From: Hymenobacter siberiensis
GTDB lineage: Bacteria; Bacteroidota; Bacteroidia; Cytophagales; Hymenobacteraceae
Reading direction: 5' to 3'
Length of the DNA: 64,000 nt
NCBI RefSeq assembly: GCF_018967865.2
Contig: NZ_JAHLZY020000001.1
Location: 434,001 to 498,000 of the forward strand
The notes below the pieces were generated by a model. That model was not told where the DNA came from, did not search any database, and saw nothing but the letters and a program-made list of their open reading frames with translations. The translations under genes were made by a program, and so were the position numbers. Of this stretch, positions 1 through 64,000 are shown piece by piece (the first letter of the stretch is position 1; every line of letters begins with the position of its first letter).

Positions 1-509
1 GGGCGCACTTCCTTGCGCAGGCTGGCCAGCACGGCATCCTGGGCAAACTTGCTGGCCCCGTAAGCCGTGCCGTGGGCGAAGGTGCGCCGGGCCACATCGG
101 ACGTAATGCCCACGATGTGGCCCTTTTTCTGGGCCTTGAAATGCGGCACGGCGGCTTTGCAGAGCAGGAATGTGCCCTTCACGTTGGTGTCGAAAATGCG
201 GTCCCACTCGGCGGCTTCGAAATTTTCAAGCTCGTTGAAGGAGCCCACGCCGGCGTTGCAGATAAGGATATCCAGCCGGCCATAGTGGCGCAGGGTTTCC
301 GCGATGATGTGCCGGGCATCCTTTTCGTCCGACACGTCGGCTACGAGGCACAGGCCCTGGGTTTGCTGGCCCAGCTCCCGGAGCTCGGCTTCGTTGCGGG
401 CTACGGCTACTACTTTGGCGCCTTGCAGGGCCAGCAGCAGGGCAATGGCTTTGCCGATGCCCCGGCTGGCGCCGGTGACGATGGCAACTTGGTTGGTGAG
501 GTCGGTCAT
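1..509 (-). CDS. SDR family NAD(P)-dependent oxidoreductase (3' end outside window)
   Basis: Short-chain dehydrogenase/reductase, a cytosolic Rossmann-fold NAD(P)H oxidoreductase; the substrate cannot be told. The first 169 codons are present. The nucleotide-binding motif TGASRGIG lies at about residues 12-19, a CNAG motif (usual form NNAG) follows the central strand, and the catalytic YGASK (YxxxK) is near the truncated end with a Ser upstream in GITSD. The ATG at 509 sits just before the dinucleotide-binding strand, as is normal. About 80 C-terminal residues, which decide substrate, are missing. The next gene upstream, on the same strand, is the GxxExxY gene, separated by one arm of an inverted repeat. 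Confidence 0.9.
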   Translation of the reverse strand, partial: MTDLTNQVAIVTGASRGIGKAIALLLALQGAKVVAVARNEAELRELGQQTQGLCLVADVSDEKDARHIIAETLRHYGRLDILICNAGVGSFNELENFEAAEWDRIFDTNVKGTFLLCKAAVPHFKAQKKGHIVGITSDVARRTFAHGTAYGASKFAQDAVLASLRKEVR

Positions 510-516
510 GGTTTGT

Positions 517-988
517 TTCTCGCAGAGGTCCGCAGAGGTTTACGCGGAGGTCCGCAGAGTTTCTTCTAGGCCGTTCACGATGCGCAGAATGCCTTCTTTG
601 ACGTGTACGACGTTTAAGTTGATGAGCAAGCCGAGCTTGCATTTGGAGAGTTTAAGGTAGGTGAGTAGTTGCTCTTTGTGTACATCCAAAATGCTGTCTA
701 CCGATTTCAATTCGACAATAACCTTGCGGTTGACCAGCATATCGATGCGGTAGCCGATATCAAGCTGCTGCCCCGCATATATCATTGGCAGGCCTACCTG
801 TGTTTGCACTGCGAAACCCGCGCGCCGCAGTTCATACAGCATGGCGTCTTCGTAAGAAGATTCCAGTAAGCCCGGACCCAAAGCGGTATGCACTGCGAAT
901 GCAGCCTTACGCACATTGAAGGAAATATCGTTTTCACTCATAAGCTCAGCGAACCTCCGCGTAAACCTTTGCGGACCTCCGCGAGAAA
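517..988. repeat. Inverted repeat pair bracketing the GxxExxY gene
   Basis: Left arm 517-559 and right arm 951-988 are reverse complements over about 37 bp with few mismatches; both are built from short units of the type GCGGAGGTCCGCAGAG. The left arm contains the stop codon and last residues of the enclosed gene; the right arm lies just upstream of its start. A diverged relative of the unit (CTCTGTGTACCTCCGCG) stands alone near 17710. The arrangement looks like a small mobile unit, but no target duplication is visible. Confidence 0.75.
540..941 (-). CDS. GxxExxY protein (PD-(D/E)XK nuclease-like)
   Basis: The protein is 133 aa from the ATG at 941, and it contains the family signature GLLESSY and the nuclease-like core IDMLVNRKVIVELKSV, in which D and ExK form the PD-(D/E)XK pattern. 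The biochemical function of the family is not established. An upstream in-frame start exists inside the repeat arm, but the family normally begins close to MSENDIS, so 941 is chosen. The last residues (LRTSA) and the TAA come from the left inverted-repeat arm. The gene fills the space between the two arms almost exactly, with no room for anything else, which suggests that repeat and gene move or are kept together. Confidence 0.85.
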   Translation of the reverse strand: MSENDISFNVRKAAFAVHTALGPGLLESSYEDAMLYELRRAGFAVQTQVGLPMIYAGQQLDIGYRIDMLVNRKVIVELKSVDSILDVHKEQLLTYLKLSKCKLGLLINLNVVHVKEGILRIVNGLEETLRTSA

Positions 989-999
989 GATACAAAAGC

Positions 1000-2889
1000 C
1001 TATTTCCGTAGCTCCACCACCCAAGCCGTGTGCGCCGGCACCGTCAGCTTGGTCAGGTCGCTGATGACAGCCCCGCTCACTACCTCAACCCCCGAAGAGA
1101 AGCCCTCAAAACGCTCCGCAAACCGCGTCCCGTCCACCTTCTTCTCGTCCTTCGTGTTGTTGGCAATCACCATCACGCACTCCTTGTCCGAATACCGGAA
1201 GTACGTGTACACCCCATCCTGCGGGATAAACTGCATCAATTTGCCCGAACTCAAAACCGGGTGCGCTTTCCGGTAATTCGCCAGCTTGCTCACGTAGTCG
1301 AACGCCTCGCCGGCCTGGCCCGGCCGTGCCGAAAAATAGTCGGTTTTGTCCCCCGCAAACCCGCCGGGGAAGTCCTCGCGCACCTTGCCGTCGGGGTTCG
1401 AGAAGTTCTTCATCAGCACCTCGGTGCCGTAGTAGAGCTGGGGCGTGCCGCGCAGGGTCAGCAGCCAGGCAATGCCGGTTTTGAACTTACCGAAATCCTC
1501 GCCAATCACTGAATAGAAGCGGCTCATGTCGTGGTTGTCGAGAAAGGGCACGTTGCGGGTGGCATCCACGTACAGCCAATCGCCCTGCAAGGCGTGGTAA
1601 AGCTTGCTGAGGTCGCCGTTTTCGGTTTTCAGCGCGTCCGAAATCGCGAAGCAAATCTGGAAATCCAGCAGGCCGGGCATATTCGATTTAAAGCCGTTCA
1701 CCGGCGGCAGAATGTTCTGGGCGAAGAAGGCCTGCTCGGCCTCGGTGCCCTCCCAGGCCTCGCCAAACTGGGCCAGCTTGGGGTATTCGTCGGCAATGGC
1801 TTTGCCCCAGGCCATTAGGAAGTTTGGCTCGGAATAGGGGTATGTATCAATGCGATACCCATCGATACCCGTCGATTCCACCCACCACAGAAAGTTCTGG
1901 ATGATGTAGGTGGCCACCAGCGGGTTGCCCTGGTTCACGTCGGGCATGGTGGTATCAAACCAGCCGTCGTTGAACAGCGTGTAGTCGCGCTTCGAGCCGT
2001 AGGGGTCGTTCAGGGCGAAGGCGTTGTAGTTGCTGCGCGTGAAGGTGGGGAAGGCGTGGAACCAGTCGGCCGCCGGCTTGTCGAGAAACAAGTGGTGGTA
2101 GCTGCCCCAATGGTTGAGTACGATGTCCTGCACCACCTTCAGGCCGTCGGCGTGGGCAGCTTTCACAAATTGCTGGTACTCGGCGTTGGTGCCGTAGCGT
2201 GGGTCAATCTGGTAGCAGTCCGTCACGGCATAGCCGTGGTAGCTGGCCTTGGGCATGTCGTTTTCGATGACCGGCGTGGGCCAGATGGCCGTGGCCCCCA
2301 GCTTTTTGAAATAGTCGAAGTGGTTCTGGATGCCGCGCAGGTCGCCGCCGTGGCGGGCGTACATCGAGTCGCGGGCAATGTGGTTCACGCGGGTGCCCTT
2401 CACCACGTCATTCTTCGGGTCGCCGTTCGAGAACCGGTCGGGCATCAGCATGTAGATGAAGTCGGCCTGCGTGAGGCCCTGCGTGCGCTGCGGGTCGGTG
2501 TTGCGGGCGCGCAGCTCGTAGGTGTAGGGGCGGTAGGTGTTGCCGCTTTTCAGCCCCAGCTTCAGCAGGCCGGGCTTGGTAGCGGGGGCTATAATTAGAT
2601 TAATGATGAGGTAATTAGCACTCTCCAGCTTTTGCTGGCTCTCAATGGTCACGCCTGGATAGGCGGCCAGAATAGCCATTGTGTTCCCAATGCCGGGCGC
2701 GTTCACCAGCAGCTGCAGCTTTGGGTTCTTCATGCCCACCCACCAGTAAGTGGGGTCGATGCGGACGGCCGGGGCGGCTTTGGCAGTAGCGTTGGGCCCG
2801 GCTGCCGGGCTGGCCGGGCCAGCCGTGGCGGATGATGAAAAGGGCAGCAGCAGCACCGCCGCAGCCAGTAAAAAGGGTGGGAATTTCAT
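1000..2889 (-). CDS. Secreted GH13 alpha-amylase / neopullulanase (SusA-like)
   Basis: 629 aa from the ATG at 2889; a longer in-frame reading upstream lacks a signal peptide and is not used. Residues 1-23 form a signal peptide. Residues 45-130 resemble the N-terminal beta-sandwich domain of cyclomaltodextrinases, and the GH13 barrel follows. All four GH13 regions are visible: DIVLNH (255-260), GYRIDTYPY (344-352, nucleophile D348), GEAW (376-379, acid/base E377) and FLDNHD (449-454, transition-state D454). It should cleave alpha-1,4 glucans in the periplasm or outside the cell. A TACTTTTG -7 element lies at 2921-2928 on the same strand. The glucan phosphorylase homologue at 5017 would be a logical intracellular partner, but transcribed divergently. 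Confidence 0.93.
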   Translation of the reverse strand: MKFPPFLLAAAVLLLPFSSSATAGPASPAAGPNATAKAAPAVRIDPTYWWVGMKNPKLQLLVNAPGIGNTMAILAAYPGVTIESQQKLESANYLIINLIIAPATKPGLLKLGLKSGNTYRPYTYELRARNTDPQRTQGLTQADFIYMLMPDRFSNGDPKNDVVKGTRVNHIARDSMYARHGGDLRGIQNHFDYFKKLGATAIWPTPVIENDMPKASYHGYAVTDCYQIDPRYGTNAEYQQFVKAAHADGLKVVQDIVLNHWGSYHHLFLDKPAADWFHAFPTFTRSNYNAFALNDPYGSKRDYTLFNDGWFDTTMPDVNQGNPLVATYIIQNFLWWVESTGIDGYRIDTYPYSEPNFLMAWGKAIADEYPKLAQFGEAWEGTEAEQAFFAQNILPPVNGFKSNMPGLLDFQICFAISDALKTENGDLSKLYHALQGDWLYVDATRNVPFLDNHDMSRFYSVIGEDFGKFKTGIAWLLTLRGTPQLYYGTEVLMKNFSNPDGKVREDFPGGFAGDKTDYFSARPGQAGEAFDYVSKLANYRKAHPVLSSGKLMQFIPQDGVYTYFRYSDKECVMVIANNTKDEKKVDGTRFAERFEGFSSGVEVVSGAVISDLTKLTVPAHTAWVVELRK

Positions 2890-3004
2890 GGTAAAAAGAG
2901 CGCAAAAACAACCGTAGGACCAAAAGTACGGCATTCCCGGAAGGGCGCTGATGCGCAACCGTTTCCACTTTTGGAATATATTTTTCGCCCATAGCAAGCC
3001 CACG

Positions 3005-3039
3005 AAAAAGCCCGCCCCCGAATCCGGGAGCGGGCTTTC
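3005..3039 (-). terminator. Rho-independent terminator after the 3063-4502 lipoprotein gene
   Basis: GC-rich hairpin (AGCCCGC...GCGGGCT type) followed, on the minus strand, by a run of five T. It lies between the lipoprotein stop at 3063 and the amylase promoter region, so the amylase is transcribed separately. Confidence 0.75.
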
Positions 3040-3062
3040 ACCATTCAATGCAGCGATAAAGC

Positions 3063-4502
3063 TTACTGCTGCTGGGCGAGCCAGAGCGAGGCGTTCAGGT
3101 GCAGCTTGGCGTGGCTGGCCAGTTCGGTCCAGCCGGGGTACACGGTGTTGCCGGGGCTGCCGGTGCCATCGTCGGCCGGCGACGAGTCGGTGATGCACAC
3201 CACGCGGCCCGTGCCGTAGGTGCTGCTCAGGCACATGATGTTGGTGTTGCCCTGGCTGGCGGTAGTCTGCCAAACCAGCGGCGTGGCCTGCGAGCCCGTG
3301 GTTTTGGTCATCGTCGCACCGTTCGAGAACTTGAGCTGCGTCACGGCACCCTGCGAACCGTTCAGGATGGTGTTAGTGCTGCTGGCCAGTATGTTGCTGG
3401 TGGTTTCTGAAATGTTGGTGAGGGCGATGCTATAGCCGAAGGGGTCGGCCTGTACCGAATTGTTGGTCATCAAATCGTTCCAGATGGCCGGCGAATCGTA
3501 GCCGTCGTTGTTGCGGTCCGAAACGGTATGGTCGGAAATCATGAACAGACCACCGCCGTTTTTCACGAAGTTGATGATGGCCGTTTTCTCCGTAGCCGTG
3601 AACAGCGTGTTCGGCTCATCCACCACGAATACGTTGTAGTTAGCCAAATCCTGGGGGTTCGAAGCATTGCCGTAGGTGATGGCCGTGCCCGAAGGCAGGT
3701 TCTCCACCGAGTTACCCAGCTTCACGAGGGCTACGCCCCACGAGGAAAGGGCGGCCGTCCAGTAGGTTTCCGGCGTGCTGGCCGTGATGCCCGACGCGGC
3801 TGGCGTGGGGTAGCGCGGCACCACGCCGGCATCTACATCCAGCACCCAGTCGGCGTTGCCGGCCGTTTCGGCATGGCTGGCATCGAACAGGAATTTCTTG
3901 CTGCCGGTAGGCGGCGGCGTGCCGCCGCTGTAGCTTTCCACGGTAATGTTATCAAAGTTCAGGCGGTTGGTGCTGCCGTCGGTTTTGCGCACCTGCAGGC
4001 GCACGGTGCCGGCCAGGTTCACGGCGAAGGAGGCCGTGCTCAGGCTGGCGCTGCTGCTGGTGATGGTGCTGCCCACTTTGGCGTAGCTGCTGCCGCTGTT
4101 GCCGCTGGCCCATAGCTCCCAGGTGCCGCTGGCATCGGTGCCATAGAGGGCGTGGCCCACCGTAACCACGCCCGCGCCGCCGGTCAGGTCGAAGTTCATA
4201 CTCAGCATGCCGCTATTGCGCACGCGGGCCGACCAGGTGCCGGTGTGGGCATCGGATGTCGTATTGCCGATGAGGGCATCATTCAGCGTCCACGAGCCCG
4301 AGCCCAACGTGACGCTGCCCGTGGTATAAGCCGTTTTGGTGCCCGTCTCAAAGCCTTCGGGGAAGCCCGGTGCCGACACGTTTTGCAACGCGGTGGCCGC
4401 CGCCGGGGCCTCCGGGGTAAGCTCCGATTTTGAACAGCCGGCAAACAAGATAGCGCCCAGCAAGGGGGCCACCATGTAGCGAACAGAAAGTGACAGACGC
4501 AT
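3063..4502 (-). CDS. Lipoprotein with glutamine-amidotransferase-like domain
   Basis: 479 aa from the ATG at 4502. The N-terminus is a lipoprotein signal with lipobox LFAGC around residue 22, so the protein is probably anchored in the outer envelope. Residues of about 55-200 form a Thr/Ser/Gly-rich beta-sandwich of the kind found in secreted Bacteroidota proteins. From about 210 onward, strands such as KKFLFDASHAETAG, YNVFVVDEPN and GGGLFMISDHT resemble the class I glutamine-amidotransferase-like (DUF4350-type) fold, with no clear catalytic Cys. It may be a carbohydrate- or nucleic-acid-related surface protein, but no substrate can be inferred. The neighbour downstream is the amylase. Confidence 0.7.
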   Translation of the reverse strand: MRLSLSVRYMVAPLLGAILFAGCSKSELTPEAPAAATALQNVSAPGFPEGFETGTKTAYTTGSVTLGSGSWTLNDALIGNTTSDAHTGTWSARVRNSGMLSMNFDLTGGAGVVTVGHALYGTDASGTWELWASGNSGSSYAKVGSTITSSSASLSTASFAVNLAGTVRLQVRKTDGSTNRLNFDNITVESYSGGTPPPTGSKKFLFDASHAETAGNADWVLDVDAGVVPRYPTPAASGITASTPETYWTAALSSWGVALVKLGNSVENLPSGTAITYGNASNPQDLANYNVFVVDEPNTLFTATEKTAIINFVKNGGGLFMISDHTVSDRNNDGYDSPAIWNDLMTNNSVQADPFGYSIALTNISETTSNILASSTNTILNGSQGAVTQLKFSNGATMTKTTGSQATPLVWQTTASQGNTNIMCLSSTYGTGRVVCITDSSPADDGTGSPGNTVYPGWTELASHAKLHLNASLWLAQQQ

Positions 4503-5016
4503 GGGGTGCAATGGGTTAAATGTTGGTAACAAAGCCCCAAAGCTAGAGTGGTCAACAGGGGTAATTGCAATAAGATATGTTAAAAGATTGTGGCCTTTTT
4601 TGAAGTATCATCAATTAAACGGCTTTTCATGCGGTCGATTTTAATAATATCAGAAAAAATATTGTTATAATTTAAAAATTCATTATTAATTCATCTTCGA
4701 GATTGGGTATGTGAATGGGCTGAGTTGTTGGCAAGACGAAAGCAGGGCTGAGAAACTGCGATACTGGTACTTTGTGCCGGCCGCGAAGAAAATTTGCTAG
4801 TAAAGCGCTGGCTGATATTACCTTGAAAGTGTAGGCGTTGGGCCAAATGCTAACGTTTGCGTAAGTCGGGCCTCAATATCAGGGGGTTGCGATTTTTCCG
4901 GAATGCTTCGGACCTTGCGCTTTCAATGGAAGCAGCCTTTGGGGTTGCGCTCCTTTTTCTCAACCCGAAATTTCCATTTTGGCGTGGGCCCCGGCCCACG
5001 CCTTACCCCTCAATAA
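4503..5016. other. 514-bp intergenic region, AT-rich, divergent promoters
   Basis: This space separates the divergent lipoprotein and phosphorylase genes. It is distinctly AT-rich at 4560-4720 compared with the flanks. Apart from the candidate minus-strand promoter I see no gene, RNA or repeat in it; no convincing plus-strand promoter could be picked. Confidence 0.5.
4538..4570 (-). promoter_or_regulatory. Candidate promoter of the 3063-4502 lipoprotein gene
   Basis: On the minus strand TAGCTTTG at 4545-4538 is a perfect match to the Bacteroidota -7 element TAnnTTTG. A TTG at 4570-4568 could be the -33 element with a 22-nt spacer, slightly long. It lies 36 nt upstream of the start codon. Confidence 0.45.
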
Positions 5017-6669
5017 ATGGCTTTCACTTTTAAACCCTACACGCCCGCCGCCAAGTACAAGACGGCTGCCGCGTATTTCTCGATGGAGTTCGCCGTCGAC
5101 CAGGCCCTCAAAACCTACTCCGGTGGCCTCGGCTTCCTGGCCGGCTCGCACATGCGCTCGGGTTTCGAGCTGAAGCAGAATCTGTTGGGCATCAGCATTC
5201 TGTGGACGTTCGGCTACTACGACCAGGACCGCGACGCCGAGCAGAGCATGCGCGCCGAGTTCCGCCACAAGCACTACTCCTTTCTGGAGGATACGGGCAT
5301 CATCTTCCCCATCACCATCCACGGCGCCGATGTGCAGGTGAAGGCCCTGTACCTGGCCCCGGAGGTGTTTGGCACGGTGCCGATGTTCTTCCTGACCACC
5401 GACATTCCCGAGAACGACTACCTCTCGCGCACCATCTCGCACCACCTCTACGACCCGGACTCGGCGGCCCGCGTGGCTCAGAGCATTCTGTTGGGCGTGG
5501 GCGGCGGCAAGCTGCTCGATGAGCTCGGCCGCAAAACCGACGTGTACCACCTCAACGAGGGTCATGGCCTGCCGCTGGCCTTCTACCTCTACGAAAAGCA
5601 CGGCCGCGACCTGGCCGAGGTGCAGAAGCGCCTCGTGTTCACGACGCACACCCCCGAGCTGGCCGGCAACGAGGAGCGCCCGATGAAGCTGCTCACCGAC
5701 ATGACCTTTTTCGGCAGCGTGCCCGAAGAGGAAGTCCGCCGCGTGGCCCGCATCGGCCACGGCGATACGCTCAACTACACCCTCACCGCGTTGCGCTTTG
5801 CCCGTAAGGCCAACGCTGTGAGCAAGGTACACGGCACCGTGGCCAACGAAATGTGGGGCCACTACGAGGGCATCTGCCCCATCATCCCCATCACAAACAG
5901 CCAGAATGGCAGCTACTGGCGCGACCCGCAGCTGGCCGCCGCCCTCAAAAGCAAGGACGACGCCGCCCTGCTGGCCCGCAAGCAGGAGCTGAAAAAGGAC
6001 CTGTTTAAAATCGTGGCCGACCAGACCGGCAACGTGTTCGACCCCAACGTCATCACCATCGTGTGGGCCCGCCGCTTTGCCGCCTACAAGCGCGCCGACC
6101 TTATTCTGCGTCACTTCGAGCGCTTCGTGGAGCTGGCCAACAATGCCAAGCACCCCATTCAGATGATTTGGGCCGGCAAGCCCTACCCGAAGGACTTCGG
6201 CGCAGTGGCTTTGTTCAATGAAATTGTCAAGCGCACGGCCGGTCGGAAGAACTGCGCCGTACTGACGGGCTACGAGTTGGGTCTGTCGGCTGCCCTCAAA
6301 AAGGGTTCCGACATTTGGCTGAACACGCCCCGCTTCCCGCGCGAAGCCAGCGGCACCAGCGGCATGACCGCCGCCATGAACGCCAGCGTGAACCTGAGCA
6401 TTGCCGATGGCTGGATTCCCGAATTCTGCCGCGACGGCGAAAACGGCTTCCTCATTCCGATTGTGGACGTGACCCTGCCCGATAACGTGAAGGACGATTC
6501 CGAGGCCACTGCCTTGCTCGACGTGCTTGAAAATAGAGTATTACCCCTGTACTACGACCAGCCCGAAAACTTCCTGAAAGTGGTGAAAACCGCCATGAAG
6601 GACGTGGAGCCCGAGTTTGAATCCGGCCGCATGGCCCGGGAGTACTACGAGCTGCTGTATAAGGCCTAA
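5017..6669 (+). CDS. glgP: Alpha-glucan phosphorylase homologue (GT35) lacking the PLP lysine
   Basis: 550 aa, the short form of glycogen/starch phosphorylase (phosphorolysis of alpha-1,4 glucan to glucose-1-phosphate, cytosolic). The start YFSMEFAVDQALKTYSGGLG is the conserved N-terminal block. The C-terminal block is EASGTSGMTAAMN at 443-455. In PLP-dependent phosphorylases the residue after GM/NM is the lysine that forms the Schiff base; here it is T451 (codon ACC at 6367-6369). Either this is a subfamily with a different mechanism or the enzyme is not a classical phosphorylase. No frameshift or stop is seen, and the codon use is ordinary. The gene ends right at an ACGGATT-type repeat. Confidence 0.85.
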   Translation: MAFTFKPYTPAAKYKTAAAYFSMEFAVDQALKTYSGGLGFLAGSHMRSGFELKQNLLGISILWTFGYYDQDRDAEQSMRAEFRHKHYSFLEDTGIIFPITIHGADVQVKALYLAPEVFGTVPMFFLTTDIPENDYLSRTISHHLYDPDSAARVAQSILLGVGGGKLLDELGRKTDVYHLNEGHGLPLAFYLYEKHGRDLAEVQKRLVFTTHTPELAGNEERPMKLLTDMTFFGSVPEEEVRRVARIGHGDTLNYTLTALRFARKANAVSKVHGTVANEMWGHYEGICPIIPITNSQNGSYWRDPQLAAALKSKDDAALLARKQELKKDLFKIVADQTGNVFDPNVITIVWARRFAAYKRADLILRHFERFVELANNAKHPIQMIWAGKPYPKDFGAVALFNEIVKRTAGRKNCAVLTGYELGLSAALKKGSDIWLNTPRFPREASGTSGMTAAMNASVNLSIADGWIPEFCRDGENGFLIPIVDVTLPDNVKDDSEATALLDVLENRVLPLYYDQPENFLKVVKTAMKDVEPEFESGRMAREYYELLYKA

Positions 6670-6855
6670 CCACGGATTAGCACGGATTTCAGCGGATTCC
6701 ACGGATTTTGTGGACGACTAAAAACAATGAAAAAGGCTTGCTATCGGCAGGCCTTTTTCGCTGAATGGAGAATTGAAAGCAAGGATGACCAGACGACGGC
6801 AACTAATCGTCTACAAAATCCGTGAAATCCGCTAAAATTCGTGCTAATTCGTGGT
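6669..6855. repeat. ACGGATT-type inverted repeat with internal terminator
   Basis: Arms 6669-6711 and 6813-6855 are near-perfect reverse complements made of repeated CACGGATT/GCGGATT units. Between them lies a hairpin (6729-6758, AAAAGGC...GCCTTTT) that looks like a bidirectional terminator. The same design recurs at 12134-12305. The right arm reaches to 4 nt before the SRAP start codon. Confidence 0.8.
6729..6758. terminator. Terminator hairpin inside the ACGGATT repeat
   Basis: Stem AAAAGGC..GC / GC.GGCCTTTT with an A-run on one side and a T-run on the other, hence functional on either strand. It ends transcription of the phosphorylase gene. Confidence 0.65.
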
Positions 6856-6858
6856 TCT

Positions 6859-7521
6859 ATGTGTGGTCGCTATACCTTCATCGCCCCCGCGCCCGCTGCT
6901 GAAAAGCGCTTCGACGCCAAGTTCACCGAGCCCGCGCCTACTACCTACAATGCCGCGCCCTCGCAGCGGCTGCCCATCATCACCAATGCCGCTCCCGGCC
7001 AGATTCAGCTGCTGAGCTGGGGGCTGGTGCCCAGTTGGAGCAAAGACCCAAGCGCCGGCTCCAAGCCCATCAATGCCCGGGCCGAGACGCTGGCCGAAAA
7101 GCCCAGTTTCCGGCAGCTGCTGGGGCGGCGGCGCTGCCTGGTGCTGGCAGACAGCTTTTTTGAATGGCAGGCCACGCCCGCCGGCAAGGTGCCGCATCGC
7201 ATTCTGCTGCGCAACGAGCAGCCCTTCGCCTTCGCCGGCCTGTGGGATGAGTGGCTGGACCGCACCACCGGCGAGCTGCACCCCACCTTCACCATCATTG
7301 CCATCGAGTCCAACGCGCTGATGGCCAGTATCTACAACCGCATGCCCGTCATCCTGCCCACCCGCGCCGCCGAGCACGCCTGGCTCGATGATGGCCTGGG
7401 GCTGGCAGCGCACCAGCAGCTCCTGCTGCCCTACGACGCGGCCGCCATGCAGGAATACGTTATCAGCAAACGGGTAAACTCACCGGCGAATAATGACCCG
7501 GAAGTGCTGGCAGCTGCTTGA
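6859..7521 (+). CDS. SRAP family protein (YedK/HMCES-like abasic-site shield)
   Basis: 220 aa. SRAP proteins crosslink to abasic sites in single-stranded DNA through the amino group and thiol of Cys2, which requires Met1-Cys2 at the N-terminus. The ATG at 6859 gives MCGRYTF and is therefore the right start; an in-frame GTG 18 nt upstream would bury the cysteine. Other conserved pieces are NARAETLAEKPSF, the SFFEW segment and IYNRMPVIL followed by EHAWLD (usual catalytic His/Glu region). It is a single gene: the upstream edge is the ACGGATT repeat, the downstream edge a GTCATGC-type hairpin. Confidence 0.92.
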   Translation: MCGRYTFIAPAPAAEKRFDAKFTEPAPTTYNAAPSQRLPIITNAAPGQIQLLSWGLVPSWSKDPSAGSKPINARAETLAEKPSFRQLLGRRRCLVLADSFFEWQATPAGKVPHRILLRNEQPFAFAGLWDEWLDRTTGELHPTFTIIAIESNALMASIYNRMPVILPTRAAEHAWLDDGLGLAAHQQLLLPYDAAAMQEYVISKRVNSPANNDPEVLAAA

Positions 7522-7542
7522 GCGAGCAACTTGAGGCATAAG

Positions 7543-7582
7543 AGGACCGTCATGCCTCGGCTGCGCTCGGCATGACGGTCCT
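7543..7582. repeat. GTCATGC-type palindrome
   Basis: Arms AGGACCGTCATGCC (7543-7556) and GGCATGACGGTCCT (7569-7582) are perfect 14-bp complements around a 12-nt loop. This is one of several members of a family with a GTCATGC core (also at 28271, 32453, 37071, 39192, 50242). It lies just after the SRAP gene and could serve as its transcript end, though no T-run follows directly. Confidence 0.75.
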
Positions 7583-7627
7583 TTGAGAGGTGTTCTTTTA
7601 TAGCTGCCACTGCGTTACTTTGCCCGC

Positions 7628-7999
7628 ATGAACTGGCGCAACCCCTGGCTTTTACCGATTCTCATTCTCGTACTGGCCTCGGCCGTGCAGCTGGACCTGC
7701 CGTGGTGGAGCCTGGCCGTGGTAGCGTTTGTGGTGGGGCTGGCTATTGCGCCCACGGGTCGGGTGGCCTTTTGGGCGGGCTTTAGCGGGGGCGGCCTGAG
7801 TTGGGTATTGCCGGCCGCCTGGCTGGCCTACCAAAACGACGGCTTGCTGGCGCACCGCGTGGCGCAGCTGCTGCCGCTGGGCGGCTCCCCGGTGGTGATG
7901 GTGTTGGTGGCGGGTATCGTGGCGGGGCTGGTAGGTGGGCTGGCGGCTTTGGCTGGCTGCTGGCTGCGCGAGGCCTTTCGCTCGCCTTCAGCCGCGTAG
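7628..7999 (+). CDS. Small integral membrane protein, unknown function
   Basis: 123 aa and very hydrophobic. I see about four membrane segments: near residues 8-22, 27-43, 46-66 and 85-110 (the last rich in Gly/Val/Ala). No family recognised. The start codon is preceded by TTACTTTGCCCGC, close to a -7 element, so the mRNA may have a very short leader. The 3' end lies 12 nt from the convergent hydrolase gene. Confidence 0.6.
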   Translation: MNWRNPWLLPILILVLASAVQLDLPWWSLAVVAFVVGLAIAPTGRVAFWAGFSGGGLSWVLPAAWLAYQNDGLLAHRVAQLLPLGGSPVVMVLVAGIVAGLVGGLAALAGCWLREAFRSPSAA

Positions 8000-8010
8000 C
8001 GCCCCGGCTA

Positions 8011-9237
8011 CTATTTCACCTGTTGCATCACCCACTCGCCCACGGTTTCGAGCGCGTTGGTAGCGGCCGTGGGGCGCACGGCGGTGCCGGCTGCCAAAGC
8101 TTGCTCACTGATGGGAGTCTGAAACTCGTGGTTCAGCCCATCCAGCTTCTGCGCATTCACGCGCTTATTGGCTTTAAGACCTTTTTCCAGGGCCGGCAGG
8201 TTGGCGGCCAGGGGCACCTGCGTGTCGGCGGTGCCGTGCAGGAGCAGGGTGGGGCAGGCCACTTTGGCCAGCTCCGCCTGCGGGTTGAACGTGAGGAAGG
8301 CGCGATACCACGGGCTGGTGAGCTGGCCGGCCCGGACCTGCGCCGCCGCCGGGCTCATCACCGGATAAATCTGCTTCAGCATATTGGCCACGATGGCCTG
8401 CGCCTGGGCATTGTCGGCCGTCTGGCGAATGATTTCGAGCAGCGCGTACTGGCGCTTATACAGTGCATCGTTGCGTTTGCGGGCTTCGGTGGTCAGGCGC
8501 AGCTGCTCCTGGGCAATGTGGAGCTGGGTTTGGGCGGGATTGGCCCCGGTGGCCAGCAGCTTTTTGGCTTCGTGCCGGGCCGCGGTCATTGCCCGCGCTA
8601 CGTGGGTAGCCCAGGCAATTTGGGCGGTATCGGGCTCGCCGGGCTGGTTTACCAGCGAGGTTTGCCGGGCCAGCAGCTCCTGCCCATTCACGCCGGCCGC
8701 CCCCAATGCCACCAGGAAAGCCGGCGCGGCGGCCCCCGCTCCGGCCAGCAAAGCCACGTTGGCCCCTTCGCCGTGTCCCAGCAGGCCCACGCGCAGCGGG
8801 TCGATGCCTGGCCGGGCCCGCAGGTAGGCCATGGCCGATTGGGCATCGGCCACCAATTGGGTGCCCGAGGTAGCGGCGGCCACTCCCACTGAGTGGCCGG
8901 TGCCCCGGTCATCGAGGCGCAGCACGGCCACGCCCTGCCGGGTTAGGTAGTCGGCCAAGGCATTCAGCAGGCTATAGTCATCCGTAGCGGGGGCGGGAGA
9001 ATGCATGTCGGGCAGCAGCACGATGGCCGGAAACGGACCCGCGCCCCAGGGAGTGCGGAGGGTGCCGCCCAGGTCTATTTCGGGCGCGGGGCTGCTGGGG
9101 CTACTCACATGTATCTGCTCGGTTTTGTAAGCGGGCGCTTCGCGGGTTTCAACGGGAGCTGCCTGAACCTGGGCTGGATTCAGCAGGCATACCATTAACA
9201 GGACAATGAACGAAGGCAGTAAGTACTTGCTGGTCAA
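8011..9237 (-). CDS. Secreted alpha/beta hydrolase, nucleophile Ser replaced by Gly
   Basis: 408 aa from a TTG at 9237, needed to include the signal peptide (MTSKYLLPSFIVLLMVCLL, cleavage after VQA); no ATG or GTG is available before an upstream stop, and the next in-frame ATG would cut the signal in half. The protein has the layout of dienelactone-hydrolase-like peptidase/esterases: oxyanion region, nucleophile elbow, an insert of about 110 residues, then HGTADTQVP (acid) and GLNHEF (His). The elbow reads GLLGHGEGANVA instead of the usual GHSEGG, so the catalytic serine is glycine at residue 156 (codon GGC). Likely catalytically dead or altered. Confidence 0.8.
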   Translation of the reverse strand: MTSKYLLPSFIVLLMVCLLNPAQVQAAPVETREAPAYKTEQIHVSSPSSPAPEIDLGGTLRTPWGAGPFPAIVLLPDMHSPAPATDDYSLLNALADYLTRQGVAVLRLDDRGTGHSVGVAAATSGTQLVADAQSAMAYLRARPGIDPLRVGLLGHGEGANVALLAGAGAAAPAFLVALGAAGVNGQELLARQTSLVNQPGEPDTAQIAWATHVARAMTAARHEAKKLLATGANPAQTQLHIAQEQLRLTTEARKRNDALYKRQYALLEIIRQTADNAQAQAIVANMLKQIYPVMSPAAAQVRAGQLTSPWYRAFLTFNPQAELAKVACPTLLLHGTADTQVPLAANLPALEKGLKANKRVNAQKLDGLNHEFQTPISEQALAAGTAVRPTAATNALETVGEWVMQQVK

Positions 9238-9433
9238 TGTATTGATTAAATATGTTTTGCAGAATCAGGTAGCGTAACAGCACTTTTATGAATGCTTGCA
9301 AGTCAAAAATACAATTAAATATTATTTAATAAACTATTTAAAAATTGATTTATAAATAAAAAATAGTTGCAAAGTTTTATTGGCAGGTATTGCCTATCTC
9401 CGGGCATTGCCCTGGCTTTGCACCAATGGACGT

Positions 9434-9480
9434 AAAAAAGCCGCCCTCCAGGCTTGCTGCAATAGCAAGTGGAAGGCGGT
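9434..9480 (-). terminator. Terminator of the 9516-9713 gene
   Basis: Imperfect hairpin with the arms GCCGCCCTCCA..GCTTGCT and AGCAAGT..GGAAGGCGGT. On the minus strand it ends in six T (9439-9434). It is placed correctly to stop transcripts of the 65-residue gene upstream of the hydrolase. Confidence 0.75.
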
Positions 9481-9515
9481 GTAGTGTCCTGATAAATAGC
9501 CGGATTGATTGCCAG

Positions 9516-9713
9516 CTATACGATTTTGCTGTACCAGGCCAGGATTTCGAGGCCGGCGGCATCGGTTTCGGCTTCCACTACTTCGGTAATGACGTACTGA
9601 ATTTCATCATCGGACCAGTCTTCGTCTTCGGCGGCGGGCACCCATAGGTCGAGGGCGGCGTAGCGGTTGGTGGCGGGCGGGAGCGTCCAGGTTACTTTTT
9701 TGCGAATATTCAT
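9516..9713 (-). CDS. Hypothetical acidic protein, 65 aa
   Basis: Short protein with a basic start (MNIRKKVTW) and an acidic middle (AAEDEDWSDDEIQYV). No signal peptide, no membrane segment, no family recognised. Support comes from its position between RlpA and a well-formed terminator on the same strand and from an open frame with sensible residue composition. RlpA lies 59 nt upstream on the same strand, so the two may be co-transcribed. Confidence 0.55.
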   Translation of the reverse strand: MNIRKKVTWTLPPATNRYAALDLWVPAAEDEDWSDDEIQYVITEVVEAETDAAGLEILAWYSKIV

Positions 9714-9772
9714 GGCAGGGAGGCCGGTGGGGTGGGGGGTGAACGATTGAGAAGTGAAAAAGGGCCGGCGGC

Positions 9773-10210
9773 CTAATGATTGTCGGCGGCTTCGCGGATG
9801 ACGGTAACCTGCACCGGCACTACCCCGGCCTGGATGATATCGAGCTGCACGGCGGCGCGGCGCGATACATCCACGATGTAGCCTTTGGTGTGCGGGCCGC
9901 GGTCGGTCACGGTCACGTCGACGGAGCGGCCGTTGCGGGTGTTGGTGACGCGGATGAGCGTGCCGAAGGGCAGCGTGTTGTGGGCGGCGGTCATTTGGCC
10001 GGGGCGGTAGGTACTGCCGCTGGCGGTGGGTCGGCCGTTAAACTTGTCGGCGTAGTAAGAGCCCAGGCCCGACTGGGTAGTGCCCCGTGCGCCTTTGGTG
10101 CCCTTGCTCACGCTGTGGCTGCTGCCGCAGGAAGCCAGCACCAGGACTAGCAGAACTAAAAGGGGTAACACCCCGAGGTGCATAATTTTGGCTTGTCTAT
10201 TCAACTTCAT
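9773..10210 (-). CDS. rlpA: RlpA-like lipoprotein with double-psi beta-barrel
   Basis: 145 aa. Residues 1-28 are a lipoprotein signal ending LVLASC, so the mature protein is lipid-anchored. The rest is one double-psi beta-barrel domain with the family blocks GLGSYYADKFNGRPTASG, AAHNTLPFGT and VTVTDRGPH. RlpA proteins bind or cut denuded peptidoglycan glycan strands; the catalytic-type Asp of TDRGP is present. There is no SPOR domain, as in many Bacteroidota members. The first ATG (10210) and a second at residue 10 are both possible starts; the longer is listed. Confidence 0.88.
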   Translation of the reverse strand: MKLNRQAKIMHLGVLPLLVLLVLVLASCGSSHSVSKGTKGARGTTQSGLGSYYADKFNGRPTASGSTYRPGQMTAAHNTLPFGTLIRVTNTRNGRSVDVTVTDRGPHTKGYIVDVSRRAAVQLDIIQAGVVPVQVTVIREAADNH

Positions 10211-10279
10211 CCAACCTTTATTTTCGGTGATAACCTTTCGGCCATAATTCTCTCATAACCCCTTTTTTCAAACAATCCC

Positions 10280-10510
10280 ATGAACAAATCCCTCAAAATC
10301 GTAGCTGCCCTCGCTTTTGCCACCTGCTGCTTCAATGCCAGTGCTCAAGGTACTAAGCCGATGGCCAAGGATGGCAAAATGGAATCCAAATCGGAAGAGA
10401 AAATGGAGACCAAGAAGATGGAGATGAAAGAGAACAAGATGGAAGCCAAAGGTGGCAAGATGCACAGCGGCAAAATGCACAGCGGCAAGATGACCAAGGG
10501 CAAAATGTAG
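10280..10510 (+). CDS. Secreted MxKDx/Lys-Met-Glu repeat protein
   Basis: 76 aa. Residues 1-22 are a signal peptide (cleavage after NASA). The mature part is almost only K, M, E, G, S and H in short repeats of the type KMESK, KMEMK, GKMHSGKM, resembling the pentapeptide MxKDx-type proteins. Role unknown; a His/Met-rich secreted peptide could bind metals, but this is a guess. It is a single gene between divergent rlpA and a strong bidirectional terminator. Confidence 0.7.
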   Translation: MNKSLKIVAALAFATCCFNASAQGTKPMAKDGKMESKSEEKMETKKMEMKENKMEAKGGKMHSGKMHSGKMTKGKM

Positions 10511-10530
10511 TTTTTGCAACTTGCGGGCCA

Positions 10531-10579
10531 GCCGCCCGGTCCACATTCCTTGCGGAATGATGGGCCGGGCGGCTTTTTT
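10531..10579 (+). terminator. Strong terminator between the MxKDx gene and the convergent lysozyme gene
   Basis: Long GC-rich stem GCCGCCCGG..CATTCC / GGAATG..CCGGGCGGC followed by six T on the plus strand. The T-run overlaps the stop region of the convergent GH25 gene. Confidence 0.85.
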
Positions 10580-11435
10580 ATTTGGCTTTGCCAGCGCGGG
10601 CCGGCTGCGACGGCCCGATGGCCGGAATGCGCAAGGCCTGCAATGACTCAAAATTGCCCTTAAAAACGTTGAAATCGACCACGCCACGAATGCCGGGCAC
10701 GTAGGCTTCGTCGGAATGCTGCCAGATTATCCACTTGCTGGGGGGAAGGGTGGGGCGCTCCACCTCGTAGTGGGCCAGCCAGAGTGGGTAGTCGTCGAAG
10801 TGCCCGGCGAGGTGGCGCTTGTAGAAGCTGTGGTTGGAATAGAGGATGGGCCGCACGCCGTAGTGCGCCTCGATGAGGCGCAGCCAGCGGGCCACCTCGC
10901 GCCGCAGCACGGCCACGTCGTGGAAATTGGCGGCTTCCACGTCGAGCACGGGCGGCAGGTCGCCGGGGGCGAGGGGGACTATTTTGGCGAATAAGTCGGC
11001 CTGCAGCTTGCCGTCGCGGTTGGGCAGGAAGTAGTGGTAGGCCCCACAGAGCACCCCGGCTTTGCGGGCCTCGCGCCAGTTGCGGGTAAAGCGCGGGTCG
11101 CGCAGCGTAGCGCCCTCGCTGGCCTTGATGAAGGCAAACCGTACCCGGTTGCGGGCCACCTCGGGCCAGTCGATGCGGCCCTGGTACGACGAAACGTCGA
11201 TGCCGTGCACGGAGTAGCCGGCCAGCAGCGGCGTTTTTTCGCGGCCGGTGAGGCCATTTTTGGTAAATGTGGCCCAGGCCCGGCGGGCGTAGCGGTTCAG
11301 CTGCACCTGGTGACGCAGGTAGTAGGCGCCGCCCAACAGCAGGGCCAGCAAAACGGCAGCCAGCAGGCCGCGCCGCCACGGCCGCCGACGGGCGGCGGGT
11401 GGGGCAACAGGAGCGGTGCTGGACAGTGGCGGCAT
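10578..11435 (-). CDS. Membrane-anchored GH25 lysozyme
   Basis: 285 aa from the ATG at 11435. Residues about 25-43 (GLLAAVLLALLLGGAYYL) form a single N-terminal membrane anchor after a basic stretch RRRPWRR, leaving the enzyme in the periplasm. The GH25 muramidase domain starts at GIDVSSYQGRIDW and includes FIKASEGA and PVLDVE, with the catalytic acids Asp and Glu in the expected places, then ILYSNHSF and IIWQHSD. It hydrolyses the beta-1,4 link between MurNAc and GlcNAc. An upstream in-frame extension contains no signal and is rejected. No partner genes adjoin. Confidence 0.92.
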   Translation of the reverse strand: MPPLSSTAPVAPPAARRRPWRRGLLAAVLLALLLGGAYYLRHQVQLNRYARRAWATFTKNGLTGREKTPLLAGYSVHGIDVSSYQGRIDWPEVARNRVRFAFIKASEGATLRDPRFTRNWREARKAGVLCGAYHYFLPNRDGKLQADLFAKIVPLAPGDLPPVLDVEAANFHDVAVLRREVARWLRLIEAHYGVRPILYSNHSFYKRHLAGHFDDYPLWLAHYEVERPTLPPSKWIIWQHSDEAYVPGIRGVVDFNVFKGNFESLQALRIPAIGPSQPARAGKAK

Positions 11436-11532
11436 AGGCAGGGACTCCAAAAATAACGCCGCGCCGGGCGCCATCGTGCGCCGGGCCCCGGCTTTTCGCG
11501 AACTTTGTGCTTTCAGCCCCCTAAATTCGCCT

Positions 11533-11808
11533 ATGTCTTTCCTCCGCGCCGCCGATGCCCGCGACGAAACCGGCCACCTCATCAGCGAGCTGCACGGCGT
11601 GAAGCTGGCGCAGATTCTGGAGTACCTCGTGGCCGCCTACGGGTGGCCCGAGCTCGATGAGCGCCTGCGCATGAACTGCTTCGCCGATAACCCCAGCATC
11701 AAGTCCAGCCTCACGTTTTTGCGCCGCACGCCCTGGGCCCGTGCCAAGGTCGAGGAGCTGTACATCAAGGCCCGCATCGCGGAAGTGCAGGGCCGCCCCC
11801 GCCCGTAA
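11533..11808 (+). CDS. VF530-type DNA-binding protein (DUF2132)
   Basis: 91 aa. The blocks LHGVKLAQILEYLVAAYGW, NCFADNPSIKSSLTFLRRTPWAR and KVEELY match the VF530/DUF2132 family, small helical proteins reported to bind DNA. The ATG at 11533 is close to an upstream GAACTTTGTGC that resembles a -7 element. The gene is followed after 5 nt by the membrane protein at 11814, so the pair is probably one operon. Confidence 0.85.
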   Translation: MSFLRAADARDETGHLISELHGVKLAQILEYLVAAYGWPELDERLRMNCFADNPSIKSSLTFLRRTPWARAKVEELYIKARIAEVQGRPRP

Positions 11809-11813
11809 GCATC

Positions 11814-12146
11814 ATGGCCGATGTCTCCGAAAAATCGTCCGGGCCGGCGCTGCTGGCGGGCCTGGGGCTCTTCATCGCCTTCGAAACCGTGGCCTTCTAT
11901 GGCCTGCAGTTCCTCACCTCGGGCCTGGGCGAAGCCAACCAGAACCAGCCTGAGAATACCATTGTGAGCAATTGGGTGAAGACGATGGTGTTTTTTGTGG
12001 CGCACCTCACCCTGGTCATCGCGGCCATGCTGGTGCTCAGTAACCGCCTGCCGCGCCGCTACCGCAGCCAGATGATGGGCTGGTTTTACTTGGCCGTGCT
12101 GATGAGCTTCGTGCTGATTATCCCCTTGTTCGGGACCACGGATTAG
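11814..12146 (+). CDS. Small membrane protein, unknown function
   Basis: 110 aa with three membrane segments, about residues 10-35, 57-77 and 88-107. No family recognised. The last residues GTTD and the TAG stop are encoded by the start of the ACGGATT repeat (GGGACCACGGATTAG), so the native C-terminus may have been altered by repeat arrival. Probably co-transcribed with the VF530 gene. Confidence 0.6.
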   Translation: MADVSEKSSGPALLAGLGLFIAFETVAFYGLQFLTSGLGEANQNQPENTIVSNWVKTMVFFVAHLTLVIAAMLVLSNRLPRRYRSQMMGWFYLAVLMSFVLIIPLFGTTD

Positions 12147-12305
12147 CACGGATTTTAGCAAATTTCACGGATTTTGTAGTCGGCCATCAATCCATTGAAC
12201 ACGAAAAAGGCTCGCCATGTGGCGAGCCTTTTTTCATTGGTCTTTGTGCCTGCAATCGACCACAAAATCCGTGAAATCCGCTAAAATCCGTGCTAATCCG
12301 TGGTC
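12134..12305. repeat. ACGGATT-type inverted repeat with internal terminator
   Basis: Arms 12134-12177 and 12262-12305 are near-perfect reverse complements over about 43 bp, same family as 6669-6855. The centre holds the hairpin at 12204-12233. The left arm supplies the stop of the preceding gene. Confidence 0.82.
12204..12233. terminator. Bidirectional terminator inside the repeat
   Basis: Perfect stem AAAAAGGCTCGCC / GGCGAGCCTTTTT around a short ATGT loop. A-run and T-run make it usable from both sides. Confidence 0.8.
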
Positions 12306-12500
12306 CAAAGCAAAACCACCGCTGTGGGCGGTGGCTCAAGAGTTAAAACCCGGAAATTTGGTTGTTTTCGGCCGGTCGGTCCCGGCAATATCAGTGGACT
12401 GCGGTGCCGGTCGGTCCCGGCGTTATAAAAAGCGGTGGCGAGGAGCGGCCATGGAGCCGGCGGCCAATCATTGGCCGCCGGCTCTCGCTGGCGGTTGGCT
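12306..12500. other. Intergenic with direct repeat and a 14-bp perfect hairpin
   Basis: A direct repeat CCGGTCGGTCCCGGC occurs twice near 12373-12387 and 12407-12421. A perfect hairpin GAGCCGGCGGCCAA (12454-12467) / complement (12471-12484) with a TCA loop stands 17 nt past the Hsp20 stop and probably ends or protects that mRNA. No gene is seen. Confidence 0.5.
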
Positions 12501-12887
12501 CTACTCGTTGCGCTTGATGTCGATTTCGCGCTGCCGGCCATCCGGATTCAGGAACGGAATACGGACCCGCAGCTCCTGGCCTTCGTGAATGGCGTCGATG
12601 CGGCCCACGTCGAGGTTGGCGGGCAGGTCCAGGGTCTGCACGAACAGTGGGGCGGCCAGCTTATCGTCGGGCTCGTGGCGGTACTCGCCAAATACGGTGA
12701 GCTTCTGCTGGTTGAGCACTACGCGAAAGCTGTCGGCGGTTACGGTGGGCATGGCCACGCGCACAATCACGCCTTTCGGGTGCTGGTCTACGCGGAGCTG
12801 CGGCTGGGCCACCCCACCACCAATGGTGTTGAGCAGGTCAAGCTGAGGGGCAATGCTATGGATGAATTTCGAGCTGATAAGTTTCAT
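12501..12887 (-). CDS. Hsp20/alpha-crystallin family small heat-shock protein
   Basis: 128 aa. A diverged alpha-crystallin domain covers residues about 30-125: VDQHPKGVIVRVAMPTV, the QQKLTVFGEYRH strand and the final VRIPFLNPDG..EIDIKR, where the usual family motif is AxFxNGVLxIxxPK. It holds unfolding proteins under stress. The N-terminal arm is short and there is no IxI tail. Single gene, convergent with the repeat region and divergent from nothing; the BamA-like gene upstream runs the same way but is 210 nt off. Confidence 0.8.
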   Translation of the reverse strand: MKLISSKFIHSIAPQLDLLNTIGGGVAQPQLRVDQHPKGVIVRVAMPTVTADSFRVVLNQQKLTVFGEYRHEPDDKLAAPLFVQTLDLPANLDVGRIDAIHEGQELRVRIPFLNPDGRQREIDIKRNE

Positions 12888-13098
12888 GGCAAGGGGCCGG
12901 CTTTAGAGCGGCTTCGGTCTTGCTATTACAAATGATGTACCAATCTGAATCAGGGCTTATCTGTGCTGAATATCAGTCACATTGGCGGTGTTTTCAGGGA
13001 ACCTTTTTGATTTCCGCCAAGCTGGCTGGAAGTAGGGTTCTTGTCTGAATTTCCGGACGAAATGGCGCAATTATGCTACCTGCCCGGTAGTTGGCGGC

Positions 13099-14955
13099 TT
13101 AAAACCTACTTGTCAGACCAAAGTGAATTTTGGAGGATTTTAGCTCAAATACCTGATTGTTAGCCCGGCCTACCGAGTACACGAATTGGAACAAACCCGC
13201 CGCCGTGCGAAAGCTCAGGCCCGCACCCACGCCGGTGGGCTGGTCATTGAACCGGTCATTGTCGATATCGTGGCGCAGGTAGGCCTGGTCGGCAAACAGA
13301 AACGCGTAGGAATCCGGTCCGATGAACTGCCGGAACTCGGCCGTAGCCACGGCATAGGAACTGGTGTAAAACTGGTTCTCATTAAAGCCGCGCAACGAAT
13401 TCAGCCCGCCCAGCCGGAACAGGTCGTTGACAAAAAGGCGCGAATTGAGCAGGCCCTCGCCCCGCAGGCGCAGTAGCAGCACGCCCGCCCGCTTCACGGG
13501 GAAGTAACGCTCGGCGCGCAGCCCGAACGAGTACTGTGTGGAGCTAAGCGGGATGCCCGCGTACAGCTCGGGCCGCAGCTGGGCGTTTTTGGTGATGGTT
13601 TTGGTGCCCAATGCCGACTGCACATTCAGCAGGCTGCCCCGGTGCGGAAAAAACAGGTCGTCGAGGTTAGCCCAGGCGTAGGACAAGCCGTAGGAATTGT
13701 ACTGCGAATCGAGGTTGGCGGGCAGTACGGTGGTGTCTTTCAGCGCATCAACAAACGAGGCCCGCTGCTCGGCAAAGAAGCTGATGCGGCCCGCCCGCGC
13801 CGTGGGGTAGGTAACCTGCACGCGGGGCCGGGTGGTGGTGAACGCCTCGTTTTGCTTGTAGAGGTTGAACGTGGCCGATACTTCGAGCGGCGTGCCGAAG
13901 AAATTGGGGTGCACGTACTGGGCATCGAGAAGCTGTGAAATAGCGTCGGTTTTGCGCCATTGCAGGCCCAACTGCTTGCCGCCGCCCTTGATGTTGCGTA
14001 GGTTGATGGTGACGTCGCCGGTGAACTGCACGCCCGTCTGGCTGGCGTTGGCGTTCGGCAAAATGCCCACAATGGCGTCGAACTGGTTGCTGGGCCGGTC
14101 GTCGAGCAGCAGGTACACCCGCGCCCGGCCCAGGGCAAAGCGCACTTCGGGCTCGGCGCGCAGCTTTAGGTAGGGCAGCTGGCGCAGCAGCTGGGCGGCG
14201 GCGGCCACGCGCTGCTGGCTGAAGGGCTGGCCGGGAAAAATCTGGAGGTATTTGGTCAGGAAGCGCTTCTTGGTCTTGCTGTTGCCCACAATCTGGAGCG
14301 AGTCGAACACCACCACGCGGCCCCGCTTCAGCACCACGCGGCCCGAAATGTCGTGTCCGTTCAGGTGAATGGAATCGAGGCCGACCGTGGCAAAGGGGAA
14401 GCCCTGGTTTTCGGCTTCGGTCAGGATACGCTCCTGCAGCTTCACCCAGTCTTCGGGCACGAAGGGCGTGCCTCGGAAAAACTTCTCGCGGTAGCCGGCG
14501 CGGGTCAGCAGGCCATCGCCGAGGTTGCCGTTGCGCAGGTAGGCCCAGCGGAACTGCTCGCCCACGTACAGGCGCACCCGCACGGTATCGCGGCTCCAGT
14601 GCAGCTCATCGGCCGAGGCCGTGAGGTAGGCATCGCCCTGCAGGCCCAGCACCAGCTCGCGCACTGCGCGCAGCACACTGAGGGAATCGGGCACGCTGGC
14701 CCGCACCTTGTAGCGGCGCAGCACCGGCCGGTCGGCGGCTTCGGCCTCCAGCATCAGCAGGCGCGGGTGGGCCAGCACCCGGCGCGTGGCGGCGGCCGAG
14801 GCCGGCGTGGCGCGGGGCGGCAGGGTAGGGGTGGCCAGGCCGGGCTGGTTGGGCACGTTGGGGTCGAGGCTGGGCGTTTGGGCGTGGGCGGCCGGGCTGG
14901 TCAGGCCAGCCAGCAGCAGCGTCAGTACCCAAAAGCGCAGTAGAACCCTCATCAT
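13099..14955 (-). CDS. BamA/TamA-family outer membrane protein
   Basis: 618 aa from the ATG at 14955 (a second ATG follows immediately). Signal peptide to about residue 26 (AHAQ). Periplasmic POTRA-like part includes VVFDSLQIVGNSKTKKRFL and the block PGQPFSQQRV. The C-terminal half is a 16-strand-type barrel (bacterial surface antigen), with the conserved LRGFNENQFY motif of the lid loop and a final phenylalanine (LTSRF) as expected of outer-membrane barrels. The protein is shorter than BamA (about 800 aa), with fewer POTRA repeats, so it is an accessory Omp85 paralogue rather than the essential BamA. Confidence 0.88.
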   Translation of the reverse strand: MMRVLLRFWVLTLLLAGLTSPAAHAQTPSLDPNVPNQPGLATPTLPPRATPASAAATRRVLAHPRLLMLEAEAADRPVLRRYKVRASVPDSLSVLRAVRELVLGLQGDAYLTASADELHWSRDTVRVRLYVGEQFRWAYLRNGNLGDGLLTRAGYREKFFRGTPFVPEDWVKLQERILTEAENQGFPFATVGLDSIHLNGHDISGRVVLKRGRVVVFDSLQIVGNSKTKKRFLTKYLQIFPGQPFSQQRVAAAAQLLRQLPYLKLRAEPEVRFALGRARVYLLLDDRPSNQFDAIVGILPNANASQTGVQFTGDVTINLRNIKGGGKQLGLQWRKTDAISQLLDAQYVHPNFFGTPLEVSATFNLYKQNEAFTTTRPRVQVTYPTARAGRISFFAEQRASFVDALKDTTVLPANLDSQYNSYGLSYAWANLDDLFFPHRGSLLNVQSALGTKTITKNAQLRPELYAGIPLSSTQYSFGLRAERYFPVKRAGVLLLRLRGEGLLNSRLFVNDLFRLGGLNSLRGFNENQFYTSSYAVATAEFRQFIGPDSYAFLFADQAYLRHDIDNDRFNDQPTGVGAGLSFRTAAGLFQFVYSVGRANNQVFELKSSKIHFGLTSRF

Positions 14956-15014
14956 TCGGAAGCACAACGCGAAAGCCAGCGTTTAATTTCCCGAAGGTAG
15001 CCCCCCGGATAAAG

Positions 15015-15048
15015 TTGCGCTCTGTCGTGCGGTCAGGCGGTATCTTTG
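15015..15048 (+). promoter_or_regulatory. Candidate hemW promoter
   Basis: TATCTTTG at 15041-15048 matches the -7 element; TTG at 15015-15017 could be -33 with a 23-nt spacer, on the long side. A start here would give a leader of about 200 nt that contains the whole 15089-15229 palindrome. Confidence 0.4.
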
Positions 15049-15088
15049 TGGTCTGGGCGGGCATCTCTGCATACAAATCGGGTTCACT

Positions 15089-15229
15089 GTTATACTCGTC
15101 ACGAAGTAGCTTGCGAAAAGCGAAGTAGGGTGCGGGGCCTGCCCCCGCCCGTCGTTCGCACTGTTTCAACGATACCGTTCAACGACGGGCGGGGGCAGGC
15201 CCCGCACCCTACTTCGAGACGAGTATAAC
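15089..15229. repeat. MITE-like palindromic element upstream of hemW
   Basis: Outer terminal inverted repeats GTTATACTCGTC (15089-15100) and GACGAGTATAAC (15218-15229) are perfect. A second, internal inverted repeat of 36 bp (15121-15156 with 15181-15216, GTAGGGTGCGGGGCC...) is also perfect. The unit carries no ORF and has the layout of a non-autonomous transposable element. Confidence 0.8.
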
Positions 15230-15250
15230 TGCTCATTGTTAACTGAAAAC

Positions 15251-16396
15251 ATGGCCGGTCTCTATCTCCACATCCCCTTCTGCAAGCAGGCCTGCCACTA
15301 CTGCGACTTCCACTTCAGCACTTCGCTGGGGCTGAAAAGCCGTCTGGTCGAGGCCATCGTGCGGGAAATTGAGCTGCGGCGCGACTATCTCGGCGCGGGC
15401 GTGGCGTTAGAAACCATCTACTTCGGCGGCGGCACGCCTTCCCTGCTCACGGCCGATGAGCTGGCGCAGATTTTTGCGGCCATTCACCACCACTTTGCGG
15501 TCTCGCCGCAGGCCGAAATTACCCTCGAAGCCAATCCCGACGACCTCAGCGCCGCCAAGCTGCGCGAGCTGAGCCAGGCCGGTATCAACCGGCTCAGCAT
15601 CGGCCTGCAAAGCTTCTACGAGCCGCACCTGCGGATGATGAACCGCGCCCACACCGCCGAGGAATCCACCACCGCCGTGCGCCGCGCTCAGGATGCGGGC
15701 TTCGAGAATATCTCCATCGACCTGATATACGGGGTGCCCGCGCCCGGCCATCACATCTGGGAAGCCGATTTGGCCAATGCCTTTGCGCTGGGGGTGCCGC
15801 ACGTTTCGGCCTATGCGCTCACCATTGAGCCGGGCACGGCCTTTGGGCATCGGTTGCAGAAGGGCACTTTCAAGCCCGCGCCCGATGAGTTTGTGGCCAC
15901 GCAGTTTGAAATGCTGCTGGCCGCCATGCGCGGCCACGGCTACACACAGTACGAAATCAGTAATTTCTGCCAGCCCGGCCGCGAGAGCCGCCACAATGCC
16001 AACTACTGGCGCGGGGTTCCCTACCTCGGCCTGGGCCCCAGCGCCCACAGCTACGACGGCCAGAACCGCCAGTTCACCCTCGCCAACAACCCGCAGTACG
16101 TGGCCGCCGTGCTCGAGCGCGGCGAAGTGCCCGTGACCCTCGACCAGCTCACCGCCACCGACCGCGCCAACGAGTACCTGCTCACCACCCTGCGCACCGC
16201 CCGGGGCTGCGACCTGGCCCACCTGCGCACCCACCACGGCCTCGACCTGCCCGCCACCCGCGCCACCTACCTCGCCGAGCTGCAAGCCAGCGGCTGGGCC
16301 ACTATCCAAAACGAAGTGCTTACCTTGACCGATGCGGGCAAACTGCTGGCTGACCACATCACGCTGGAGCTGTTTCAGACCACGACCACCGATTAA
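15251..16396 (+). CDS. hemW: HemW-like radical SAM heme chaperone
   Basis: 381 aa from the ATG at 15251, which places LYLHIPFC at the N-terminus. The 4Fe-4S site CKQACHYC (CxxxCxxC) is at about residues 12-19. FGGGTPSLL, EANPDDL, NRLSIGLQS and the C-terminal HemW domain with a LGLGPSAHS motif follow. HemW delivers heme to respiratory enzymes; the family is often misannotated as coproporphyrinogen oxidase HemN, but the CxxxCxxC lacks the extra Cys of HemN. The stop codon (GAT TAA) falls at the start of a diverged ACGGATT-type repeat. Confidence 0.92.
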   Translation: MAGLYLHIPFCKQACHYCDFHFSTSLGLKSRLVEAIVREIELRRDYLGAGVALETIYFGGGTPSLLTADELAQIFAAIHHHFAVSPQAEITLEANPDDLSAAKLRELSQAGINRLSIGLQSFYEPHLRMMNRAHTAEESTTAVRRAQDAGFENISIDLIYGVPAPGHHIWEADLANAFALGVPHVSAYALTIEPGTAFGHRLQKGTFKPAPDEFVATQFEMLLAAMRGHGYTQYEISNFCQPGRESRHNANYWRGVPYLGLGPSAHSYDGQNRQFTLANNPQYVAAVLERGEVPVTLDQLTATDRANEYLLTTLRTARGCDLAHLRTHHGLDLPATRATYLAELQASGWATIQNEVLTLTDAGKLLADHITLELFQTTTTD

Positions 16397-16547
16397 GTGG
16401 ATTTCAATGGATGAAACAGATTTTCCGGGGTTCCGTCCGACATGACCTGATGGCTTCGCTTTACATTTGCGCCGAACCACAAAAAACCTGTTTCATCCGT
16501 TGAAATCCACTCAATCTGTGGTCAAATCCATTTAATCTGTGGTCAAA
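16384..16547. repeat. Diverged ACGGATT-type inverted repeat
   Basis: Left arm about 16384-16425 (GATTAAGTGGATTTCAATGG...) and right arm about 16486-16515 are complementary; a partial second copy of the right end (AATCTGTGGTCAAA) extends to 16547. It is a looser member of the family at 6669 and 12134. It covers the hemW stop and the start codon of the next gene. Confidence 0.65.
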
Positions 16548-16973
16548 CTACTGAGCGACAGCATTGCCGACGACGCCGACTTCTTCGTGGAGCAGATTCA
16601 CGTCGTGGCCATCGTCTTCGATAATACCGACGATGTGACCGTGTGGGCCACCACGTTTTTCGACAACGACACCCATTTCTTCCACCTCGCGCTGCCCTTC
16701 AAAGCCCTCGATACCCTTCTCAGCCTCGCTCACACCCGCGCCGAAGCCCTCCAGGAAGAAGTAGCCGACGCCCTGGCCACCGCCAACTGGCCCGCCCTGC
16801 TCGAATACAATTCCGACGACCAGCCGCCCGTGCCCCTGCCCAGCGTGGCCCTGAAGCTGTCCGTGACCTACCCCGCCACTGAGGATGGCGAGCTGGACGA
16901 CGACGACCCCGACGACCCACAGCCGCACAACATCTTCTACCTCGAAGGCGTGTTCGTGCGTCTCGATACCTAG
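16539..16973 (+). CDS. Hypothetical acidic protein
   Basis: 144 aa from a GTG at 16539; no ATG is available upstream or near it. The start codon lies in a repeat arm, so the native N-terminus is uncertain. The protein is acidic with a run of Asp in GELDDDDPDDPQPH near the C-terminus, has no signal or membrane segment, and looks like a mixed alpha/beta fold. No family recognised. It lies 8 nt before the hydrolase gene at 16982, suggesting coexpression. Confidence 0.6.
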   Translation: MVKLLSDSIADDADFFVEQIHVVAIVFDNTDDVTVWATTFFDNDTHFFHLALPFKALDTLLSLAHTRAEALQEEVADALATANWPALLEYNSDDQPPVPLPSVALKLSVTYPATEDGELDDDDPDDPQPHNIFYLEGVFVRLDT

Positions 16974-16981
16974 CGCCCGCC

Positions 16982-17644
16982 GTGGCCGCGCCCGTTTTTT
17001 ACCTCATTCCCGGTCTTGGGGCCGATGAGCGGGTGTTCCAGTTGCTGCGTCTGCAAGGCGAAGTACACGTCTTGCGCTGGCTGCCGCCGCAAGGCCCGGC
17101 CGAATTGCTCCCCGCCTACGCGGCCCGTTTGGCGGCTGCGGTGCCCGAGGGGCAGGCTTGCTGGCTGGTCGGCGTTTCGTTTGGCGGCGTGCTGGCCCTG
17201 GAAGTAGCTCAGCTGCGGCCCCTGGCGCGAGTGGTATTGGTTTCCAGCTTCACGGGGCCCGCGGAGCTGCCCTGGTTGGGGCGGCTGGCCCGTGCCACCG
17301 GACTGCACCACCTGGTGCCGCCGCAGCTCCTGCCCCGGCTGCCGCGCGTGGCCCAATGGTTTTTCGGGGTGAAAAATGGCCGCGACTACGAATTGCTGCG
17401 CCAGATTCTGCGCGATACCGACCGGCCTTTCACGCGGTGGGCCATTGTGCGGCTGTTGCAGTGGCCGGGGCGGCCCACCCCGCCGGCCATCCGCATCCAC
17501 GGCACCACCGACCGGCTACTGCCCAACGGAGCCGCGCACAGCCAGTACCAGCTGCCGGGCGGACACCTCATCATCATCAGCCGCGCTGCCGAAATCAGTC
17601 AGATTCTGAACGGGCTGGCGGCTGCTACCGAAACGTCATGCTGA
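16982..17644 (+). CDS. Alpha/beta hydrolase
   Basis: 220 aa from a GTG at 16982. The fold starts with FYLIPGLGADERVF (oxyanion loop), has the nucleophile elbow GVSFGG at about residues 64-69, an acid candidate in GTTDRLLP and the catalytic His in LPGGHLIII. The triad is complete, unlike the hydrolase at 8011. Substrate unknown. The final residues TSC and the TGA stop belong to a GTCATGCTGAGC motif of the GTCATGC repeat family. Confidence 0.82.
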   Translation: MAAPVFYLIPGLGADERVFQLLRLQGEVHVLRWLPPQGPAELLPAYAARLAAAVPEGQACWLVGVSFGGVLALEVAQLRPLARVVLVSSFTGPAELPWLGRLARATGLHHLVPPQLLPRLPRVAQWFFGVKNGRDYELLRQILRDTDRPFTRWAIVRLLQWPGRPTPPAIRIHGTTDRLLPNGAAHSQYQLPGGHLIIISRAAEISQILNGLAAATETSC

Positions 17645-17779
17645 GCAAGTAGAATCATATTAATCAATTGGTTGCAAGTGATTTATAGTAGTTTTAACAG
17701 GTGATTCTCGCTCTGTGTACCTCCGCGTTTTTCCTCTGCGAGAAATTTCCAATCGAATTCCCTTCAACCCGCCAGCCAA

Positions 17780-18553
17780 ATGTTCCCCACCTTTCCCTTT
17801 GCCGGCCGCTCCTATACCTACGACCCCGCCGCGCCCCTCGACATCTCTCTACCCTTAAAACCCTGCGAGGACCAGGTGAATTGCTTCTGGGCCGAGCCTG
17901 TGCAGTTCGATACCATTCGGGTGGGCAGCTTTGTGGGCAGCGTGGCGCTGGGCGGCAGCACCAACTACCAGCGCATCCACGTCACGCCGCACGGCAACGG
18001 CACGCACACCGAGTGCTACGGCCACATCTCGCCCGACCCCGCCATCACGCTCAACCAGTGCCTGCGCCGCTTCCTGTTCGTGGCCCGGCTCGTGAGCGTA
18101 GCCCCGGTGCCCCAGCCCAACGGCGACCTGGTCGTCATGCTTGCCGACGTGCAGGCCGCCCTCAGGGCCCAGCCCGACCGCACCATTGCCGAGGCACTCG
18201 TCCTCCGCACCCTGCCCAACGACGCGGCCAAGCGCCAGCGCCACTACTCCGGCACCAATCCCACATACACCGAGCCCGCTCTGGCCGAGTGGCTGGCCGA
18301 AAACAACGTCCGGCACTTCCTCCTCGACCTCCCCAGCGTAGACCGCGAAGAAGACGCCGGCCAGCTCCTGGCCCACCACGCCTTCTGGCAGTATCCCGCC
18401 CAGCCCCGCCGCGAAGCCACCATCACTGAGCTCATCTTCGTGCCCGATGAAGTCGAAGACGGCCTCTACCTGCTCAACATCCAAATCACCAGCCTGGAGC
18501 TGGACGCCAGCCCCAGCAAGCCGGTATTATACCCGCTCATACCTGTTCAGTAA
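17780..18553 (+). CDS. Cyclase family protein (kynurenine-formamidase fold)
   Basis: 257 aa. The family metal/catalytic motif HxGTHxD appears as HGNGTHTE (HVTPHGNGTHTECYGHIS), with His in the later conserved HPxx region less clear. Members hydrolyse amides or esters such as N-formylkynurenine, but the substrate here is unknown; the final Asp-to-Glu change is common in Bacteroidota members. The ATG at 17780 follows a stretch (17703-17745) that contains a single copy of the CTCTGCG/CCTCCGCG repeat unit. Confidence 0.8.
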   Translation: MFPTFPFAGRSYTYDPAAPLDISLPLKPCEDQVNCFWAEPVQFDTIRVGSFVGSVALGGSTNYQRIHVTPHGNGTHTECYGHISPDPAITLNQCLRRFLFVARLVSVAPVPQPNGDLVVMLADVQAALRAQPDRTIAEALVLRTLPNDAAKRQRHYSGTNPTYTEPALAEWLAENNVRHFLLDLPSVDREEDAGQLLAHHAFWQYPAQPRREATITELIFVPDEVEDGLYLLNIQITSLELDASPSKPVLYPLIPVQ

Positions 18554-18788
18554 GCTGCCACAGCGGCATCCGCAGCTGCCCATAGCCCAGAAGACATTCC
18601 TTCCGTTGCTGCCGGCCTGCTTTCAGATGGAATTCATGCGCTTCGGCATGCCGATTAATGCTGCTCAGCCAGCGGTAGTTGGACAATCACAGATTAAGCC
18701 CGATATTGCTTAACCGCTGAAAATTAAGGTTAAAGCCATTGCGGTTAAACTGCTTTCTGCACTTGTCAGGCGAATTCTCCGCATATCC

Positions 18789-19490
18789 ATGTTGGCAGCC
18801 CGTATTTTAAGGACGTTGGTATTGAGCGCCATCCTGCCCGCCGGTTTCACCGGTGCGGTTCATGCCCAAACGGCCCTCGCTCAGTCGGTGCCGGCGCTGC
18901 CGGCCGCGCTTACGCAGCCTAAGCTGGCCCTCAAAGCCGGGATGCGGCTCACGCATCTTTTCTGCCTGCCCGGTAGCAGCGGTACCTGGCAGATAGTGCT
19001 GCCCTCATCCTTTGGCATCGAATACCGGTTGAAGCCCCATCTCAGCCTCTACGCGCTGGCCGAAGCCGACATATCGGCCGGCCGTGCCCCACGGGGCCGC
19101 CGTGGGGCCACCGCCCTGCCCACGCCTACCACCGATGTGAGCGTGGGTACCCGCTACTACTTCAACGAAGCCAGCAGCGCCACTCCCTGGGGCAACTACC
19201 TGGCCCTGGAAGGCAGCGCCGAGCTTTCCCAGCTGGCCGTGCGCGGGCGGGGCCGCAAAGCCCGGCCTACTGCCCGCTTCACGCCCGGCGTGTTCGTGCT
19301 TTGCGGTACGCAGCACCGGGGGCCAGGCCGCCGCCTGCTCTACGATTTGAACGCCGGTCTGGGCATTCAGGCTCCGCCGGCTTACACCGCCGATGCCACC
19401 GTGCGCCCGCCGTGGGACGTGGCCGCCCAGCTCAACCTGCGCGTGTACCTCGTGAACCAGCCGCACAGTCCCCGCCAAGGCCGGCGGTAG
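18789..19490 (+). CDS. Predicted outer-membrane beta-barrel protein
   Basis: 233 aa. Signal peptide of about 26 residues ending VHAQ. The rest alternates hydrophobic and polar residues in strands typical of small porin-like barrels (MRLTHLFCLPGS, EYRLKPHLSLYALAEAD, DVSVGTRYYFNE, NYLALEGSAELS) with no globular domain recognised. The C-terminus is a basic tail RQGRR rather than an aromatic residue. Followed by a terminator shared with the convergent rpmA. Confidence 0.6.
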   Translation: MLAARILRTLVLSAILPAGFTGAVHAQTALAQSVPALPAALTQPKLALKAGMRLTHLFCLPGSSGTWQIVLPSSFGIEYRLKPHLSLYALAEADISAGRAPRGRRGATALPTPTTDVSVGTRYYFNEASSATPWGNYLALEGSAELSQLAVRGRGRKARPTARFTPGVFVLCGTQHRGPGRRLLYDLNAGLGIQAPPAYTADATVRPPWDVAAQLNLRVYLVNQPHSPRQGRR

Positions 19491-19528
19491 GCTTCGGTGC
19501 TGCCACTCTTACAACTACTCCAACGCAG

Positions 19529-19560
19529 AAAAGGCTGCCCCGAAAGAGGCAGCCTTTTCT
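19529..19560. terminator. Bidirectional terminator between the barrel gene and rpmA
   Basis: Hairpin AAAAGGCTGCC / GGCAGCCTTTT with a short loop; A-run and T-run on both sides serve the two convergent genes. Confidence 0.85.
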
Positions 19561-19579
19561 AGTAAGAAGGGACAGGCAA

Positions 19580-19855
19580 TTAAGCCGGAACCGATACTAC
19601 TTCGCGGGGAATAACCGTTACGAACGAACGGTCTTTACGGCCCTTGCGGAACTGCACTTCACCGTCAACGAGGGCGAACAGCGTGTGGTCCTTGCCCATG
19701 CCAACGTTGGCACCGGGGTGGTGGGCCGTGCCGCGCTGACGCACGATGATGTTGCCAGCTACGAGAGCCTGACCACCGAAAATTTTCACGCCGAGACGTT
19801 TGGAATGCGATTCGCGGCCGTTGTTGGACGAGCCGACACCTTTCTTGTGAGCCAT
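19580..19855 (-). CDS. rpmA: 50S ribosomal protein L27
   Basis: 91 aa, starting [16 protein letters not shown], the standard N-terminus of bacterial L27 without the cleavable extension found in Firmicutes; the tail reaches towards the peptidyl-transferase centre. Blocks [22 protein letters not shown] and [16 protein letters not shown] are all present. Second gene of the rplU-rpmA operon, 102 nt after rplU; the spacer is taken up by a GTTAAAAGTTA-type repeat. Confidence 0.98.
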
Positions 19856-19860
19856 CTTGA

Positions 19861-19952
19861 GTTATAAGTTAAAAGTTAGGAGTTAAGAGTTGGCTGTTAG
19901 GATGCGAATTAGCTTGCTGCCAACTCTTAACTCCTAACTTTTAACTCATAAC
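19861..19952. repeat. GTTAAAAGTTA-type inverted repeat in the rplU-rpmA spacer
   Basis: Arms 19861-19893 and 19920-19952 are near-perfect complements (AGTTAGGAGTTAAGAGTTGG type). Same family at 35228-35293 and 49263-49363. It lies within a ribosomal-protein operon, so it must be read through. Confidence 0.8.
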
Positions 19953-19957
19953 TGACC

Positions 19958-20263
19958 TTAGCCGATGCTGTTAATCATTACTTTCGTGAACGACTGGCGG
20001 TGGCCGTTCATCTTCTGGTAGCCTTTGCGGCGCTTCTTCTTGAAGACCAGAACTTTGTCGCCTTTTACATGGGCGAGGATAGTGCCGGTTACGGCTACGC
20101 TTAGCTCGGGAGCACCAACGGTAATGGTGCCGTTGTCATCGGTCAGCAGGGCGTTGCCCAGCGTTACGACGTCGCCAACGTTGCCGGCCAGTTTGTGAGC
20201 GTAAACGAATTTGTTGGCCTCAACCTTGGTCTGCTGGCCAGCTATGTTAACAATTGCGTACAT
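19958..20263 (-). CDS. rplU: 50S ribosomal protein L21
   Basis: 101 aa from the ATG at 20263 (MYAIVNIAGQQTKVE). The L21 signature near the C-terminus is present as KKRRKGYQKMNGHRQ. First gene of the rplU-rpmA pair, with a very good promoter 33 nt upstream. An upstream in-frame extension is not used because L21 begins at MYAIV. Confidence 0.98.
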   Translation of the reverse strand: MYAIVNIAGQQTKVEANKFVYAHKLAGNVGDVVTLGNALLTDDNGTITVGAPELSVAVTGTILAHVKGDKVLVFKKKRRKGYQKMNGHRQSFTKVMINSIG

Positions 20264-20295
20264 CAGCTTTCGCGGGTTTTTCTGAAATGGGAAGG

Positions 20296-20327
20296 CAAAA
20301 GTACGACTTTGATTCGGGAAATGCAAA
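20296..20327 (-). promoter_or_regulatory. Promoter of rplU-rpmA
   Basis: Minus strand TTTG (20327-20324), 20-nt spacer, TACTTTTG (20303-20296): a full match to the Bacteroidota housekeeping promoter. The leader would be about 25-30 nt. Confidence 0.7.
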
Positions 20328-20467
20328 CCCTAAGTTCTTAATCATCATTGGCTGGCTGGGGTCAGCCGTCCCAAAAGGGCCTCCGCGTGAACGGAGCGCA
20401 GATTAAGCTAAGATTAAAAAATGAGGTAAATCGGCCCGTAAATTGGCTGGTTTGGGGACAAGTAGGT

Positions 20468-20492
20468 TTATCCACAGTGATAATGTGGATAA
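20468..20492. promoter_or_regulatory. Two inverted DnaA boxes upstream of nrdB
   Basis: TTATCCACA at 20468-20476 and its exact reverse complement TGTGGATAA at 20484-20492, 7 nt apart, both perfect matches to the consensus TTATNCACA. They lie about 160 nt upstream of the candidate nrdB -7 element. DnaA control of ribonucleotide reductase genes is known in E. coli (nrdAB); here the role is inferred from the sequence. Confidence 0.65.
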
Positions 20493-20634
20493 GTGGCAGC
20501 GAAATGACTGATTTTGAAGAACATTTCCCTGCTCAGCTCAGCTAAGAAACCCGGCAAAAACCATTGCAAATGACCTGAAAAAAATGTGGGCTTAGCTAAA
20601 AAAGAGTGAATAAAAAAGCTAATCGGGTGGGCAA

Positions 20635-20661
20635 TTGGCCTGGCTTGCGGGCTTATATTTG
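20635..20661 (+). promoter_or_regulatory. Candidate nrdB promoter
   Basis: TATATTTG at 20654-20661 matches TAnnTTTG; TTG at 20635-20637 is a possible -33 with a short 16-nt spacer. Leader about 105 nt. Confidence 0.4.
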
Positions 20662-20772
20662 GTGTTGGAAGGCTGGCTGCATTTCTGGTGTTTGAGTCAA
20701 ACATCTGCCCGAACAAGCGGGTTAGCCTGCCGACTTCCACGCCGAAAACCGCTAACAATACCCTGAAATATT

Positions 20773-21732
20773 ATGGAGCCGCTCCTCGCCGAAAACCCCA
20801 ACCGATTCGTGCTTTTCCCCATCCAGAACGATGAGGTGTGGCAGTTTTACAAGAAGTCGCAGGCCTCGTTCTGGACGGCCGAAGAAATCGACCTGAGCCA
20901 GGACCAGAAAGACTGGAACAACCTGAACGACAACGAGCGCCACTTCATTAAGCACGTGCTGGCCTTCTTCGCGGCCTCCGATGGCATCGTGAACGAAAAC
21001 CTGGCCGTGAATTTCATGCAGGAGGTGCAGATGCCCGAGGCGCGCTGCTTCTACGGCTTCCAGATTATGATGGAAAACATTCACAGCGAGACGTATTCGC
21101 TGCTGATTGATACCTACATCAAAGACCCCAAGGAGAAAGACTACCTCTTCAACGCCCTCGAAACGGTGCCCGCCGTGCAGAAAAAAGGCGAGTGGGCCCT
21201 GAAATGGATTAACTCCGAGAACTTTGCCGAGCGCCTCATCGCCTTCGCGGCCGTGGAAGGCATTTTCTTCTCAGGCTCGTTCTGCTCTATTTTCTGGCTG
21301 AAAAAGCGTGGCCTGATGCCCGGCCTCACGTTCTCGAACGAGCTGATTTCGCGCGATGAGGGCCTGCATTGCGACTTCGCCTGCCTGCTCTACAGTTACC
21401 TGCAGAACAAGCTGAGCGAGGAGCGGGTGCAAGCCATCATCGCCGACGCCGTGCGCATCGAGCAAGAGTTTGTGACCGATGCCCTGCCCGTGAGCCTCAT
21501 CGGGATGAACGCCAAGACCATGGCCCAATACATCGAGTTTGTGGCCGACCGCCTGCTGGTGTCGTTGGGCTGCGCCAAAATCTACAATGTCACTAACCCC
21601 TTCGACTTCATGGAAATGATTTCGGTGCAGGGCAAGACGAACTTCTTCGAGAAGCGCGTGGCCGAGTACCAGAAAGCCGGCGTGATGAGCGAGCGCAACG
21701 ACAACGTATTCTCGCTCGACGAGGATTTCTAA
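20773..21732 (+). CDS. nrdB: Class Ia ribonucleotide reductase beta subunit
   Basis: 319 aa. The radical-bearing small subunit that works with NrdA to make deoxyribonucleotides. The di-iron ligands are visible: Asp/Glu in the LSQDQKDW helix region, Glu and His in MENIHSETY, Glu in [11 protein letters not shown] and Glu-x-x-His in RDEGLHCDF. The radical tyrosine is in CFYGFQ just before MMENIHSE. The C-terminal NVFSLDEDF is the tail that docks into NrdA. Upstream are inverted DnaA boxes; nrdA follows 870 bp later on the same strand, with a small lipoprotein gene between. Confidence 0.96.
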
Positions 21733-21807
21733 GCCCCGATGCAACGGCTGGGGAGTGGTGGCGGTCAGGTAGCAAATGCTGCTAGCGAAACCTACACTGC
21801 TCTTGCC

Positions 21808-22116
21808 ATGCTAACCCGCCGGTTCTTTGTTTCGCTTTTGCTGTTGGTCGGCTTGGCCGCCTGCAACAAATCAGCCTCCTCGCCTTGCGGCGAGGGCTAC
21901 CAGAATGCCACCGTGATACGGGGGCGCAACGGTTGCGACCAGAATGGCTTTTTGCTTCAGTTGGCCGGAAATGCTACGCTGCCACCTGACTCGCTACCGG
22001 CAGGGTTCCAACAGGCTGGGCTAAGTGTCTGCCTCAAGTACACGACCTACGAGGACCTGCGCATGTGCGCCTGTTGTGGCGGTACGCGGTTGAGAATACG
22101 GCAGATACAACGCTAA
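21808..22116 (+). CDS. Small Cys-rich lipoprotein, unknown function
   Basis: 102 aa from the ATG at 21808, chosen because it opens a lipoprotein signal (LTRRFFVSLLLLVGLAAC) with lipobox LAAC. The mature part has seven more Cys, in CGEGY, GCDQNG, VCLKY and CACCGG, suggesting disulfides or metal binding. No family recognised. It lies between nrdB and nrdA on the same strand, followed by a very strong hairpin, so a functional link to the reductase is not implied. Confidence 0.6.
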   Translation: MLTRRFFVSLLLLVGLAACNKSASSPCGEGYQNATVIRGRNGCDQNGFLLQLAGNATLPPDSLPAGFQQAGLSVCLKYTTYEDLRMCACCGGTRLRIRQIQR

Positions 22117-22134
22117 TAATTGACCAGTTGGTAA

Positions 22135-22191
22135 TTACCGCAACGCGGTTGCCCGAAATCAGAAAGATTTCGGGCAACCGCGTTGCGGTAA
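22135..22191. repeat. Perfect 26-bp hairpin between nrdB and nrdA
   Basis: TTACCGCAACGCGG... (22135-22160) pairs perfectly with 22166-22191 around the 5-nt loop AGAAA. It could terminate the nrdB transcript, but no T-run follows, so it may equally be a palindromic repeat or a processing site. Confidence 0.8.
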
Positions 22192-22603
22192 ATGGTGGGT
22201 TGGGATGAGTAACGGCCTGTTCCTCTCTGCTGCGGGCGGTCATGCAGCATAAGCTTGCCAAGTCAGTCGACTTGAGCGCGATACTGACGTGTCAGCCAAG
22301 GCTAGTCGGTGCTGCCAACCGGCAAATCAGCCAAATAGAATACTTGCTATTATCCTTTTTGACGCTCGATTACTTGAAAAAGCGGCCGGGCGGGCCCGTT
22401 TGGCGGTATGTGGAAAACTTCCCCATTTTTTCCTTGTCCTTCGGAAACACAAGCGGTAATTTCCGGGGTTGAATACCGGCGGGCCGCCACAGCTCGCTGC
22501 CTCCCGCTCTGCCCTTTCACTACTGAATGAACGACTTGCCGCCGGACTGGTTCCGCGCCGGCTACTTTCTATACGCAAAAACCCACACCAAAACACTACT
22601 GGT
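22192..22603. other. Intergenic upstream of nrdA
   Basis: About 410 bp. An open frame continues upstream of the nrdA ATG to 22469 but its residues (Pro/Ala/Ser/Arg) do not resemble the ATP-cone and it is not taken as coding. No clear -33/-7 pair or regulatory palindrome is seen. Confidence 0.45.
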
Positions 22604-24985
22604 ATGCTAGTAATTAAACGCGACGGTCGTCGCGAATCCGTGAAGTTTGATAAAGTCACGGCCCGGATTGAGAAACTGTGCTACGGTTTGAACATGGATT
22701 TCGTGTCGCCGATTGTCGTGGCCATGAAGGTAATTGACGGCATCTACGACGGTGTGACCACCGTGGAGCTCGACAACCTGGCCGCCGAGACAGCCGCCTC
22801 GCTCACCACCAAGCACCCGGACTACGCTATTCTGGCGGCCCGCATCGCGGTGAGCAACCTGCACAAGGTGACGAGTAAGTCCTTCTCTTCGACCATGAAG
22901 CGGCTGTACACTTATGAAGACCCTAAGAACGGCGACAATGCTTCGCTGCTGGCCACCGACGTGTGGGAGATAATTCATAAGAATGCCCATACCCTGGACT
23001 CGGCCATTATTTACGACCGCGACTACAACTACGACTTCTTCGGCTTTAAGACGCTGGAGCGCTCCTACCTGCTGCGCCTGGAGGGTAAGGTGGTGGAGCG
23101 GCCCCAGCACATGCTGATGCGCGTGTCGGTGGGCATCCACAAGGATGACATTGAGTCGGTACTGAAGACCTACAATCTGCTGAGCGAGCGGTGGTTCACC
23201 CACGCTACGCCCACGCTGTTCAACGCGGGTACGCCGAAGCCGCAGATGTCGAGCTGCTTCCTGCTCACGATGAAGGACGACTCCATCGACGGCATTTATG
23301 ACACCTTGAAGAACTGCGCGCTGATTTCGCAGTCGGCGGGCGGCATTGGCTTGTCGGTGAGCAACGTGCGGGCCACGGGCTCCTACATCAAGGGGACCAA
23401 TGGGCAGTCGAACGGGCTGGTGCCGATGTTGAAGGTATTCAACGACACGGCCCGCTACGTGGACCAGGGCGGCGGGAAGCGCAAGGGCGCGTTCGCCATT
23501 TACCTGGAGCCCTGGCACGCCGATATTTTCGAATTCCTGGACCTGAAGAAGAACCACGGTAAGGAGGAAATGCGCGCCCGCGACCTGTTTTACGCCATGT
23601 GGACGCCTGACCTGTTCATGAAGCGCGTGGAGGAAAACGGCGACTGGACGCTGATGTGCCCCCACGAGTGCCCCGGCATGGACACCACCTGGGGCCCCGA
23701 GTTCGAGAAGCTGTACCTGAAGTACGAGCGCGAAGGCCGGGGTCGCAAGACCATCAAGGCGCAGGAGCTGTGGTTCGCCATTCTGGAAAGCCAGACCGAG
23801 ACGGGCACGCCCTACATGCTGTTTAAGGACGCGGCCAACGGCAAATCGAACCAGCAGAACCTGGGCACGATTAAGAGCTCGAACCTGTGCACCGAGATTA
23901 TTGAGTACACCGACAAGGACGAAATCGCGGTGTGCAATCTGGCCTCGCTGGCGCTGCCCCGCTACCTCGTGACCGATGCGCAGGGCAACATCACCTTCGA
24001 CCACGACAAGCTGTACGAGGTGACCTACCAGGCCACGCTGAACCTGAACAAGGTGATTGACGTGAACTACTATCCGGTGCCCGAAACCGCGAAGTCGAAC
24101 TTCCGCCACCGGCCCATCGGGCTGGGCGTGCAGGGCCTGGCCGATACGTTCATTGCCCTACGCATGCCTTTCGAGAGCGACGAAGCCTCGGGCCTGAACA
24201 AGGATATCTTCGAAACCATCTACTTCGCGGCCATGACGGCCTCGAAGGACCTCGCCATCAAGGACGGCTACTACGAAACCTTCCCCGGCTCGCCCCTGAG
24301 CCAGGGCAAGTTCCAGTTCGACCTCTGGAACGTGGTGCCCGACTCGGGCCGCTGGGACTGGGAAAGCCTGCGCGCCGAAGTGGTGAAGCACGGAGCCCGC
24401 AACTCGCTGCTGGTGGCGCCCATGCCCACGGCCAGCACCGCCCAGATTCTGGGCAACAACGAGTCGTTTGAGCCCTACACGAGCAACATTTACGTGCGCC
24501 GCGTGCTCAGCGGCGAGTTTATGGTGGTGAACAAGCACCTGCTGAAAGACCTGGTGGCCCTGGGCCTCTGGAACGACGGCATGAAGCAGGAAATCATCGC
24601 GGCCAACGGCTCGGTGCAGGGCATTGCCCGCATCCCGCAGCACATCAAAGACCTGTACAAGACGGTGTGGGAGATTTCGCAGCGCCGCATCATCGACCAG
24701 GCCGCCGACCGTGGGGCCTACATCTGCCAGAGCCAAAGCCTGAACCTGCACGTGCAAAACGTGAACTTCGGCAAGCTCACCAGCATGCACTTCCACAGCT
24801 GGAAGCGCGGCCTGAAAACCGGCATGTACTACCTGCGCACCAAAGCCGCCGCCGACGCCATCAAGTTCACGGTGGAAAAGCAAGCCGCCGAAACCCTGGA
24901 GCCTCTGGCCCTGATTGAGCAGAACCAAAGCGACATGAGCTGCTCACTGGATAACCCGGAGGACTGCGAGGCTTGCGGGTCGTAA
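22604..24985 (+). CDS. nrdA: Class Ia ribonucleotide reductase alpha subunit
   Basis: 793 aa from the ATG at 22604 ([18 protein letters not shown]), which begins the N-terminal ATP-cone (residues about 1-90), the allosteric overall-activity site. The large barrel contains SSCFLLTM (first redox Cys), [24 protein letters not shown] (catalytic Asn/Cys/Glu loop) and [13 protein letters not shown] (second redox Cys). [23 protein letters not shown] and the C-terminal CEAC pair that passes electrons from thioredoxin complete the enzyme. A short ribonucleotide-reductase operon with nrdB is typical; here the two are separated by 870 bp. Terminator right after. Confidence 0.96.
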
Positions 24986-25011
24986 GCTGATTCGGTATAT
25001 TCTTTAATTCG

Positions 25012-25041
25012 AAAAAGGAGGACGTTAAGGCCTCCTTTTTT
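25012..25041 (+). terminator. Terminator after nrdA
   Basis: Hairpin AAGGAGG..CCTCCTT followed by six T, 27 nt past the nrdA stop. Confidence 0.8.
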
Positions 25042-25055
25042 GCTTTTTCTACCTA

Positions 25056-25889
25056 ATGGAATATCGAATTTACTGCGACGAATCAGTCAAGGATGGCAAG
25101 TTCTTTTCGAACTTTTACGGAGGAGTTTTAGTACGCTCACGCGACCTGCGACGTGTGGAGAAAGCGATAAATGCAGTCTGCGGGGAGCATCATTTCAACA
25201 ACGAAATCAAATGGCAGAAGGTCACCGCAAACTATCTAAACAAGTACATTGCGCTGATGGATACCTTTTTCGACCTGATGGACGCCGGCTTTTTGAAGGT
25301 GCGAATCATGTTCACCCAAAATGCAAACCGCCCGCTCAACTTGTCGGATGAGCAGTTACAGAATGAATATTTCATCCTGTATTACCATTTCTTCCAGCAT
25401 GCCTTTGGCTTGCCTTATAGCAATGATTCTGGCCGTCCGGTATATGTGAGGGCGTATTTTGACTATTTGCCCGACACCTTGCCCAAGCGGCAGGCGTTCA
25501 AGGAATACATCAAAGGATTGCAAACGAAGCCGGAGTTTAGGCTAGCACATATCAAGTTCAGGAAAGACGACATCACTGAAATTGATTCCAAAGCTCACCG
25601 CTTGCTTCAGTTATTGGATGTAGTGCTTGGCAGTATGGCTTTTCGCCTTAACGATAAGCATCTCGAAAAGCCAGATGGTGCCCGGTACCGTGGGAAAAGG
25701 ACTATCGCAAAGGAGAAGCTATACAAGCACATCAACGCGCGAATCCAGCGACTGCTTCCCGCTTTCAATATTGGCTGTTCTACCGGCTTGCGTGGCGGCG
25801 GTTTGGAGAACCGCTGGCTCCACGCTTATAGACATTGGCTTTTTGTGCCCAATGCTAAGGAGGTAGATACCACGAAGTATAAGAAATAG
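25056..25889 (+). CDS. DUF3800 domain protein
   Basis: 277 aa. The start YRIYCDESVKDGKFFSNFYGG matches the DUF3800 family, whose conserved DES motif and later acidic residues (FDYLPD, LLDVVLG) suggest a nuclease-like fold. Family members are common in mobile and anti-phage contexts; the function is not known. GC content is visibly lower than in the neighbours, codon use is looser, and the gene is a singleton, all suggesting transfer. It is followed by an AGCTC/GAGCT hairpin near 25890-25960. Confidence 0.8.
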   Translation: MEYRIYCDESVKDGKFFSNFYGGVLVRSRDLRRVEKAINAVCGEHHFNNEIKWQKVTANYLNKYIALMDTFFDLMDAGFLKVRIMFTQNANRPLNLSDEQLQNEYFILYYHFFQHAFGLPYSNDSGRPVYVRAYFDYLPDTLPKRQAFKEYIKGLQTKPEFRLAHIKFRKDDITEIDSKAHRLLQLLDVVLGSMAFRLNDKHLEKPDGARYRGKRTIAKEKLYKHINARIQRLLPAFNIGCSTGLRGGGLENRWLHAYRHWLFVPNAKEVDTTKYKK

Positions 25890-25960
25890 AAAAAGCTCCG
25901 TTCTCCCTACATTAACTTCCCAAGTGGAACTTGGGCGTTCGGGAGCTACAGAGCTTTTCT
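25890..25960 (+). terminator. Long hairpin after the DUF3800 gene
   Basis: AAAAAGCTC..TTCTCCC at 25890 pairs with GGGAG..GAGCTTTT ending near 25958, around an inner CCAAGTGGAACTTGG hairpin. T-run on the far side; terminator-like. Confidence 0.5.
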
Positions 25961-26072
25961 ACAGAGCAAAGGTGGGAAGATTCCGTTGGAATTCCACAAA
26001 GTATTTTGTAAAAACGCAAATAGTCCTCGCAGAGTTTCCAATTATTTGCCATTTGCTCAGTGTTGTAAACCT

Positions 26073-26102
26073 AAAAAGGACGGCCATCGGGCCGTCCTTT
26101 TC
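26073..26102. terminator. Bidirectional terminator, 3' end of the 29-aa ORF
   Basis: Perfect stem AAAAAGGACGGCC / GGCCGTCCTTTT with loop ATCG-type. It lies 20 nt past the stop of the minus-strand small ORF and ends in a T-run on that strand. Confidence 0.85.
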
Positions 26103-26122
26103 TAATATAGCCCAATAGGGGC

Positions 26123-26212
26123 CTAAGCCACCACAGACACCTTGTCCTTACTGGCAACTCCCTGATTCAAATCCTCTGCACTATTGATAGTAGTGTTAGT
26201 TGTTTGTTCCAT
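26123..26212 (-). CDS. Small ORF, 29 aa, with strong Shine-Dalgarno
   Basis: An ATG at 26212 is preceded by AAAAAGGAGGTCAAA, an unusually strong ribosome-binding site for a phylum that rarely uses one. The product starts MEQTTNTTINSAEDLNQ and ends KVSVVA; it is polar, Thr/Asn-rich, without Cys or a membrane segment. A perfect terminator follows 20 nt after the stop, so the unit looks like a complete small transcript. No family recognised; it could be a signalling, antitoxin or RiPP-like peptide, but nothing decides this. Confidence 0.45.
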   Translation of the reverse strand: MEQTTNTTINSAEDLNQGVASKDKVSVVA

Positions 26213-26434
26213 TTTGACCTCCTTTTTAAATGTTGTGTCTGCGTTTATTGTCAAGTTCAAGTTTATCCAGCAAATGCTTGCGTTAAAGAGCAGGATTAGT
26301 AAGTATGAACCAATCTTGCTCTTGGTTGTCGTTGAAAATTTTGGTGCAGAGGAGGGGGATATGCTGTTCTTGGGTTTGGCGTCTGGGTACCAACGGGGTG
26401 GTCAAATCCAATAACTCTTCAAAGATAGTAACCT
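26213..26434. other. AT-richer intergenic upstream of the small ORF
   Basis: About 220 bp that should hold the minus-strand promoter of the small ORF. A TAAACTTG resembling the -7 element lies about 45 nt upstream of the ATG, but no -33 match is seen. A plus-strand open frame here is not supported. Confidence 0.4.
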
Positions 26435-26459
26435 AAGCTTCCTCAGCCGCCTTCGCGCC

Positions 26460-26507
26460 GGGGGTGGCGGGGGTGGCGGGGGTGGCGCTGGGGGCCGGGG
26501 GGCCGGG
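26460..26507 (+). promoter_or_regulatory. G-quadruplex-like tract before the toxin-antitoxin promoter
   Basis: Three tandem 9-mers GGGGGTGGC followed by GGGGG and GGGGGG tracts: five runs of five or six G in 48 nt. The next nucleotides contain TACCTTAG (26510-26517), a one-mismatch -7 element, only 4 nt before the antitoxin ATG. Confidence 0.55.
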
Positions 26508-26521
26508 CGTACCTTAGCTGC

Positions 26522-26767
26522 ATGGAAACGCCTCGCTCCACCGCCCACCCGCGCATTACCATCGACCCGACCATCTGCCACGGGCAGCCCACGGTGCGCG
26601 GCCTGCGCTACCCCGTGCAAAACGTGCTCGAATACCTGGCCTCCGGCATGACGGAAGCCGAAATCCTGGCCGACTACCCCGATTTGGAGGCCGAGGACCT
26701 GCGCGCCTGCCAGGCCTACGCGGCCGACATGCTGCAAGTGCGGTCCATCTTCCGGCTGGCGTCGTGA
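26522..26767 (+). CDS. DUF433 antitoxin (VapB45-like)
   Basis: 81 aa. The DUF433 core runs from RITIDPTICHGQPTVRG through YPVQNVLEYLASGMTEAEIL to DYPDLEAEDLRAC, a winged-helix fold that usually binds the toxin promoter. The ATG overlaps the downstream PIN gene by 4 nt (GTGA), the classical coupling of a toxin-antitoxin operon. The -7 element sits only 4 nt before the start, so the mRNA is nearly leaderless. A degenerate relative lies at 34764-35109. Confidence 0.88.
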   Translation: METPRSTAHPRITIDPTICHGQPTVRGLRYPVQNVLEYLASGMTEAEILADYPDLEAEDLRACQAYAADMLQVRSIFRLAS

Positions 26768-27138
26768 GCCCCGCCGAGCCGCTGCGGTTTCTGGTCGATG
26801 CGCAGCTGCCGAAGCGGTTGGCCGATTTTCTGGCCTTCCACACCGGCTGCGACTGCCTGCACACGCTCGACCTGCCGGCAGCCAACCAGACACAGGACGG
26901 CAGTATCACCCGGCTCTCGATGGCGGAGCAGCGCATCGTCATCACCAAAGACGCCGACTTTGTGAACAGCTTCCTGCTCCACGGCCAGCCCTACAAGCTG
27001 CTACTCGTTTCGACGGGCAACATCAGTACGAACGATTTATTGGCGCTTTTCCGGGAGTTTCTGCCGCAGCTCACGAAGCTGTTTGCGCATCACTCATACC
27101 TGGAATTGTCGCGCACGCTGCTGGTGACGCACCGATAA
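26764..27138 (+). CDS. DUF5615 PIN-like toxin
   Basis: 124 aa from a GTG overlapping the antitoxin stop. The PIN-like (Mut7-C/DUF5615) fold shows FLVDAQLPKRLADFL with the first metal Asp, and RIVITKDADFVN with the second acidic pair (DxDF). Partner of DUF433 in many genomes; members are predicted RNases kept in check by the antitoxin. Complete and in frame, so probably functional. Confidence 0.85.
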   Translation: MSPAEPLRFLVDAQLPKRLADFLAFHTGCDCLHTLDLPAANQTQDGSITRLSMAEQRIVITKDADFVNSFLLHGQPYKLLLVSTGNISTNDLLALFREFLPQLTKLFAHHSYLELSRTLLVTHR

Positions 27139-27190
27139 ACAGAAACTTCAAGCTTCCCCAGCCGCTTTCGCCCCGGGGGTGGCTGGGGAG

Positions 27191-27354
27191 GCCCCACGAG
27201 GTATTCGGGTGCCTGACTGGCTTACGGGACTGCCCCGCGAGGTATTCGGGTGCCCGACTGGTTTACGGGGCGGCCCCACGAGGCAAACGGGCACCCAACT
27301 GGCTTACGGGGCGGCCCCGGAGTACGGTCGGGCACCCGTTTGGGCTACGGGGCG
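27191..27354. repeat. 41-bp tandem repeat, four copies
   Basis: Units start at 27191, 27232, 27273 and 27314, each 41 nt, of the form GCCCC[A/G]CGAGGTATTCGGGTGCC...TTACGGGGCG. Copies 1-2 are close; 3-4 more diverged. 41 is not a multiple of three, so the array is not coding, although an open frame runs through it. Confidence 0.85.
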
Positions 27355-27436
27355 GGCGGCGGGTAGGAAATGGGCGGGAATTGCGATACATTGGCGGTTG
27401 AATCCCTTTCATTTTCAACCTTTTTACCCCATTTTC

Positions 27437-28144
27437 ATGTCGCCTACCACACCCGGCGCTTCGGCTGCTACTGTCGCTACCCCAGCCAAGCCCAACAAGA
27501 AAGAACGGCTGCCCACCAGCCAGCTGGCCCTCGCCACGCTGGGCACCGCCGCCGCCAAAGCCTGGCTCGCCGCCGAGCTGCCCGCGCTGCTCTTCGTGAG
27601 CAAGGCCGCCTTTAGCAGCCAGGCCGCCGCCTACGCCGCCAGCCTGAACACCGCCGACGAGGCCGGCGACGGCCGCAGCCCGCAGGCCAACCGCCTGAAA
27701 ACGCTCGACAAGCTCATCACCAAAAACCTGGGCTTCGTGAAAGGCTACCTCGCCGAAGACCACGACGAGGACGGCGGCGAGGCCTACTACGCCGAGTTCG
27801 GCATCGTGCGCGAGGGCAAGAACTTCCGCCTGCCCACCGCCCGCACCGCCCGCGCCCTGGCCCTGGGCAAGCTGGTGGCCGCCCTCACGGCCCACAAGTA
27901 CGACAAGAAGAAATTCGGCACGGCCGTCTGGCAGCCCATCGCCACCGAATACGCCCAGCTGGCCAAAGAAAGCGGCGAGCTGCGCGGCGCGGCCTCGGCC
28001 GCCGTGGGCCAGAAAAACGCTCTCGAAGCGCCCCTGCGCGTGGCCCTGGGCTCGCTGGTGGGCAGCATCAAGGCCAACTACCCCGACGAGGATGCCCAGC
28101 GCGGCGTGCTGCGGGCCTTCGGCTTCCAGAAGGAGGTGTACTAG
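27437..28144 (+). CDS. Hypothetical protein, Ala/Lys-rich
   Basis: 235 aa from the ATG at 27437. An open frame extends upstream to 27179 but crosses the 41-bp array and is rejected. The protein is helical, rich in Ala and Lys, with the stretches RLPTSQLALATLGTAAAKAW and KTLDKLITKNLGFVKGYL, and no signal or membrane segment. No family recognised. Singleton between the toxin-antitoxin module and a GTCATGC-type palindrome. Confidence 0.65.
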   Translation: MSPTTPGASAATVATPAKPNKKERLPTSQLALATLGTAAAKAWLAAELPALLFVSKAAFSSQAAAYAASLNTADEAGDGRSPQANRLKTLDKLITKNLGFVKGYLAEDHDEDGGEAYYAEFGIVREGKNFRLPTARTARALALGKLVAALTAHKYDKKKFGTAVWQPIATEYAQLAKESGELRGAASAAVGQKNALEAPLRVALGSLVGSIKANYPDEDAQRGVLRAFGFQKEVY

Positions 28145-28270
28145 CGCCCGGTTCGAGATAGAGTCGGCCAGCTGCTCCCGGTACCGGGGGCGGCTGGTTT
28201 GGTTTGGGGGGTAGCAGACTATTTTTACGTCATCTTCCACGGTATACTTCCCTCCTCCATGAAAGCATTT

Positions 28271-28365
28271 GTGGAAGCTGTTTAGAAAGTCCCCGAACGG
28301 TCATGCTGCGCGCAGCGCAGCATGACCGTTCGGGGACTTTTTGTGACTTGCTAAACAACTTCCAC
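28271..28365. repeat. GTCATGC-type MITE-like palindrome
   Basis: Perfect core CCCCGAACGGTCATGCTG / complement (28298-28340 region) inside outer arms GTGGAAGCTGTTTAG and CTAAACAACTTCCAC. The same full-length design is at 32453-32532 and a half copy at 50305-50362. No ORF inside. Confidence 0.82.
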
Positions 28366-28439
28366 TTTTATGCCGCGCCACAAGCGCAGTTTTACTGCCT
28401 TGGCCAGCTGCTTTACCTACGCTGCCCGTACACCGGGGC

Positions 28440-29360
28440 ATGATTATTCGTGAGAAAGACAATTGGTTTCGCCTGCTCCTGGCCTGGCACGGCTCGGTGC
28501 TGCCCCAGATACTGCCGCGCCTGCTGGTGCTGTTGGGGCTTTCTGTGGCGGTAGTGGCCGCCCACGTAGAGCTGCCCTACTACAAAGTGCCGCTAAGTGC
28601 CGCGCCCTTCACGCTGTTCGGTTTCACGCTGGCCATCTTTCTGGGCTTTTACAACAATGCCAGCTACGACCGTTTCTGGGAGGGCCGCAAGCAGTGGGGG
28701 GCACTGCTGAACACCACCCGCTCGCTGGCCCGGCAGGCCCTCACGCTGAGCGGGCAGCCGGCGGGCGCGGCAGGGCCCCGGGCATTCGTGCGGCTGCTCA
28801 TCGCCTTCACCTACGCGCTCAAGCACCAGCTCCGGCGCACCGAGGCCGGCCCCGACCTGGCCCGCCTGCTGCCCGCGCCCCTGGCCGAAGCCACGCGGGC
28901 GGCCACCTTCCAGCCCGTGCAGCTACTGCTGGCCATGAGCCGCTGGGTGCAGCAGGGCCGCGAAGCCGGCCAGCTCGATACCACCATCCAGCTGGCCTTC
29001 GACCACCATTTCAACCAGCTCGCCGATATTCTGGGGGCCTGCGAGCGGCTGGCCAACACGCCCATTCCGTATACCTACAGCGTGCTGCTGCACCGCACGG
29101 TGTACCTCTACTGCTTCCTGCTGCCATTTGGGCTGGTGGACAGCACCGGCTGGATTACGCCGCTCATCGTGGCCTTTGTGGGCTACACGTTTATGGCGCT
29201 GGATGCCATTATGCGCGAAATCGAGGAGCCTTTTGGGTTGGAAGACAACGATTTGGCCCTGAATGCCATGAGCCACACCATTGAAGCCTCCCTGCTGGAA
29301 ATGGTGGGCGAGCCCATGCCGCCGGCCCCGGCGCGCTCCCACCGCTACGTGTTCGATTAA
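28440..29360 (+). CDS. Bestrophin-family anion channel
   Basis: 306 aa. Bacterial bestrophin/UPF0187 protein: a pentameric inner-membrane anion channel. Residues about 25-42 and 55-72 form the first membrane segments (LPRLLVLLGLSVAVVAAH; FTLFGFTLAIFLGFYNN), followed by the typical NNASYDRFWEGRKQWG loop. Two more segments near 210-250 (YLYCFLLPFGLVD, PLIVAFVGYTFMALDAI) and the IEEPFG motif near 260 follow. The start at 28440 gives the usual short N-terminus. Singleton between repeats. Confidence 0.88.
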   Translation: MIIREKDNWFRLLLAWHGSVLPQILPRLLVLLGLSVAVVAAHVELPYYKVPLSAAPFTLFGFTLAIFLGFYNNASYDRFWEGRKQWGALLNTTRSLARQALTLSGQPAGAAGPRAFVRLLIAFTYALKHQLRRTEAGPDLARLLPAPLAEATRAATFQPVQLLLAMSRWVQQGREAGQLDTTIQLAFDHHFNQLADILGACERLANTPIPYTYSVLLHRTVYLYCFLLPFGLVDSTGWITPLIVAFVGYTFMALDAIMREIEEPFGLEDNDLALNAMSHTIEASLLEMVGEPMPPAPARSHRYVFD

Positions 29361-29587
29361 GCCGCTGCCGGCCCGCGCACGGCCGCCGCTTCATCATCAA
29401 AAGAGCGATACGTGGGCGGCAGACCCTGCACGTCGGACGATACCAGCTAGTGCGCAGAACGCCGGCGGGGGCCATCAGCACCTCGCCCGCATTGTGCGCA
29501 AAGTACAGGCTGGGCAAAGGGGAAATCATTGCGCCAAAGGTTCCGGGCATTAGCATCGGGCTGCCGCCATTGGCCGGGCCGGGGCCG

Positions 29588-31651
29588 CTACTCCTTCATC
29601 ACCCGCTGGATTTTCTGATAGCCCAGCCCGCGTAGCGTCACTACATAAATGCCCGGTGCGAGGTGGGCCGTGTAGCCGTTGAGCTGGCCGCCCAGCATGG
29701 CCGGTGTGCCGTGCAGCGAGAGCAGGCGGATGCCGCCCTGGGGCAGGGCAAAATCCAGGGTGAGCGTGCCGGCGCTGGCGGGCACGCCGTCCAGGCTGAA
29801 CGGCTGCGGCCCGGCGGCCGGCCCGGGGTACACAAACAGGCGGTTGGCCGCACGGCCGGCCGTCGCGTTGCGAATGCCCGCGAAATTCACCCCAATCAGC
29901 ACCGGGTCGTGGTCGGAAGAGCGGAAGGGCGAGGTGAGGTCGGTGGCTTCGCCGGCCTGGTCGTATTCGAGCACGCTGGGCTCGGCCGAGTTGATGTGCC
30001 ACTTCTGCACATCCACGAAGCCCACCAGGTTGGGCGTCACCACGGCATGGTCGAGCGAGCCAGTGAGGCCCTTGAACACATACGATGCGCTGGTGGGCGG
30101 CGTGGCCGGCACCAGCCCGGCGGCCCGCATAATGTCGATGGGGTCTTCCTCGTAGTTGGCGTTGTAGTCGCCGGCGCTCACGATGCGCGCGGCCCCGGCC
30201 GGCATCACGGTTTTGTTGATGAACTCGACCAGGGCCACGGCCTGGTCCTTGCGGCGGGCATTGGAGCCGCCCTGGCCGTCGTGCTGGTCGGCATTGGCCC
30301 CGCTGCCGCTGCTCTTGCTCTTGAAGTGGTTCACGATAAAGCCCACGGTATCGGGCCGTTCCTTGCGCCGGGTGATGAACACCTGCGCCAGCGGCGGCCG
30401 CTCGAACACGCCCGGCACGGTGGCCACCATGGGCGGCCCCAGTGGCCTCACCACGGCCGGCTTGTAGATGATGGCGCAATGAATAAGGTCGGTATTGTTG
30501 GTCTGGCGCTCGGCGTTGCCGTCGTTCACGAAGATGTAGGTGCCCGCGCCCACGGCCTTGTTCAGGCCATCTACCAGGTCCTGAATGGCGGCCGTGGAAC
30601 CGTTGCCGTCGTTCTCAATCTCGGTGAGGCCCACGATGTCGGCGTTCATTTGGGCGAGGGCGAGGATGATTTTGGCGCGCTGGCGCTGGAAGTCGGCGGC
30701 CGTTTTGGCCCCGCGCGGCGTGGGGAAGCCGCCGCCCGCCCCGTCGCCATTAAAGTAGTTGAGCACGTTGAAGCTGGCCAGCTTCAAATCGAGCGGGCCG
30801 AAGGCGGGCGGCGTCAGCGGCCGGACTACGCTAATGACGGGGGTCTCGGCCCCGGCCAGCGGCTGCAGGCGCCATTGTCCGTAGCCATAGCCCAGAATGC
30901 CGCCCATGTCGCTCAGCGTGCTGCCGATTCGCACGGTGCGGAAGCGGGCATCGAGGTAGGGTGTGGGGGAGGGGTTGGTGGCCGAGCTGCCATCGTCCAG
31001 TACCAGGCTGCGGCGGTCGTTGGCGGCCTGGTAGGCATTCACGGCGGCCAGGTTGCTGGTGCCGCTGCTGCTGGTGCCGGTGGCGGGGTTGTCGTTGGGG
31101 TCGATGAACTGCGTGGCCTGGTAGGTCAGGCCTTCGGCCGATACCGTGAGCTCGCCGCGCTGCTGCAGGCTGTAGTTGTCGGTGACGGTGAGGGGCGCGG
31201 TGAATTTCACCCGCATGCCTTCGTAGCGCTCCGCCTTGTCGGCCGCAAACTCGCTGTTGACGAGGCGCACAAAATCGGGCAGCGCATTGCCCGAAGAAAT
31301 GACCGTGAAGGCTGCCTCCATCAGCACGGCCTGGCCGAAGGAGGGGGCGGCATCGTCTTCGTGCACCGTGCCGGTTACGCGCACTTTGTCGCCCACCTTC
31401 ACGTTGGGGTCGGCCTGCACCACGAACAGCGCGTCGGAAGTAGCGGGGTTGCCATCGGCGGTGGCGTTATCGTCCTGAATGTAGAAGCCGGCCGGTTTCA
31501 GGCTGGCGTAAATGCCCGTCACAATCGCCTCCACGGTGTAGGTGCCGGCCCTGGCCGCCGCGCCCGTGCCCTGAATGGAGCCAATGGAAGTAGCGCTAGC
31601 CGTGCGGGTTGCCAGCAGGATAGCCGTGTAGAGTAAGATTTTGAAGTACAT
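29588..31651 (-). CDS. Secreted ExeM/NucH-type endonuclease
   Basis: 687 aa, signal peptide to about residue 20. N-terminal OB-like and lamin-tail-type region (SIGSIQGTG... FYIQDD), then an endonuclease/exonuclease/phosphatase domain from about 300: ASFNVLNYFN, LTEIEND (Glu), SAGDYNANYEEDP (Asp/Asn) and SSDHDPV (catalytic His). It should degrade extracellular DNA. The final about 80 residues look like a type IX secretion sorting domain (ends GYQKIQRVMKE). Closest relative is the gene at 39318, 8 kb away on the same strand; the two are old paralogues. Confidence 0.92.
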   Translation of the reverse strand: MYFKILLYTAILLATRTASATSIGSIQGTGAAARAGTYTVEAIVTGIYASLKPAGFYIQDDNATADGNPATSDALFVVQADPNVKVGDKVRVTGTVHEDDAAPSFGQAVLMEAAFTVISSGNALPDFVRLVNSEFAADKAERYEGMRVKFTAPLTVTDNYSLQQRGELTVSAEGLTYQATQFIDPNDNPATGTSSSGTSNLAAVNAYQAANDRRSLVLDDGSSATNPSPTPYLDARFRTVRIGSTLSDMGGILGYGYGQWRLQPLAGAETPVISVVRPLTPPAFGPLDLKLASFNVLNYFNGDGAGGGFPTPRGAKTAADFQRQRAKIILALAQMNADIVGLTEIENDGNGSTAAIQDLVDGLNKAVGAGTYIFVNDGNAERQTNNTDLIHCAIIYKPAVVRPLGPPMVATVPGVFERPPLAQVFITRRKERPDTVGFIVNHFKSKSSGSGANADQHDGQGGSNARRKDQAVALVEFINKTVMPAGAARIVSAGDYNANYEEDPIDIMRAAGLVPATPPTSASYVFKGLTGSLDHAVVTPNLVGFVDVQKWHINSAEPSVLEYDQAGEATDLTSPFRSSDHDPVLIGVNFAGIRNATAGRAANRLFVYPGPAAGPQPFSLDGVPASAGTLTLDFALPQGGIRLLSLHGTPAMLGGQLNGYTAHLAPGIYVVTLRGLGYQKIQRVMKE

Positions 31652-31820
31652 AGCGCGGGATGAAAAGTGCAGGGGCGTGGGTAGTAAAGATATCCGGAAG
31701 GGCTGAACTTTGTTAATTATTCAATTTGGGCTTAATAAAATAGCGTTCCGGCCTTTTCCTGGCCCGCCCACGCCTAAAAATGCTGCCCCCGGGCCGCCCA
31801 CCGGCCATTTGCGCCGTATA

Positions 31821-32381
31821 ATGCAGCCTATGATTCCGCTCATCACCCACACCCCGCACCTCCAGATTCTTGCCGCCAGCCGCGCGCTGCTCACGGCCGC
31901 GCTCCACAAGCCCCAGTATTTCCCCCTGCTCCTGGGCGCGGCCCTGCCCACCGACTGGCCCCCCGCCCAGCACGACCGCCCCACGCAGGAGCATGTGCTG
32001 GAGCAGCTCACGGCCGGCGGGCGCGATGCCGCTGGCTGGTACGGCTGGTACGCCCTGCGCAAAGCCGACGACACCGCGCCCCGCACCCTGGTGGGCGCGG
32101 GCGGCTTCCTGGGCCGGCCCACGGCCGATGGCATGGCCGAAATTACCTATTCCATCGCGGCCGACTGGCGTGGGCAGGGCCTCGGCACCGAGCTGGTGGC
32201 CGGCCTGGTGCAGCAGGCCGCCGATACGGGCCTGGTGCGCCAGCTCATTGCCCACCCGCCCGCCGACAACCCCGCCGCCCAGCAGGTGTTGCTTCGCAAC
32301 GGCTTCGTAGCCGCCGGTACCGATGCCGAAGGCCGCCCGCGCTTCGAGCGCGCCGTGGAAGCCGTGACCCAGGCGGCGTAG
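31821..32381 (+). CDS. GNAT acetyltransferase
   Basis: 186 aa from the ATG at 31821 (a second ATG at 31830 is equally possible). The GNAT core has the acetyl-CoA binding motif WRGQGLGTELV and the following NPAAQQVLLRNGF block. The N-terminal third is atypical and may recognise substrate. Substrate unknown. Divergent from the nuclease gene. Confidence 0.85.
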   Translation: MQPMIPLITHTPHLQILAASRALLTAALHKPQYFPLLLGAALPTDWPPAQHDRPTQEHVLEQLTAGGRDAAGWYGWYALRKADDTAPRTLVGAGGFLGRPTADGMAEITYSIAADWRGQGLGTELVAGLVQQAADTGLVRQLIAHPPADNPAAQQVLLRNGFVAAGTDAEGRPRFERAVEAVTQAA

Positions 32382-32452
32382 CTGGCACGGAAGCTGCCAG
32401 TGGGCGGCTGACTTGCCGCTCCCAAATCTCCGCCTGCTTTCCTTCTGATAAT

Positions 32453-32532
32453 GGAGTTGTTTAGAAAGTCCCCGAACGGTCATGCAGAGCGCAGCGAAGC
32501 ATGACCGTTCGGGGACTTTCTAAACAGCTTCG
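32453..32532. repeat. GTCATGC-type MITE-like palindrome
   Basis: GAGTTGTTTAGAAAGTCCCC...GGTCATGC and complement GCATGACCGTTCGGGGACTT..AAACAGCTTC. Same family and length class as 28271-28365. Confidence 0.82.
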
Positions 32533-32676
32533 ATATTTCCTCCAACGACACCAGCGGCGGCGGCTTCGACAGTGGCAACGATAATAGTGGCTCGTGGTAG
32601 GGTAGTGCGTTTTGGTGCGGGAGCTTCTGGTTTCAGGAAAGCCGAAGATTTGCCCGGCCGGCCGTAAGTTGCCACC

Positions 32677-33228
32677 ATGTCTTTACCCCACACACCTCCC
32701 TCGGTAGTGCCGGTGCTGGAAACCAGCCGCCTGCGTTTGCGGAGCTTCCGCGCCGATGATTTTGATGCCTGGTTTGCCATGAGCCGGCAGCTGGCCTACC
32801 ACCGTTATTTCACCCCCGAGCCCATGCCCGCCGAGGAAGTATGGAAGCTGGTGCTGCGCAGTGCCGGCCATTGGCTGCTAACGGGTTACGGGTTCTGGGC
32901 AGTAGAGGAAAAGGCCAGTGGCCGGTTTGTGGGGGCCGTAGGATTTCTGCACCTGAAGCGCGACCTTGAGCCGCCTCTGGGCGACACCCCGGAAATCGGC
33001 TGGGTGCTGGACCCGGCCATTCACGGCCGGGGCTATGCCTCGGAGGCGGTAGAAGCCGTACTGGCCTGGGGCGAAAGCCACTTTGGGCCTGTGCGTACCG
33101 TGTGCATCATTCACCCCGAAAACGAGCCCTCGCTGCGCCTGGCGGCCAAATTTGGCTACCGCGAATACGCCCGCGCCACCTACCACAACCAGCCCATCGT
33201 GCTGCTGGAGCGGCTCGGGGCGGCATAA
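32677..33228 (+). CDS. RimJ/RimL-type GNAT acetyltransferase
   Basis: 183 aa. Starts with the family pattern VLETSRLRLRSFRADDFDAW and has the CoA-binding stretch HGRGYASEAVEAVLAW and ENEPSLRLAAKFGY. Such enzymes acetylate protein N-termini or small amines; substrate unknown. It heads a likely operon with the creatininase and the HAD gene (30-nt and 53-nt spacers). Confidence 0.88.
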   Translation: MSLPHTPPSVVPVLETSRLRLRSFRADDFDAWFAMSRQLAYHRYFTPEPMPAEEVWKLVLRSAGHWLLTGYGFWAVEEKASGRFVGAVGFLHLKRDLEPPLGDTPEIGWVLDPAIHGRGYASEAVEAVLAWGESHFGPVRTVCIIHPENEPSLRLAAKFGYREYARATYHNQPIVLLERLGAA

Positions 33229-33258
33229 GTACCCTTCTTCTATTTCCCCATTCCCGCC

Positions 33259-34026
33259 ATGGCGCCCCGTCCCTACATCCTCGCCGAAACCACCTGGAAG
33301 ACCGTTCAGGAGGCCAACTATGAAGTGGTCATATTGCCCTGGGGTGCCACCGAGGCCCACAACTACCACCTGCCCTACGCCACCGACAACATTCAGGCGG
33401 ACTATGTGGCCGCCGAGGCCGCCCGCAAGGCCTGGGACCAGGGCGCGAAGGTGGTGGTGCTGCCCTGCATTCCGTTTGGGGTGAACACCGGCCAGCTCGA
33501 TATCACCCTCGACATGAACCTGAACCCCAGCACCCAGTTGGCCATTTTGGGCGATATTGTGCACACGCTGGCCCGGCAGGGCATCCCGAAGCTGGTGATT
33601 TTGAACGGCCACGGCGGCAACGACTTCCGCCAGATTCTGCGCGAGCTGCAGGCCGATTTCCCCAACGTATTCCTCAGCACCCTCAACTGGTTCAAGGCCG
33701 CCGACCGCAATCAGTACTTCTCGGCCCCCGGCGACCATGCCGATGAGCTGGAAACCAGCGTGATGCTCCACCTCACGCCCGACCTGGTGAGCCCCCTGAG
33801 CGAAGCCGGCAACGGCGCGGCCCGGCAGTTCCGCATTGCGGCGCTGCGCCAGGGCTGGGCCTGGGCCCAGCGCGAGTGGAGCCAGGTTTCGGCCGATACC
33901 GGCGTGGGCAACCCCGCCGCCGCCAACGCCGAAAAAGGTGCGGCCTTCCTCGAAGCCGTGACCACCAACATTGCCCAATTCCTGGTGGAGCTGGCCGCCG
34001 CCGACCCGCAGGATTTGTATGAATAA
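33259..34026 (+). CDS. Creatininase-family amidohydrolase
   Basis: 255 aa. Metal-dependent amidohydrolase fold of creatininase/MftE/FAPy-deformylase type. Metal ligands are visible: Glu and His in GATEAHNYHLPYATD, the NGHGGND motif near residue 115, and the DHADELETS block near 160. Substrate cannot be told. Between an acetyltransferase and a HAD phosphatase on the same strand, an arrangement that suggests a small catabolic operon but is not diagnostic. Confidence 0.87.
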   Translation: MAPRPYILAETTWKTVQEANYEVVILPWGATEAHNYHLPYATDNIQADYVAAEAARKAWDQGAKVVVLPCIPFGVNTGQLDITLDMNLNPSTQLAILGDIVHTLARQGIPKLVILNGHGGNDFRQILRELQADFPNVFLSTLNWFKAADRNQYFSAPGDHADELETSVMLHLTPDLVSPLSEAGNGAARQFRIAALRQGWAWAQREWSQVSADTGVGNPAAANAEKGAAFLEAVTTNIAQFLVELAAADPQDLYE

Positions 34027-34079
34027 GCGCCCGCTTTCTGCCGGCCCCCATTGCCTTTGCCGGCGCTCAATCCGCTCCC

Positions 34080-34718
34080 ATGCCCGACCATTTCGACAGC
34101 GTAATATTTGACCTCGACGGCACCCTGTGGGATGCCTCGGTGGCCATCACCCGGGCCTTCCAGGCTGCTAAAAACAGCGTTGACTACATTGAAAATGATG
34201 TGACCCTGGCCCAGGTGCAGGCCGTGACCGGCCAGCCCTATACCGTGGTATACGAGCGCCTGTTTCCCAACCTGCCCGCCGATAAGCTCGAAGAATACCG
34301 CGCCCTCTGCGCCCGGCAGGAGCTGGCCGCCGCCGTAGAGCACGGCGGCACGCTCTATCCCGGCCTCGAAACGGCCCTTCGTTACCTGCTGAATCAGGGC
34401 TACCGGCTTTTCATCGTGAGCAACTGCCAGCTGGGCTACGTGGAGGGCTTTTTCAGGCACAGCGGGCTGGCCCGCTACTTTGAAGGCCACCAGTGCTTCG
34501 GCACCAGGCTGCTGCCAAAATCGGAGAACATCCGAGAAATCGTTGCCGAATACGACCTGCAGGCACCCGTGTACGTGGGCGACACGCCCGGCGACCTGGC
34601 CGCCAGCGCGGCGGCCGGCGTGCCGTTCATCTTCGCCACCTACGGCTTTGGCCGGCTCAGCGAGGCCGAAGCGCCGCTGCGCATCAACCAGCCCGGCGAT
34701 TTGGAACGGCTGCTGTAG
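34080..34718 (+). CDS. HAD-superfamily phosphatase
   Basis: 212 aa. HAD motifs I (FDLDGTLWDAS), II (VSNCQ), III (KSENI) and IV (VGDTPGDLAAS) are all intact, with a helical cap between I and II as in phosphoglycolate phosphatase-like members. Cytosolic; substrate unknown. Third gene of the 32677 operon. Confidence 0.88.
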   Translation: MPDHFDSVIFDLDGTLWDASVAITRAFQAAKNSVDYIENDVTLAQVQAVTGQPYTVVYERLFPNLPADKLEEYRALCARQELAAAVEHGGTLYPGLETALRYLLNQGYRLFIVSNCQLGYVEGFFRHSGLARYFEGHQCFGTRLLPKSENIREIVAEYDLQAPVYVGDTPGDLAASAAAGVPFIFATYGFGRLSEAEAPLRINQPGDLERLL

Positions 34719-34763
34719 CGTACCCGGGGTGGCGCATTTCGGCGCGCTGCGGTACTTTGGGGC

Positions 34764-35109
34764 AGGAATTCCCCAGCCATTCCCCGCATCACCATTCACC
34801 CGGCCATCTGCGAAGGGCAGCCCACCGTGCGCGGGCTGCGCTACCCCGTGTGGCAAGTGCTTGATTGGCTGGCTTCCGGGTTGAGTGCTGACGAAATTCA
34901 GGCCGCTCATCCCGCACTGGAGCCGGAGGATTTCCGGGCCTGCCTGGCTTTTGCCGCTGGCCGCCTCAAGCCCCCTAGGCCGGGTAGCCGAAGCGCCGCA
35001 GGACGAAAAAACGGAGCAGTGGCTGCTGGGGCGGCAGGGCCAGTGGCTGGCCGAGCAGGAGTTTCTGAAGCAGCTCTGGGAGCGTAGTCCGGCCATTAAT
35101 CCGGCGTAG
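34764..35109 (+). pseudogene. Degenerate DUF433 antitoxin gene
   Basis: The frame RITIHPAICEGQPTVRGLRYPVWQVLDWL matches the intact antitoxin at 26522 closely, but no ATG, GTG or TTG precedes it before the upstream stop. After AGRL the better-looking continuation (AEAPQDEKTEQWLLGRQGQW) is in another frame, so there is also a frameshift. No PIN gene follows. A solitary remnant of a second toxin-antitoxin locus. Confidence 0.6.
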
Positions 35110-35227
35110 CGCGGCTGCGGGCCCGGAGGGGTTGGCCGCCGCCGGTGCCAATACCCCGCCAGTCTGGGGCCGCGAAACCGCCTTAGAGCAGTTCCTTACT
35201 TAGTGTGCAGTTTTTAAACAACTCCGA

Positions 35228-35293
35228 AGTTAAAAGTTGAGCGTTAAAAGTTAAAAACTTGTCCTCTTAACTTTTAACGCTCAACTTTTAACT
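35228..35293. repeat. GTTAAAAGTTA-type inverted repeat
   Basis: Arms 35228-35253 and 35268-35293 are perfect complements (AGTTAAAAGTTGAGCG type). Follows the stop region of the MFS gene on the minus strand. Confidence 0.8.
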
Positions 35294-35317
35294 AGAGAAA
35301 TATACCGTAAAACCGCA

Positions 35318-36979
35318 TTAGCGCTGGCTTTCCAGCGTGGCTATGGGCGTGGCTACTTCCACATTGGAGGTGGCGGGGAAGGCCAGCAGGTGCGTCACGC
35401 GGGGTGCGTCGGGGCCGGAGTGCAGGCGGCGCACGGCGGCTTCCACCACTTGGTCTTCGCGGGTGAAGCGGTGGTACTGGCGCTGGTGCTCGCCCCAGGT
35501 GGCCACGTAAAAGAACTCGGAAATGCGCGTGGGGTGGGCCACATCGGCAAATACGCCGGCGCGCAAGGCCCCATCGCGCAGGCGCAGGCGCTTGAGCTGG
35601 GCGGCGGCCGCGTGGAAGGCGCCCCAATTGGCCGGCTCGACGTGGTACTCGATGGTAACCATCACGGGGCCACTGTCGGGGTCGATGGCATCCTCGTCCA
35701 CGGTGTGCGGGCGGTCATCGGCGGGGTCCAGGTTCAGGCCCTCGGCCGAGCGCATGGGGAAGGGCACGGCCAGCAGGGTGCTGGCCAGCATCCAGCCGGC
35801 GGCGGTCAGCAGCGAGGTGCGGAGCGAAAGATGGTCGGCCAGCTCGCCCCAAACCAGGCTGCCCACCGATAAGCCGGCCTGAAACACCAGCATGTACACG
35901 CTGATAACCCGGGCCTGCACCCAGCGGGGCACGCTCAGCTGCACGGTGGTGCTGAAGCTGGTCATCACCAGCAGCCAGGCAATGCCCGACACGAACATCA
36001 CCGCGTATAGAATAAAAATCTGATTGACCAGCGCCAGCGCCACGTTAGTGCCCACGAAAGCCAGCACGCCCAGTAGCACCCGCTGGTTGAAATTGAGCCG
36101 CGAGCCGGCCCGGCCCATCAGCAAGGCCCCCGTTACGGCCCCCGCGCCCAGCCACGAGAGCATCACGCCGTAGTGTCCCGAGCTGAGGTGCAGCCGCCGC
36201 GCCACCACCACCGACACCAGGCCCCACATGGCCGCCGCCCCAAACGAAAACGCAAACGTGCGTGCCAACACCCCATAAATGGCCGGCGAATACTGCACGT
36301 AGCGCATGCCGGCCCGCAGTGCCCCAATAAAGTTCTCGGCCGGCCCACTGGTTACGGTGGGCTGGCGCTTCCAGAAATATACCACCGCCCAGGTGCCCAG
36401 AAACGACACCCCGTTCAGCAAAAACACCCAGCCCGACGAATAATACGCGATAATGGCCCCGCCAATGGCCGGCCCAATGGCCCGCGCAATGTTGTTGCTC
36501 ACCCCGTTCAGGGTGATGACCGACCCCAGCGCCGGGCGCGGCACCAGCTCCGTGGCAATGGCCTGCCAGATGGGCGCATTGAGCGCCGCGCCCATGCCCA
36601 GCAAAAACGTGAAGCCCAGCACTCCATAGGCCGAAATGCCGTTATTCAACGTGAGCACGCCCAGCCCCGTGGCCACCATCGCCATAAAGCCCTGCGTGAG
36701 GAGCAGCAGCCGGCGGCGGTCCACCAAATCGGCCATCACGCCGGCCGGCATGCTCAGCAGAAAGGCCGGCAGCGAGGTGGCCGTCTGCATCAGGGCCACC
36801 AGTAGGGCCGAGGTGGTGAGGGTGGTCACAAACCACACGCCGGCCACGTTCTGCATCCAGGTGCCCACGTTGCTCACCAGCCCCGCAATCCAGATGGCCC
36901 GGAACAGGGCGTACATGAACGGGGTCCAGAGCGTGACTTGGGCGGGGGGAGCAGGGGACGTAGCGACGGAATCAGACAT
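35318..36979 (-). CDS. MFS exporter of the MFS_3/EntS type
   Basis: 553 aa from the ATG at 36979. About 12 membrane segments in two halves (first near residues 20-40: FRAIWIAGLVSNVGTWMQNVAGVWFV), with the motif DLVDRRRLL after segment 3. The C-terminal 110 residues, VMVTIEYHVEPANW to HLLAFP, form the extra antibiotic-monooxygenase-like domain known for this family. Siderophore or drug export is typical; the substrate cannot be told. The LacI-type gene upstream (same strand) may control it, but 200 nt and a repeat intervene. Confidence 0.88.
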   Translation of the reverse strand: MSDSVATSPAPPAQVTLWTPFMYALFRAIWIAGLVSNVGTWMQNVAGVWFVTTLTTSALLVALMQTATSLPAFLLSMPAGVMADLVDRRRLLLLTQGFMAMVATGLGVLTLNNGISAYGVLGFTFLLGMGAALNAPIWQAIATELVPRPALGSVITLNGVSNNIARAIGPAIGGAIIAYYSSGWVFLLNGVSFLGTWAVVYFWKRQPTVTSGPAENFIGALRAGMRYVQYSPAIYGVLARTFAFSFGAAAMWGLVSVVVARRLHLSSGHYGVMLSWLGAGAVTGALLMGRAGSRLNFNQRVLLGVLAFVGTNVALALVNQIFILYAVMFVSGIAWLLVMTSFSTTVQLSVPRWVQARVISVYMLVFQAGLSVGSLVWGELADHLSLRTSLLTAAGWMLASTLLAVPFPMRSAEGLNLDPADDRPHTVDEDAIDPDSGPVMVTIEYHVEPANWGAFHAAAAQLKRLRLRDGALRAGVFADVAHPTRISEFFYVATWGEHQRQYHRFTREDQVVEAAVRRLHSGPDAPRVTHLLAFPATSNVEVATPIATLESQR

Positions 36980-37070
36980 CTGGCGGCAAGGGTATTTCGC
37001 CATTGATAACAGCGAAGCAGCACAAATGACTTCCTACGGCTTTCGACGAGGAAAGGAGAAATACAGGCTG

Positions 37071-37166
37071 TCATGCAGAGGGCAGCGAAGCATCTTTACC
37101 GCAGTCACTCATCTTTTCAATTGAGTTGCGTTGAGCAGTAAAGATGCTTTGCTGCCCTCTGCATGA
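37071..37166. repeat. GTCATGC-type inverted repeat
   Basis: Arms TCATGCAGAGGGCAGCGAAG (37071-) and its complement ending at 37166 are perfect over 28 bp. It lies between the LacI gene stop and the MFS start. Confidence 0.8.
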
Positions 37167-37187
37167 CGGCCTTTTGACTTTTGTTTG

Positions 37188-38225
37188 CTACCGCCGTTTC
37201 TGCGACGACTCGCGTACCAGCAGCTTGGGCTTGAGCACAATGGGCTTGGGCGGGCCGGTGCGGTTGGGGCCGCTTTTCAGCATTTTTTGCAGCAGCTGCA
37301 CCGCCGTTTTGCCCATTTGCTCGCAGCGCTGGTCCACGCTGCTGAGCATGGGCTCGGTGAGGGACGTGAACATCTCGTTGCTGAAACCCACGATGGCTAC
37401 GTCTTCGGGCACGCGCAGGCGCTGCGCTTTCACTACTTGCAGGGCGCCCACGGCGGCCATGTCGTTGCTCGAAAATACGCCGTCCGGGCGCTGGGGCAGC
37501 TTCAGGAGCTGGCGCATGGCCTGGGCCCCGTTCTTCTGGTTCAGTTCGAAGCAGGCAATCAGGTTATCGTCCACGGGCAGGCCGTGGGCCGTGAGGGCGT
37601 CGCGGTAGCCCTGGTGGCGGTTTTTGTGGATGCTCAGGCGCAGTGGGCCGGTGAAGTGCGCGATGCGCGTGCAGCCCTGCTCGATAAGGTGCGTCACGAC
37701 CTGATAAGCGCCCTGGTAGTCGTCAATCACCACGGCGCTCACGTTGCTGCCCTGGAAATCCTCCACCATGCGGTCGAAAAATACCAGCGGGATGTTCTGC
37801 TGGCGCACCGCCTCGAAGTGGCCGAAGCTCTGCGTAGTGTTGGCCAGCGAAACCAGGATGCCCTCGACCTGCGAGTTCATCAGCAGGTCGATGTTCTTCT
37901 GTTCCTGCTGGGCGTCCTCGTTCGACTGGCAAATCATCACGTTGAAGCCCAGCTTGGCGGCCTCGGTGGCGATGCCGTGCACCACCTGCGGGAAAAAGTG
38001 CCCCGTGATGTGCGGCACCAGCACGCCCAGCGTGTTGCTGCGGCCCCGGCGCAGGGCGGCGGCCAGCTGATTGGGCTGATAGTGCATCTCCTCGGCCAGC
38101 TGGCGCACGCGGGCCTTGGTGGCCTCGCTCACGTCGTCGTGGTCGGAGAGGGCGCGGGAAATAGTGGAAGGCGAGAGGCCTAGCGTTTTAGCCAGGTCGG
38201 TAATGGAAGCGCGGCGATTGGCCAT
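37188..38225 (-). CDS. LacI-family transcriptional regulator
   Basis: 345 aa. The N-terminal helix-turn-helix runs ITDLAKTLGLSPSTISRALSDH (given here in pieces: ITDLAKTLGLSPS, TISRALSDH) and the hinge helix NQLAAALRRGRS follows. The periplasmic-binding-protein-like effector domain starts at NTLGVLVPHITGHFFPQVV. Typically a sugar-responsive repressor. The neighbours (MFS exporter, pentapeptide protein) give no sugar-metabolism context, so the target genes are unknown. Confidence 0.92.
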   Translation of the reverse strand: MANRRASITDLAKTLGLSPSTISRALSDHDDVSEATKARVRQLAEEMHYQPNQLAAALRRGRSNTLGVLVPHITGHFFPQVVHGIATEAAKLGFNVMICQSNEDAQQEQKNIDLLMNSQVEGILVSLANTTQSFGHFEAVRQQNIPLVFFDRMVEDFQGSNVSAVVIDDYQGAYQVVTHLIEQGCTRIAHFTGPLRLSIHKNRHQGYRDALTAHGLPVDDNLIACFELNQKNGAQAMRQLLKLPQRPDGVFSSNDMAAVGALQVVKAQRLRVPEDVAIVGFSNEMFTSLTEPMLSSVDQRCEQMGKTAVQLLQKMLKSGPNRTGPPKPIVLKPKLLVRESSQKRR

Positions 38226-38530
38226 CTGGTCGTTGTAGCGAAGTGAGAAAATACCCGCGCGCTGGCAAGTGCGGCCAGCGGCGACGGATTCTGGCCCGGC
38301 CGAAAACGAGGGCCGCAGGGCCCAACCGTACTGCGGCGCGGGGTGCTGACAAGTAACCGAAAGTAGGGAGCTCGTCTGGTCGTCAGGCGGTGGCTTTCGG
38401 GCAGAGATGGGAATTCGAACGCAATTTACTAGCCGAAATCGAAACCGGAAGTTTGGTCAACAGGGAAAGCCGGTTTTCTGGCTAAAAAGGGGGGCTTTTG
38501 CGAATTCTCCGGCGGTGTCTGACCCGGGCT
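38226..38530. other. 305-bp intergenic between lacI-type and pentapeptide genes
   Basis: Should contain the promoter of the regulator (reads leftwards). I see no repeat, palindrome or gene in it. Confidence 0.4.
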
Positions 38531-39139
38531 TTACTCCACCACCAGATTGTACTTGGCTACCACGCCCAGCAGGCCGCTCAGCGTGAAATGCGCCCCGGTG
38601 ATGACGTTGCTTTCGGGGTCGATGACGAAGCCGGTGGCACTGCGGAAATCCGCCTCGGCCAGCCGCGTGTTCTGGAACGTGGCCCCGGTCAGCGCGCAGC
38701 CCTGGAACACGGCCGCCGAAAGGTCGGTATCGGCAAAATCGGCTTCTTCCAGCGTGCAGCCCACGAAGCGCGTGCCCGGCATCACGCGCCCCGCAAACGA
38801 GGCGTAGCGCAGCTGGCACTGGTCGAAATGCACCCCGAACAGCATGTCGCGGCAGGCCGTGAACTGCAGGCCCAGCAGCTTGCAATCGGCAAAAGCCACG
38901 TTTTGCAGAGCCGTACCCGCCAGCTTGGCCGAGCTCAGGTTGCAGTGCTCAAAGAGGCAGTCGGTGAACCGCAGCCGGCTGAAATCGGCCCCGCTGAAAT
39001 CGCAGCTCACGAAGTGGAACTCATCGAACTCGGTATGGCCCAGCAGGTGGCGGGCATCCCAGCGCTCGGCCACGTTTTCGGCGGGGAAATGGGTGGGCTT
39101 GCGGAGGACGGTGGGCTTGCGGCGGGGCTTAATGGCCAT
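38531..39139 (-). CDS. Pentapeptide-repeat protein
   Basis: 202 aa. From about residue 40 the A(D/N)LxF pattern repeats: CDFSGADFSRLRF, CLFEHCNLSSAKLAGTAL, FADTDLSAAVFQGCALTG. This gives the square right-handed beta-helix of the Qnr/McbG type. Such proteins can mimic DNA and protect gyrase, but this cannot be read from sequence. No signal peptide. Confidence 0.85.
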   Translation of the reverse strand: MAIKPRRKPTVLRKPTHFPAENVAERWDARHLLGHTEFDEFHFVSCDFSGADFSRLRFTDCLFEHCNLSSAKLAGTALQNVAFADCKLLGLQFTACRDMLFGVHFDQCQLRYASFAGRVMPGTRFVGCTLEEADFADTDLSAAVFQGCALTGATFQNTRLAEADFRSATGFVIDPESNVITGAHFTLSGLLGVVAKYNLVVE

Positions 39140-39191
39140 CGGAATGGGGGTTTCTATCTATCAGACAAAAAACATCGTGCGAACAAAGCAG

Positions 39192-39298
39192 AACGTCATG
39201 CCGAGCGGAGCCGAGGCATCTCGCGTGCAGCAGTAAACCCAAACGCCGGGGTTACTACCACAAGCGAGATGCCTCGCGGCTCCGCTCGGCATGACGTT
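39192..39298. repeat. GTCATGC-type inverted repeat
   Basis: Arms 39192-39224 and 39264-39298 (AACGTCATGCCGAGCGGAGC type) are near-perfect complements around a 40-nt loop; the loop holds a GCCGGGGTTACTACCA-type sequence with no gene. Confidence 0.8.
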
Positions 39299-39317
39299 AT
39301 TCTAGCTCAACGTAAAG

Positions 39318-41408
39318 CTACAGTTTCACCACGCGCTGCACTTGGCTGAAACCGGTGCCGCTCAGGCGCAGTACGTAGGTGCCGGCCGCCAGCCGCGCCG
39401 TGCGCGGCCCAATTGCAGCCTGCAGTTCCTCGGCCGTGCCGTGCAGCGCGAGCAGTTGCTGGCCCAGTACCGATATCACTTCCAGCGTCATCGGCTGCGC
39501 CGCGAAGCCGCTGAGGCGGAGGTTGAACGCGCCGGGCGCGGGGTTGGGGAAAATGTCGATTTGCCCACCCGTGGTGGCCCGGCCGGTGGCCGTGACGGTG
39601 GTGCGGAAATACAGTCCGATGAGCACCGGGTCGTGGTCGGAAGAGCGGAAGGGGCTGGTGATGTCGGTGGCCGCGCCGGCTATGCTATACTCCAGAAACT
39701 CGGGCTCGCTGGCATTGATGTGCCACTTTTCCACGGCCGCGTGGCTCACCAGGTTGTCGCTGAGCACGGCGTGGTCGAGGCTGCCACTCAGGCCGTTGAA
39801 TAGGTAGGAGGCGCTGCTGGCGGGGCTGGGCAGCACGAAGCCGGCGGCCCGCATAATGTCCATCGGGTCTTCCTCGTAGTTGGCGTTGTAGTCGCCCACG
39901 CTCACCACGTAGCGCGTGCCGGCGGGCTTCACCACGGTGTTGATGAATTGCACCAGGCCCGTGGCCTGGCTCTTGCGGCGCGGGTTGGAGGCACCCTGGC
40001 CGTCGCCCTGGTCGGCGTTGGTCCCGGTGCCGCTGGCTTTCGACTTGAGGTGGTTGACGACGAGCGCAAACGTGTCGCGGGCGGCCGTGGCGCGGTTGGT
40101 AATGAAAATCTGGGCCAGCGGCGGGCGCTCAAAAATGCCGGTTGTCGTTACCAGCAGGGCCGGGCCGTAGAGCGTTACCGCCGCCGGTTTGTAGAGGATA
40201 ACGCAGTGAATGAGGTCGGTATCGTTGGGCTGGGCGTTGGCGCCGCCATCGTTCACGAAGGCGTAGGTGCCCGCGCCCATGAGCTGGTTGAGGCCGTTCA
40301 CCAGGTCCTGCACGGCCGAGTTGGCCCCGGTGCCGTCGTTCTCCACCTCCATCAGGCCCAGCACGTCGGCATTCATCTGGGACAGGGCCACGAGAATTTT
40401 GCTGCGCTGGCGCTGGAAGTCGGCCAGCGTTTTGGCCCCGCGCGAGGTGGGGAAGCCCGCCCCCAGGCCGTCGCCGTTGAAGAAATTGAGCACGTTCATA
40501 CTGGCGATTTTCACGTCAGTCGGCCCGAAGGTGGGCACCGGCGGGCGCACCGAAATCACGGCCGGCGCGTCGGCCCCGTCCAGGGGCTGGATGCGCCACT
40601 TGCTGCTGCCGTAGCCCATGATGCCGCGCAGGCTGGCCACGGTGCTACCCACCCGCGTGGTTTGGGTGGCCGCGTCGAGGTAGGGGATGGGGGTGGGGTT
40701 GGTGGTGGCGCGGCCGTCGTCCAGCAGCAGGCTTTTGTTCACGTTGTCGGCCTGGTAGGCGTTCACGGCGGGCACGTTGCTGGTGCCGCTGCTGCTGGTG
40801 CCGCTGGCGGGGTTGTCGTTGGGGTCCACGAACTGTGTGGGCTGGTACACGAGGCCGCGCAGGGAAATATTCAGCTCGCCGCGCGATTTCAGCGCGGCTA
40901 CGTCCGACACCGTAATTGGGGCCGAAAACTGCACCCGCATGCCTTCCAGCGGCTCGGCGTCGGCCATCGAGAACGTGGCGTTGTCGATGATGGAGAAGGC
41001 GGGCTGGGCACTGCTGGCTGCCAGCACCGTGATGGTGGGCGAGGTGAGCACGGCCTGGTTGAACGACGGGGAGGCGGGGCCTTCCTGCACCGCGCCGGTA
41101 ATGCGCAGGCGGTTGCCCACGGCCACCGTGGGGCTGGTTTGCACCACAAACAGGGCATCGGAAGTGGTGGGGTTGCCGTCGGCGCTGGCCGCGTCGTTCT
41201 GTATGTAGAAGCCGGCTGGGCTCAGGTCGGCGTACACGCTCGTCACCACGCCCTCAATGGTATAGGTGCCCGTCGTGGCCACCGCCCCGGTGCCCTGGAT
41301 GGTGCCAATGGACGTGACGGCCGTTTGGGCCTGCGCTAGGGCCGGAACCAGACTACCGGCGGCTAAGGCAACAATAATGGGAAAAAACGAGCGAGTAAAG
41401 TCCTTCAT
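39318..41408 (-). CDS. Secreted ExeM/NucH-type endonuclease with type IX sorting tail
   Basis: 696 aa from the ATG at 41408; signal peptide to about residue 27 (ALAQAQ). Same domain order as the gene at 29588: TSIGTIQGTG start, EEP domain with ASMNVLNFFN, LMEVENDG, SVGDYNANYEEDP and SSDHDPV. The C-terminus is a standard type IX secretion sorting domain (IDIFPNPAPGAFNLRLSG ... VQRVVKL). An upstream extension is not used because it lacks a signal peptide. Probably degrades extracellular DNA for nutrients. Confidence 0.92.
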   Translation of the reverse strand: MKDFTRSFFPIIVALAAGSLVPALAQAQTAVTSIGTIQGTGAVATTGTYTIEGVVTSVYADLSPAGFYIQNDAASADGNPTTSDALFVVQTSPTVAVGNRLRITGAVQEGPASPSFNQAVLTSPTITVLAASSAQPAFSIIDNATFSMADAEPLEGMRVQFSAPITVSDVAALKSRGELNISLRGLVYQPTQFVDPNDNPASGTSSSGTSNVPAVNAYQADNVNKSLLLDDGRATTNPTPIPYLDAATQTTRVGSTVASLRGIMGYGSSKWRIQPLDGADAPAVISVRPPVPTFGPTDVKIASMNVLNFFNGDGLGAGFPTSRGAKTLADFQRQRSKILVALSQMNADVLGLMEVENDGTGANSAVQDLVNGLNQLMGAGTYAFVNDGGANAQPNDTDLIHCVILYKPAAVTLYGPALLVTTTGIFERPPLAQIFITNRATAARDTFALVVNHLKSKASGTGTNADQGDGQGASNPRRKSQATGLVQFINTVVKPAGTRYVVSVGDYNANYEEDPMDIMRAAGFVLPSPASSASYLFNGLSGSLDHAVLSDNLVSHAAVEKWHINASEPEFLEYSIAGAATDITSPFRSSDHDPVLIGLYFRTTVTATGRATTGGQIDIFPNPAPGAFNLRLSGFAAQPMTLEVISVLGQQLLALHGTAEELQAAIGPRTARLAAGTYVLRLSGTGFSQVQRVVKL

Positions 41409-41596
41409 CAGCAAGTTAAAAAGTGAGTAAACCCAATGCGGGGCTAAATATACTAGGGTTTTATTGGTTGGAAATACTTGCGTAAAACCGGGACAATAAG
41501 CCCAGCCGCACGGTGGCACGGTGCAGCTTTAGTCCCGGCCGGGCACGTAAGCAACCCTGCTGATACCCAATCCCCGCCTTTCCCTGCCCCAACCCC

Positions 41597-42942
41597 ATGT
41601 TCCAGGAAAACACTGCTTTCAATACCGCCTTCAGTGCCGAAGTCGAAAACGGCTACGACGAGTCGCGCCGTCATTTTATCAACCACGCCGGGCGGGGCCT
41701 GCTGGCCGTGGGTGTGGCCAGCAGGCACCGCCCATCGCCGCCTCCGAAGCCCACCAAGCCGCCGAAGCTGCCGCCGCGCCCGCTACCGGCCCGCTCGATA
41801 TCAAGCTGCCGCTCCTCGAAGCGCCCACCGACCCCAAAGGGGCCGAACCCTTCAACCCCGACGCGCCCGACCGCCGCGTGGGCTACGCGCTGGTGGGTCT
41901 GGGACGCCTCACGCTCAATGAGATACTGCCCGCCTTCGGCAAAAGCAAGCACGCCCGGCCGGTAGCGCTGGTGAGTGGCGACGCCGACAAAATGGCCAAG
42001 GTGGCCAAGCAGTATGGCATTAAACCAAGCAGCTGCTACTCGTATCAGACCTACGATAAGCTCAAGGACAACCCCGAAGTGGAGATGATTTACATTGTGC
42101 TGCCCAACTCCATGCACCACGAATTTACGCTGCGCGGGGCCAAGGCCGGCAAGCATATTCTTTGCGAAAAGCCGATGGCCAACTCCGTGAAAGAGTGCGA
42201 GGAAATGATTGAGGCCTGCAAAAAAGCCGGCAAAAAACTTACGATTGCCTACCGCATTCAGTGCGAGCCCCTGAACCGGGCGGCCATGAAACAGGTGCGC
42301 GCCAAAACCTACGGCGCCACCAAGATGCTGCAGATGATGAACACCCAGAACCAGGCCCACGACCAGCAGTGGCGGCACAAAAAGGCGCTGGCCGGCGGCG
42401 GCTCGCTCCCCGACGTGGGCCTGTACTGCCTCAACACCACGCGCTTCCTGCTGGGCGAGGAGCCCACCGAGGTTTCGGCCCAGATTTACAGCACGCCGGG
42501 CGACGACCAGTTCAAGGAAATTGAAGAGAACGTGAGCTTCACGCTGCGCTTTCCCAGCGGCGCCATTTCGCAGTGCATGACGGGCTACGGCTCTTTCAAC
42601 AACAAGAGCTACACGGTGTATGCCGAAACCGGCAGCATCAAAATGGACCCTGCATTTCCCTACCACGGCCTGCACCAGGAGCGCATTCACGCCCCCGATG
42701 GCCAGCAGGTTAAGGAAACGACCAACGACCCGCAGAAAGACCAGTTTGCCCTCGAAATGGACCACATGGCCGAGTGCGTGCGCCAGAACAAAACGCCCTG
42801 CACCCCCGGCGAGGAAGGCCTGCAGGACCAGCGCATCATGGAAGCCATCTACCTGTCGGCCAAAGAGAACCGGCCCGTGCAACTGCCCGCCGTGGCGAAG
42901 CTGGACGCTTTCCGGGGCGCAGCACCGAAGGATGAAGCATAG
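41597..42942 (+). pseudogene. Tat-dependent Gfo/Idh/MocA oxidoreductase, frameshifted
   Basis: A reading frame from the ATG at 41597 encodes a Tat-type signal (SRRHFINHAGRGLLAVGVAS). The rest, from PIAASEAH to the stop at 42942, is in a different frame; the switch lies in GCCAGCAGGCACCGCCC near 41716-41732 and needs one added base to restore the gene. The second part has the NAD(P)-binding GYALVGLGRLTLNEI and the CEKPMA motif, as in periplasmic glucose-fructose oxidoreductases. Internal GTG at 41878 could give a cytosolic form. It could be a sequencing error or a real loss. Confidence 0.75.
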
Positions 42943-43012
42943 CCCGGCGCCCTGATGCCGCATCCGGCTTTGGGCAGTAGGTGCGGGCATCTCAATAAAA
43001 AATCGCCCAAAG

Positions 43013-43034
43013 AATAACCCCGGCCGGGGTTATT
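43013..43034. repeat. Perfect 22-bp palindrome
   Basis: AATAACCCCGG directly followed by its complement, no loop. Lies 70 nt after the oxidoreductase stop; terminator- or operator-like. Confidence 0.6.
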
Positions 43035-43119
43035 TGGTTAGGACACGCGGGCGTTGGCCCGGAACCAGGCTTTTGGGCCGGAGGCCGGGTCAATGCCATT
43101 GGTTTTGATTCTTAAGTTG

Positions 43120-43548
43120 ATGTCGTCGCCTGTGTCCCGTTCCCTTTATTTTGAAAACAGCGCCGGGCGCATTTGGGAAGAAGCCTCGGGCTATCTGCGG
43201 CTCGATTACAAAGCCGGCCCGCGTGATATTGTGCAGTTTCGGGCCATTCTAACCCACCTCATGCAGGCCATGAGCCGCCACCGCTGGTCGCGCGCCATGA
43301 TTGACCAGCGCCTGATGTCGCCCTATACCTCCATCGAGCAAACCTGGATGAGTGAGGAATGGCTGCCCCGCGCCGTGCACGAGCACGGCTACCGCTACGG
43401 CGCCGCCCTGGTGGCGCAGGATGTGTTCGCCCGCCTCGCCATGAATCAGTTTGTGCTGTCCAACCGCAGCCTGCCCCACACCTACCGCTCCTTTGAAACC
43501 GAAGAAACGGCCTTGGCCTGGCTGGAGTCGATGAGCGGTCAGCACTAG
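43120..43548 (+). CDS. SpoIIAA/STAS-like protein, unknown function
   Basis: 142 aa from the ATG at 43120 (an in-frame GTG further upstream is not favoured). The pattern is that of small STAS/SpoIIAA-like Bacteroidota proteins: a start strand FENSAGRIWEEASGYLRLDYK and a final FETEETALAWLES helix. Another likely member is at 59096. No catalytic residues. Role unknown. Confidence 0.6.
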   Translation: MSSPVSRSLYFENSAGRIWEEASGYLRLDYKAGPRDIVQFRAILTHLMQAMSRHRWSRAMIDQRLMSPYTSIEQTWMSEEWLPRAVHEHGYRYGAALVAQDVFARLAMNQFVLSNRSLPHTYRSFETEETALAWLESMSGQH

Positions 43549-43600
43549 ATAAACTGGTTGGAGCGGTGGGCGCTGGCCGCAGGCTAAGGACAGCGTATGG

Positions 43601-44836
43601 TTACTCGGCCTGCGCCGGCACTCCGGCCACTACGTCAATCTGCCCGGCAAGTAGGTCCTCAAACGTCTGGCGCTTGCGAATCAGGCGGAGCTCGCCGCTG
43701 GCGTCCAGTAGTACTTCGGCGGGGCGGGTGCGCGAGTTGAAGCTGCTGCTCATCTCGAAGCCGTAGGCCCCGGCGTTGTGGAAGGCCAGCAGGTCGTTTT
43801 CGTGGATTTCGGGCAGCAGCCGGTCCCAGGCGAAGGTATCCGTCTCGCAGATATTGCCCACCACGGTATAGAGCCGCCCCGTGCCGGTGGGGTTGGTCAG
43901 GTTGCTGATGTGGTGGTAGCTGTCGTAGAACATGGGCCGAATCAGGTGGTTGAAGCCCGAGTTCACGCCCGCGAACACCGTGGCAGTGGTTTGCTTCACC
44001 ACGGCCACGCTCACCAGCAGGGAGCCGGCTTCGCTCACCAGGTACTTGCCGGGCTCGAACCAGCATTCCAGCGGGCGGCCATATTCTTTCTCGAAGGTTT
44101 TGAAGGCTTCGGCCACCTGCACGCCCAGCGTGGTCACGTCGGTTTCGGGGTCGCCGGGCTTGTAGGGCACTTTGAAGCCCGAGCCGAGGTCCAGAAAATC
44201 CAGGTCGGGGAAGCGGCCGGCGGCGTCGAACAGGATTTCGAGCGAGCGCAGGAACACGCCCACGTCCTTGATTTCGGAGCCCGTGTGCATGTGCAGGCCG
44301 CGTACGTGCAGGCCAGTGCCCTTCACCACGCGCTCCAGGTGCCGCAGCTGATGGATGCTGATGCCAAACTTGGAGTCGATGTGGCCGGTTTGAATCTTGT
44401 AGTTGCCGCCCGCCTCAATATGCGGGTTCAGGCGTACGCACACCGGATACGAGCCGCCAAACGTGGCCCCGAACCGCTCCAGTAGTGAGATATTATCAAT
44501 GTTGAGATTCACGCCCAAGTCCTTGGCTTCCACCAGTTCCTCAAACGTCACGCTGTTGGGCGTAAACAGAATGTTCTCCGGTGCGAAGCCCACATGCAGC
44601 CCCAGTCGTACTTCGTTGATGCTCACGCAGTCCAGTCCCGAGCCCAGGCTGTGGATGTGGCGTAGAATGGCTACGTTGCTCAGCGCCTTGCAAGCGTAGA
44701 AAAAACGGGTTTTATGGCCCGCAAAGGCTTTAACCAGTTTTTTGTACTGCCCCGTGATGGTGGCCGCATTATACACGTAAAGAGGGGTGCCGAACTGGTC
44801 GGCCGCAGCGCGCAGCGCATCGTTAATACCTGACAT
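43601..44836 (-). CDS. lysA: Diaminopimelate decarboxylase
   Basis: 411 aa from the ATG at 44836 (MSGINDALRAAADQFGTP). PLP-dependent decarboxylation of meso-diaminopimelate to lysine, the last step of the pathway. PLP lysine in YACKALSN, the HTGSEI motif and the LDLGSGFKVPY glycine loop are present, as are the substrate-binding WFEPGKYLV and the CETDTFAWDR and GAYGFEMSS blocks. A TACTTTTG -7 element is at 44849-44842. Divergent from the DinB gene. Confidence 0.95.
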   Translation of the reverse strand: MSGINDALRAAADQFGTPLYVYNAATITGQYKKLVKAFAGHKTRFFYACKALSNVAILRHIHSLGSGLDCVSINEVRLGLHVGFAPENILFTPNSVTFEELVEAKDLGVNLNIDNISLLERFGATFGGSYPVCVRLNPHIEAGGNYKIQTGHIDSKFGISIHQLRHLERVVKGTGLHVRGLHMHTGSEIKDVGVFLRSLEILFDAAGRFPDLDFLDLGSGFKVPYKPGDPETDVTTLGVQVAEAFKTFEKEYGRPLECWFEPGKYLVSEAGSLLVSVAVVKQTTATVFAGVNSGFNHLIRPMFYDSYHHISNLTNPTGTGRLYTVVGNICETDTFAWDRLLPEIHENDLLAFHNAGAYGFEMSSSFNSRTRPAEVLLDASGELRLIRKRQTFEDLLAGQIDVVAGVPAQAE

Positions 44837-44884
44837 AATTACAAAAGTACGGCCTAAGCAGCCGCTCCGAATACGGTACAACCA

Positions 44885-45427
44885 ATGAGTAGCCTAACGT
44901 TCCCGTCCCCGCCGCCGCTTGCAACCCGCGAAGTATGGCTACGCGGCCCACTTCCCGCCGTGCCGCCGCTGCTTCAGCCCGTGGCTCACGCCCTGCTGCA
45001 AGCCCGCGAAGAGCTGACTAAGGCGCTGCGCGGCTTCCCGCCCGCGCTGCTCAACGAGCGGCCCGGCGGTGTGGCCTCCGTGGGCTTCCACCTCCAGCAC
45101 CTGGCCGGCGTGCTCGACCGCACCTTCACCTACGCCCGCGCCGAGGCGCTCTCGGAAAGCCAGCTGGCTGCCTTGGCCGCTGAAAATCCGCCGCTGGCCA
45201 TTGAATCTGATATGGTGCAGACGCTGGTGCAGCGCTTCGACGCGCAGGTTGATAGCGCCCTGGCGCAGCTTCGCAGCACCGACGAGGCTACGTTGTCAGA
45301 AACACGCGGCGTGGGCCGGGCGCAGCTGCCGTCCACCGTCGTGGGCCTGCTGGTGCATGCGGCTGAGCACACCACGCGCCACCTGGGCCAGCTGCTGGTA
45401 ACGGCGAAGTGGGTGCAAAGCACGTAG
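44885..45427 (+). CDS. DinB-family protein
   Basis: 180 aa. Four-helix bundle with metal-binding His typical of DinB/YfiT: His in FHLQHLAG (about residues 62-67) and HAAEHTTRHLGQL (about 157-169). Members are thiol or glutathione-S-transferase-like enzymes or stress proteins of unclear role. The stop codon TAG is the beginning of the CGGACTTTTAGTCCG repeat. Confidence 0.85.
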   Translation: MSSLTFPSPPPLATREVWLRGPLPAVPPLLQPVAHALLQAREELTKALRGFPPALLNERPGGVASVGFHLQHLAGVLDRTFTYARAEALSESQLAALAAENPPLAIESDMVQTLVQRFDAQVDSALAQLRSTDEATLSETRGVGRAQLPSTVVGLLVHAAEHTTRHLGQLLVTAKWVQST

Positions 45428-45509
45428 CGCGGACTTTTAGTCCGCGAGTCCACAGCATTGAAAAAAATGTGAATGGCTGGAACCCGCGGACTAAAAGTCC
45501 GTGCTACTT
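45425..45509. repeat. CGGACTTTTAGTCCG-type inverted repeat
   Basis: GTAGCGCGGACTTTTAGTCC (45425-) and GGACTAAAAGTCCGTGCTAC (-45509) are complementary; each arm is itself a hairpin around TTT or AAA. The left arm gives the DinB stop; the right reaches the convergent namA stop. Confidence 0.82.
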
Positions 45510-46599
45510 ACCGCTGTCCAGCTGCCGAAGCCACGCGCGGCTTAGCGCGCTCATACTGTGCCGGCCACACCACCTCCGCGCCCAAATCCTGCGCCGCGAA
45601 GAGCGGGAAATACGGCTCGCGCAGGAACTCGCGGGCCAGCAGCACAAGGTCGGCCTGGCCGCTGGCCACAATGGCTTCGGCCTCGGCCGGCGTGGTGATG
45701 AGGCCTACCGCGCCGGTCAGCATCCCGGTTTCTTCCTTAATGCGCTCGGCAAACTGCACCTGGTAGCCGGGCCCTACGGGAATGGGCGCTTTGGGCACGT
45801 TGCCGCCCGTGGAGCAGTCAATCAGGTCCACGCCGCGCGTTTTGAGCAGGGCCGACAGCTGCACCGATTCGTCGGCGTTCCAGCCGCCTTCGGTCCAGTC
45901 CGTCACGGAGAGGCGCACGATTAGGGGCAGGTCTTCGGGCCATACCTCGCGGGTGGCGGCCACTACTTCCAGCAGCAGCCGGACGCGGTTTTCGAAGGTG
46001 CCGCCATAGGCATCGGTGCGCTGGTTGCTCAGCGGCGACAGAAACTCGTGCAGTAGGTAGCCGTGGGCTGCATGCAGTTCAATCACCTTGAAGCCTGCCG
46101 TGAGTGCCCGTTGGGCGGCGGCGCGGAAATCGGCAATCACCTTCTGAATACCGGCCGCGTCGAGGGCCGTGGGCACCGGATAATTGTCGTTGAACGCGGT
46201 GTCGCTGGGGCCGACTACCGGCCAGCCGCCATCGCTTTCGGGCACCACGCCCTCGCCCGACCACGGCCGGTAGGTGCTGGCCTTGCGGCCGGCGTGGGCC
46301 AGCTGCACGCCGGGCACGCTGCCCTGCGCCGTGATGAAGGCGTTGATGCGCTGGAGCATGGGCACGTGCTCATCTTTCCAGATGCCGAGGTCTTCGGGGC
46401 TGATGCGGCCCTCGGGCGATACGGCGGTGGCTTCCTGAATAATGAGGCTGGCTCCGCCCACGGCACGGCTGCCCAGGTGCACGAGGTGCCAGTCGTTGGC
46501 CAGGCCGTCTTCGGCGCTGTATTGGCACATGGGCGATACCACAATGCGGTTTTTTAGGACAACGCCGCGCAGGGCGAGGGGTTCAAATAGCTTAACCAT
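45508..46599 (-). CDS. namA: Old-yellow-enzyme NADPH dehydrogenase (NamA/YqjM type)
   Basis: 363 aa. FMN-dependent ene-reductase. KLFEPLALRGVVLKNRIVVSPMCQYSAEDG is the N-terminal strand with the YqjM-type cysteine (SPMCQYS). HAGRKAS and HAAHGYLLHEFLSPLSNQR carry the substrate-binding His pair, and GTFENRVRLLLEVV follows. Reduces alpha,beta-unsaturated carbonyls. Divergent from the aromatic operon leader region. Confidence 0.93.
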   Translation of the reverse strand: MVKLFEPLALRGVVLKNRIVVSPMCQYSAEDGLANDWHLVHLGSRAVGGASLIIQEATAVSPEGRISPEDLGIWKDEHVPMLQRINAFITAQGSVPGVQLAHAGRKASTYRPWSGEGVVPESDGGWPVVGPSDTAFNDNYPVPTALDAAGIQKVIADFRAAAQRALTAGFKVIELHAAHGYLLHEFLSPLSNQRTDAYGGTFENRVRLLLEVVAATREVWPEDLPLIVRLSVTDWTEGGWNADESVQLSALLKTRGVDLIDCSTGGNVPKAPIPVGPGYQVQFAERIKEETGMLTGAVGLITTPAEAEAIVASGQADLVLLAREFLREPYFPLFAAQDLGAEVVWPAQYERAKPRVASAAGQR

Positions 46600-46635
46600 G
46601 GAATAAATACTAGAGGAGATGCGAAGCTGGGTAAA

Positions 46636-46718
46636 CCGGATTTGGGGCGTTTGGGTTATGGTGGTACTTTGATGGAGAAACCCAGCACGACGATTCCATT
46701 TGCTTTTCCCAAATCCGG
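46636..46718. promoter_or_regulatory. 11-bp inverted repeat upstream of the aromatic operon
   Basis: CCGGATTTGGG (46636-46646) and CCCAAATCCGG (46708-46718), perfect complements 61 nt apart. The right copy lies in the spacer of the candidate leader promoter. Could be a repressor site for the aromatic operon or for the divergent namA. Confidence 0.45.
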
Positions 46719-46728
46719 CCTTACCTTG
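46699..46728 (+). promoter_or_regulatory. Candidate promoter of the aromatic operon
   Basis: TTTG (46699-46702), 19-nt spacer, TACCTTG (46722-46728), which lacks one base of the -7 consensus. Leader ORF 1 starts 20 nt later. A second possibility is TTTG 46641-46644, 20-nt spacer, TACTTTG 46665-46671. Confidence 0.45.
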
Positions 46729-46748
46729 CAGCTGTAAACGCCTTAACC

Positions 46749-46802
46749 ATGTTCCAGACGCGCTACTTTTTTGGCTATTATACCTTCTACGCCACCGCGT
46801 AG
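46749..46802 (+). CDS. Phe/Tyr leader peptide 1 (attenuator)
   Basis: 17-residue ORF with the sequence MFQTRYFFGYYTFYATA: eight of 17 residues are Phe or Tyr. It lies 305 nt upstream of pheA and is followed by an antiterminator/terminator pair. The stop codon overlaps the first base pairs of the antiterminator arm (46801-46809), so a ribosome that finishes the peptide would block the antiterminator. This is textbook leader-peptide attenuation; the reading as such is an inference from the sequence. Confidence 0.8.
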   Translation: MFQTRYFFGYYTFYATA

Positions 46803-46874
46803 AACGAGCCGCCGTTTGTAGCTAACTCCCACAAACTTCTCCAGCGCCGCTCGTTCTTCGGGAGGTGCTTTTTT
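46801..46874 (+). terminator. Attenuator 1: antiterminator and terminator
   Basis: AGAACGAGC (46801-46809) pairs perfectly with GCTCGTTCT (46849-46857): antiterminator. The competing terminator stem is AGCGCCGCTCG (46843-46853) with CGGGAGGTGCT (46859-46869), one G-A mismatch, loop TTCTT, then six T (46869-46874). The two stems share 46849-46853, so only one can form. Confidence 0.75.
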
Positions 46875-46875
46875 A

Positions 46876-46974
46876 ATGCCCGGTTTTTCGATGACCACCC
46901 TGCACCACGTCTTTTTTACCTATTGCTATTACTTCTTCTATCTGAAGAAGCCGGCCCTTTGTTGCCAGTGTTAA
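46876..46974 (+). CDS. Phe/Tyr leader peptide 2 (attenuator)
   Basis: ORF of 32 residues from the ATG at 46876 or 27 from the in-frame ATG at 46891. The middle reads VFFTYCYYFFYL, so eight Phe/Tyr in ten positions, and the end has three Cys (LCCQC). It starts 2 nt after the T-run of attenuator 1 and precedes attenuator 2. Same logic and same Phe:Tyr ratio (4:4) as leader 1. Confidence 0.8.
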   Translation: MPGFSMTTLHHVFFTYCYYFFYLKKPALCCQC

Positions 46975-47030
46975 CCACCACACTGCCTGCCAACAAACTC
47001 AGGGCCATCGCACAGCGAAGGCCCTTTTTT
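46953..47030 (+). terminator. Attenuator 2: antiterminator and terminator
   Basis: Terminator stem GGGCC-A-TCGC (47002-47011) with GCGA-A-GGCCC (47015-47024), loop ACA, then six T (47025-47030). GGCCCT at 46953-46958, inside the 3' part of leader 2, can pair with AGGGCC 47001-47006 instead, sparing the operon when the ribosome stalls earlier. pheA starts 24 nt after the T-run. Confidence 0.8.
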
Positions 47031-47053
47031 ATTGCTCAATAGTCTCACGTATC

Positions 47054-47974
47054 ATGCTCCAGCACGTTTCCATCCAGGGTTTTCAGGGAAGCTTCCACGA
47101 AGTGGCGGCCCGGCAGTATTTCGGCGCGCAGCCGGCGCTGTTGCCGTGCGCCACCTTCGGCGCGGTGGTGGCGCACGTCGTTAGCGGCACCGCCGATGCT
47201 GGTCTTATGGCCATGGAAAACTCGTTGGCCGGCAGCATTCTGCCCAACTACCTGCTGCTGGAGCGCCACGCCGTGCGCGTGACCGGCGAGGTGTACCTGC
47301 CCATTCATCAGCACCTGCTGGCGCTGCCCGGCACCACGCTGGCCGACGTGCGGGCCGTGCACTCGCACCCCATGGCCCTGCGCCAGTGCGGCGAGTTCCT
47401 GGACCAATACCCGCGCTGGAAGCTGGTGGAAACCGACGATACCGGCCACAGCGCCCAGCTTCTGGCCGAGCAGCGCACGCTGGGCGTAGCCGTGGTGGCC
47501 GGCGCCCAGGCCGCCGAGCAGTTCGGCCTGCAAATCCTGGCCCCCGCCATCCACGACGACCCGCACAACTACACCCGTTTCCTGGTGCTGGAGCGGGCGG
47601 CGACGGTGCAGTCCGACCCGCTGGCCGATAAAGCCTCGCTCTATTTCTGTGCGCCGCACGCGCCCGGCAGCCTGGCCGCCGTGCTGGCCCGCGTGGCCGC
47701 GCAGGGCCTGAATTTGAGCAAGCTGCAATCGTGCCCCCGGCCCGGGCATGCTCGTACCCCGGTAGGGGCCTGGCACTACGGCTTCCATGCCGATGTGGAG
47801 TTTGAAGAAATGAGCCAACTGACAGCTCTGCTGCAGGATTTAGCCCCCGTGACGGAGGAGCTACGGGTGCTGGGAGCCTACCGGCGCGGCAGCATGGCCG
47901 AGGCAATGGGCGACGACACTCCCCTTCTTACCAAGGAGGGGATGCCGGCGCAAAGCGCCGGCTGGGGTGGTTAG
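47054..47974 (+). CDS. pheA: Prephenate dehydratase
   Basis: 306 aa. Converts prephenate to phenylpyruvate (Phe branch). VSIQGFQGSFHEVAARQYFG starts the catalytic domain; the catalytic TRF is in HNYTRFLVL and the essential ENS in MAMENSLAGSI. The C-terminal ACT domain (GSLAAVLARVAAQGLNLSKLQS) binds Phe for feedback inhibition; the usual ESRP motif appears as QSCPRP. The last about 20 residues (TPLLTKEGMPAQSAGWGG region) and the stop are encoded by a palindromic repeat, so the native C-terminus was extended. First gene of the operon, behind two attenuators. Confidence 0.93.
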   Translation: MLQHVSIQGFQGSFHEVAARQYFGAQPALLPCATFGAVVAHVVSGTADAGLMAMENSLAGSILPNYLLLERHAVRVTGEVYLPIHQHLLALPGTTLADVRAVHSHPMALRQCGEFLDQYPRWKLVETDDTGHSAQLLAEQRTLGVAVVAGAQAAEQFGLQILAPAIHDDPHNYTRFLVLERAATVQSDPLADKASLYFCAPHAPGSLAAVLARVAAQGLNLSKLQSCPRPGHARTPVGAWHYGFHADVEFEEMSQLTALLQDLAPVTEELRVLGAYRRGSMAEAMGDDTPLLTKEGMPAQSAGWGG

Positions 47975-48090
47975 GGCGTTGAACGACACCCGAACGATTG
48001 ATTATGCGATAATTTCCAACGAAGCCAACGCCCCCAACCACCCCCGTTTTCGCTACGCGAAAACATCCCCTCCTTAGTAAGGAGGGGAGT
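47918..48090. repeat. CTCCCCTCCTTA-type inverted repeat after pheA
   Basis: Arms 47918-47981 and 48027-48090 are complementary (ACTCCCCTTCTTACCAAGGA type), and each carries its own small hairpin (CCGGCGCAAAGCGCCGG; GTTTTCGCTACGCGAAAAC). The left arm encodes the pheA C-terminus. Confidence 0.82.
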
Positions 48091-48117
48091 TTACCCAAAC
48101 TGCTTCAACCGTTACAC

Positions 48118-49296
48118 ATGAACATCCCCATTGCCAGCCGCTTAGCCCACACCGGCGAATACTACTTCTCACGCAAGCTCCGCGAGCTGGCCGCGCTCAA
48201 TGCGGCCGGGGCCAACATCATCAGCCTGGGTATTGGCAGTCCCGATTTGCCACCGCATCCCAGCGTGATTGCGGCGCTGGCTGCTTCGGCCGCGCAGCCC
48301 ACCGCGCACGGCTACCAGGGCTACCAGGGCACGCCGGCCCTGCGCGGGGCGATGGCCGAATTCTACCAGCGGCATTACGGCGTGGCGCTCGACCCAACTG
48401 CTGAAATCCTGCCGCTGCTGGGCTCGAAAGAGGGCCTGATGCACATCGGGATGACGTTTCTGGAAGCGGGTGATGCCGTGCTCATCCCCAACCCCGGCTA
48501 CCCGACTTACCGCGCCGTGGCCGAAATATGCGGGGCCGAGGTGCGCGAGTACGACCTGACCGAGGCCGCCGGCTGGCTGCCCGATTTAGATGCGCTGGCC
48601 GCTACCGACCTCTCGCGGGTGAAGCTCATGCTGGTGAACTATCCACACATGCCCACCGGCACGGCCGCCGATTTGCCGTTTCTGACGCGCCTGGTGGCCT
48701 TTGCCACGGCCCACAACATTCTGCTCGTTCACGACAATCCCTATGGCTTTATCCTGAACGAGACGCCGCCCGTGAGCCTGCTGGCCGTGCCCGGGGCCCG
48801 CGAAGTGGCTATCGAGCTGAACTCGCTCAGCAAGAGCCATAACATGGCGGGTTGGCGCGTTGGCCTGCTCGCCGGCCGCGCCGATGTCATCGCCAACGTG
48901 CTCCGCTTCAAGAGCAACATGGACTCGGGCATGTTTCTGCCGGTGCAGCAGGCCGCCGTGGCCGCCCTGGCGCTGGGCGACGAATGGTTCCGGGAGCTCA
49001 ATGCCACTTACCGCGCCCGCCGTGAGCTGGTGCTGGAGCTGCTGCGCGCCCTAGGCTGCCAGCCCGCGCCGGGCCAGACAGGCCTGTTTATTTGGGCGGC
49101 GGTGCCGGCTGGTTTCGCCGATGGCTACGCCCTGAGCGATGCCGTGCTGGCCGAAGCGCGGGTGTTCCTTACGCCGGGCGGCATTTTTGGGAGCAATGGG
49201 CTCGGCTACATCCGGGCCAGCCTGTGCCAGCCGGAAGCGCTGCTGCGCGAGGCGGTTCTGAGGGTTAAGAGTTATAGGTTAAAAGTTAAGAGTTGA
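48118..49296 (+). CDS. PLP aminotransferase (aromatic/aspartate type)
   Basis: 392 aa, class I aminotransferase. GIGSPDLPPH, GYPTYRAV, NYPHMPTGT and the PLP lysine in NSLSKSHNMAGWR are clear, and the substrate carboxylate Arg is in YIRASLCQP. In this operon it most likely transaminates phenylpyruvate and hydroxyphenylpyruvate (or prephenate). The last residues (VKSYRLKVKS) and the stop are contributed by a GTTAAAAGTTA-type repeat. Confidence 0.9.
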   Translation: MNIPIASRLAHTGEYYFSRKLRELAALNAAGANIISLGIGSPDLPPHPSVIAALAASAAQPTAHGYQGYQGTPALRGAMAEFYQRHYGVALDPTAEILPLLGSKEGLMHIGMTFLEAGDAVLIPNPGYPTYRAVAEICGAEVREYDLTEAAGWLPDLDALAATDLSRVKLMLVNYPHMPTGTAADLPFLTRLVAFATAHNILLVHDNPYGFILNETPPVSLLAVPGAREVAIELNSLSKSHNMAGWRVGLLAGRADVIANVLRFKSNMDSGMFLPVQQAAVAALALGDEWFRELNATYRARRELVLELLRALGCQPAPGQTGLFIWAAVPAGFADGYALSDAVLAEARVFLTPGGIFGSNGLGYIRASLCQPEALLREAVLRVKSYRLKVKS

Positions 49297-49363
49297 CTCT
49301 GGCAGAATCCTAAGCTCTTAGCACTTACACCCAACTTCCCCCGCAACTCTTAACTCCTAACTC
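49263..49363. repeat. GTTAAAAGTTA-type inverted repeat after the aminotransferase
   Basis: Left arm 49263-49296 (GGTTAAGAGTTATAGGTTAA) and right arm 49344-49363 (AACTCTTAACTCCTAACTC type). Supplies the stop of the aminotransferase; the tyrA start follows at 49366. Confidence 0.75.
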
Positions 49364-49365
49364 AA

Positions 49366-50211
49366 ATGACCGTCACCATCATCGGACTGGGCCTTATCGG
49401 CGGTTCGCTGGCACTGAGCCTGCGGCAGCACGGGCTGGCGCAGCACCTCATCGGGGTTGAAAACAGCCCGGCCCACGCCCGGCGTGCTTTGGAATTAGGC
49501 TTGGTCGATGAAATCGAAACCGACCTGACGGCCGCCGTGCGCCGCGCCGACCTCGTGGTGGTAGCCGTACCTGTGGATGCTATGGTAGCCGTACTGCCGC
49601 CGGTGCTCGACCTCATCACCCCAAAGCAGGTGGTTATCGACGTGGGCTCGACCAAGCAGGCGCTGCTGGCGGCCGTGGCCGGGCACCCGCAGCGGGGCCG
49701 TTTTGTGGCTGCGCACCCCATGGCGGGTACCGAGCATTCGGGGCCGGAAGCGGCCATTTTGGGGCTGTTTGAGGGTAAAACGGTGGTGCTGTGCGACGTG
49801 GCTGCCAGCGACCCCGACGCCGTGCAGCTGGTCGAAAAGCTGTTCCAGGCGCTACCCATGCGACTGCTGTACCTCGATGGGGCGGCACACGACCTGCACA
49901 CGGCCTACGTTTCGCATATCTCGCACATTACCTCATTTGCCCTGGCGCTCACGGTGCTGGAAAAGGAGAAGGAGGAACAGCAGATTTTCGACCTGGCCAG
50001 CGGCGGATTTGAGTCGACGGTGCGGCTGGCCAAGAGTGCGCCGGCGACCTGGGTGCCGATTTTCCGGCAAAACCGGCTCAACGTGCTCGATGTGCTCGAT
50101 GAGCACCTGCACCAATTACAGCACCTGCGCGAGCTGCTGGCGCGGGAAGACTACGAGGGGCTAACGGAACAGATTCGGCAGGCCAACCACATTCGGAAAA
50201 TTTTGCCGTGA
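49366..50211 (+). CDS. tyrA: Prephenate dehydrogenase
   Basis: 281 aa. NAD-binding GLGLIGGSLAL at residues 6-16, then DVGSTKQALL, and the conserved HPMAGTEHSG with the catalytic His. Makes 4-hydroxyphenylpyruvate from prephenate (Tyr branch). No ACT or chorismate-mutase domain; the mutase is on the next gene. Confidence 0.93.
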   Translation: MTVTIIGLGLIGGSLALSLRQHGLAQHLIGVENSPAHARRALELGLVDEIETDLTAAVRRADLVVVAVPVDAMVAVLPPVLDLITPKQVVIDVGSTKQALLAAVAGHPQRGRFVAAHPMAGTEHSGPEAAILGLFEGKTVVLCDVAASDPDAVQLVEKLFQALPMRLLYLDGAAHDLHTAYVSHISHITSFALALTVLEKEKEEQQIFDLASGGFESTVRLAKSAPATWVPIFRQNRLNVLDVLDEHLHQLQHLRELLAREDYEGLTEQIRQANHIRKILP

Positions 50212-50241
50212 GAGGATTTAAAAAAGAGAACGAAGAAAAAT

Positions 50242-50362
50242 AACGTCATGCTGAGCGCAATTGAAGCATCTCTATCTCAATACTTAATCTGATTACTTCC
50301 GAGGTAAAGATGCTTCGCTGCGCGCTGCATGACCGTTCGGGGACTTTCTAAACAGCTTCGAC
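50242..50362. repeat. Hybrid GTCATGC-type repeat before the DAHP synthase gene
   Basis: Left arm 50242-50271 (AACGTCATGCTGAGCGCAAT) is of the short subtype, while the right arm 50305-50362 continues into GACCGTTCGGGGACTTTCTA, the half found in the long elements at 28271 and 32453. Looks like a recombinant between two subtypes. Confidence 0.7.
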
Positions 50363-50396
50363 AGCTAAAATCAATCAACACTAAAAAAGCAATACC

Positions 50397-51479
50397 ATGA
50401 ACCCAACCATGAAATCCGCCCTCTTCAATCGTCAGCCCGACGACAAGCCCTACCTCATTTCCGGCCCATGCTCGGCCGAAACCGAGGAGCAGGTGCTCGA
50501 AACCTGCCAGCGGCTGGCTGCTACCGGCAAGGTGCAGGCCCTGCGCGCCGGCATCTGGAAACCCCGCACCAAGCCCGGCGGCTTCGAGGGCGTGGGCACC
50601 AAGGGGCTGCCCTGGCTCAAGAAGGCCAGTGAGCTGACCGGCCTGCCCATTGCCGTGGAAGTGGCCACGGCCAAGCACGTAGAAGACTGCCTGGCCTTCG
50701 GCGTGGACATCCTATGGGTGGGCGCACGCACCACGGGCAACCCGTTTTCGGTGCAGGAAATTGCCAACGTGCTGCGCGGCGTGGACGTGCCGGTGCTGGT
50801 GAAAAACCCCATTCACCCCGAGTTGGAGCTGTGGGTGGGCGCCGTGGAGCGCCTGCAAAAGGCCGGCCTCACGCACGTCGGCCTCATTCACCGGGGTTTT
50901 TCGAGCTACGGCAACACCGACTTCCGCAACGCGCCGATGTGGCACCTGCCCATTGAGATGAAACGCCGGATGCCCGAAATGCCGCTGCTCTGCGACCCCA
51001 GCCACATCTGCGGCCGGCGCGATACGCTGGCGGCCGTGGCCCAGCAGGCCCTCAACCTGGGCTTCGATGGCAACATGATTGAAAGCCACATCGACCCCGA
51101 CAATGCCTGGAGCGATGCCAAGCAGCAAATCATTCCGGAAGTGCTGCGCGACCTGATTCAGAACCTGGTGTGGCGGCACGAAACCACCAACGCGCAGGAA
51201 TTCCTTTCGGCCCTCACCGGCCTGCGCGAACAAATCAATCAGCTCGATGCCGAGGTGATGCAGCTGTTGGGCCGCCGAATGGCCGTGGCCGAAAAAATTG
51301 GTCTGTACAAGAAGGAAAACGACATCACCATCCTCCAGACCAGCCGCTGGAACGAGGTGCTGGAACGCGCCCAGCGCCAGGGCGCATCAGTGGGCCTCAC
51401 CACTGATTTCGTGGAGCAGTACCTGGCCGCCGTGCACCTGGAATCCATCAGCCGCCAGAATAAGGTGATGGAAGGTTAG
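50397..51479 (+). CDS. Bifunctional DAHP synthase / chorismate mutase
   Basis: 360 aa. Residues about 15-265 are a class-Iβ 3-deoxy-7-phosphoheptulonate synthase (first shikimate step): ISGPCSAE, KPRTKPGG-type block WKPRTKPGGFEG, CDPSHICG. Residues about 270-360 are an AroQ chorismate mutase (LREQINQLDAEVMQLLGRRM...AEKIGLYKKEN, catalytic Arg and Lys). One protein thus controls entry and the prephenate step. A second ATG, at codon 4, is possible. Last gene of the operon. Confidence 0.94.
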   Translation: MNPTMKSALFNRQPDDKPYLISGPCSAETEEQVLETCQRLAATGKVQALRAGIWKPRTKPGGFEGVGTKGLPWLKKASELTGLPIAVEVATAKHVEDCLAFGVDILWVGARTTGNPFSVQEIANVLRGVDVPVLVKNPIHPELELWVGAVERLQKAGLTHVGLIHRGFSSYGNTDFRNAPMWHLPIEMKRRMPEMPLLCDPSHICGRRDTLAAVAQQALNLGFDGNMIESHIDPDNAWSDAKQQIIPEVLRDLIQNLVWRHETTNAQEFLSALTGLREQINQLDAEVMQLLGRRMAVAEKIGLYKKENDITILQTSRWNEVLERAQRQGASVGLTTDFVEQYLAAVHLESISRQNKVMEG

Positions 51480-51483
51480 GTAC

Positions 51484-51631
51484 CTGTCATTGCGAGCGGA
51501 ACGCAGTGAAGCGTGGCAATCCGTCCTGTGAACACCAGACGCTCTTTTACGCGACAAGCCCCGGCACTGCATCGTGTCGGGGCTTGTCGTTTAAAAAAGG
51601 ACAGATTGCGTCGCTGCGCATGCAATGACAG
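51484..51631. repeat. Nested palindromes after the aromatic operon, with terminator
   Basis: Outer arms CTGTCATTGCGAGCGGAACG (51484-) and its complement near 51601-51631 enclose the hairpin 51551-51590 (CGACAAGCCCCGGCAC...GTGTCGGGGCTTGTCG), which probably ends the operon transcript. Confidence 0.72.
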
Positions 51632-52945
51632 CGCTACTCCACCACCAGGCGGCGGGTGGCGGTAGCCTTGCCGGCCTGCACTTGCACGGCGTAGATGCCG
51701 GCGGGCAGGCCGCTCAAATCCAGTTCGTGGCGCAGGCCGGTGAGCGGCAGGGCCACGGTTTCGGTCCGCACGGTCCGGCCCAGGGCATCGCGCAGGGTGA
51801 GGGTGGCCGTGGCGGTGCCAGGTAGGGCGGGTAGTGTGAGGGTGGCGGCGGTGCGGGCCGGGTTGGGGGCCAGGGTAAAGGCCGGCCCGGCCAGTGCGGC
51901 TGGGATGGTAGTTGTGAGCACGGGCGCAGCGAAGGAGGCTAGAAAAGCTGCAAAGTTGCTGGACGGGTTGCTGACGACGCGGGGCGGGAAGCTGGACGTT
52001 CCGCTGTAGATACCTCCGCCCACGTAGACCGTGGTGCCGGTTAGGCTCAGTCCACCTATATAATCGTAGTTGGGGCCGCCCACGGCCTGCGCCCAGGCAA
52101 AGCGGCTGGTGGGGCCGGCATCGACGAGGGCCGCTACGAAGCCGTCGATGCTGCCGGCGCTGGCCAGTGGGGTGGTGCCCACGCTGGCGCTGCTGCCCTC
52201 GAAAGTGCCGGTGAGGTATAACCCTGCGCCCTGGATGGCCAAGGCGATAAGGTCGTCGTTGCCGGGACCGCCGGCCCGCTGTGCCCAGGCAAAGGAGGCG
52301 GCGCTGCCCGCGTCGGTGAGCTTGGTAACGAAGGCATCGGTGGAGGCGGGGCCACTGGCAGCGCCAGCATTGGCCAAACTGGTAGAACCGAAATTGGCAG
52401 TGGGGCTGCTAAAATTGCCGCCCACGTACACGGCATTGCCGGCTACGGCCACAGCTTTCACCTGTTCATTGTCGGCACCGCCCAAGCGATTTGCCCAGCC
52501 AAAGACTCCGTCGGTGCCGGTATCCACTATTTTGGTCACAAACCCGTCGGTATTGCCGGCGCTGATGAGCGGAGTGGTACCGAAAAAGGCAGGAGCTGCT
52601 GTGGTGCCCTCGAAAGTGCCCGTGAGGTAAAGCACGCTTCCCTCCACCACCAATGGGCCGGCTGTATCATACCCGGTTCCGCCCGCTCGTTTGGCCCAGG
52701 TAAAGCTGCTGGTAGAACCGGAATCCGTGATTTTGGTCACGAACAGGTCGAACGAGCCGGAGCTGGCGTTGATGAGTTGGAATGCGCCCACTGTAAAAGA
52801 GCGTGTGAAAAAGGAGCCGGCGAGGTACACGTTATTGCCGCTCACGGCCAGCCCGCCCCTACTAATTTCGGCACCGGCACCTAAGGTCTGTGCCCAAGCG
52901 GTGCTGAACGTAAGGCCGGCATCGGTGAACTTATACAGATGCCCT

Positions 52946-54145
52946 ACTCTACCCTACTATTTTTCAGGTACAAAAACGGGGCAGCCCGACCTTTGGGGTT
53001 CTGACACCACCAAAAACCCGTTCTGCCCCGTGAAGCAACACTTCGCCGCTAAAATTACGACGCTTTTGCAACAGGCCCCGTTTGTGGGCCACTTGTCCCG
53101 CCAAAAGTTTGTGGGCCAGTTTATTCTTGGCCTGATAAAGAGCCGCAACGTGCAATTCGGCGAGGTGGCCCAGCACCTCAATGACGCGGCCAAGCCCGCC
53201 TCGAACGAAACGCGCATTCAGGACTTTTTCCGCGAAGTAGACCTCAATTACGTACTGGTGGCCAAGCTTTTACTGAGTTTGTTGCCTGCGCAGGGCAAGC
53301 TGCGCTTATGCCTCGACCGCACGGAGTGGGACTTCGGCCAGTGCCAGGTGAACATCCTGCTCGTCACCGTCGGCACGGGCGAGGTCCACGTGCCGCTCTA
53401 CTGGCACCTACTCGACAACCGCAGCGGCAACTCCAACGCCGCCGACCGCATCGCCGTGCTCGAAAAATGCGTGGCCTTGCTGGGCAAAGACCGCATCGGC
53501 CTGGTCGTGGGCGACCGGGAATTTGTCGGCCATGCGTGGTTCAAGTGGCTCAAAGACAACGGGCTTAATTTTGTCATGCGCCTGCCCAAGCACCACTGCC
53601 TGACCCACGCCGACGGCCGGCGGCAGGCCGTGGCCGACCTGGGCCTGGTGCCGGGGCAGGTGCGCCGCTTCGCCCACGTGCAGGTCGACGGGGTTTGGGG
53701 GCAGGTCTGGGTCAAGGCCGTGGCGGCGGACGCGTTTGTCTTCCTGTTTGCCACGGCCGGCCTGAACCACCTCGCGCAACTCTATGCCAAGCGCTGGACG
53801 ATTGAGCAATGCTTTCAAAATCTGAAAGGGCGGGGCTTTAACCTGGAAGCCACCCACTTGCGCTGTTTCCAAAAGCTGCGCAAGCTCGTGGCCCTGGTCA
53901 GCCTGGCCTACGCGTTTTGTCTGGGCGTGGGCGCGGCCGCCCACGGCGGCCGCCAGCCCATTGCCCGCAAAAACCACGGCTACCGGGCCGCCAGCCTGAG
54001 CCGCCACGGCCTCAATCTGCTCCGCCAACTCGCCCGCCCGCTGACCCTGCCCGAGGACCCATTGGCCCGCTTGGTTGAAACGCTACTGAACTGGATTACG
54101 AGGCAAATTGCTAAAAATCAATTACTAAAAATAGTAGGGTAGAGT
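52946..54145 (+). mobile_element. IS4-family insertion sequence, 1200 bp
   Basis: Terminal inverted repeats ACTCTACCCTACTATTTTT (52946-52964) and its exact complement (54127-54145), 19 bp. Target duplication ACAGATGCCCT at 52935-52945 and 54146-54156, 11 bp, perfect. Element exactly 1200 bp with one intact transposase. The perfect ends, perfect duplication and perfect frame on joining point to a recent insertion. Confidence 0.95.
53030..54142 (+). CDS. IS4-family transposase
   Basis: 370 aa from a GTG at 53030 (VKQHFAAKITTLLQQ), the start that fits the family; an open frame reaches farther upstream but enters the host gene. DDE residues: D in CLDRTEWDFG, D in VVGDREFVG, E in the Y-(2)-R-(3)-E-(6)-K motif YAKRWTIEQCFQNLKG. 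Frame intact and ends just inside the right inverted repeat, so the element is probably active. Confidence 0.93.
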   Translation: MKQHFAAKITTLLQQAPFVGHLSRQKFVGQFILGLIKSRNVQFGEVAQHLNDAAKPASNETRIQDFFREVDLNYVLVAKLLLSLLPAQGKLRLCLDRTEWDFGQCQVNILLVTVGTGEVHVPLYWHLLDNRSGNSNAADRIAVLEKCVALLGKDRIGLVVGDREFVGHAWFKWLKDNGLNFVMRLPKHHCLTHADGRRQAVADLGLVPGQVRRFAHVQVDGVWGQVWVKAVAADAFVFLFATAGLNHLAQLYAKRWTIEQCFQNLKGRGFNLEATHLRCFQKLRKLVALVSLAYAFCLGVGAAAHGGRQPIARKNHGYRAASLSRHGLNLLRQLARPLTLPEDPLARLVETLLNWITRQIAKNQLLKIVG

Positions 54146-54614
54146 ACAGATGCCCTATACTGTTTCTTGTTCCCGCGGTACTCAGGTAGATGCTGCTGCC
54201 TTGTACGACCAGTGCCATCGGCAAGGAGCCAAGTGCATCATTAAGCTGGGCTGCCCACACAAACTGGCTGGTGACAGGGCTCCATTTGGCTATAAATACA
54301 TCGCGATAGATGATGAACGGGGTCGTGCTCAATGTTCTGGTCCCGAAGGTGACCGTGCCATAAAAGCTGCCGGTTACAAACACGTTGCCGCTGGCATCAG
54401 TCGCCGTTTGTTCTATGGTTGATTCTGCCGTGGTGGCTTGGCTAACGGTCATCGCCATCTGCCAGGCCGGCACCTGCGCCCGCGCCGCCGGCCCCGCCAG
54501 CCACAACAGTATCAAAAGCGCCGCCGGGAGCCCGCCGCGCAGCAAAGAGGAAAGGTGTTTCATGAAAAGGAATGGTGTGCCATTGGTAGAATGCCGGGGT
54601 AAATATAGCAGCAT

Positions 54615-54826
54615 AAAGAAGCCCCGATGCATGGGCGCCTTGTCCTTACCCAAAACTCAAACGCCCTTCCGGCCATGTGGCTAGAAGGGCGTTTTTGCGC
54701 GGTTGCCTAGTTGGTTTGCCGCTTTTCAAGCGGGGTCAGCCAGCAAAAAAGGTCCTCTGCGTTACCTCGGGGAAGTTAGAAAAAGATTTGGGTAAGGACA
54801 AGATGCATGGGCGCCGGGGCTTCTTT
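54615..54826. repeat. Inverted repeat with a 14-bp core in direct orientation
   Basis: Arms AAAGAAGCCCC (54615-54625) + TTGTCCTTACCCAAA (54640-54654) and their complements at 54816-54826 and 54787-54801 match perfectly. Between the two parts of each arm lies GATGCATGGGCGCC (54626-54639; 54802-54815), which is in the same, not inverted, orientation. A terminator-like hairpin (54659-54696) sits in the middle. Confidence 0.8.
54659..54696. terminator. Terminator hairpin inside the 54615-54826 repeat
   Basis: AAACGCCCTTC..GAAGGGCGTTTTT with five T on the plus strand and an A-run on the other side. Confidence 0.65.
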
Positions 54827-54848
54827 GCGAATGATAATCAGGCATCCC

Positions 54849-54986
54849 CGCTGGCGCGCGTCTGCGACGCGCTGCCCAGTGGTTCCGAGCCTGCGGCTCG
54901 GTTAAAGGTTACCTTCGGCAACGGCTTCAATGCCCGAGTCACAGACTCAAAGCCAGGCGGCAGCGCGTGGCAGACGTGCGCCAGCG
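54849..54986. repeat. GCGCGCGTCTGC-type inverted repeat
   Basis: CGCTGGCGCGCGTCTGCGAC (54850-) and GTGGCAGACGTGCGCCAGCG (-54986) pair over about 27 bp with three mismatches; between them are smaller hairpins (CCGAGCCTGCGGCTCGG; GGTTACCTTCGGCAAC). Ends 5 nt before the M13 peptidase stop. Confidence 0.72.
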
Positions 54987-54991
54987 GTTGA

Positions 54992-57085
54992 TTACCAAAT
55001 CACGGCGCGGTCGGCGGCGCTGCGGGTCATCTTGCTGCCTTCAGGGCAGCCAAAGGCCTGCTGAAACTGCGGCATATTCATCAGCGGGCCGATGGTGCGG
55101 TACTGGCCGGGCGAGTGCGGGTCGGTGGCAATTTGCTGGCGCAGGGCCTCGGGGCGAATATTCTGGCGGCGCAGCTGGGCCCAGCTCAGGAAGTAGCGCT
55201 GCTCGGGCGTGAAGCCGTCGTAGCTGGGGCGCGGGCCGCTGCCGTAGCGCTGCTGCAATTGCTTCTCCAGGGCCCCGTACACTACGGTGAGGCCGGCGAA
55301 ATCGGCCAGGTTTTCGCCCATCGTGAGCTGGCCGTTTACGTGCACCGAATCGAGGGGCGAGAAGGCGCTGTATTGCTTGCCCACAATGGCGGCGCGCTGC
55401 GTGAACTCGGCCGCGTCGGCCGGCGTCCACCAGTCGCGCAGGTTGCCTTCGGAGTCGTACTGCCGGCCCTGGTCGTCGAAGCCGTGGGTCATTTCGTGGC
55501 CCATCACCCCGCCAATGGCCCCGTAGTTGATTGCATCATCGGCCTTGGGGTCGAAGAACGGAGGCTGCAGGTAGCCGGCCGGAAACACGATTTCGTTCAT
55601 CGGCGGGTTGTAGTAGGCGTTGATGGTGGGCGGCGTCATGCCCCACTCGTTGCGGTCGATGGGCCCGCCAAACTTGGCCGCCTCGCGCCGGTTTTCCCAC
55701 CGCCGGGCCGCCAGCAGATTCGTCAGGTAGCTCTCGCGGGCAATGGGCAGGGCCGAATAGTCCTTCCACACATCGGGGTAGCCGATTTTTACCCGCAGCG
55801 CGTTCAGCTTTTTCAGGGCTTCGGCCTTGGTGGGCGCACTCATCCAGGTGTTGGTCTGGATGTGCTCGGCCATGCTGGCCTTGATGTTGGCCACCATTTC
55901 CAGCGCCTTGGCCTTGGCCTCGGGCGAGAAAGCCTGGTCCACGTACAGCTGCCCGAAGGCCTCGCCCAGGCTCTGGTCCGTGGCGGCCTGCATGCGTTTC
56001 CAGCGCGGGGCCTGCTGCTTGGCCCCGGTCAGGGCCTGGCTGTAGCGGAAGGCCGCCTCGGCATACGGCGTGGGCATTGCCGACGCCACCGAGCGCACCA
56101 GGTGCCAGCGCAGGTAGGTTTTGAGGTCGGGTAGCGTTTCGGTTTTCAGCACCGCGTTCACCTCATCGAAGAAAGCCGGCTGACCGATAATGATTTTCTG
56201 CGCCTTGCCCAGCTGCATGCCCGTCAGTAGGCTCTTGGGGTCGAGCACAGGGTAGCGCTGTTGGGCGGCGGCCACGGTCAGCTTGTTGTAGTTGGCCTGC
56301 GGGTCGCGCAGCTCCACGGGTGTGCGCGAGGCCTTGGCCAGGCGGGTTTCGATGCGCTCCACCGTGGCCGCGTCGCGCCGTGCCACGGCGGGGGCTGCGC
56401 CCAGCAGCTCAAATACCTGCGTCATGTAGGCGCGGTAGGCGGCTTTCACCTTCTCGGTGCGGGCATCGGTTTTGAAGTAGAAGTCGCGGTTGGGCAGCGT
56501 GAGGCCGCTCTGGTTCATCTGCACGGCATATTGCGTGGTTTTTTTCTCGTCCACGTCCACCCCGGCCCGGAAAAACGGACTGGCCCCCAGCTCCTGCAGG
56601 CGCACAATTTCGGCGCGCAGGCCGGTCGCGTTGCGCACGGCGGCCACGCGGTCCAGCTCCGGTTTCAGCGGCGCGAGGCCGGTCCGGTCGATGGCCACGG
56701 TGTCCATGGCGCTGGCGTAGAAGTCGCCCACTTTCTGGGCGTTGCTGCCCGGCGCGGCGTTGCGGTTGGCCGCCGCGTCCTCCAGAATCTTACGCAGCAA
56801 ATCCTGGGTGCGGTTGCCCAGCAGGTTGCGCGGCCCCCAGCTGCTGGCGTAGCTCGGAATAGGGTTGGCCCGCAGCCAGTTGCCGCCCGAAAACTGAAAG
56901 AAGTCCTCGCACGGATTCACCGAGCGGTCAATGTCGGCCATGTCGAGGCCCACGCCTTTGGGGGCTGGGGCGGCCGTCGCTACCGGCGCGGCAGCGGCCG
57001 TAGTCACGGCGGCGGGCTTGGTACTGGTGCAGCCTGCCAGGGCCAGCAGGGCCGCCGTTCCGGCCGAGAGGTATCGGTTGTTCAT
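54992..57085 (-). CDS. M13-family (neprilysin/PepO-like) metallopeptidase lipoprotein
   Basis: 697 aa. Lipoprotein signal with LALAGC near residue 18. N-terminal M13_N helical domain (DRSVNPCEDFFQFSGGNWL); the zinc motif is HEMTH at about residue 515 with the downstream GENLAD Glu, plus the substrate-binding NAYYNPPMNEIVFPAG. A periplasmic or surface oligopeptidase. The last residue W ends AVIW as usual for M13. The preceding gene is a M56/BlaI pair on the same strand but with its own terminator. Confidence 0.95.
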   Translation of the reverse strand: MNNRYLSAGTAALLALAGCTSTKPAAVTTAAAAPVATAAPAPKGVGLDMADIDRSVNPCEDFFQFSGGNWLRANPIPSYASSWGPRNLLGNRTQDLLRKILEDAAANRNAAPGSNAQKVGDFYASAMDTVAIDRTGLAPLKPELDRVAAVRNATGLRAEIVRLQELGASPFFRAGVDVDEKKTTQYAVQMNQSGLTLPNRDFYFKTDARTEKVKAAYRAYMTQVFELLGAAPAVARRDAATVERIETRLAKASRTPVELRDPQANYNKLTVAAAQQRYPVLDPKSLLTGMQLGKAQKIIIGQPAFFDEVNAVLKTETLPDLKTYLRWHLVRSVASAMPTPYAEAAFRYSQALTGAKQQAPRWKRMQAATDQSLGEAFGQLYVDQAFSPEAKAKALEMVANIKASMAEHIQTNTWMSAPTKAEALKKLNALRVKIGYPDVWKDYSALPIARESYLTNLLAARRWENRREAAKFGGPIDRNEWGMTPPTINAYYNPPMNEIVFPAGYLQPPFFDPKADDAINYGAIGGVMGHEMTHGFDDQGRQYDSEGNLRDWWTPADAAEFTQRAAIVGKQYSAFSPLDSVHVNGQLTMGENLADFAGLTVVYGALEKQLQQRYGSGPRPSYDGFTPEQRYFLSWAQLRRQNIRPEALRQQIATDPHSPGQYRTIGPLMNMPQFQQAFGCPEGSKMTRSAADRAVIW

Positions 57086-57160
57086 AAAAGCAAAGCGTTA
57101 CGTTACTGCAAAAGAGCAACAAAGAGCCCAAGTAACAGCGCTAGCTTCATTGGCAGACAT

Positions 57161-57193
57161 GAAAAAGCCGCTCCCAGTTGCGGAAGCGGCTCT
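57161..57193 (-). terminator. Terminator after the M56 peptidase gene
   Basis: Stem GCCGCT..CC / GG..AGCGGC followed by five T on the minus strand; 27 nt past the M56 stop. Confidence 0.75.
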
Positions 57194-57219
57194 TGCGGTC
57201 CGCGGTTTCTAACGGGCCA

Positions 57220-58578
57220 TTACGGCTTCACCGCGTTGCTTTTCTCATCAAAGTAGGCGTAGTGCGGCCGGGTGCCTTCGGCCAGCTGCACTTTGTAGCG
57301 CACTTCTCCCGTGTTGGGGTAGCTCAGCTTTGTAACGCCGATGATGCGCGAGTTGGGGTGGGTTTTGGTGATGTAAGCCAGGGCGGTTGGCGTGAGCACA
57401 TTCACCTCGGCCGGCGTTTCGGTGCCGGGCACCAGCGGCGCTACGTTGGCAATTTTGTCATCCAGCGCCCGCACCTCGGCCGCGTTTTCGTGGGCTTTCG
57501 TGACCACGATAACCACGCCGCCCGTCGCCGAGCCAAATACCTTACGGGCCGTTTCTTCCTTCAGCACGTTCATGAAAACAATGCTTTTGGAGTCAAGGGC
57601 ATCCACCGTGGCTTTGTCGCTCAGCTTGCCATCGAGGTAGTACACGGCCGGGCCGGGCACAACTGCTTGGGCGGCCGGCGCTGCCACGGCGGGCGACAGC
57701 GCCGCGCCCACACTCAGGGCCAGGCCCAAGGCCAGCGGTAGGGCCAGCAGGTAGCGCCCGGAGTGGGCCAATGCGGAGGAAGGGGAATTCATCATAAGTA
57801 CACGGTTTTTGAGGGTTGGAAATGTGAAAGAGGAAACGAGAGAAGGAGCCGCCGCTGCGTGGCTGAGGCGCAGCAGGCTGTATTGGTAAGCGCGGCGGTC
57901 AACTAGGCCGGTTTTGAGCACGGCCTCATCGGCCAGGTATTCGAGGTTGTCGAGCAGGGCGCGGCGCAGCAGCCACGCCGCCGGGTTGCACCAGGCCACT
58001 GCCAGGGCCAGCTGGGCCAGCAGCACGTCCAGGGTGTGCCACTGGCGTACGTGCACCTGCTCGTGGCGCAGCACGGCGGCCAACTCGGGGGCGGGGTGCA
58101 GCGCGGGGTTCAGGTAAATGGTTTGCCAGAAGGAAAACGGGCTGACGGCCTCGGCCAGCGCCCGCACCGGCAGGCCGTGGGCCACCACCGGCCGCGCCCG
58201 CGCTCGCAGCCGCCCCAGCGCCAGCAGCTGCCCCAGCAGCCGGGCCAGCAGCACGGCCACGCCCGCCGCGTACAAGGCCACTCCCACGGCGGCCCAATCT
58301 ACCGCTGGGGCCGCGGGCCCCGCCGGAGCGGCACCGGGGGCGGCCCCCGTAGTCCCCACCAACGCAAAGACTACGGTGGGAGTGGCCTCGGCCGGCAGCA
58401 GCGCCGGCAGGGGCAGGGCCGGGTACCCGGCCGCAAACAGCAGCGCAAACACCAGATAAGCCCGGTTCAGGGTGAAGAACGTGAGCCGCCGCAGCAGCCC
58501 GAAATAAGCCGCCGCAAACAGCAGTAGCGCCACGTTGGCCTTCAGCAGGTACAGCAGGATGGGCGTCCACATCGACAT
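57220..58578 (-). CDS. M56-family membrane metallopeptidase (BlaR1/MecR1-like)
   Basis: 452 aa. Several N-terminal membrane segments (first at residues 8-28) and the zinc motif HEQVH at about 150-154 followed by LADEAVL. After one more membrane segment (LLALPLALGLALSVGAAL) a periplasmic domain follows with VYYLDGKLSDKATVDAL, resembling the tail of TonB/plug-type M56 proteins in Bacteroidota. Such peptidases degrade or release a BlaI repressor upon a signal. Start ATG 58578 follows the blaI stop by 2 nt: translational coupling. Confidence 0.9.
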   Translation of the reverse strand: MSMWTPILLYLLKANVALLLFAAAYFGLLRRLTFFTLNRAYLVFALLFAAGYPALPLPALLPAEATPTVVFALVGTTGAAPGAAPAGPAAPAVDWAAVGVALYAAGVAVLLARLLGQLLALGRLRARARPVVAHGLPVRALAEAVSPFSFWQTIYLNPALHPAPELAAVLRHEQVHVRQWHTLDVLLAQLALAVAWCNPAAWLLRRALLDNLEYLADEAVLKTGLVDRRAYQYSLLRLSHAAAAPSLVSSFTFPTLKNRVLMMNSPSSALAHSGRYLLALPLALGLALSVGAALSPAVAAPAAQAVVPGPAVYYLDGKLSDKATVDALDSKSIVFMNVLKEETARKVFGSATGGVVIVVTKAHENAAEVRALDDKIANVAPLVPGTETPAEVNVLTPTALAYITKTHPNSRIIGVTKLSYPNTGEVRYKVQLAEGTRPHYAYFDEKSNAVKP

Positions 58579-58580
58579 GG

Positions 58581-58961
58581 CTAATCCTCCTTTTTGCTTT
58601 CGATGAGCCGGATAATCTCCTGCAAATCCTCGGTGCTCACCTTGTTTTCCTGCGCGAAAAACGACACCAGGTCCTTGTAGGAGTTCTGAAAATGCTGCTT
58701 TACGAGTGTACCCAGCGAGCGACGCTGGTAGTCGTCGGCCGTTATCAGGGGCACGAAGCGGTAGGAGTTGCCCAGCTTTTCGCTGCGCACGTAGCCCTTG
58801 CGCTCCAGGTTGCGCAGGGTGCTGGCCAGCGTGGTGTAGGGCGGGGGCGGCGCGGGCAGGCCGTCGAGCACGTCTTTAACAAAGCCGCCGGCGGGCAGCG
58901 GCCAGAGCACGCGCAGGGCGTCTTCTTCGGGTTGGGTGAGGCGTTCGAGGGACGTGGCCAT
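58581..58961 (-). CDS. BlaI/MecI-family repressor
   Basis: 126 aa from the ATG at 58961; an upstream in-frame ATG 9 nt earlier is not favoured. Winged-helix with LTQPEEDALRVLW, YTTLASTLRNLERKGYV (recognition helix) and a dimerisation helix VSTEDLQEIIRLIE. It likely represses its own operon through two dyads just upstream and is inactivated by the M56 protease. The target stress is not known. Confidence 0.9.
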   Translation of the reverse strand: MATSLERLTQPEEDALRVLWPLPAGGFVKDVLDGLPAPPPPYTTLASTLRNLERKGYVRSEKLGNSYRFVPLITADDYQRRSLGTLVKQHFQNSYKDLVSFFAQENKVSTEDLQEIIRLIESKKED

Positions 58962-58970
58962 TAGGAGCAA

Positions 58971-59004
58971 TACGATTATGTCGTAAATCTACGAAAGTTT
59001 CGTA
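58971..59004 (-). promoter_or_regulatory. BlaI operators and promoter
   Basis: Two dyads: TACGATTATGTCGTA (58971-58985) and TACGAAAGTTTCGTA (58990-59004), both with TACGA/TCGTA half-sites. A minus-strand TAGATTTA between them resembles the -7 element, so repressor binding would cover the promoter. Confidence 0.6.
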
Positions 59005-59047
59005 ATTATGAAACGACTGGTTCTGGAAAAAGATTTCCGGTAAAGCA

Positions 59048-59080
59048 AAAACCCCTTTTTCGAGCTGAAAAAGGGGTCTT
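59048..59080. terminator. Terminator upstream of blaI
   Basis: AACCCCTTTTT / AAAAAGGGGT with CGAGCTG loop. On the minus strand it ends the 59096 gene transcript. Confidence 0.7.
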
Positions 59081-59095
59081 GTAAGCTGAAAAAAA

Positions 59096-59521
59096 TTAGT
59101 AGAGTCCGCTCTGCTGCATTTGCAGCCAGCGAATGGCTTCGCCCTCATCGCCAAAAAACGAGATGGCGAAGGGCTTGCCGTCATAGGCCTCGGCCGATAT
59201 GTAGCCGGGCTGCTGCAGGATGGCCTCTTGCAAAGTAGGCCCCACCAGGTAGGCTACAAACAGCCGGCCGCCCAGCCGTCGGGCCATGCCGGGAAAAAAG
59301 TCGTTGAGCAGCCAGGCCGTCGTCTGCGGGTCGTTGAGGGTGCGGCGGCGGATATCCTGGAGCCAGAACCGGCAGTTTTCTGCCAGCGCCACGGTCTCAA
59401 CGTGCTGATACACCGCCGGAAGTTCGGGCTGCACTGGCTGATACGCCCAGCGGCCCACCAGAATGCTCAAATCGGGGCGGTGGGTAAGCTGAAGCAGCGA
59501 CTGCGGAGGTTCGGGCATCAT
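59096..59521 (-). CDS. SpoIIAA/STAS-like protein, unknown function
   Basis: 141 aa, same general layout as 43120: an N-terminal strand SLLQLTHRPDLSILVGRWAY, a helical middle and a final FFGDEGEAIRWLQMQ. No catalytic motif, no signal peptide. Possibly a regulator; function not known. Same strand as the downstream BlaI/M56 pair, but a terminator intervenes. Confidence 0.6.
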   Translation of the reverse strand: MMPEPPQSLLQLTHRPDLSILVGRWAYQPVQPELPAVYQHVETVALAENCRFWLQDIRRRTLNDPQTTAWLLNDFFPGMARRLGGRLFVAYLVGPTLQEAILQQPGYISAEAYDGKPFAISFFGDEGEAIRWLQMQQSGLY

Positions 59522-59584
59522 AGGCGAAGAGATTGAGCAGTAAAGTAAGGCCCATCCGGCGGTTGCGGCGGGGCAGTTGCGCGG

Positions 59585-60841
59585 CTAGTGCGCCGGTATC
59601 GCCTCAGCCACAGCCGCACCGATGGCCACCGGTGGATGCTTTTTGAGCGAATACACGGCCAGCGCCACGCTGCCCAGCGCCAGTACCGCCCCCAGCATGA
59701 AGGGCGCTCCCGGAAAATAAACCGGGGCTCCTTTGCGGGTAAATTCGCCAAACAAGTAGCTCATCATCAATGGCCCCACTACGCCCGTTACGCTGATGAG
59801 GCTGGTGAGTGCGCCCTGCAGCTCGCCCTGTTCGGTGGCTGGCACCTGGCCCGAAATGGTGCTTTGCAGCGCCGGCCCCGCAATGCCGCCCAGGCAATAG
59901 GGGGCAATGAAGGCGAGCATCAGCCAGCCCTGGGAGGCGAAGGCAAACAGCACGAAGCCCACCGTGTAGCACAGCAACCCGATAACGATGGCCCGGGCCG
60001 CGCCCAGCTTCGGAATGGCCACCCGCACCAGGCCGCCCTGCACCAGCCCTGTGCACAGCCCCACCACGGCCAGCGAAATGCCCACCAGCCGCTCGGTCCA
60101 GCCAAACTTGAGCATGGTGTAAAACGTCCAGACCGACTGCGTGGCCGAGCCCGCCAGGTACAGCAGCACCAGCGCGGCCACCAGGCCCAGCGTGGCGGGG
60201 TACTTGCCCAGCCGCAGCAGCGAGGCTACGGGGTTGGCCCGTCGCCACTGAAACGGCCGGCGCTTGTCGGGGGTCAGCGACTCCGGCAGCACAAAAAAGC
60301 CGTACAGGAAATTGCACAAGCTCAGCCCCGCCGCCGCCATAAATGGCACCCGCGCCCCGTAGCCGGCCAGCAGCCCGCCAATGGCCGGCCCGATGATGAA
60401 GCCAATGCCAAACGCCGCGCCCACCATTCCAAAGTTCTGGGCCCGCTTCTCGGGCGTACTGATATCGGCAATGTAGGCCGTGGCCGTAGTGAAGCTGGCC
60501 CCCGTGATGCCCGCCACCACGCGCCCCACAAACAGCCAGGCCAGCGTGGGCGCAAAACTCAGAAATACGTAGTCGAGCCCCAAACCCAGCAGCGCGGCCA
60601 GCAGCACCGGCCGCCGCCCCAGCTTATCGCTGAGCCCGCCCACCACCGGCGCGAAGCAAAACTGCGCCGCCGCGTAGGCAAACGTCAGCCAGCCCGAATA
60701 AATCGCCGCCCGGCTCAGCCCTTCGCCCGTTAGCTGCTGAATGAGCTTGGGTACCACCGGAATGATGATGCCCAGCCCGATAACATCAATCAGGATGGTG
60801 ATGAAAATGAAGCCCAGTGCGGGCGAGCGTTTATCAGACAT
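59585..60841 (-). CDS. TetA-like MFS transporter
   Basis: 418 aa from the ATG at 60841 (MSDKRSPALGFIFITILIDVIGLGIIIP). Twelve membrane segments; the 14-TMS extension is absent. Motifs: GGLSDKLGRRPVLL between segments 2 and 3 and GRVVAGITGASFTTATAYIADI in segment 5, which is the antiporter motif of the TCR/Tet family. The substrate is likely a drug, but not provable here. An upstream in-frame extension lacks homology and is rejected. Confidence 0.9.
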   Translation of the reverse strand: MSDKRSPALGFIFITILIDVIGLGIIIPVVPKLIQQLTGEGLSRAAIYSGWLTFAYAAAQFCFAPVVGGLSDKLGRRPVLLAALLGLGLDYVFLSFAPTLAWLFVGRVVAGITGASFTTATAYIADISTPEKRAQNFGMVGAAFGIGFIIGPAIGGLLAGYGARVPFMAAAGLSLCNFLYGFFVLPESLTPDKRRPFQWRRANPVASLLRLGKYPATLGLVAALVLLYLAGSATQSVWTFYTMLKFGWTERLVGISLAVVGLCTGLVQGGLVRVAIPKLGAARAIVIGLLCYTVGFVLFAFASQGWLMLAFIAPYCLGGIAGPALQSTISGQVPATEQGELQGALTSLISVTGVVGPLMMSYLFGEFTRKGAPVYFPGAPFMLGAVLALGSVALAVYSLKKHPPVAIGAAVAEAIPAH

Positions 60842-60966
60842 AAGCAAACAGGCAAAGCAAACCGGGGCACTACCCACCTGGTAGGCGGGCCGCAAAGGTC
60901 GGCACAAAGCAGGACCCAGCCTGCGCTGTCCCAGGGGCGCGTATTTTGCGGGCCCATCTGTTGGTT

Positions 60967-62067
60967 ATGCCCTTGCCTGCGTCTACTACTACCCTCGTCT
61001 TTCGGCCCGAGCTCAATGGCCTGCGGGCCGTGGCAGTGGGCGTGGTAGTGCTTCAGCACTGGGTGCGGCCTCCTTTTCCGCTTGGCGAAATCGGGCCGAG
61101 CTTATTTTTCGTGCTTAGCGGCTACCTCGTGTCAGGCATTGTCTGGCGCTATGGGGCTTATGCAGGCGCGCCAGGCCGGTGGTGGCCGCGGGTACGCATA
61201 TTCTATGTGCGGCGGGCACTGCGCATTGTGCCCGCCTATTACCTGGCGTTGGCGGCCGGCGCGCTGCTGCCGCTGGCCACCCTGCATGAGCACCCCGGCT
61301 GGTTTATGCTGCTGGTAAATAATGTGTTGATTTATAAAGCAAAAGGCTGGGGCGATGGCATCGGTCATTTCTGGACTATTGCCGTCGAGGCGCAGTTTTA
61401 CTTGCTATGGCCCTTTGCCCTGGGCTGGCTGGGCCGCCGCCTGCAGGGCCTGCTGGCACTGGCCCTTGCCGGCTGGTGCTTCCGGGCGCTGTGGGCACTG
61501 TGGGTGCAGTTGGATATGGTGCATTTGCTGTTGCCGTCCAGCCTCGATTTGTTTGCCTTGGGCGGCGTGCTTTGCTTGGCTGAGGGAGCGCCCTGGTTGG
61601 TCCGGCTAGCCCGGGGGCGCTATGTGCTGCTGGCTTGGCTGAGCTGGACCGCGCTCCGTTTTGCACTCGACCCCGGCCCGTGGGCTGCCGTGTGGGCCAT
61701 AAGTGAGGGCTCGGTGCTGGCCCTGGCCGATTTCCTCACCATTGGCTGGCTGCTGCATGTGCCTGCGGCCGGCCGGCGTCTGGGCCTCACCAAGCCGGCC
61801 ATGCAATGGCTGGGCCAGCGCAGCTATGGCCTCTACCTCTACCACCTGCCCCTGTTCGTATTCTGGCAGCGGCTGGTGTATCATTTCGTGCCCGATGCCG
61901 CCGGGCGCGCCGCCTGGATGGGGCCGCTGCCCACGCTGCTGGTGCTGGGCCCGGTGCTGGCCGGGCTGGCCGCCGCATCCTGGCATTTCGTGGAAGAACC
62001 CCTCGACCGGCTCAAGAACCGCTTCCAGTACCGCAAGGCTTCCCAAGCGGTAGTTGCCGCCCATTAG
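60967..62067 (+). CDS. OafA/YrhL-type acyltransferase
   Basis: 366 aa from the ATG at 60967. About ten membrane segments; starts with the family pattern ELNGLRAVAVGVVVLQHW, in which the His is the active-site residue, followed by GEIGPSLFFVLSGYLVSG (usual FFVLSGFL). FWTIAVEAQFYLLWPF and the terminal SWHFVEEPLDRLKNR are also standard. Transfers an acyl group to a cell-surface glycan. Divergent from the MFS gene. Confidence 0.9.
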   Translation: MPLPASTTTLVFRPELNGLRAVAVGVVVLQHWVRPPFPLGEIGPSLFFVLSGYLVSGIVWRYGAYAGAPGRWWPRVRIFYVRRALRIVPAYYLALAAGALLPLATLHEHPGWFMLLVNNVLIYKAKGWGDGIGHFWTIAVEAQFYLLWPFALGWLGRRLQGLLALALAGWCFRALWALWVQLDMVHLLLPSSLDLFALGGVLCLAEGAPWLVRLARGRYVLLAWLSWTALRFALDPGPWAAVWAISEGSVLALADFLTIGWLLHVPAAGRRLGLTKPAMQWLGQRSYGLYLYHLPLFVFWQRLVYHFVPDAAGRAAWMGPLPTLLVLGPVLAGLAAASWHFVEEPLDRLKNRFQYRKASQAVVAAH

Positions 62068-62187
62068 CCAGCCGCAAAGACTGTAGTTAAATTTTTTTGT
62101 TAGGGCTTAACATTCGGATAACCAGACTTCCACCCATGTGTTAGCCGGGTAAATACCCCCGGTACAGCAGAAATGCAGTTGGTAGGC

Positions 62188-62218
62188 TTGTATCGGCCAA
62201 AAACTTGTGCTACCTTTG
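62188..62218 (+). promoter_or_regulatory. Promoter of the initiator tRNA gene
   Basis: TTG (62188-62190), 20-nt spacer, TACCTTTG (62211-62218). The tRNA begins 15 nt after the -7 element. Same geometry as the rplU promoter. Confidence 0.72.
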
Positions 62219-62232
62219 CAGCACCAAAACAG

Positions 62233-62305
<73 letters not shown>

Positions 62306-62310
62306 CCTAA

Positions 62311-62348
62311 GAAAAGGCCGTTTTCCACATGGAAAACGGCCTTTTTCT
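62311..62348 (+). terminator. Terminator after the initiator tRNA
   Basis: Stem AAAAGGCCGTTTTCC / GGAAAACGGCCTTTT with a CACAT-type loop and following T-run; perfect over 15 bp and bidirectional with the convergent methyltransferase gene. Confidence 0.88.
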
Positions 62349-62363
62349 TTTCCTGCCATCGCC

Positions 62364-63014
62364 TTACGGCATGAGCCCGGCGTTGGTCCGGGCCACCACG
62401 GCAAACAACGGGTCGGAATGGCCGGGCGGCTGCGGGCTGCGGTCGAGCAGCTCAATGGCTTGCCAACCGCCCGCGGCCAGTAAATACTGACGCACCAGGG
62501 CCAGGTGGCCGCGGTCGTCGAGGGCATGCCAGGCGGCCACGGCTTTGCTGGGAAAGCAGCGGTTGGAGAAGGTGATGACCAACGGGGCCCCGGGGCGCAG
62601 CACGCGGGCCAGCTCGCGCAGCACGGCTACTGGCTGGGTCAGGTAGTCGATGGACACGCAAATAGAGGCACCGTCGAATTGCTGGTCGGCGAAGGGCAGG
62701 GTGGGTTGCGCGTTCAGGTCCTGCACCACGTGGGCGTTGAGGCGTGGGTTGGCGCGAAGCTCGGCGGCGTTCATGCCCAGTCCTACTACATGGCGGTAGG
62801 CAATATCGGCCGGGAGGTGGCTCACCCAACTGCTCATCAAATCGAGCAGCGTGCTGTCGGGCGCGAAGTACTCGCGGTAGAGCTGGGTGACGGCGGCAAT
62901 GGCTGCGTCGTCGATGTGCGTGACGAAGCGCGGGTGGTGGTAAAACTCCGCGTCGGGGGTTTCGTCCTGGCGAACGAAGAATTTGTCGGGTAGCGGTGGG
63001 GGAGTGGGATTCAT
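62364..63014 (-). CDS. SAM-dependent methyltransferase domain protein
   Basis: 216 aa. Class I methyltransferase-like: the SAM-binding loop is weakly conserved (LLDLMSSWVSHLP), then the post-strand acidic and LARVLRPGAPLVITFSN block (usual LkPGG). A central PFADQQFDGASICVSIDYL matches the ubiE/arsM type. Specific substrate unknown. Convergent with the tRNA gene. Confidence 0.8.
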   Translation of the reverse strand: MNPTPPPLPDKFFVRQDETPDAEFYHHPRFVTHIDDAAIAAVTQLYREYFAPDSTLLDLMSSWVSHLPADIAYRHVVGLGMNAAELRANPRLNAHVVQDLNAQPTLPFADQQFDGASICVSIDYLTQPVAVLRELARVLRPGAPLVITFSNRCFPSKAVAAWHALDDRGHLALVRQYLLAAGGWQAIELLDRSPQPPGHSDPLFAVVARTNAGLMP

Positions 63015-63052
63015 CTTTTTTAGGGGATGTCGGGCTACGTTCTACCGCAACC

Positions 63053-64000
63053 TCATCCCATGAACTGCCTTAGGTACGGCGCGGTTTGGCTGCCCTTGGC
63101 CAGGGCCACCGTGCGCGGCGGGCCGGCGGCTACCACGCGGCCGCCGTCTTCGCCCGCGCCGGGGCCGATGTCGATAACCCAGTCGGAGCCGGCTACTACG
63201 CGCATGTCGTGCTCCACCACGATGACGGTATTGCCGGCGGCCACCAGGCCTTCGAGCTGCAGCATCAGCTTCTCAACATCCGAGGGGTGCAGGCCGGTGG
63301 TGGGCTCATCGAGAACGTACAACGTGTTGCCGCGCCCAATGCGCTGGAGCTCGGTGGCCAGTTTGATGCGCTGAGCCTCGCCGCCGCTCAGCTCGGTGGC
63401 GGGCTGGCCGAGGCGCAGGTAGCCCAGGCCCACCTCGCGCAGCACGGTGAGGGCGCGGAAGATGGCGGGCTCGTCGGCGAAGAATGCCCAAGCGTCGTCC
63501 ACGGTCAGGCCCAGCACTTCGGCGATGTTGAGGTCGCGGTACTGCACCTCGAGGGTTTTGGCGTTGTAGCGCGCGCCGTGGCACACTGGGCAGGGCGCGT
63601 ACACGCTGGGCAGAAACAGCAGTTCGACCATCACGAAGCCTTCACCGGCGCAGTTTTCGCAGCGGCCCTTGGCTACGTTGAAGGAGAAGCGGCCGGCATC
63701 GTAGCGGCGCTTGCGGGCCTCGGGGGTGGCGGCGAAGAGCTTGCGAACGTGGTCGAACAGGCCGGTGTAGGTGGCCATGTTGGAGCGCGGCGTGCGGCCG
63801 ATGGGCTTCTGGTCGACGCGCACGAGGCGCTTGATATTTTCCAGCCCGGCGGTGATGTGGCCGCCGAGGGTGACGGGCGCGGGCTGCGCCAGGGCATCGG
63901 TTTCCTCTTCCTCGGGGGCGATTTCCTGCCCCAGGCTTTCGGCCACCAATTCTACCAGCACCTGACTCACGAGGCTGGATTTGCCCGAGCCCGACACGCC
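63053..64000 (-). CDS. uvrA: Excinuclease ABC subunit UvrA (5' part outside window)
   Basis: 316 codons of the C-terminal part of UvrA, the DNA-damage recognition ATPase of nucleotide excision repair. The second ATPase is complete except for its first residues: Walker A GVSGSGKSSL at the window edge, the zinc finger CENCAGEGF..CPVCHGARYN, the signature LSGGEAQRIKLA and Walker B TLYVLDEPTTGLHP. The tail KGSQTAPYLRQFMG is short. Whether this is the housekeeping UvrA or a UvrA2-type paralogue cannot be decided without the N-terminus. Confidence 0.92.
   Translation of the reverse strand, partial: GVSGSGKSSLVSQVLVELVAESLGQEIAPEEEETDALAQPAPVTLGGHITAGLENIKRLVRVDQKPIGRTPRSNMATYTGLFDHVRKLFAATPEARKRRYDAGRFSFNVAKGRCENCAGEGFVMVELLFLPSVYAPCPVCHGARYNAKTLEVQYRDLNIAEVLGLTVDDAWAFFADEPAIFRALTVLREVGLGYLRLGQPATELSGGEAQRIKLATELQRIGRGNTLYVLDEPTTGLHPSDVEKLMLQLEGLVAAGNTVIVVEHDMRVVAGSDWVIDIGPGAGEDGGRVVAAGPPRTVALAKGSQTAPYLRQFMG

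Follow-up and report, generated by a model that had tools for sequence, protein, structure and literature searches.

Two predicted Phe/Tyr leader-peptide attenuators in series before the aromatic amino acid operon of Hymenobacter siberiensis

Upstream of pheA in a 64,000-nucleotide stretch of the Hymenobacter siberiensis genome (hereafter the window), we found two complete, non-identical leader units placed one after the other. Each comprises a short ORF with a cluster of four Phe and four Tyr codons, followed by a predicted terminator and an antiterminator that exclude each other. The ORFs, their codon clusters, the exclusive folds, the co-variation of the paired strands, the conservation of the pair and the nature of the downstream operon all follow from sequence and comparison with relatives. 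Based on these features, we consider it highly probable that the two units are ribosome-mediated transcription attenuators acting in series before the pheA-aminotransferase-tyrA-aroG/CM operon, each opened by a shortage of Phe or Tyr, with read-through multiplying from one to the next.

Organization of the Leader Region and of the Operon

Both leader ORFs are contained in the 454-nt gap between pheA and namA, which lies on the minus strand (Table 1). The operon brings together the Phe branch, the Tyr branch and the entry enzyme. In 37 of 42 named loci, the aminotransferase, tyrA and DAHP synthase-chorismate mutase genes all lie 3′ of pheA on the same strand; of the five exceptions, L009, L015, L036 and L038 are on short contigs, and L044 yielded no tyrA. 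Farther 3′ of the aromatic operon, the window holds an IS4-family transposase (PF01609, 52691-54142).

In each unit, the 3′ strand of the antiterminator overlaps the 5′ arm of the unit's own terminator, so that the two folds are mutually exclusive. Both units have three of the features by which leader-peptide attenuators are recognized: clustered end-product codons, a terminator before pheA and a co-varying antiterminator. The true start of ORF2 is probably the ATG at 46891 rather than the in-frame upstream ATG, because the latter is missing in some relatives (e.g., L004, L011 and L014); from this likely start, leader 2 takes the short form (M)..MTTLHHVFFTYCYYFFYLKKPALCCQC.

A candidate promoter of the Bacteroidota type (-33/-7) with a TACCTTGC site precedes ORF1. 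Across 99 regions, the best-scoring promoter site was TTTG-N19-TACCTTGC in 13 and CTTG-N19-TACCTTGC in 6 more, the remainder being other motifs. Transcription could instead begin at two promoters, unit 1 then ending a separate short RNA or regulating one transcript and a second start feeding unit 2 alone; that a generic scan detected no sigma-70 promoter in the intergenic region fits this view. However, in the window ORF2 has its first ATG one base past the T6 run of terminator 1, so such a promoter would sit within the terminator, and the candidate Bacteroidota-like promoter is located upstream of ORF1. A scored scan between the units, incidental and covering four loci (L012, L076, L077 and L080), reached 7/10 at best. 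Two separate starts are thus very unlikely, and a single transcript would carry both leader units.

Table 1. Features of the leader region and of the aromatic operon, in window coordinates
Feature	Position	Strand	Details
Candidate leader promoter	46699..46729	+	TTTG 46699-46702, 19 nt, TACCTTGC 46722-46729; by sequence only
Leader ORF1	46749..46802	+	Peptide MFQTRYFFGYYTFYATA, then stop; 4 Phe, 4 Tyr
Protector hairpin (1:2), attenuator 1	46785..46804	+	TTCTACGC / GCGTAGAA; folding, swap test
Antiterminator 1, 5′ strand	46798..46812	+	Folding; swap test; co-variation
Antiterminator 1, 3′ strand	46846..46860	+	Overlaps terminator 1
Terminator 1	Hairpin 46843-46869, T6 46869-46874	+	Predicted, -14.8 kcal/mol
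Leader ORF2	46876..46974	+	Peptide MPGFSMTTLHHVFFTYCYYFFYLKKPALCCQC, then stop; cluster of 4 Phe and 4 Tyr, 1 extra Phe upstream
Antiterminator 2, 5′ strand	46953..46968	+	Within ORF2
Antiterminator 2, 3′ strand	46987..47006	+	Overlaps terminator 2
Terminator 2	Hairpin 47001-47025, T6 47025-47030	+	Predicted, -17.1 kcal/mol
pheA, prephenate dehydratase	47054..47974	+	PF00800 above cut-off; NCBIfam prephenate dehydratase models below theirs
Class I/II aminotransferase	48118..49296	+	PF00155
tyrA, prephenate dehydrogenase	49366..50211	+	NF006307 above cut-off; PF02153/PF20463
DAHP synthase-chorismate mutase fusion	50397..51479	+	PF00793 and PF01817
namA-like FMN oxidoreductase	45508..46599	-	PF00724; NamA model slightly under cut-off; divergent neighbor, outside the switch

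Expectation by Chance

For these counts, a unit was defined as a stretch of 14 codons with at least seven F or Y and, 5-75 nt farther on, a hairpin and a T-run. The intergenic region was shuffled 2000 times with its dinucleotides preserved; one F/Y-rich ORF appeared in 23 shuffles and two in none, and the combination of F/Y ORF and terminator occurred in 0 of the 2000 shuffles and in 0 of 3078 control windows, each of 454 nt and taken from both strands of related loci. Cutting the 64-kb window into 560 tiles gave 2 positives, one per known unit. An earlier note on this DNA had described two complete Phe/Tyr attenuators in series, and the pair is indeed found in the window and absent from these shuffles and controls. 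The bare F/Y-codon pattern derived from leader 1 proved uninformative as a genome-wide marker, with 5 matches in the genome versus 9 for the reversed control; the rarity resides in the F/Y pattern combined with a short ORF and a terminator.

A generic terminator scan, which requires an unbroken 5-pair stem and a loop of 3-8, returned 0 terminators in the intergenic region versus 1.5 expected in shuffles. Both hairpins were missed because of an internal mismatch, the stem and loop limits excluding them. Rfam 15 likewise gave no leader, T-box, riboswitch or other cis-regulatory family in the window; in this region nothing reached the gathering threshold, the suhB and BjrC1505 matches there being far under their gathering scores (E 0.41-1.1) and taken as chance. 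Searching 15 loci of relatives returned no leader family, the sole match being Flavo-1 in L199 (2434-2511). Elsewhere in the window, a DUF3800-VIII RNA was matched at 25892-25957 on the minus strand (56.9 bits).

Distribution of the Tandem Among Relatives

We compared 102 regions upstream of pheA, made up of 42 of 44 named loci (L039 and L040 were left out, their upstream sequence being missing) and 60 places chosen from the 168 of 204 family genomes that had a pheA match; L036 and L114 are the same place. A script counted two units in 57 regions, one in 42 and none in 3. By eye, six of the regions scored as one unit are tandem (L005, L012, L076, L102, L077 and L080, the last two judged from the first leader and first terminator), which gives a total of 63/102. 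The three scored as none all show a leader and a hairpin, the hairpin being followed by four T in L124 and L126 and by no T-run in L044. The tandem is present in 56/76 Hymenobacter regions, 3/3 of the related genus g6 and 4/12 of a third genus, g5, and absent from the regions examined in g2 (0/7), in g4 (0/1) and outside the family (0/3). The pair is therefore not peculiar to this window: its conservation before pheA in relatives, for which the earlier note had suggested a search, is borne out in 56 of the 76 Hymenobacter regions sampled, with the F/Y codons kept. In single-unit Hymenobacter, the remaining unit resembles the first. In six of these (L075, L078, L079 and L082-L084), the leader ORF overruns the usual stop and ends in ..SRAAVL 20 nt before the terminator.

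A wider survey covered the 82 best-scoring loci, not a random sample, from searches of the phylum, order and class. A single F/Y leader with a terminator was found in 13/21 loci of the class outside the order, in 4/29 of the order outside the family, including the doubtful L178, whose “leader” looks like chance, and in 0/28 loci outside the class. Long N-terminal extensions are frequent among the pheA genes from the order outside the family. No locus outside the family had two units in this survey, and of the four loci from the family itself, two scored two units; L194 and L212 scored one, with both leaders visible in each.

Codon Usage in the Leaders and Co-variation of the Paired Strands

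Codon columns were counted over 53 tandem loci, namely the 57 scored by the script without the four from g5. In leader 1, F or Y fills the cluster columns in 89-100% of these loci; column 10 (F in 52/53) and column 16 (Y in 48/53) are nearly fixed, and F and Y exchange at several others, as in column 14 (F 24, Y 23). Both codons of Phe and both of Tyr are used. Such exchange and synonymous codon use form the informative part of the pattern, because the finder itself requires F/Y-rich ORFs. Every leader 1 retains at least one F and at least three Y, and every leader 2 at least two F and at least two Y; since both amino acids are present in all leaders, both gates should sense Phe and Tyr. In L005 (-236 to -62 before pheA), the ORF2 stop codon is lost and the reading frame crosses terminator 2, a possible sign of decay or retuning of the second gate.

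Strand pairing was assessed by a swap test, in which pairs from the same species were compared with strands exchanged between species over 5000 permutations, relatedness being ignored. For antiterminator 1, own strands reached -16.39 kcal/mol versus -12.37 for swapped strands (36 distinct pairs), and for antiterminator 2, -17.65 versus -16.10 (52 distinct pairs), with 0/5000 permutations as good in either case. The terminators also gave 0/5000, in a test that is partly circular for them, and the protector of unit 1 gave 0/5000; that of unit 2 was not convincing, with 228/5000 permutations as good. Changes on both sides of a pair were seen at 13 positions in antiterminator 1 and 18 in antiterminator 2, in a table that was itself fitted to pairing and for which the swap test serves as control. 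The pairs were counted on anchored strands, because MAFFT alignments slide the 5′ antiterminator strand between groups. Variants of the unit 1 helix include GAACGAGC/GCTCGTTC, GTCGAGCGGC/GCCTCTCGAC, GCAGCGAGGCCT/AGCGCCTCCTGC and CCGAGGCCGCTT/AAGCGCCTTCGG, some of them bulged. Compensatory stem changes, for which the earlier note had proposed a test, are thus present in both antiterminators.

These data also bear on a rival reading, in which the leaders are kept for small aromatic peptides with a function of their own and the RNA folds arise by accident. Some leader 1 residues are conserved beyond the cluster (R in 43/53, A in 48/53), as would be expected of such peptides; yet residues after the cluster coincide with the pairing RNA strands, the paired strands co-vary, F and Y interchange at several positions and the ORFs are located before a Phe/Tyr operon. 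A function of the peptides themselves therefore seems extremely improbable.

Proposed Mechanism and Ribosome-Masked Folding

We propose that, when charged tRNA-Phe and tRNA-Tyr are ample, the ribosome translating the leader would reach its stop codon and mask the 5′ strand of the antiterminator, so that the terminator would fold. If either charged tRNA were short, the ribosome would stall in the F/Y cluster, the antiterminator would fold and transcription would continue. Transcription past the first gate would enter the second leader, where the same test would be repeated, and the operon would be read solely when both gates had been passed, with a total read-through of about p1 times p2. Because each leader mixes Phe and Tyr codons, shortage of either should open a gate (OR), and because both gates must be passed (AND), read-through should multiply. 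The AND-like gates put forward by the earlier note are therefore kept for the two stages and given up for the two amino acids: a gate that needs Phe and Tyr as joint inputs is rejected, both leaders mixing both codons. Two gates would widen the range and steepen the response, and if equal, they would square the fold-induction and double the log-gain.

We modeled this switch by equilibrium folding with a ribosome masking part of the leader. In L001, a copy of the same species as the window, the probability of terminator 1 was 0.97 without a ribosome and 1.0 with a ribosome at the stop codon; it fell to 0.00-0.36 when the A site held cluster Y, F, F, G, Y, Y, T or F, and was 0.76 with the last Y there. 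Terminator 2 of L001 dropped just to about 0.6 with a stalled ribosome. Over the 53 tandem loci, the terminator forms with the ribosome at the stop codon in 53/53 (unit 1) and 52/53 (unit 2). Predictions for the stalled state vary among the loci. When F/Y positions occupy the A site, the median probability of the terminator stays under 0.3 in 14/53 (unit 1) and 18/53 (unit 2) and exceeds 0.7 in 31/53 and 24/53, and the lowest F/Y position is below 0.3 in 34/53 and 30/53. In the ribosome-free fold, the terminator is itself under 0.3 in 5/53 and 13/53, respectively.

We also scored sequestration, that is, whether the 5′ terminator arm is paired at >0.5 before the 3′ arm is made, an arm covered by the ribosome counting as 0. 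By this score, a ribosome at the best F/Y position leaves the 5′ arm sequestered in 52/53 (unit 1) and 53/53 (unit 2), and one at the stop codon does so in 2/53 and 0/53. The contrast between stall and stop exceeds 0.3 in 52/53 for unit 1 (L017 being the exception), in 47/53 for unit 2, where six loci fail, and in 36/36 single units. In L001, ribosome positions before the cluster sequester the 5′ arm equally, and shuffled spacers, a weak control, do so at >0.5 in 63% (unit 1) and 79% (unit 2); the measure therefore backs the model more for a ribosome at the stop codon than for a stalled one.

Origin of the Tandem and the Role of the Second Unit

The history of the pair was traced on a quickly made tree of 82 PheA proteins, 42 from the named loci and 40 from among the 60 chosen places; its support is SH-aLRT only, several branches are long and the outgroup does not fall on one side of a branch. 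On it, the tandem or single label changes six times, five of these changes being forced by starred branches. Read most simply, the tree would imply a single gain at the base of Hymenobacter and g6, loss of the second unit in the L075/078/079/082 group and in the group holding L021 to L042, and a separate gain of a tandem in g5, beside a very divergent pheA. The g5 tandems are L122, L123, L125 and L127, of which three have their pheA, very divergent, in the tree; this tandem or its divergent pheA was possibly acquired by transfer.

Aligning unit 1 with unit 2 gave z >3 over mononucleotide shuffles in 25/57 loci and >5 in 14/57, with the strongest likeness in L105 (z 16, about 100 columns). No such likeness appears in 32/57 loci, and the shared F/Y codons explain part of it elsewhere; in L122 from g5, the best unit-to-unit match is 12 nt. 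Within the Hymenobacter line, comparison of the units suggests that the tandem probably arose by duplication of one Phe/Tyr attenuator. On balance, we lean toward a history in which a leader-peptide attenuator was duplicated in the ancestor of Hymenobacter and its related genus, the pair was maintained by selection as a two-stage multiplying gate for the same signal, some lineages reverted to one unit and a separate tandem arose elsewhere in the family.

The losses raise the question of whether one attenuator does the sensing, the other terminator being a constitutive backup or a relic. If the tree is read in the simplest way, there were at least two losses of the second unit, so that one unit suffices; the unconvincing protector of unit 2, its less clean folding in L001 and the missing ORF2 stop codon in L005 point the same way. 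A constitutive terminator, however, needs neither F/Y codons nor a co-varying antiterminator, and both leaders keep the former and both units the latter, in genomes with a pheA down to 54% identical to that of the window (G042). A single sensor is thus unlikely, and we retain the reading that both units respond to Phe or Tyr shortage.

Relation to Known Systems and Significance

Leader-peptide attenuators are familiar from Proteobacteria, as the earlier note stated, where the textbook cases for pheA, trp and his comprise one unit for one amino acid. Like them, the present leader has an ORF with regulatory codons, an overlapping antiterminator and terminator, and a biosynthetic operon downstream; unlike them, it has two units and mixed Phe/Tyr codons, occurs in Bacteroidota and matches no Rfam leader family. 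T-boxes bind tRNA directly, whereas here a translating ribosome is proposed to read the codons, and the window gave no T-box match.

Attenuation by leader peptides is not confined to Proteobacteria, being recorded for hisS of bacilli (PMC2965389) and in Actinobacteria (PMC1262725). Tandem attenuators, of which the earlier note knew no described case with two full units, also have precedents. In bacilli, thrZ and trpE are preceded by multiple adjacent T-boxes, which are likewise transcription attenuators of the same kind in series (2 or 3) (PMC2494555). The anatomy of such a same-signal series, with a sensor and a terminator for each unit, is present here, and the two units would lie on a shared transcript. 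The Salmonella mgtCBR leader contains tandem attenuators that respond to different signals (ATP and proline) in an additive manner; metE, unlike mgtCBR, has two intrinsic-terminator sites (PMC3641672). Both mgtCBR and the present leader place two short ORFs in one leader RNA before one operon, whereas in the present leader Phe and Tyr codons occur together in both units and each unit has its own predicted terminator. In some Gammaproteobacteria, the rimP leader has a second terminator in tandem with a potential antiterminator, and the passage that describes it mentions no leader peptide or amino acid codons (PMC2965389). What stands of the claim of novelty is narrower: among the matches listed from the open-access literature, none was a tandem of leader-peptide attenuators for the same signal, and none was a Phe/Tyr leader in Bacteroidota, the latter in agreement with the earlier note.

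The same genome contains two other leaders, which both look single. A leader ORF with five consecutive His (..AGVHHHHHLWEAGLCAGC) lies before hisG (L257, G000:C1 about 2359300-2359450), with no terminator found by the script, and a WWW leader followed by a strong terminator precedes a trpE-like gene (L259, G000:C1 about 2024700-2024880). Near these his and trp leaders, Rfam matched only Leu_leader, at 25.4 versus a 50-bit threshold. Bacteroid-trp (RF01692), which we take to be a trp leader attenuator, had no match in the window or in the trp leader of this genome. That RNA motif, listed for Bacteroidetes in PMC2864571, resembles the present case as candidate leader regulation in the same phylum and differs in concerning Trp. 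Two further chorismate-binding genes and ilvD gave no leader with terminator in this genome, in which, among the few operons examined, stacking seems special to the Phe/Tyr operon.

If the proposed mechanism is true, it adds a Phe/Tyr leader family in Bacteroidota and means that ribosome-mediated attenuators, like T-boxes, can be duplicated and stacked. Relatives differ in having one or two units in front of this operon, so that what a second stage does to range, steepness and leak would be directly measurable, and the tandem would thus offer a natural test of the benefit of a second attenuation stage.
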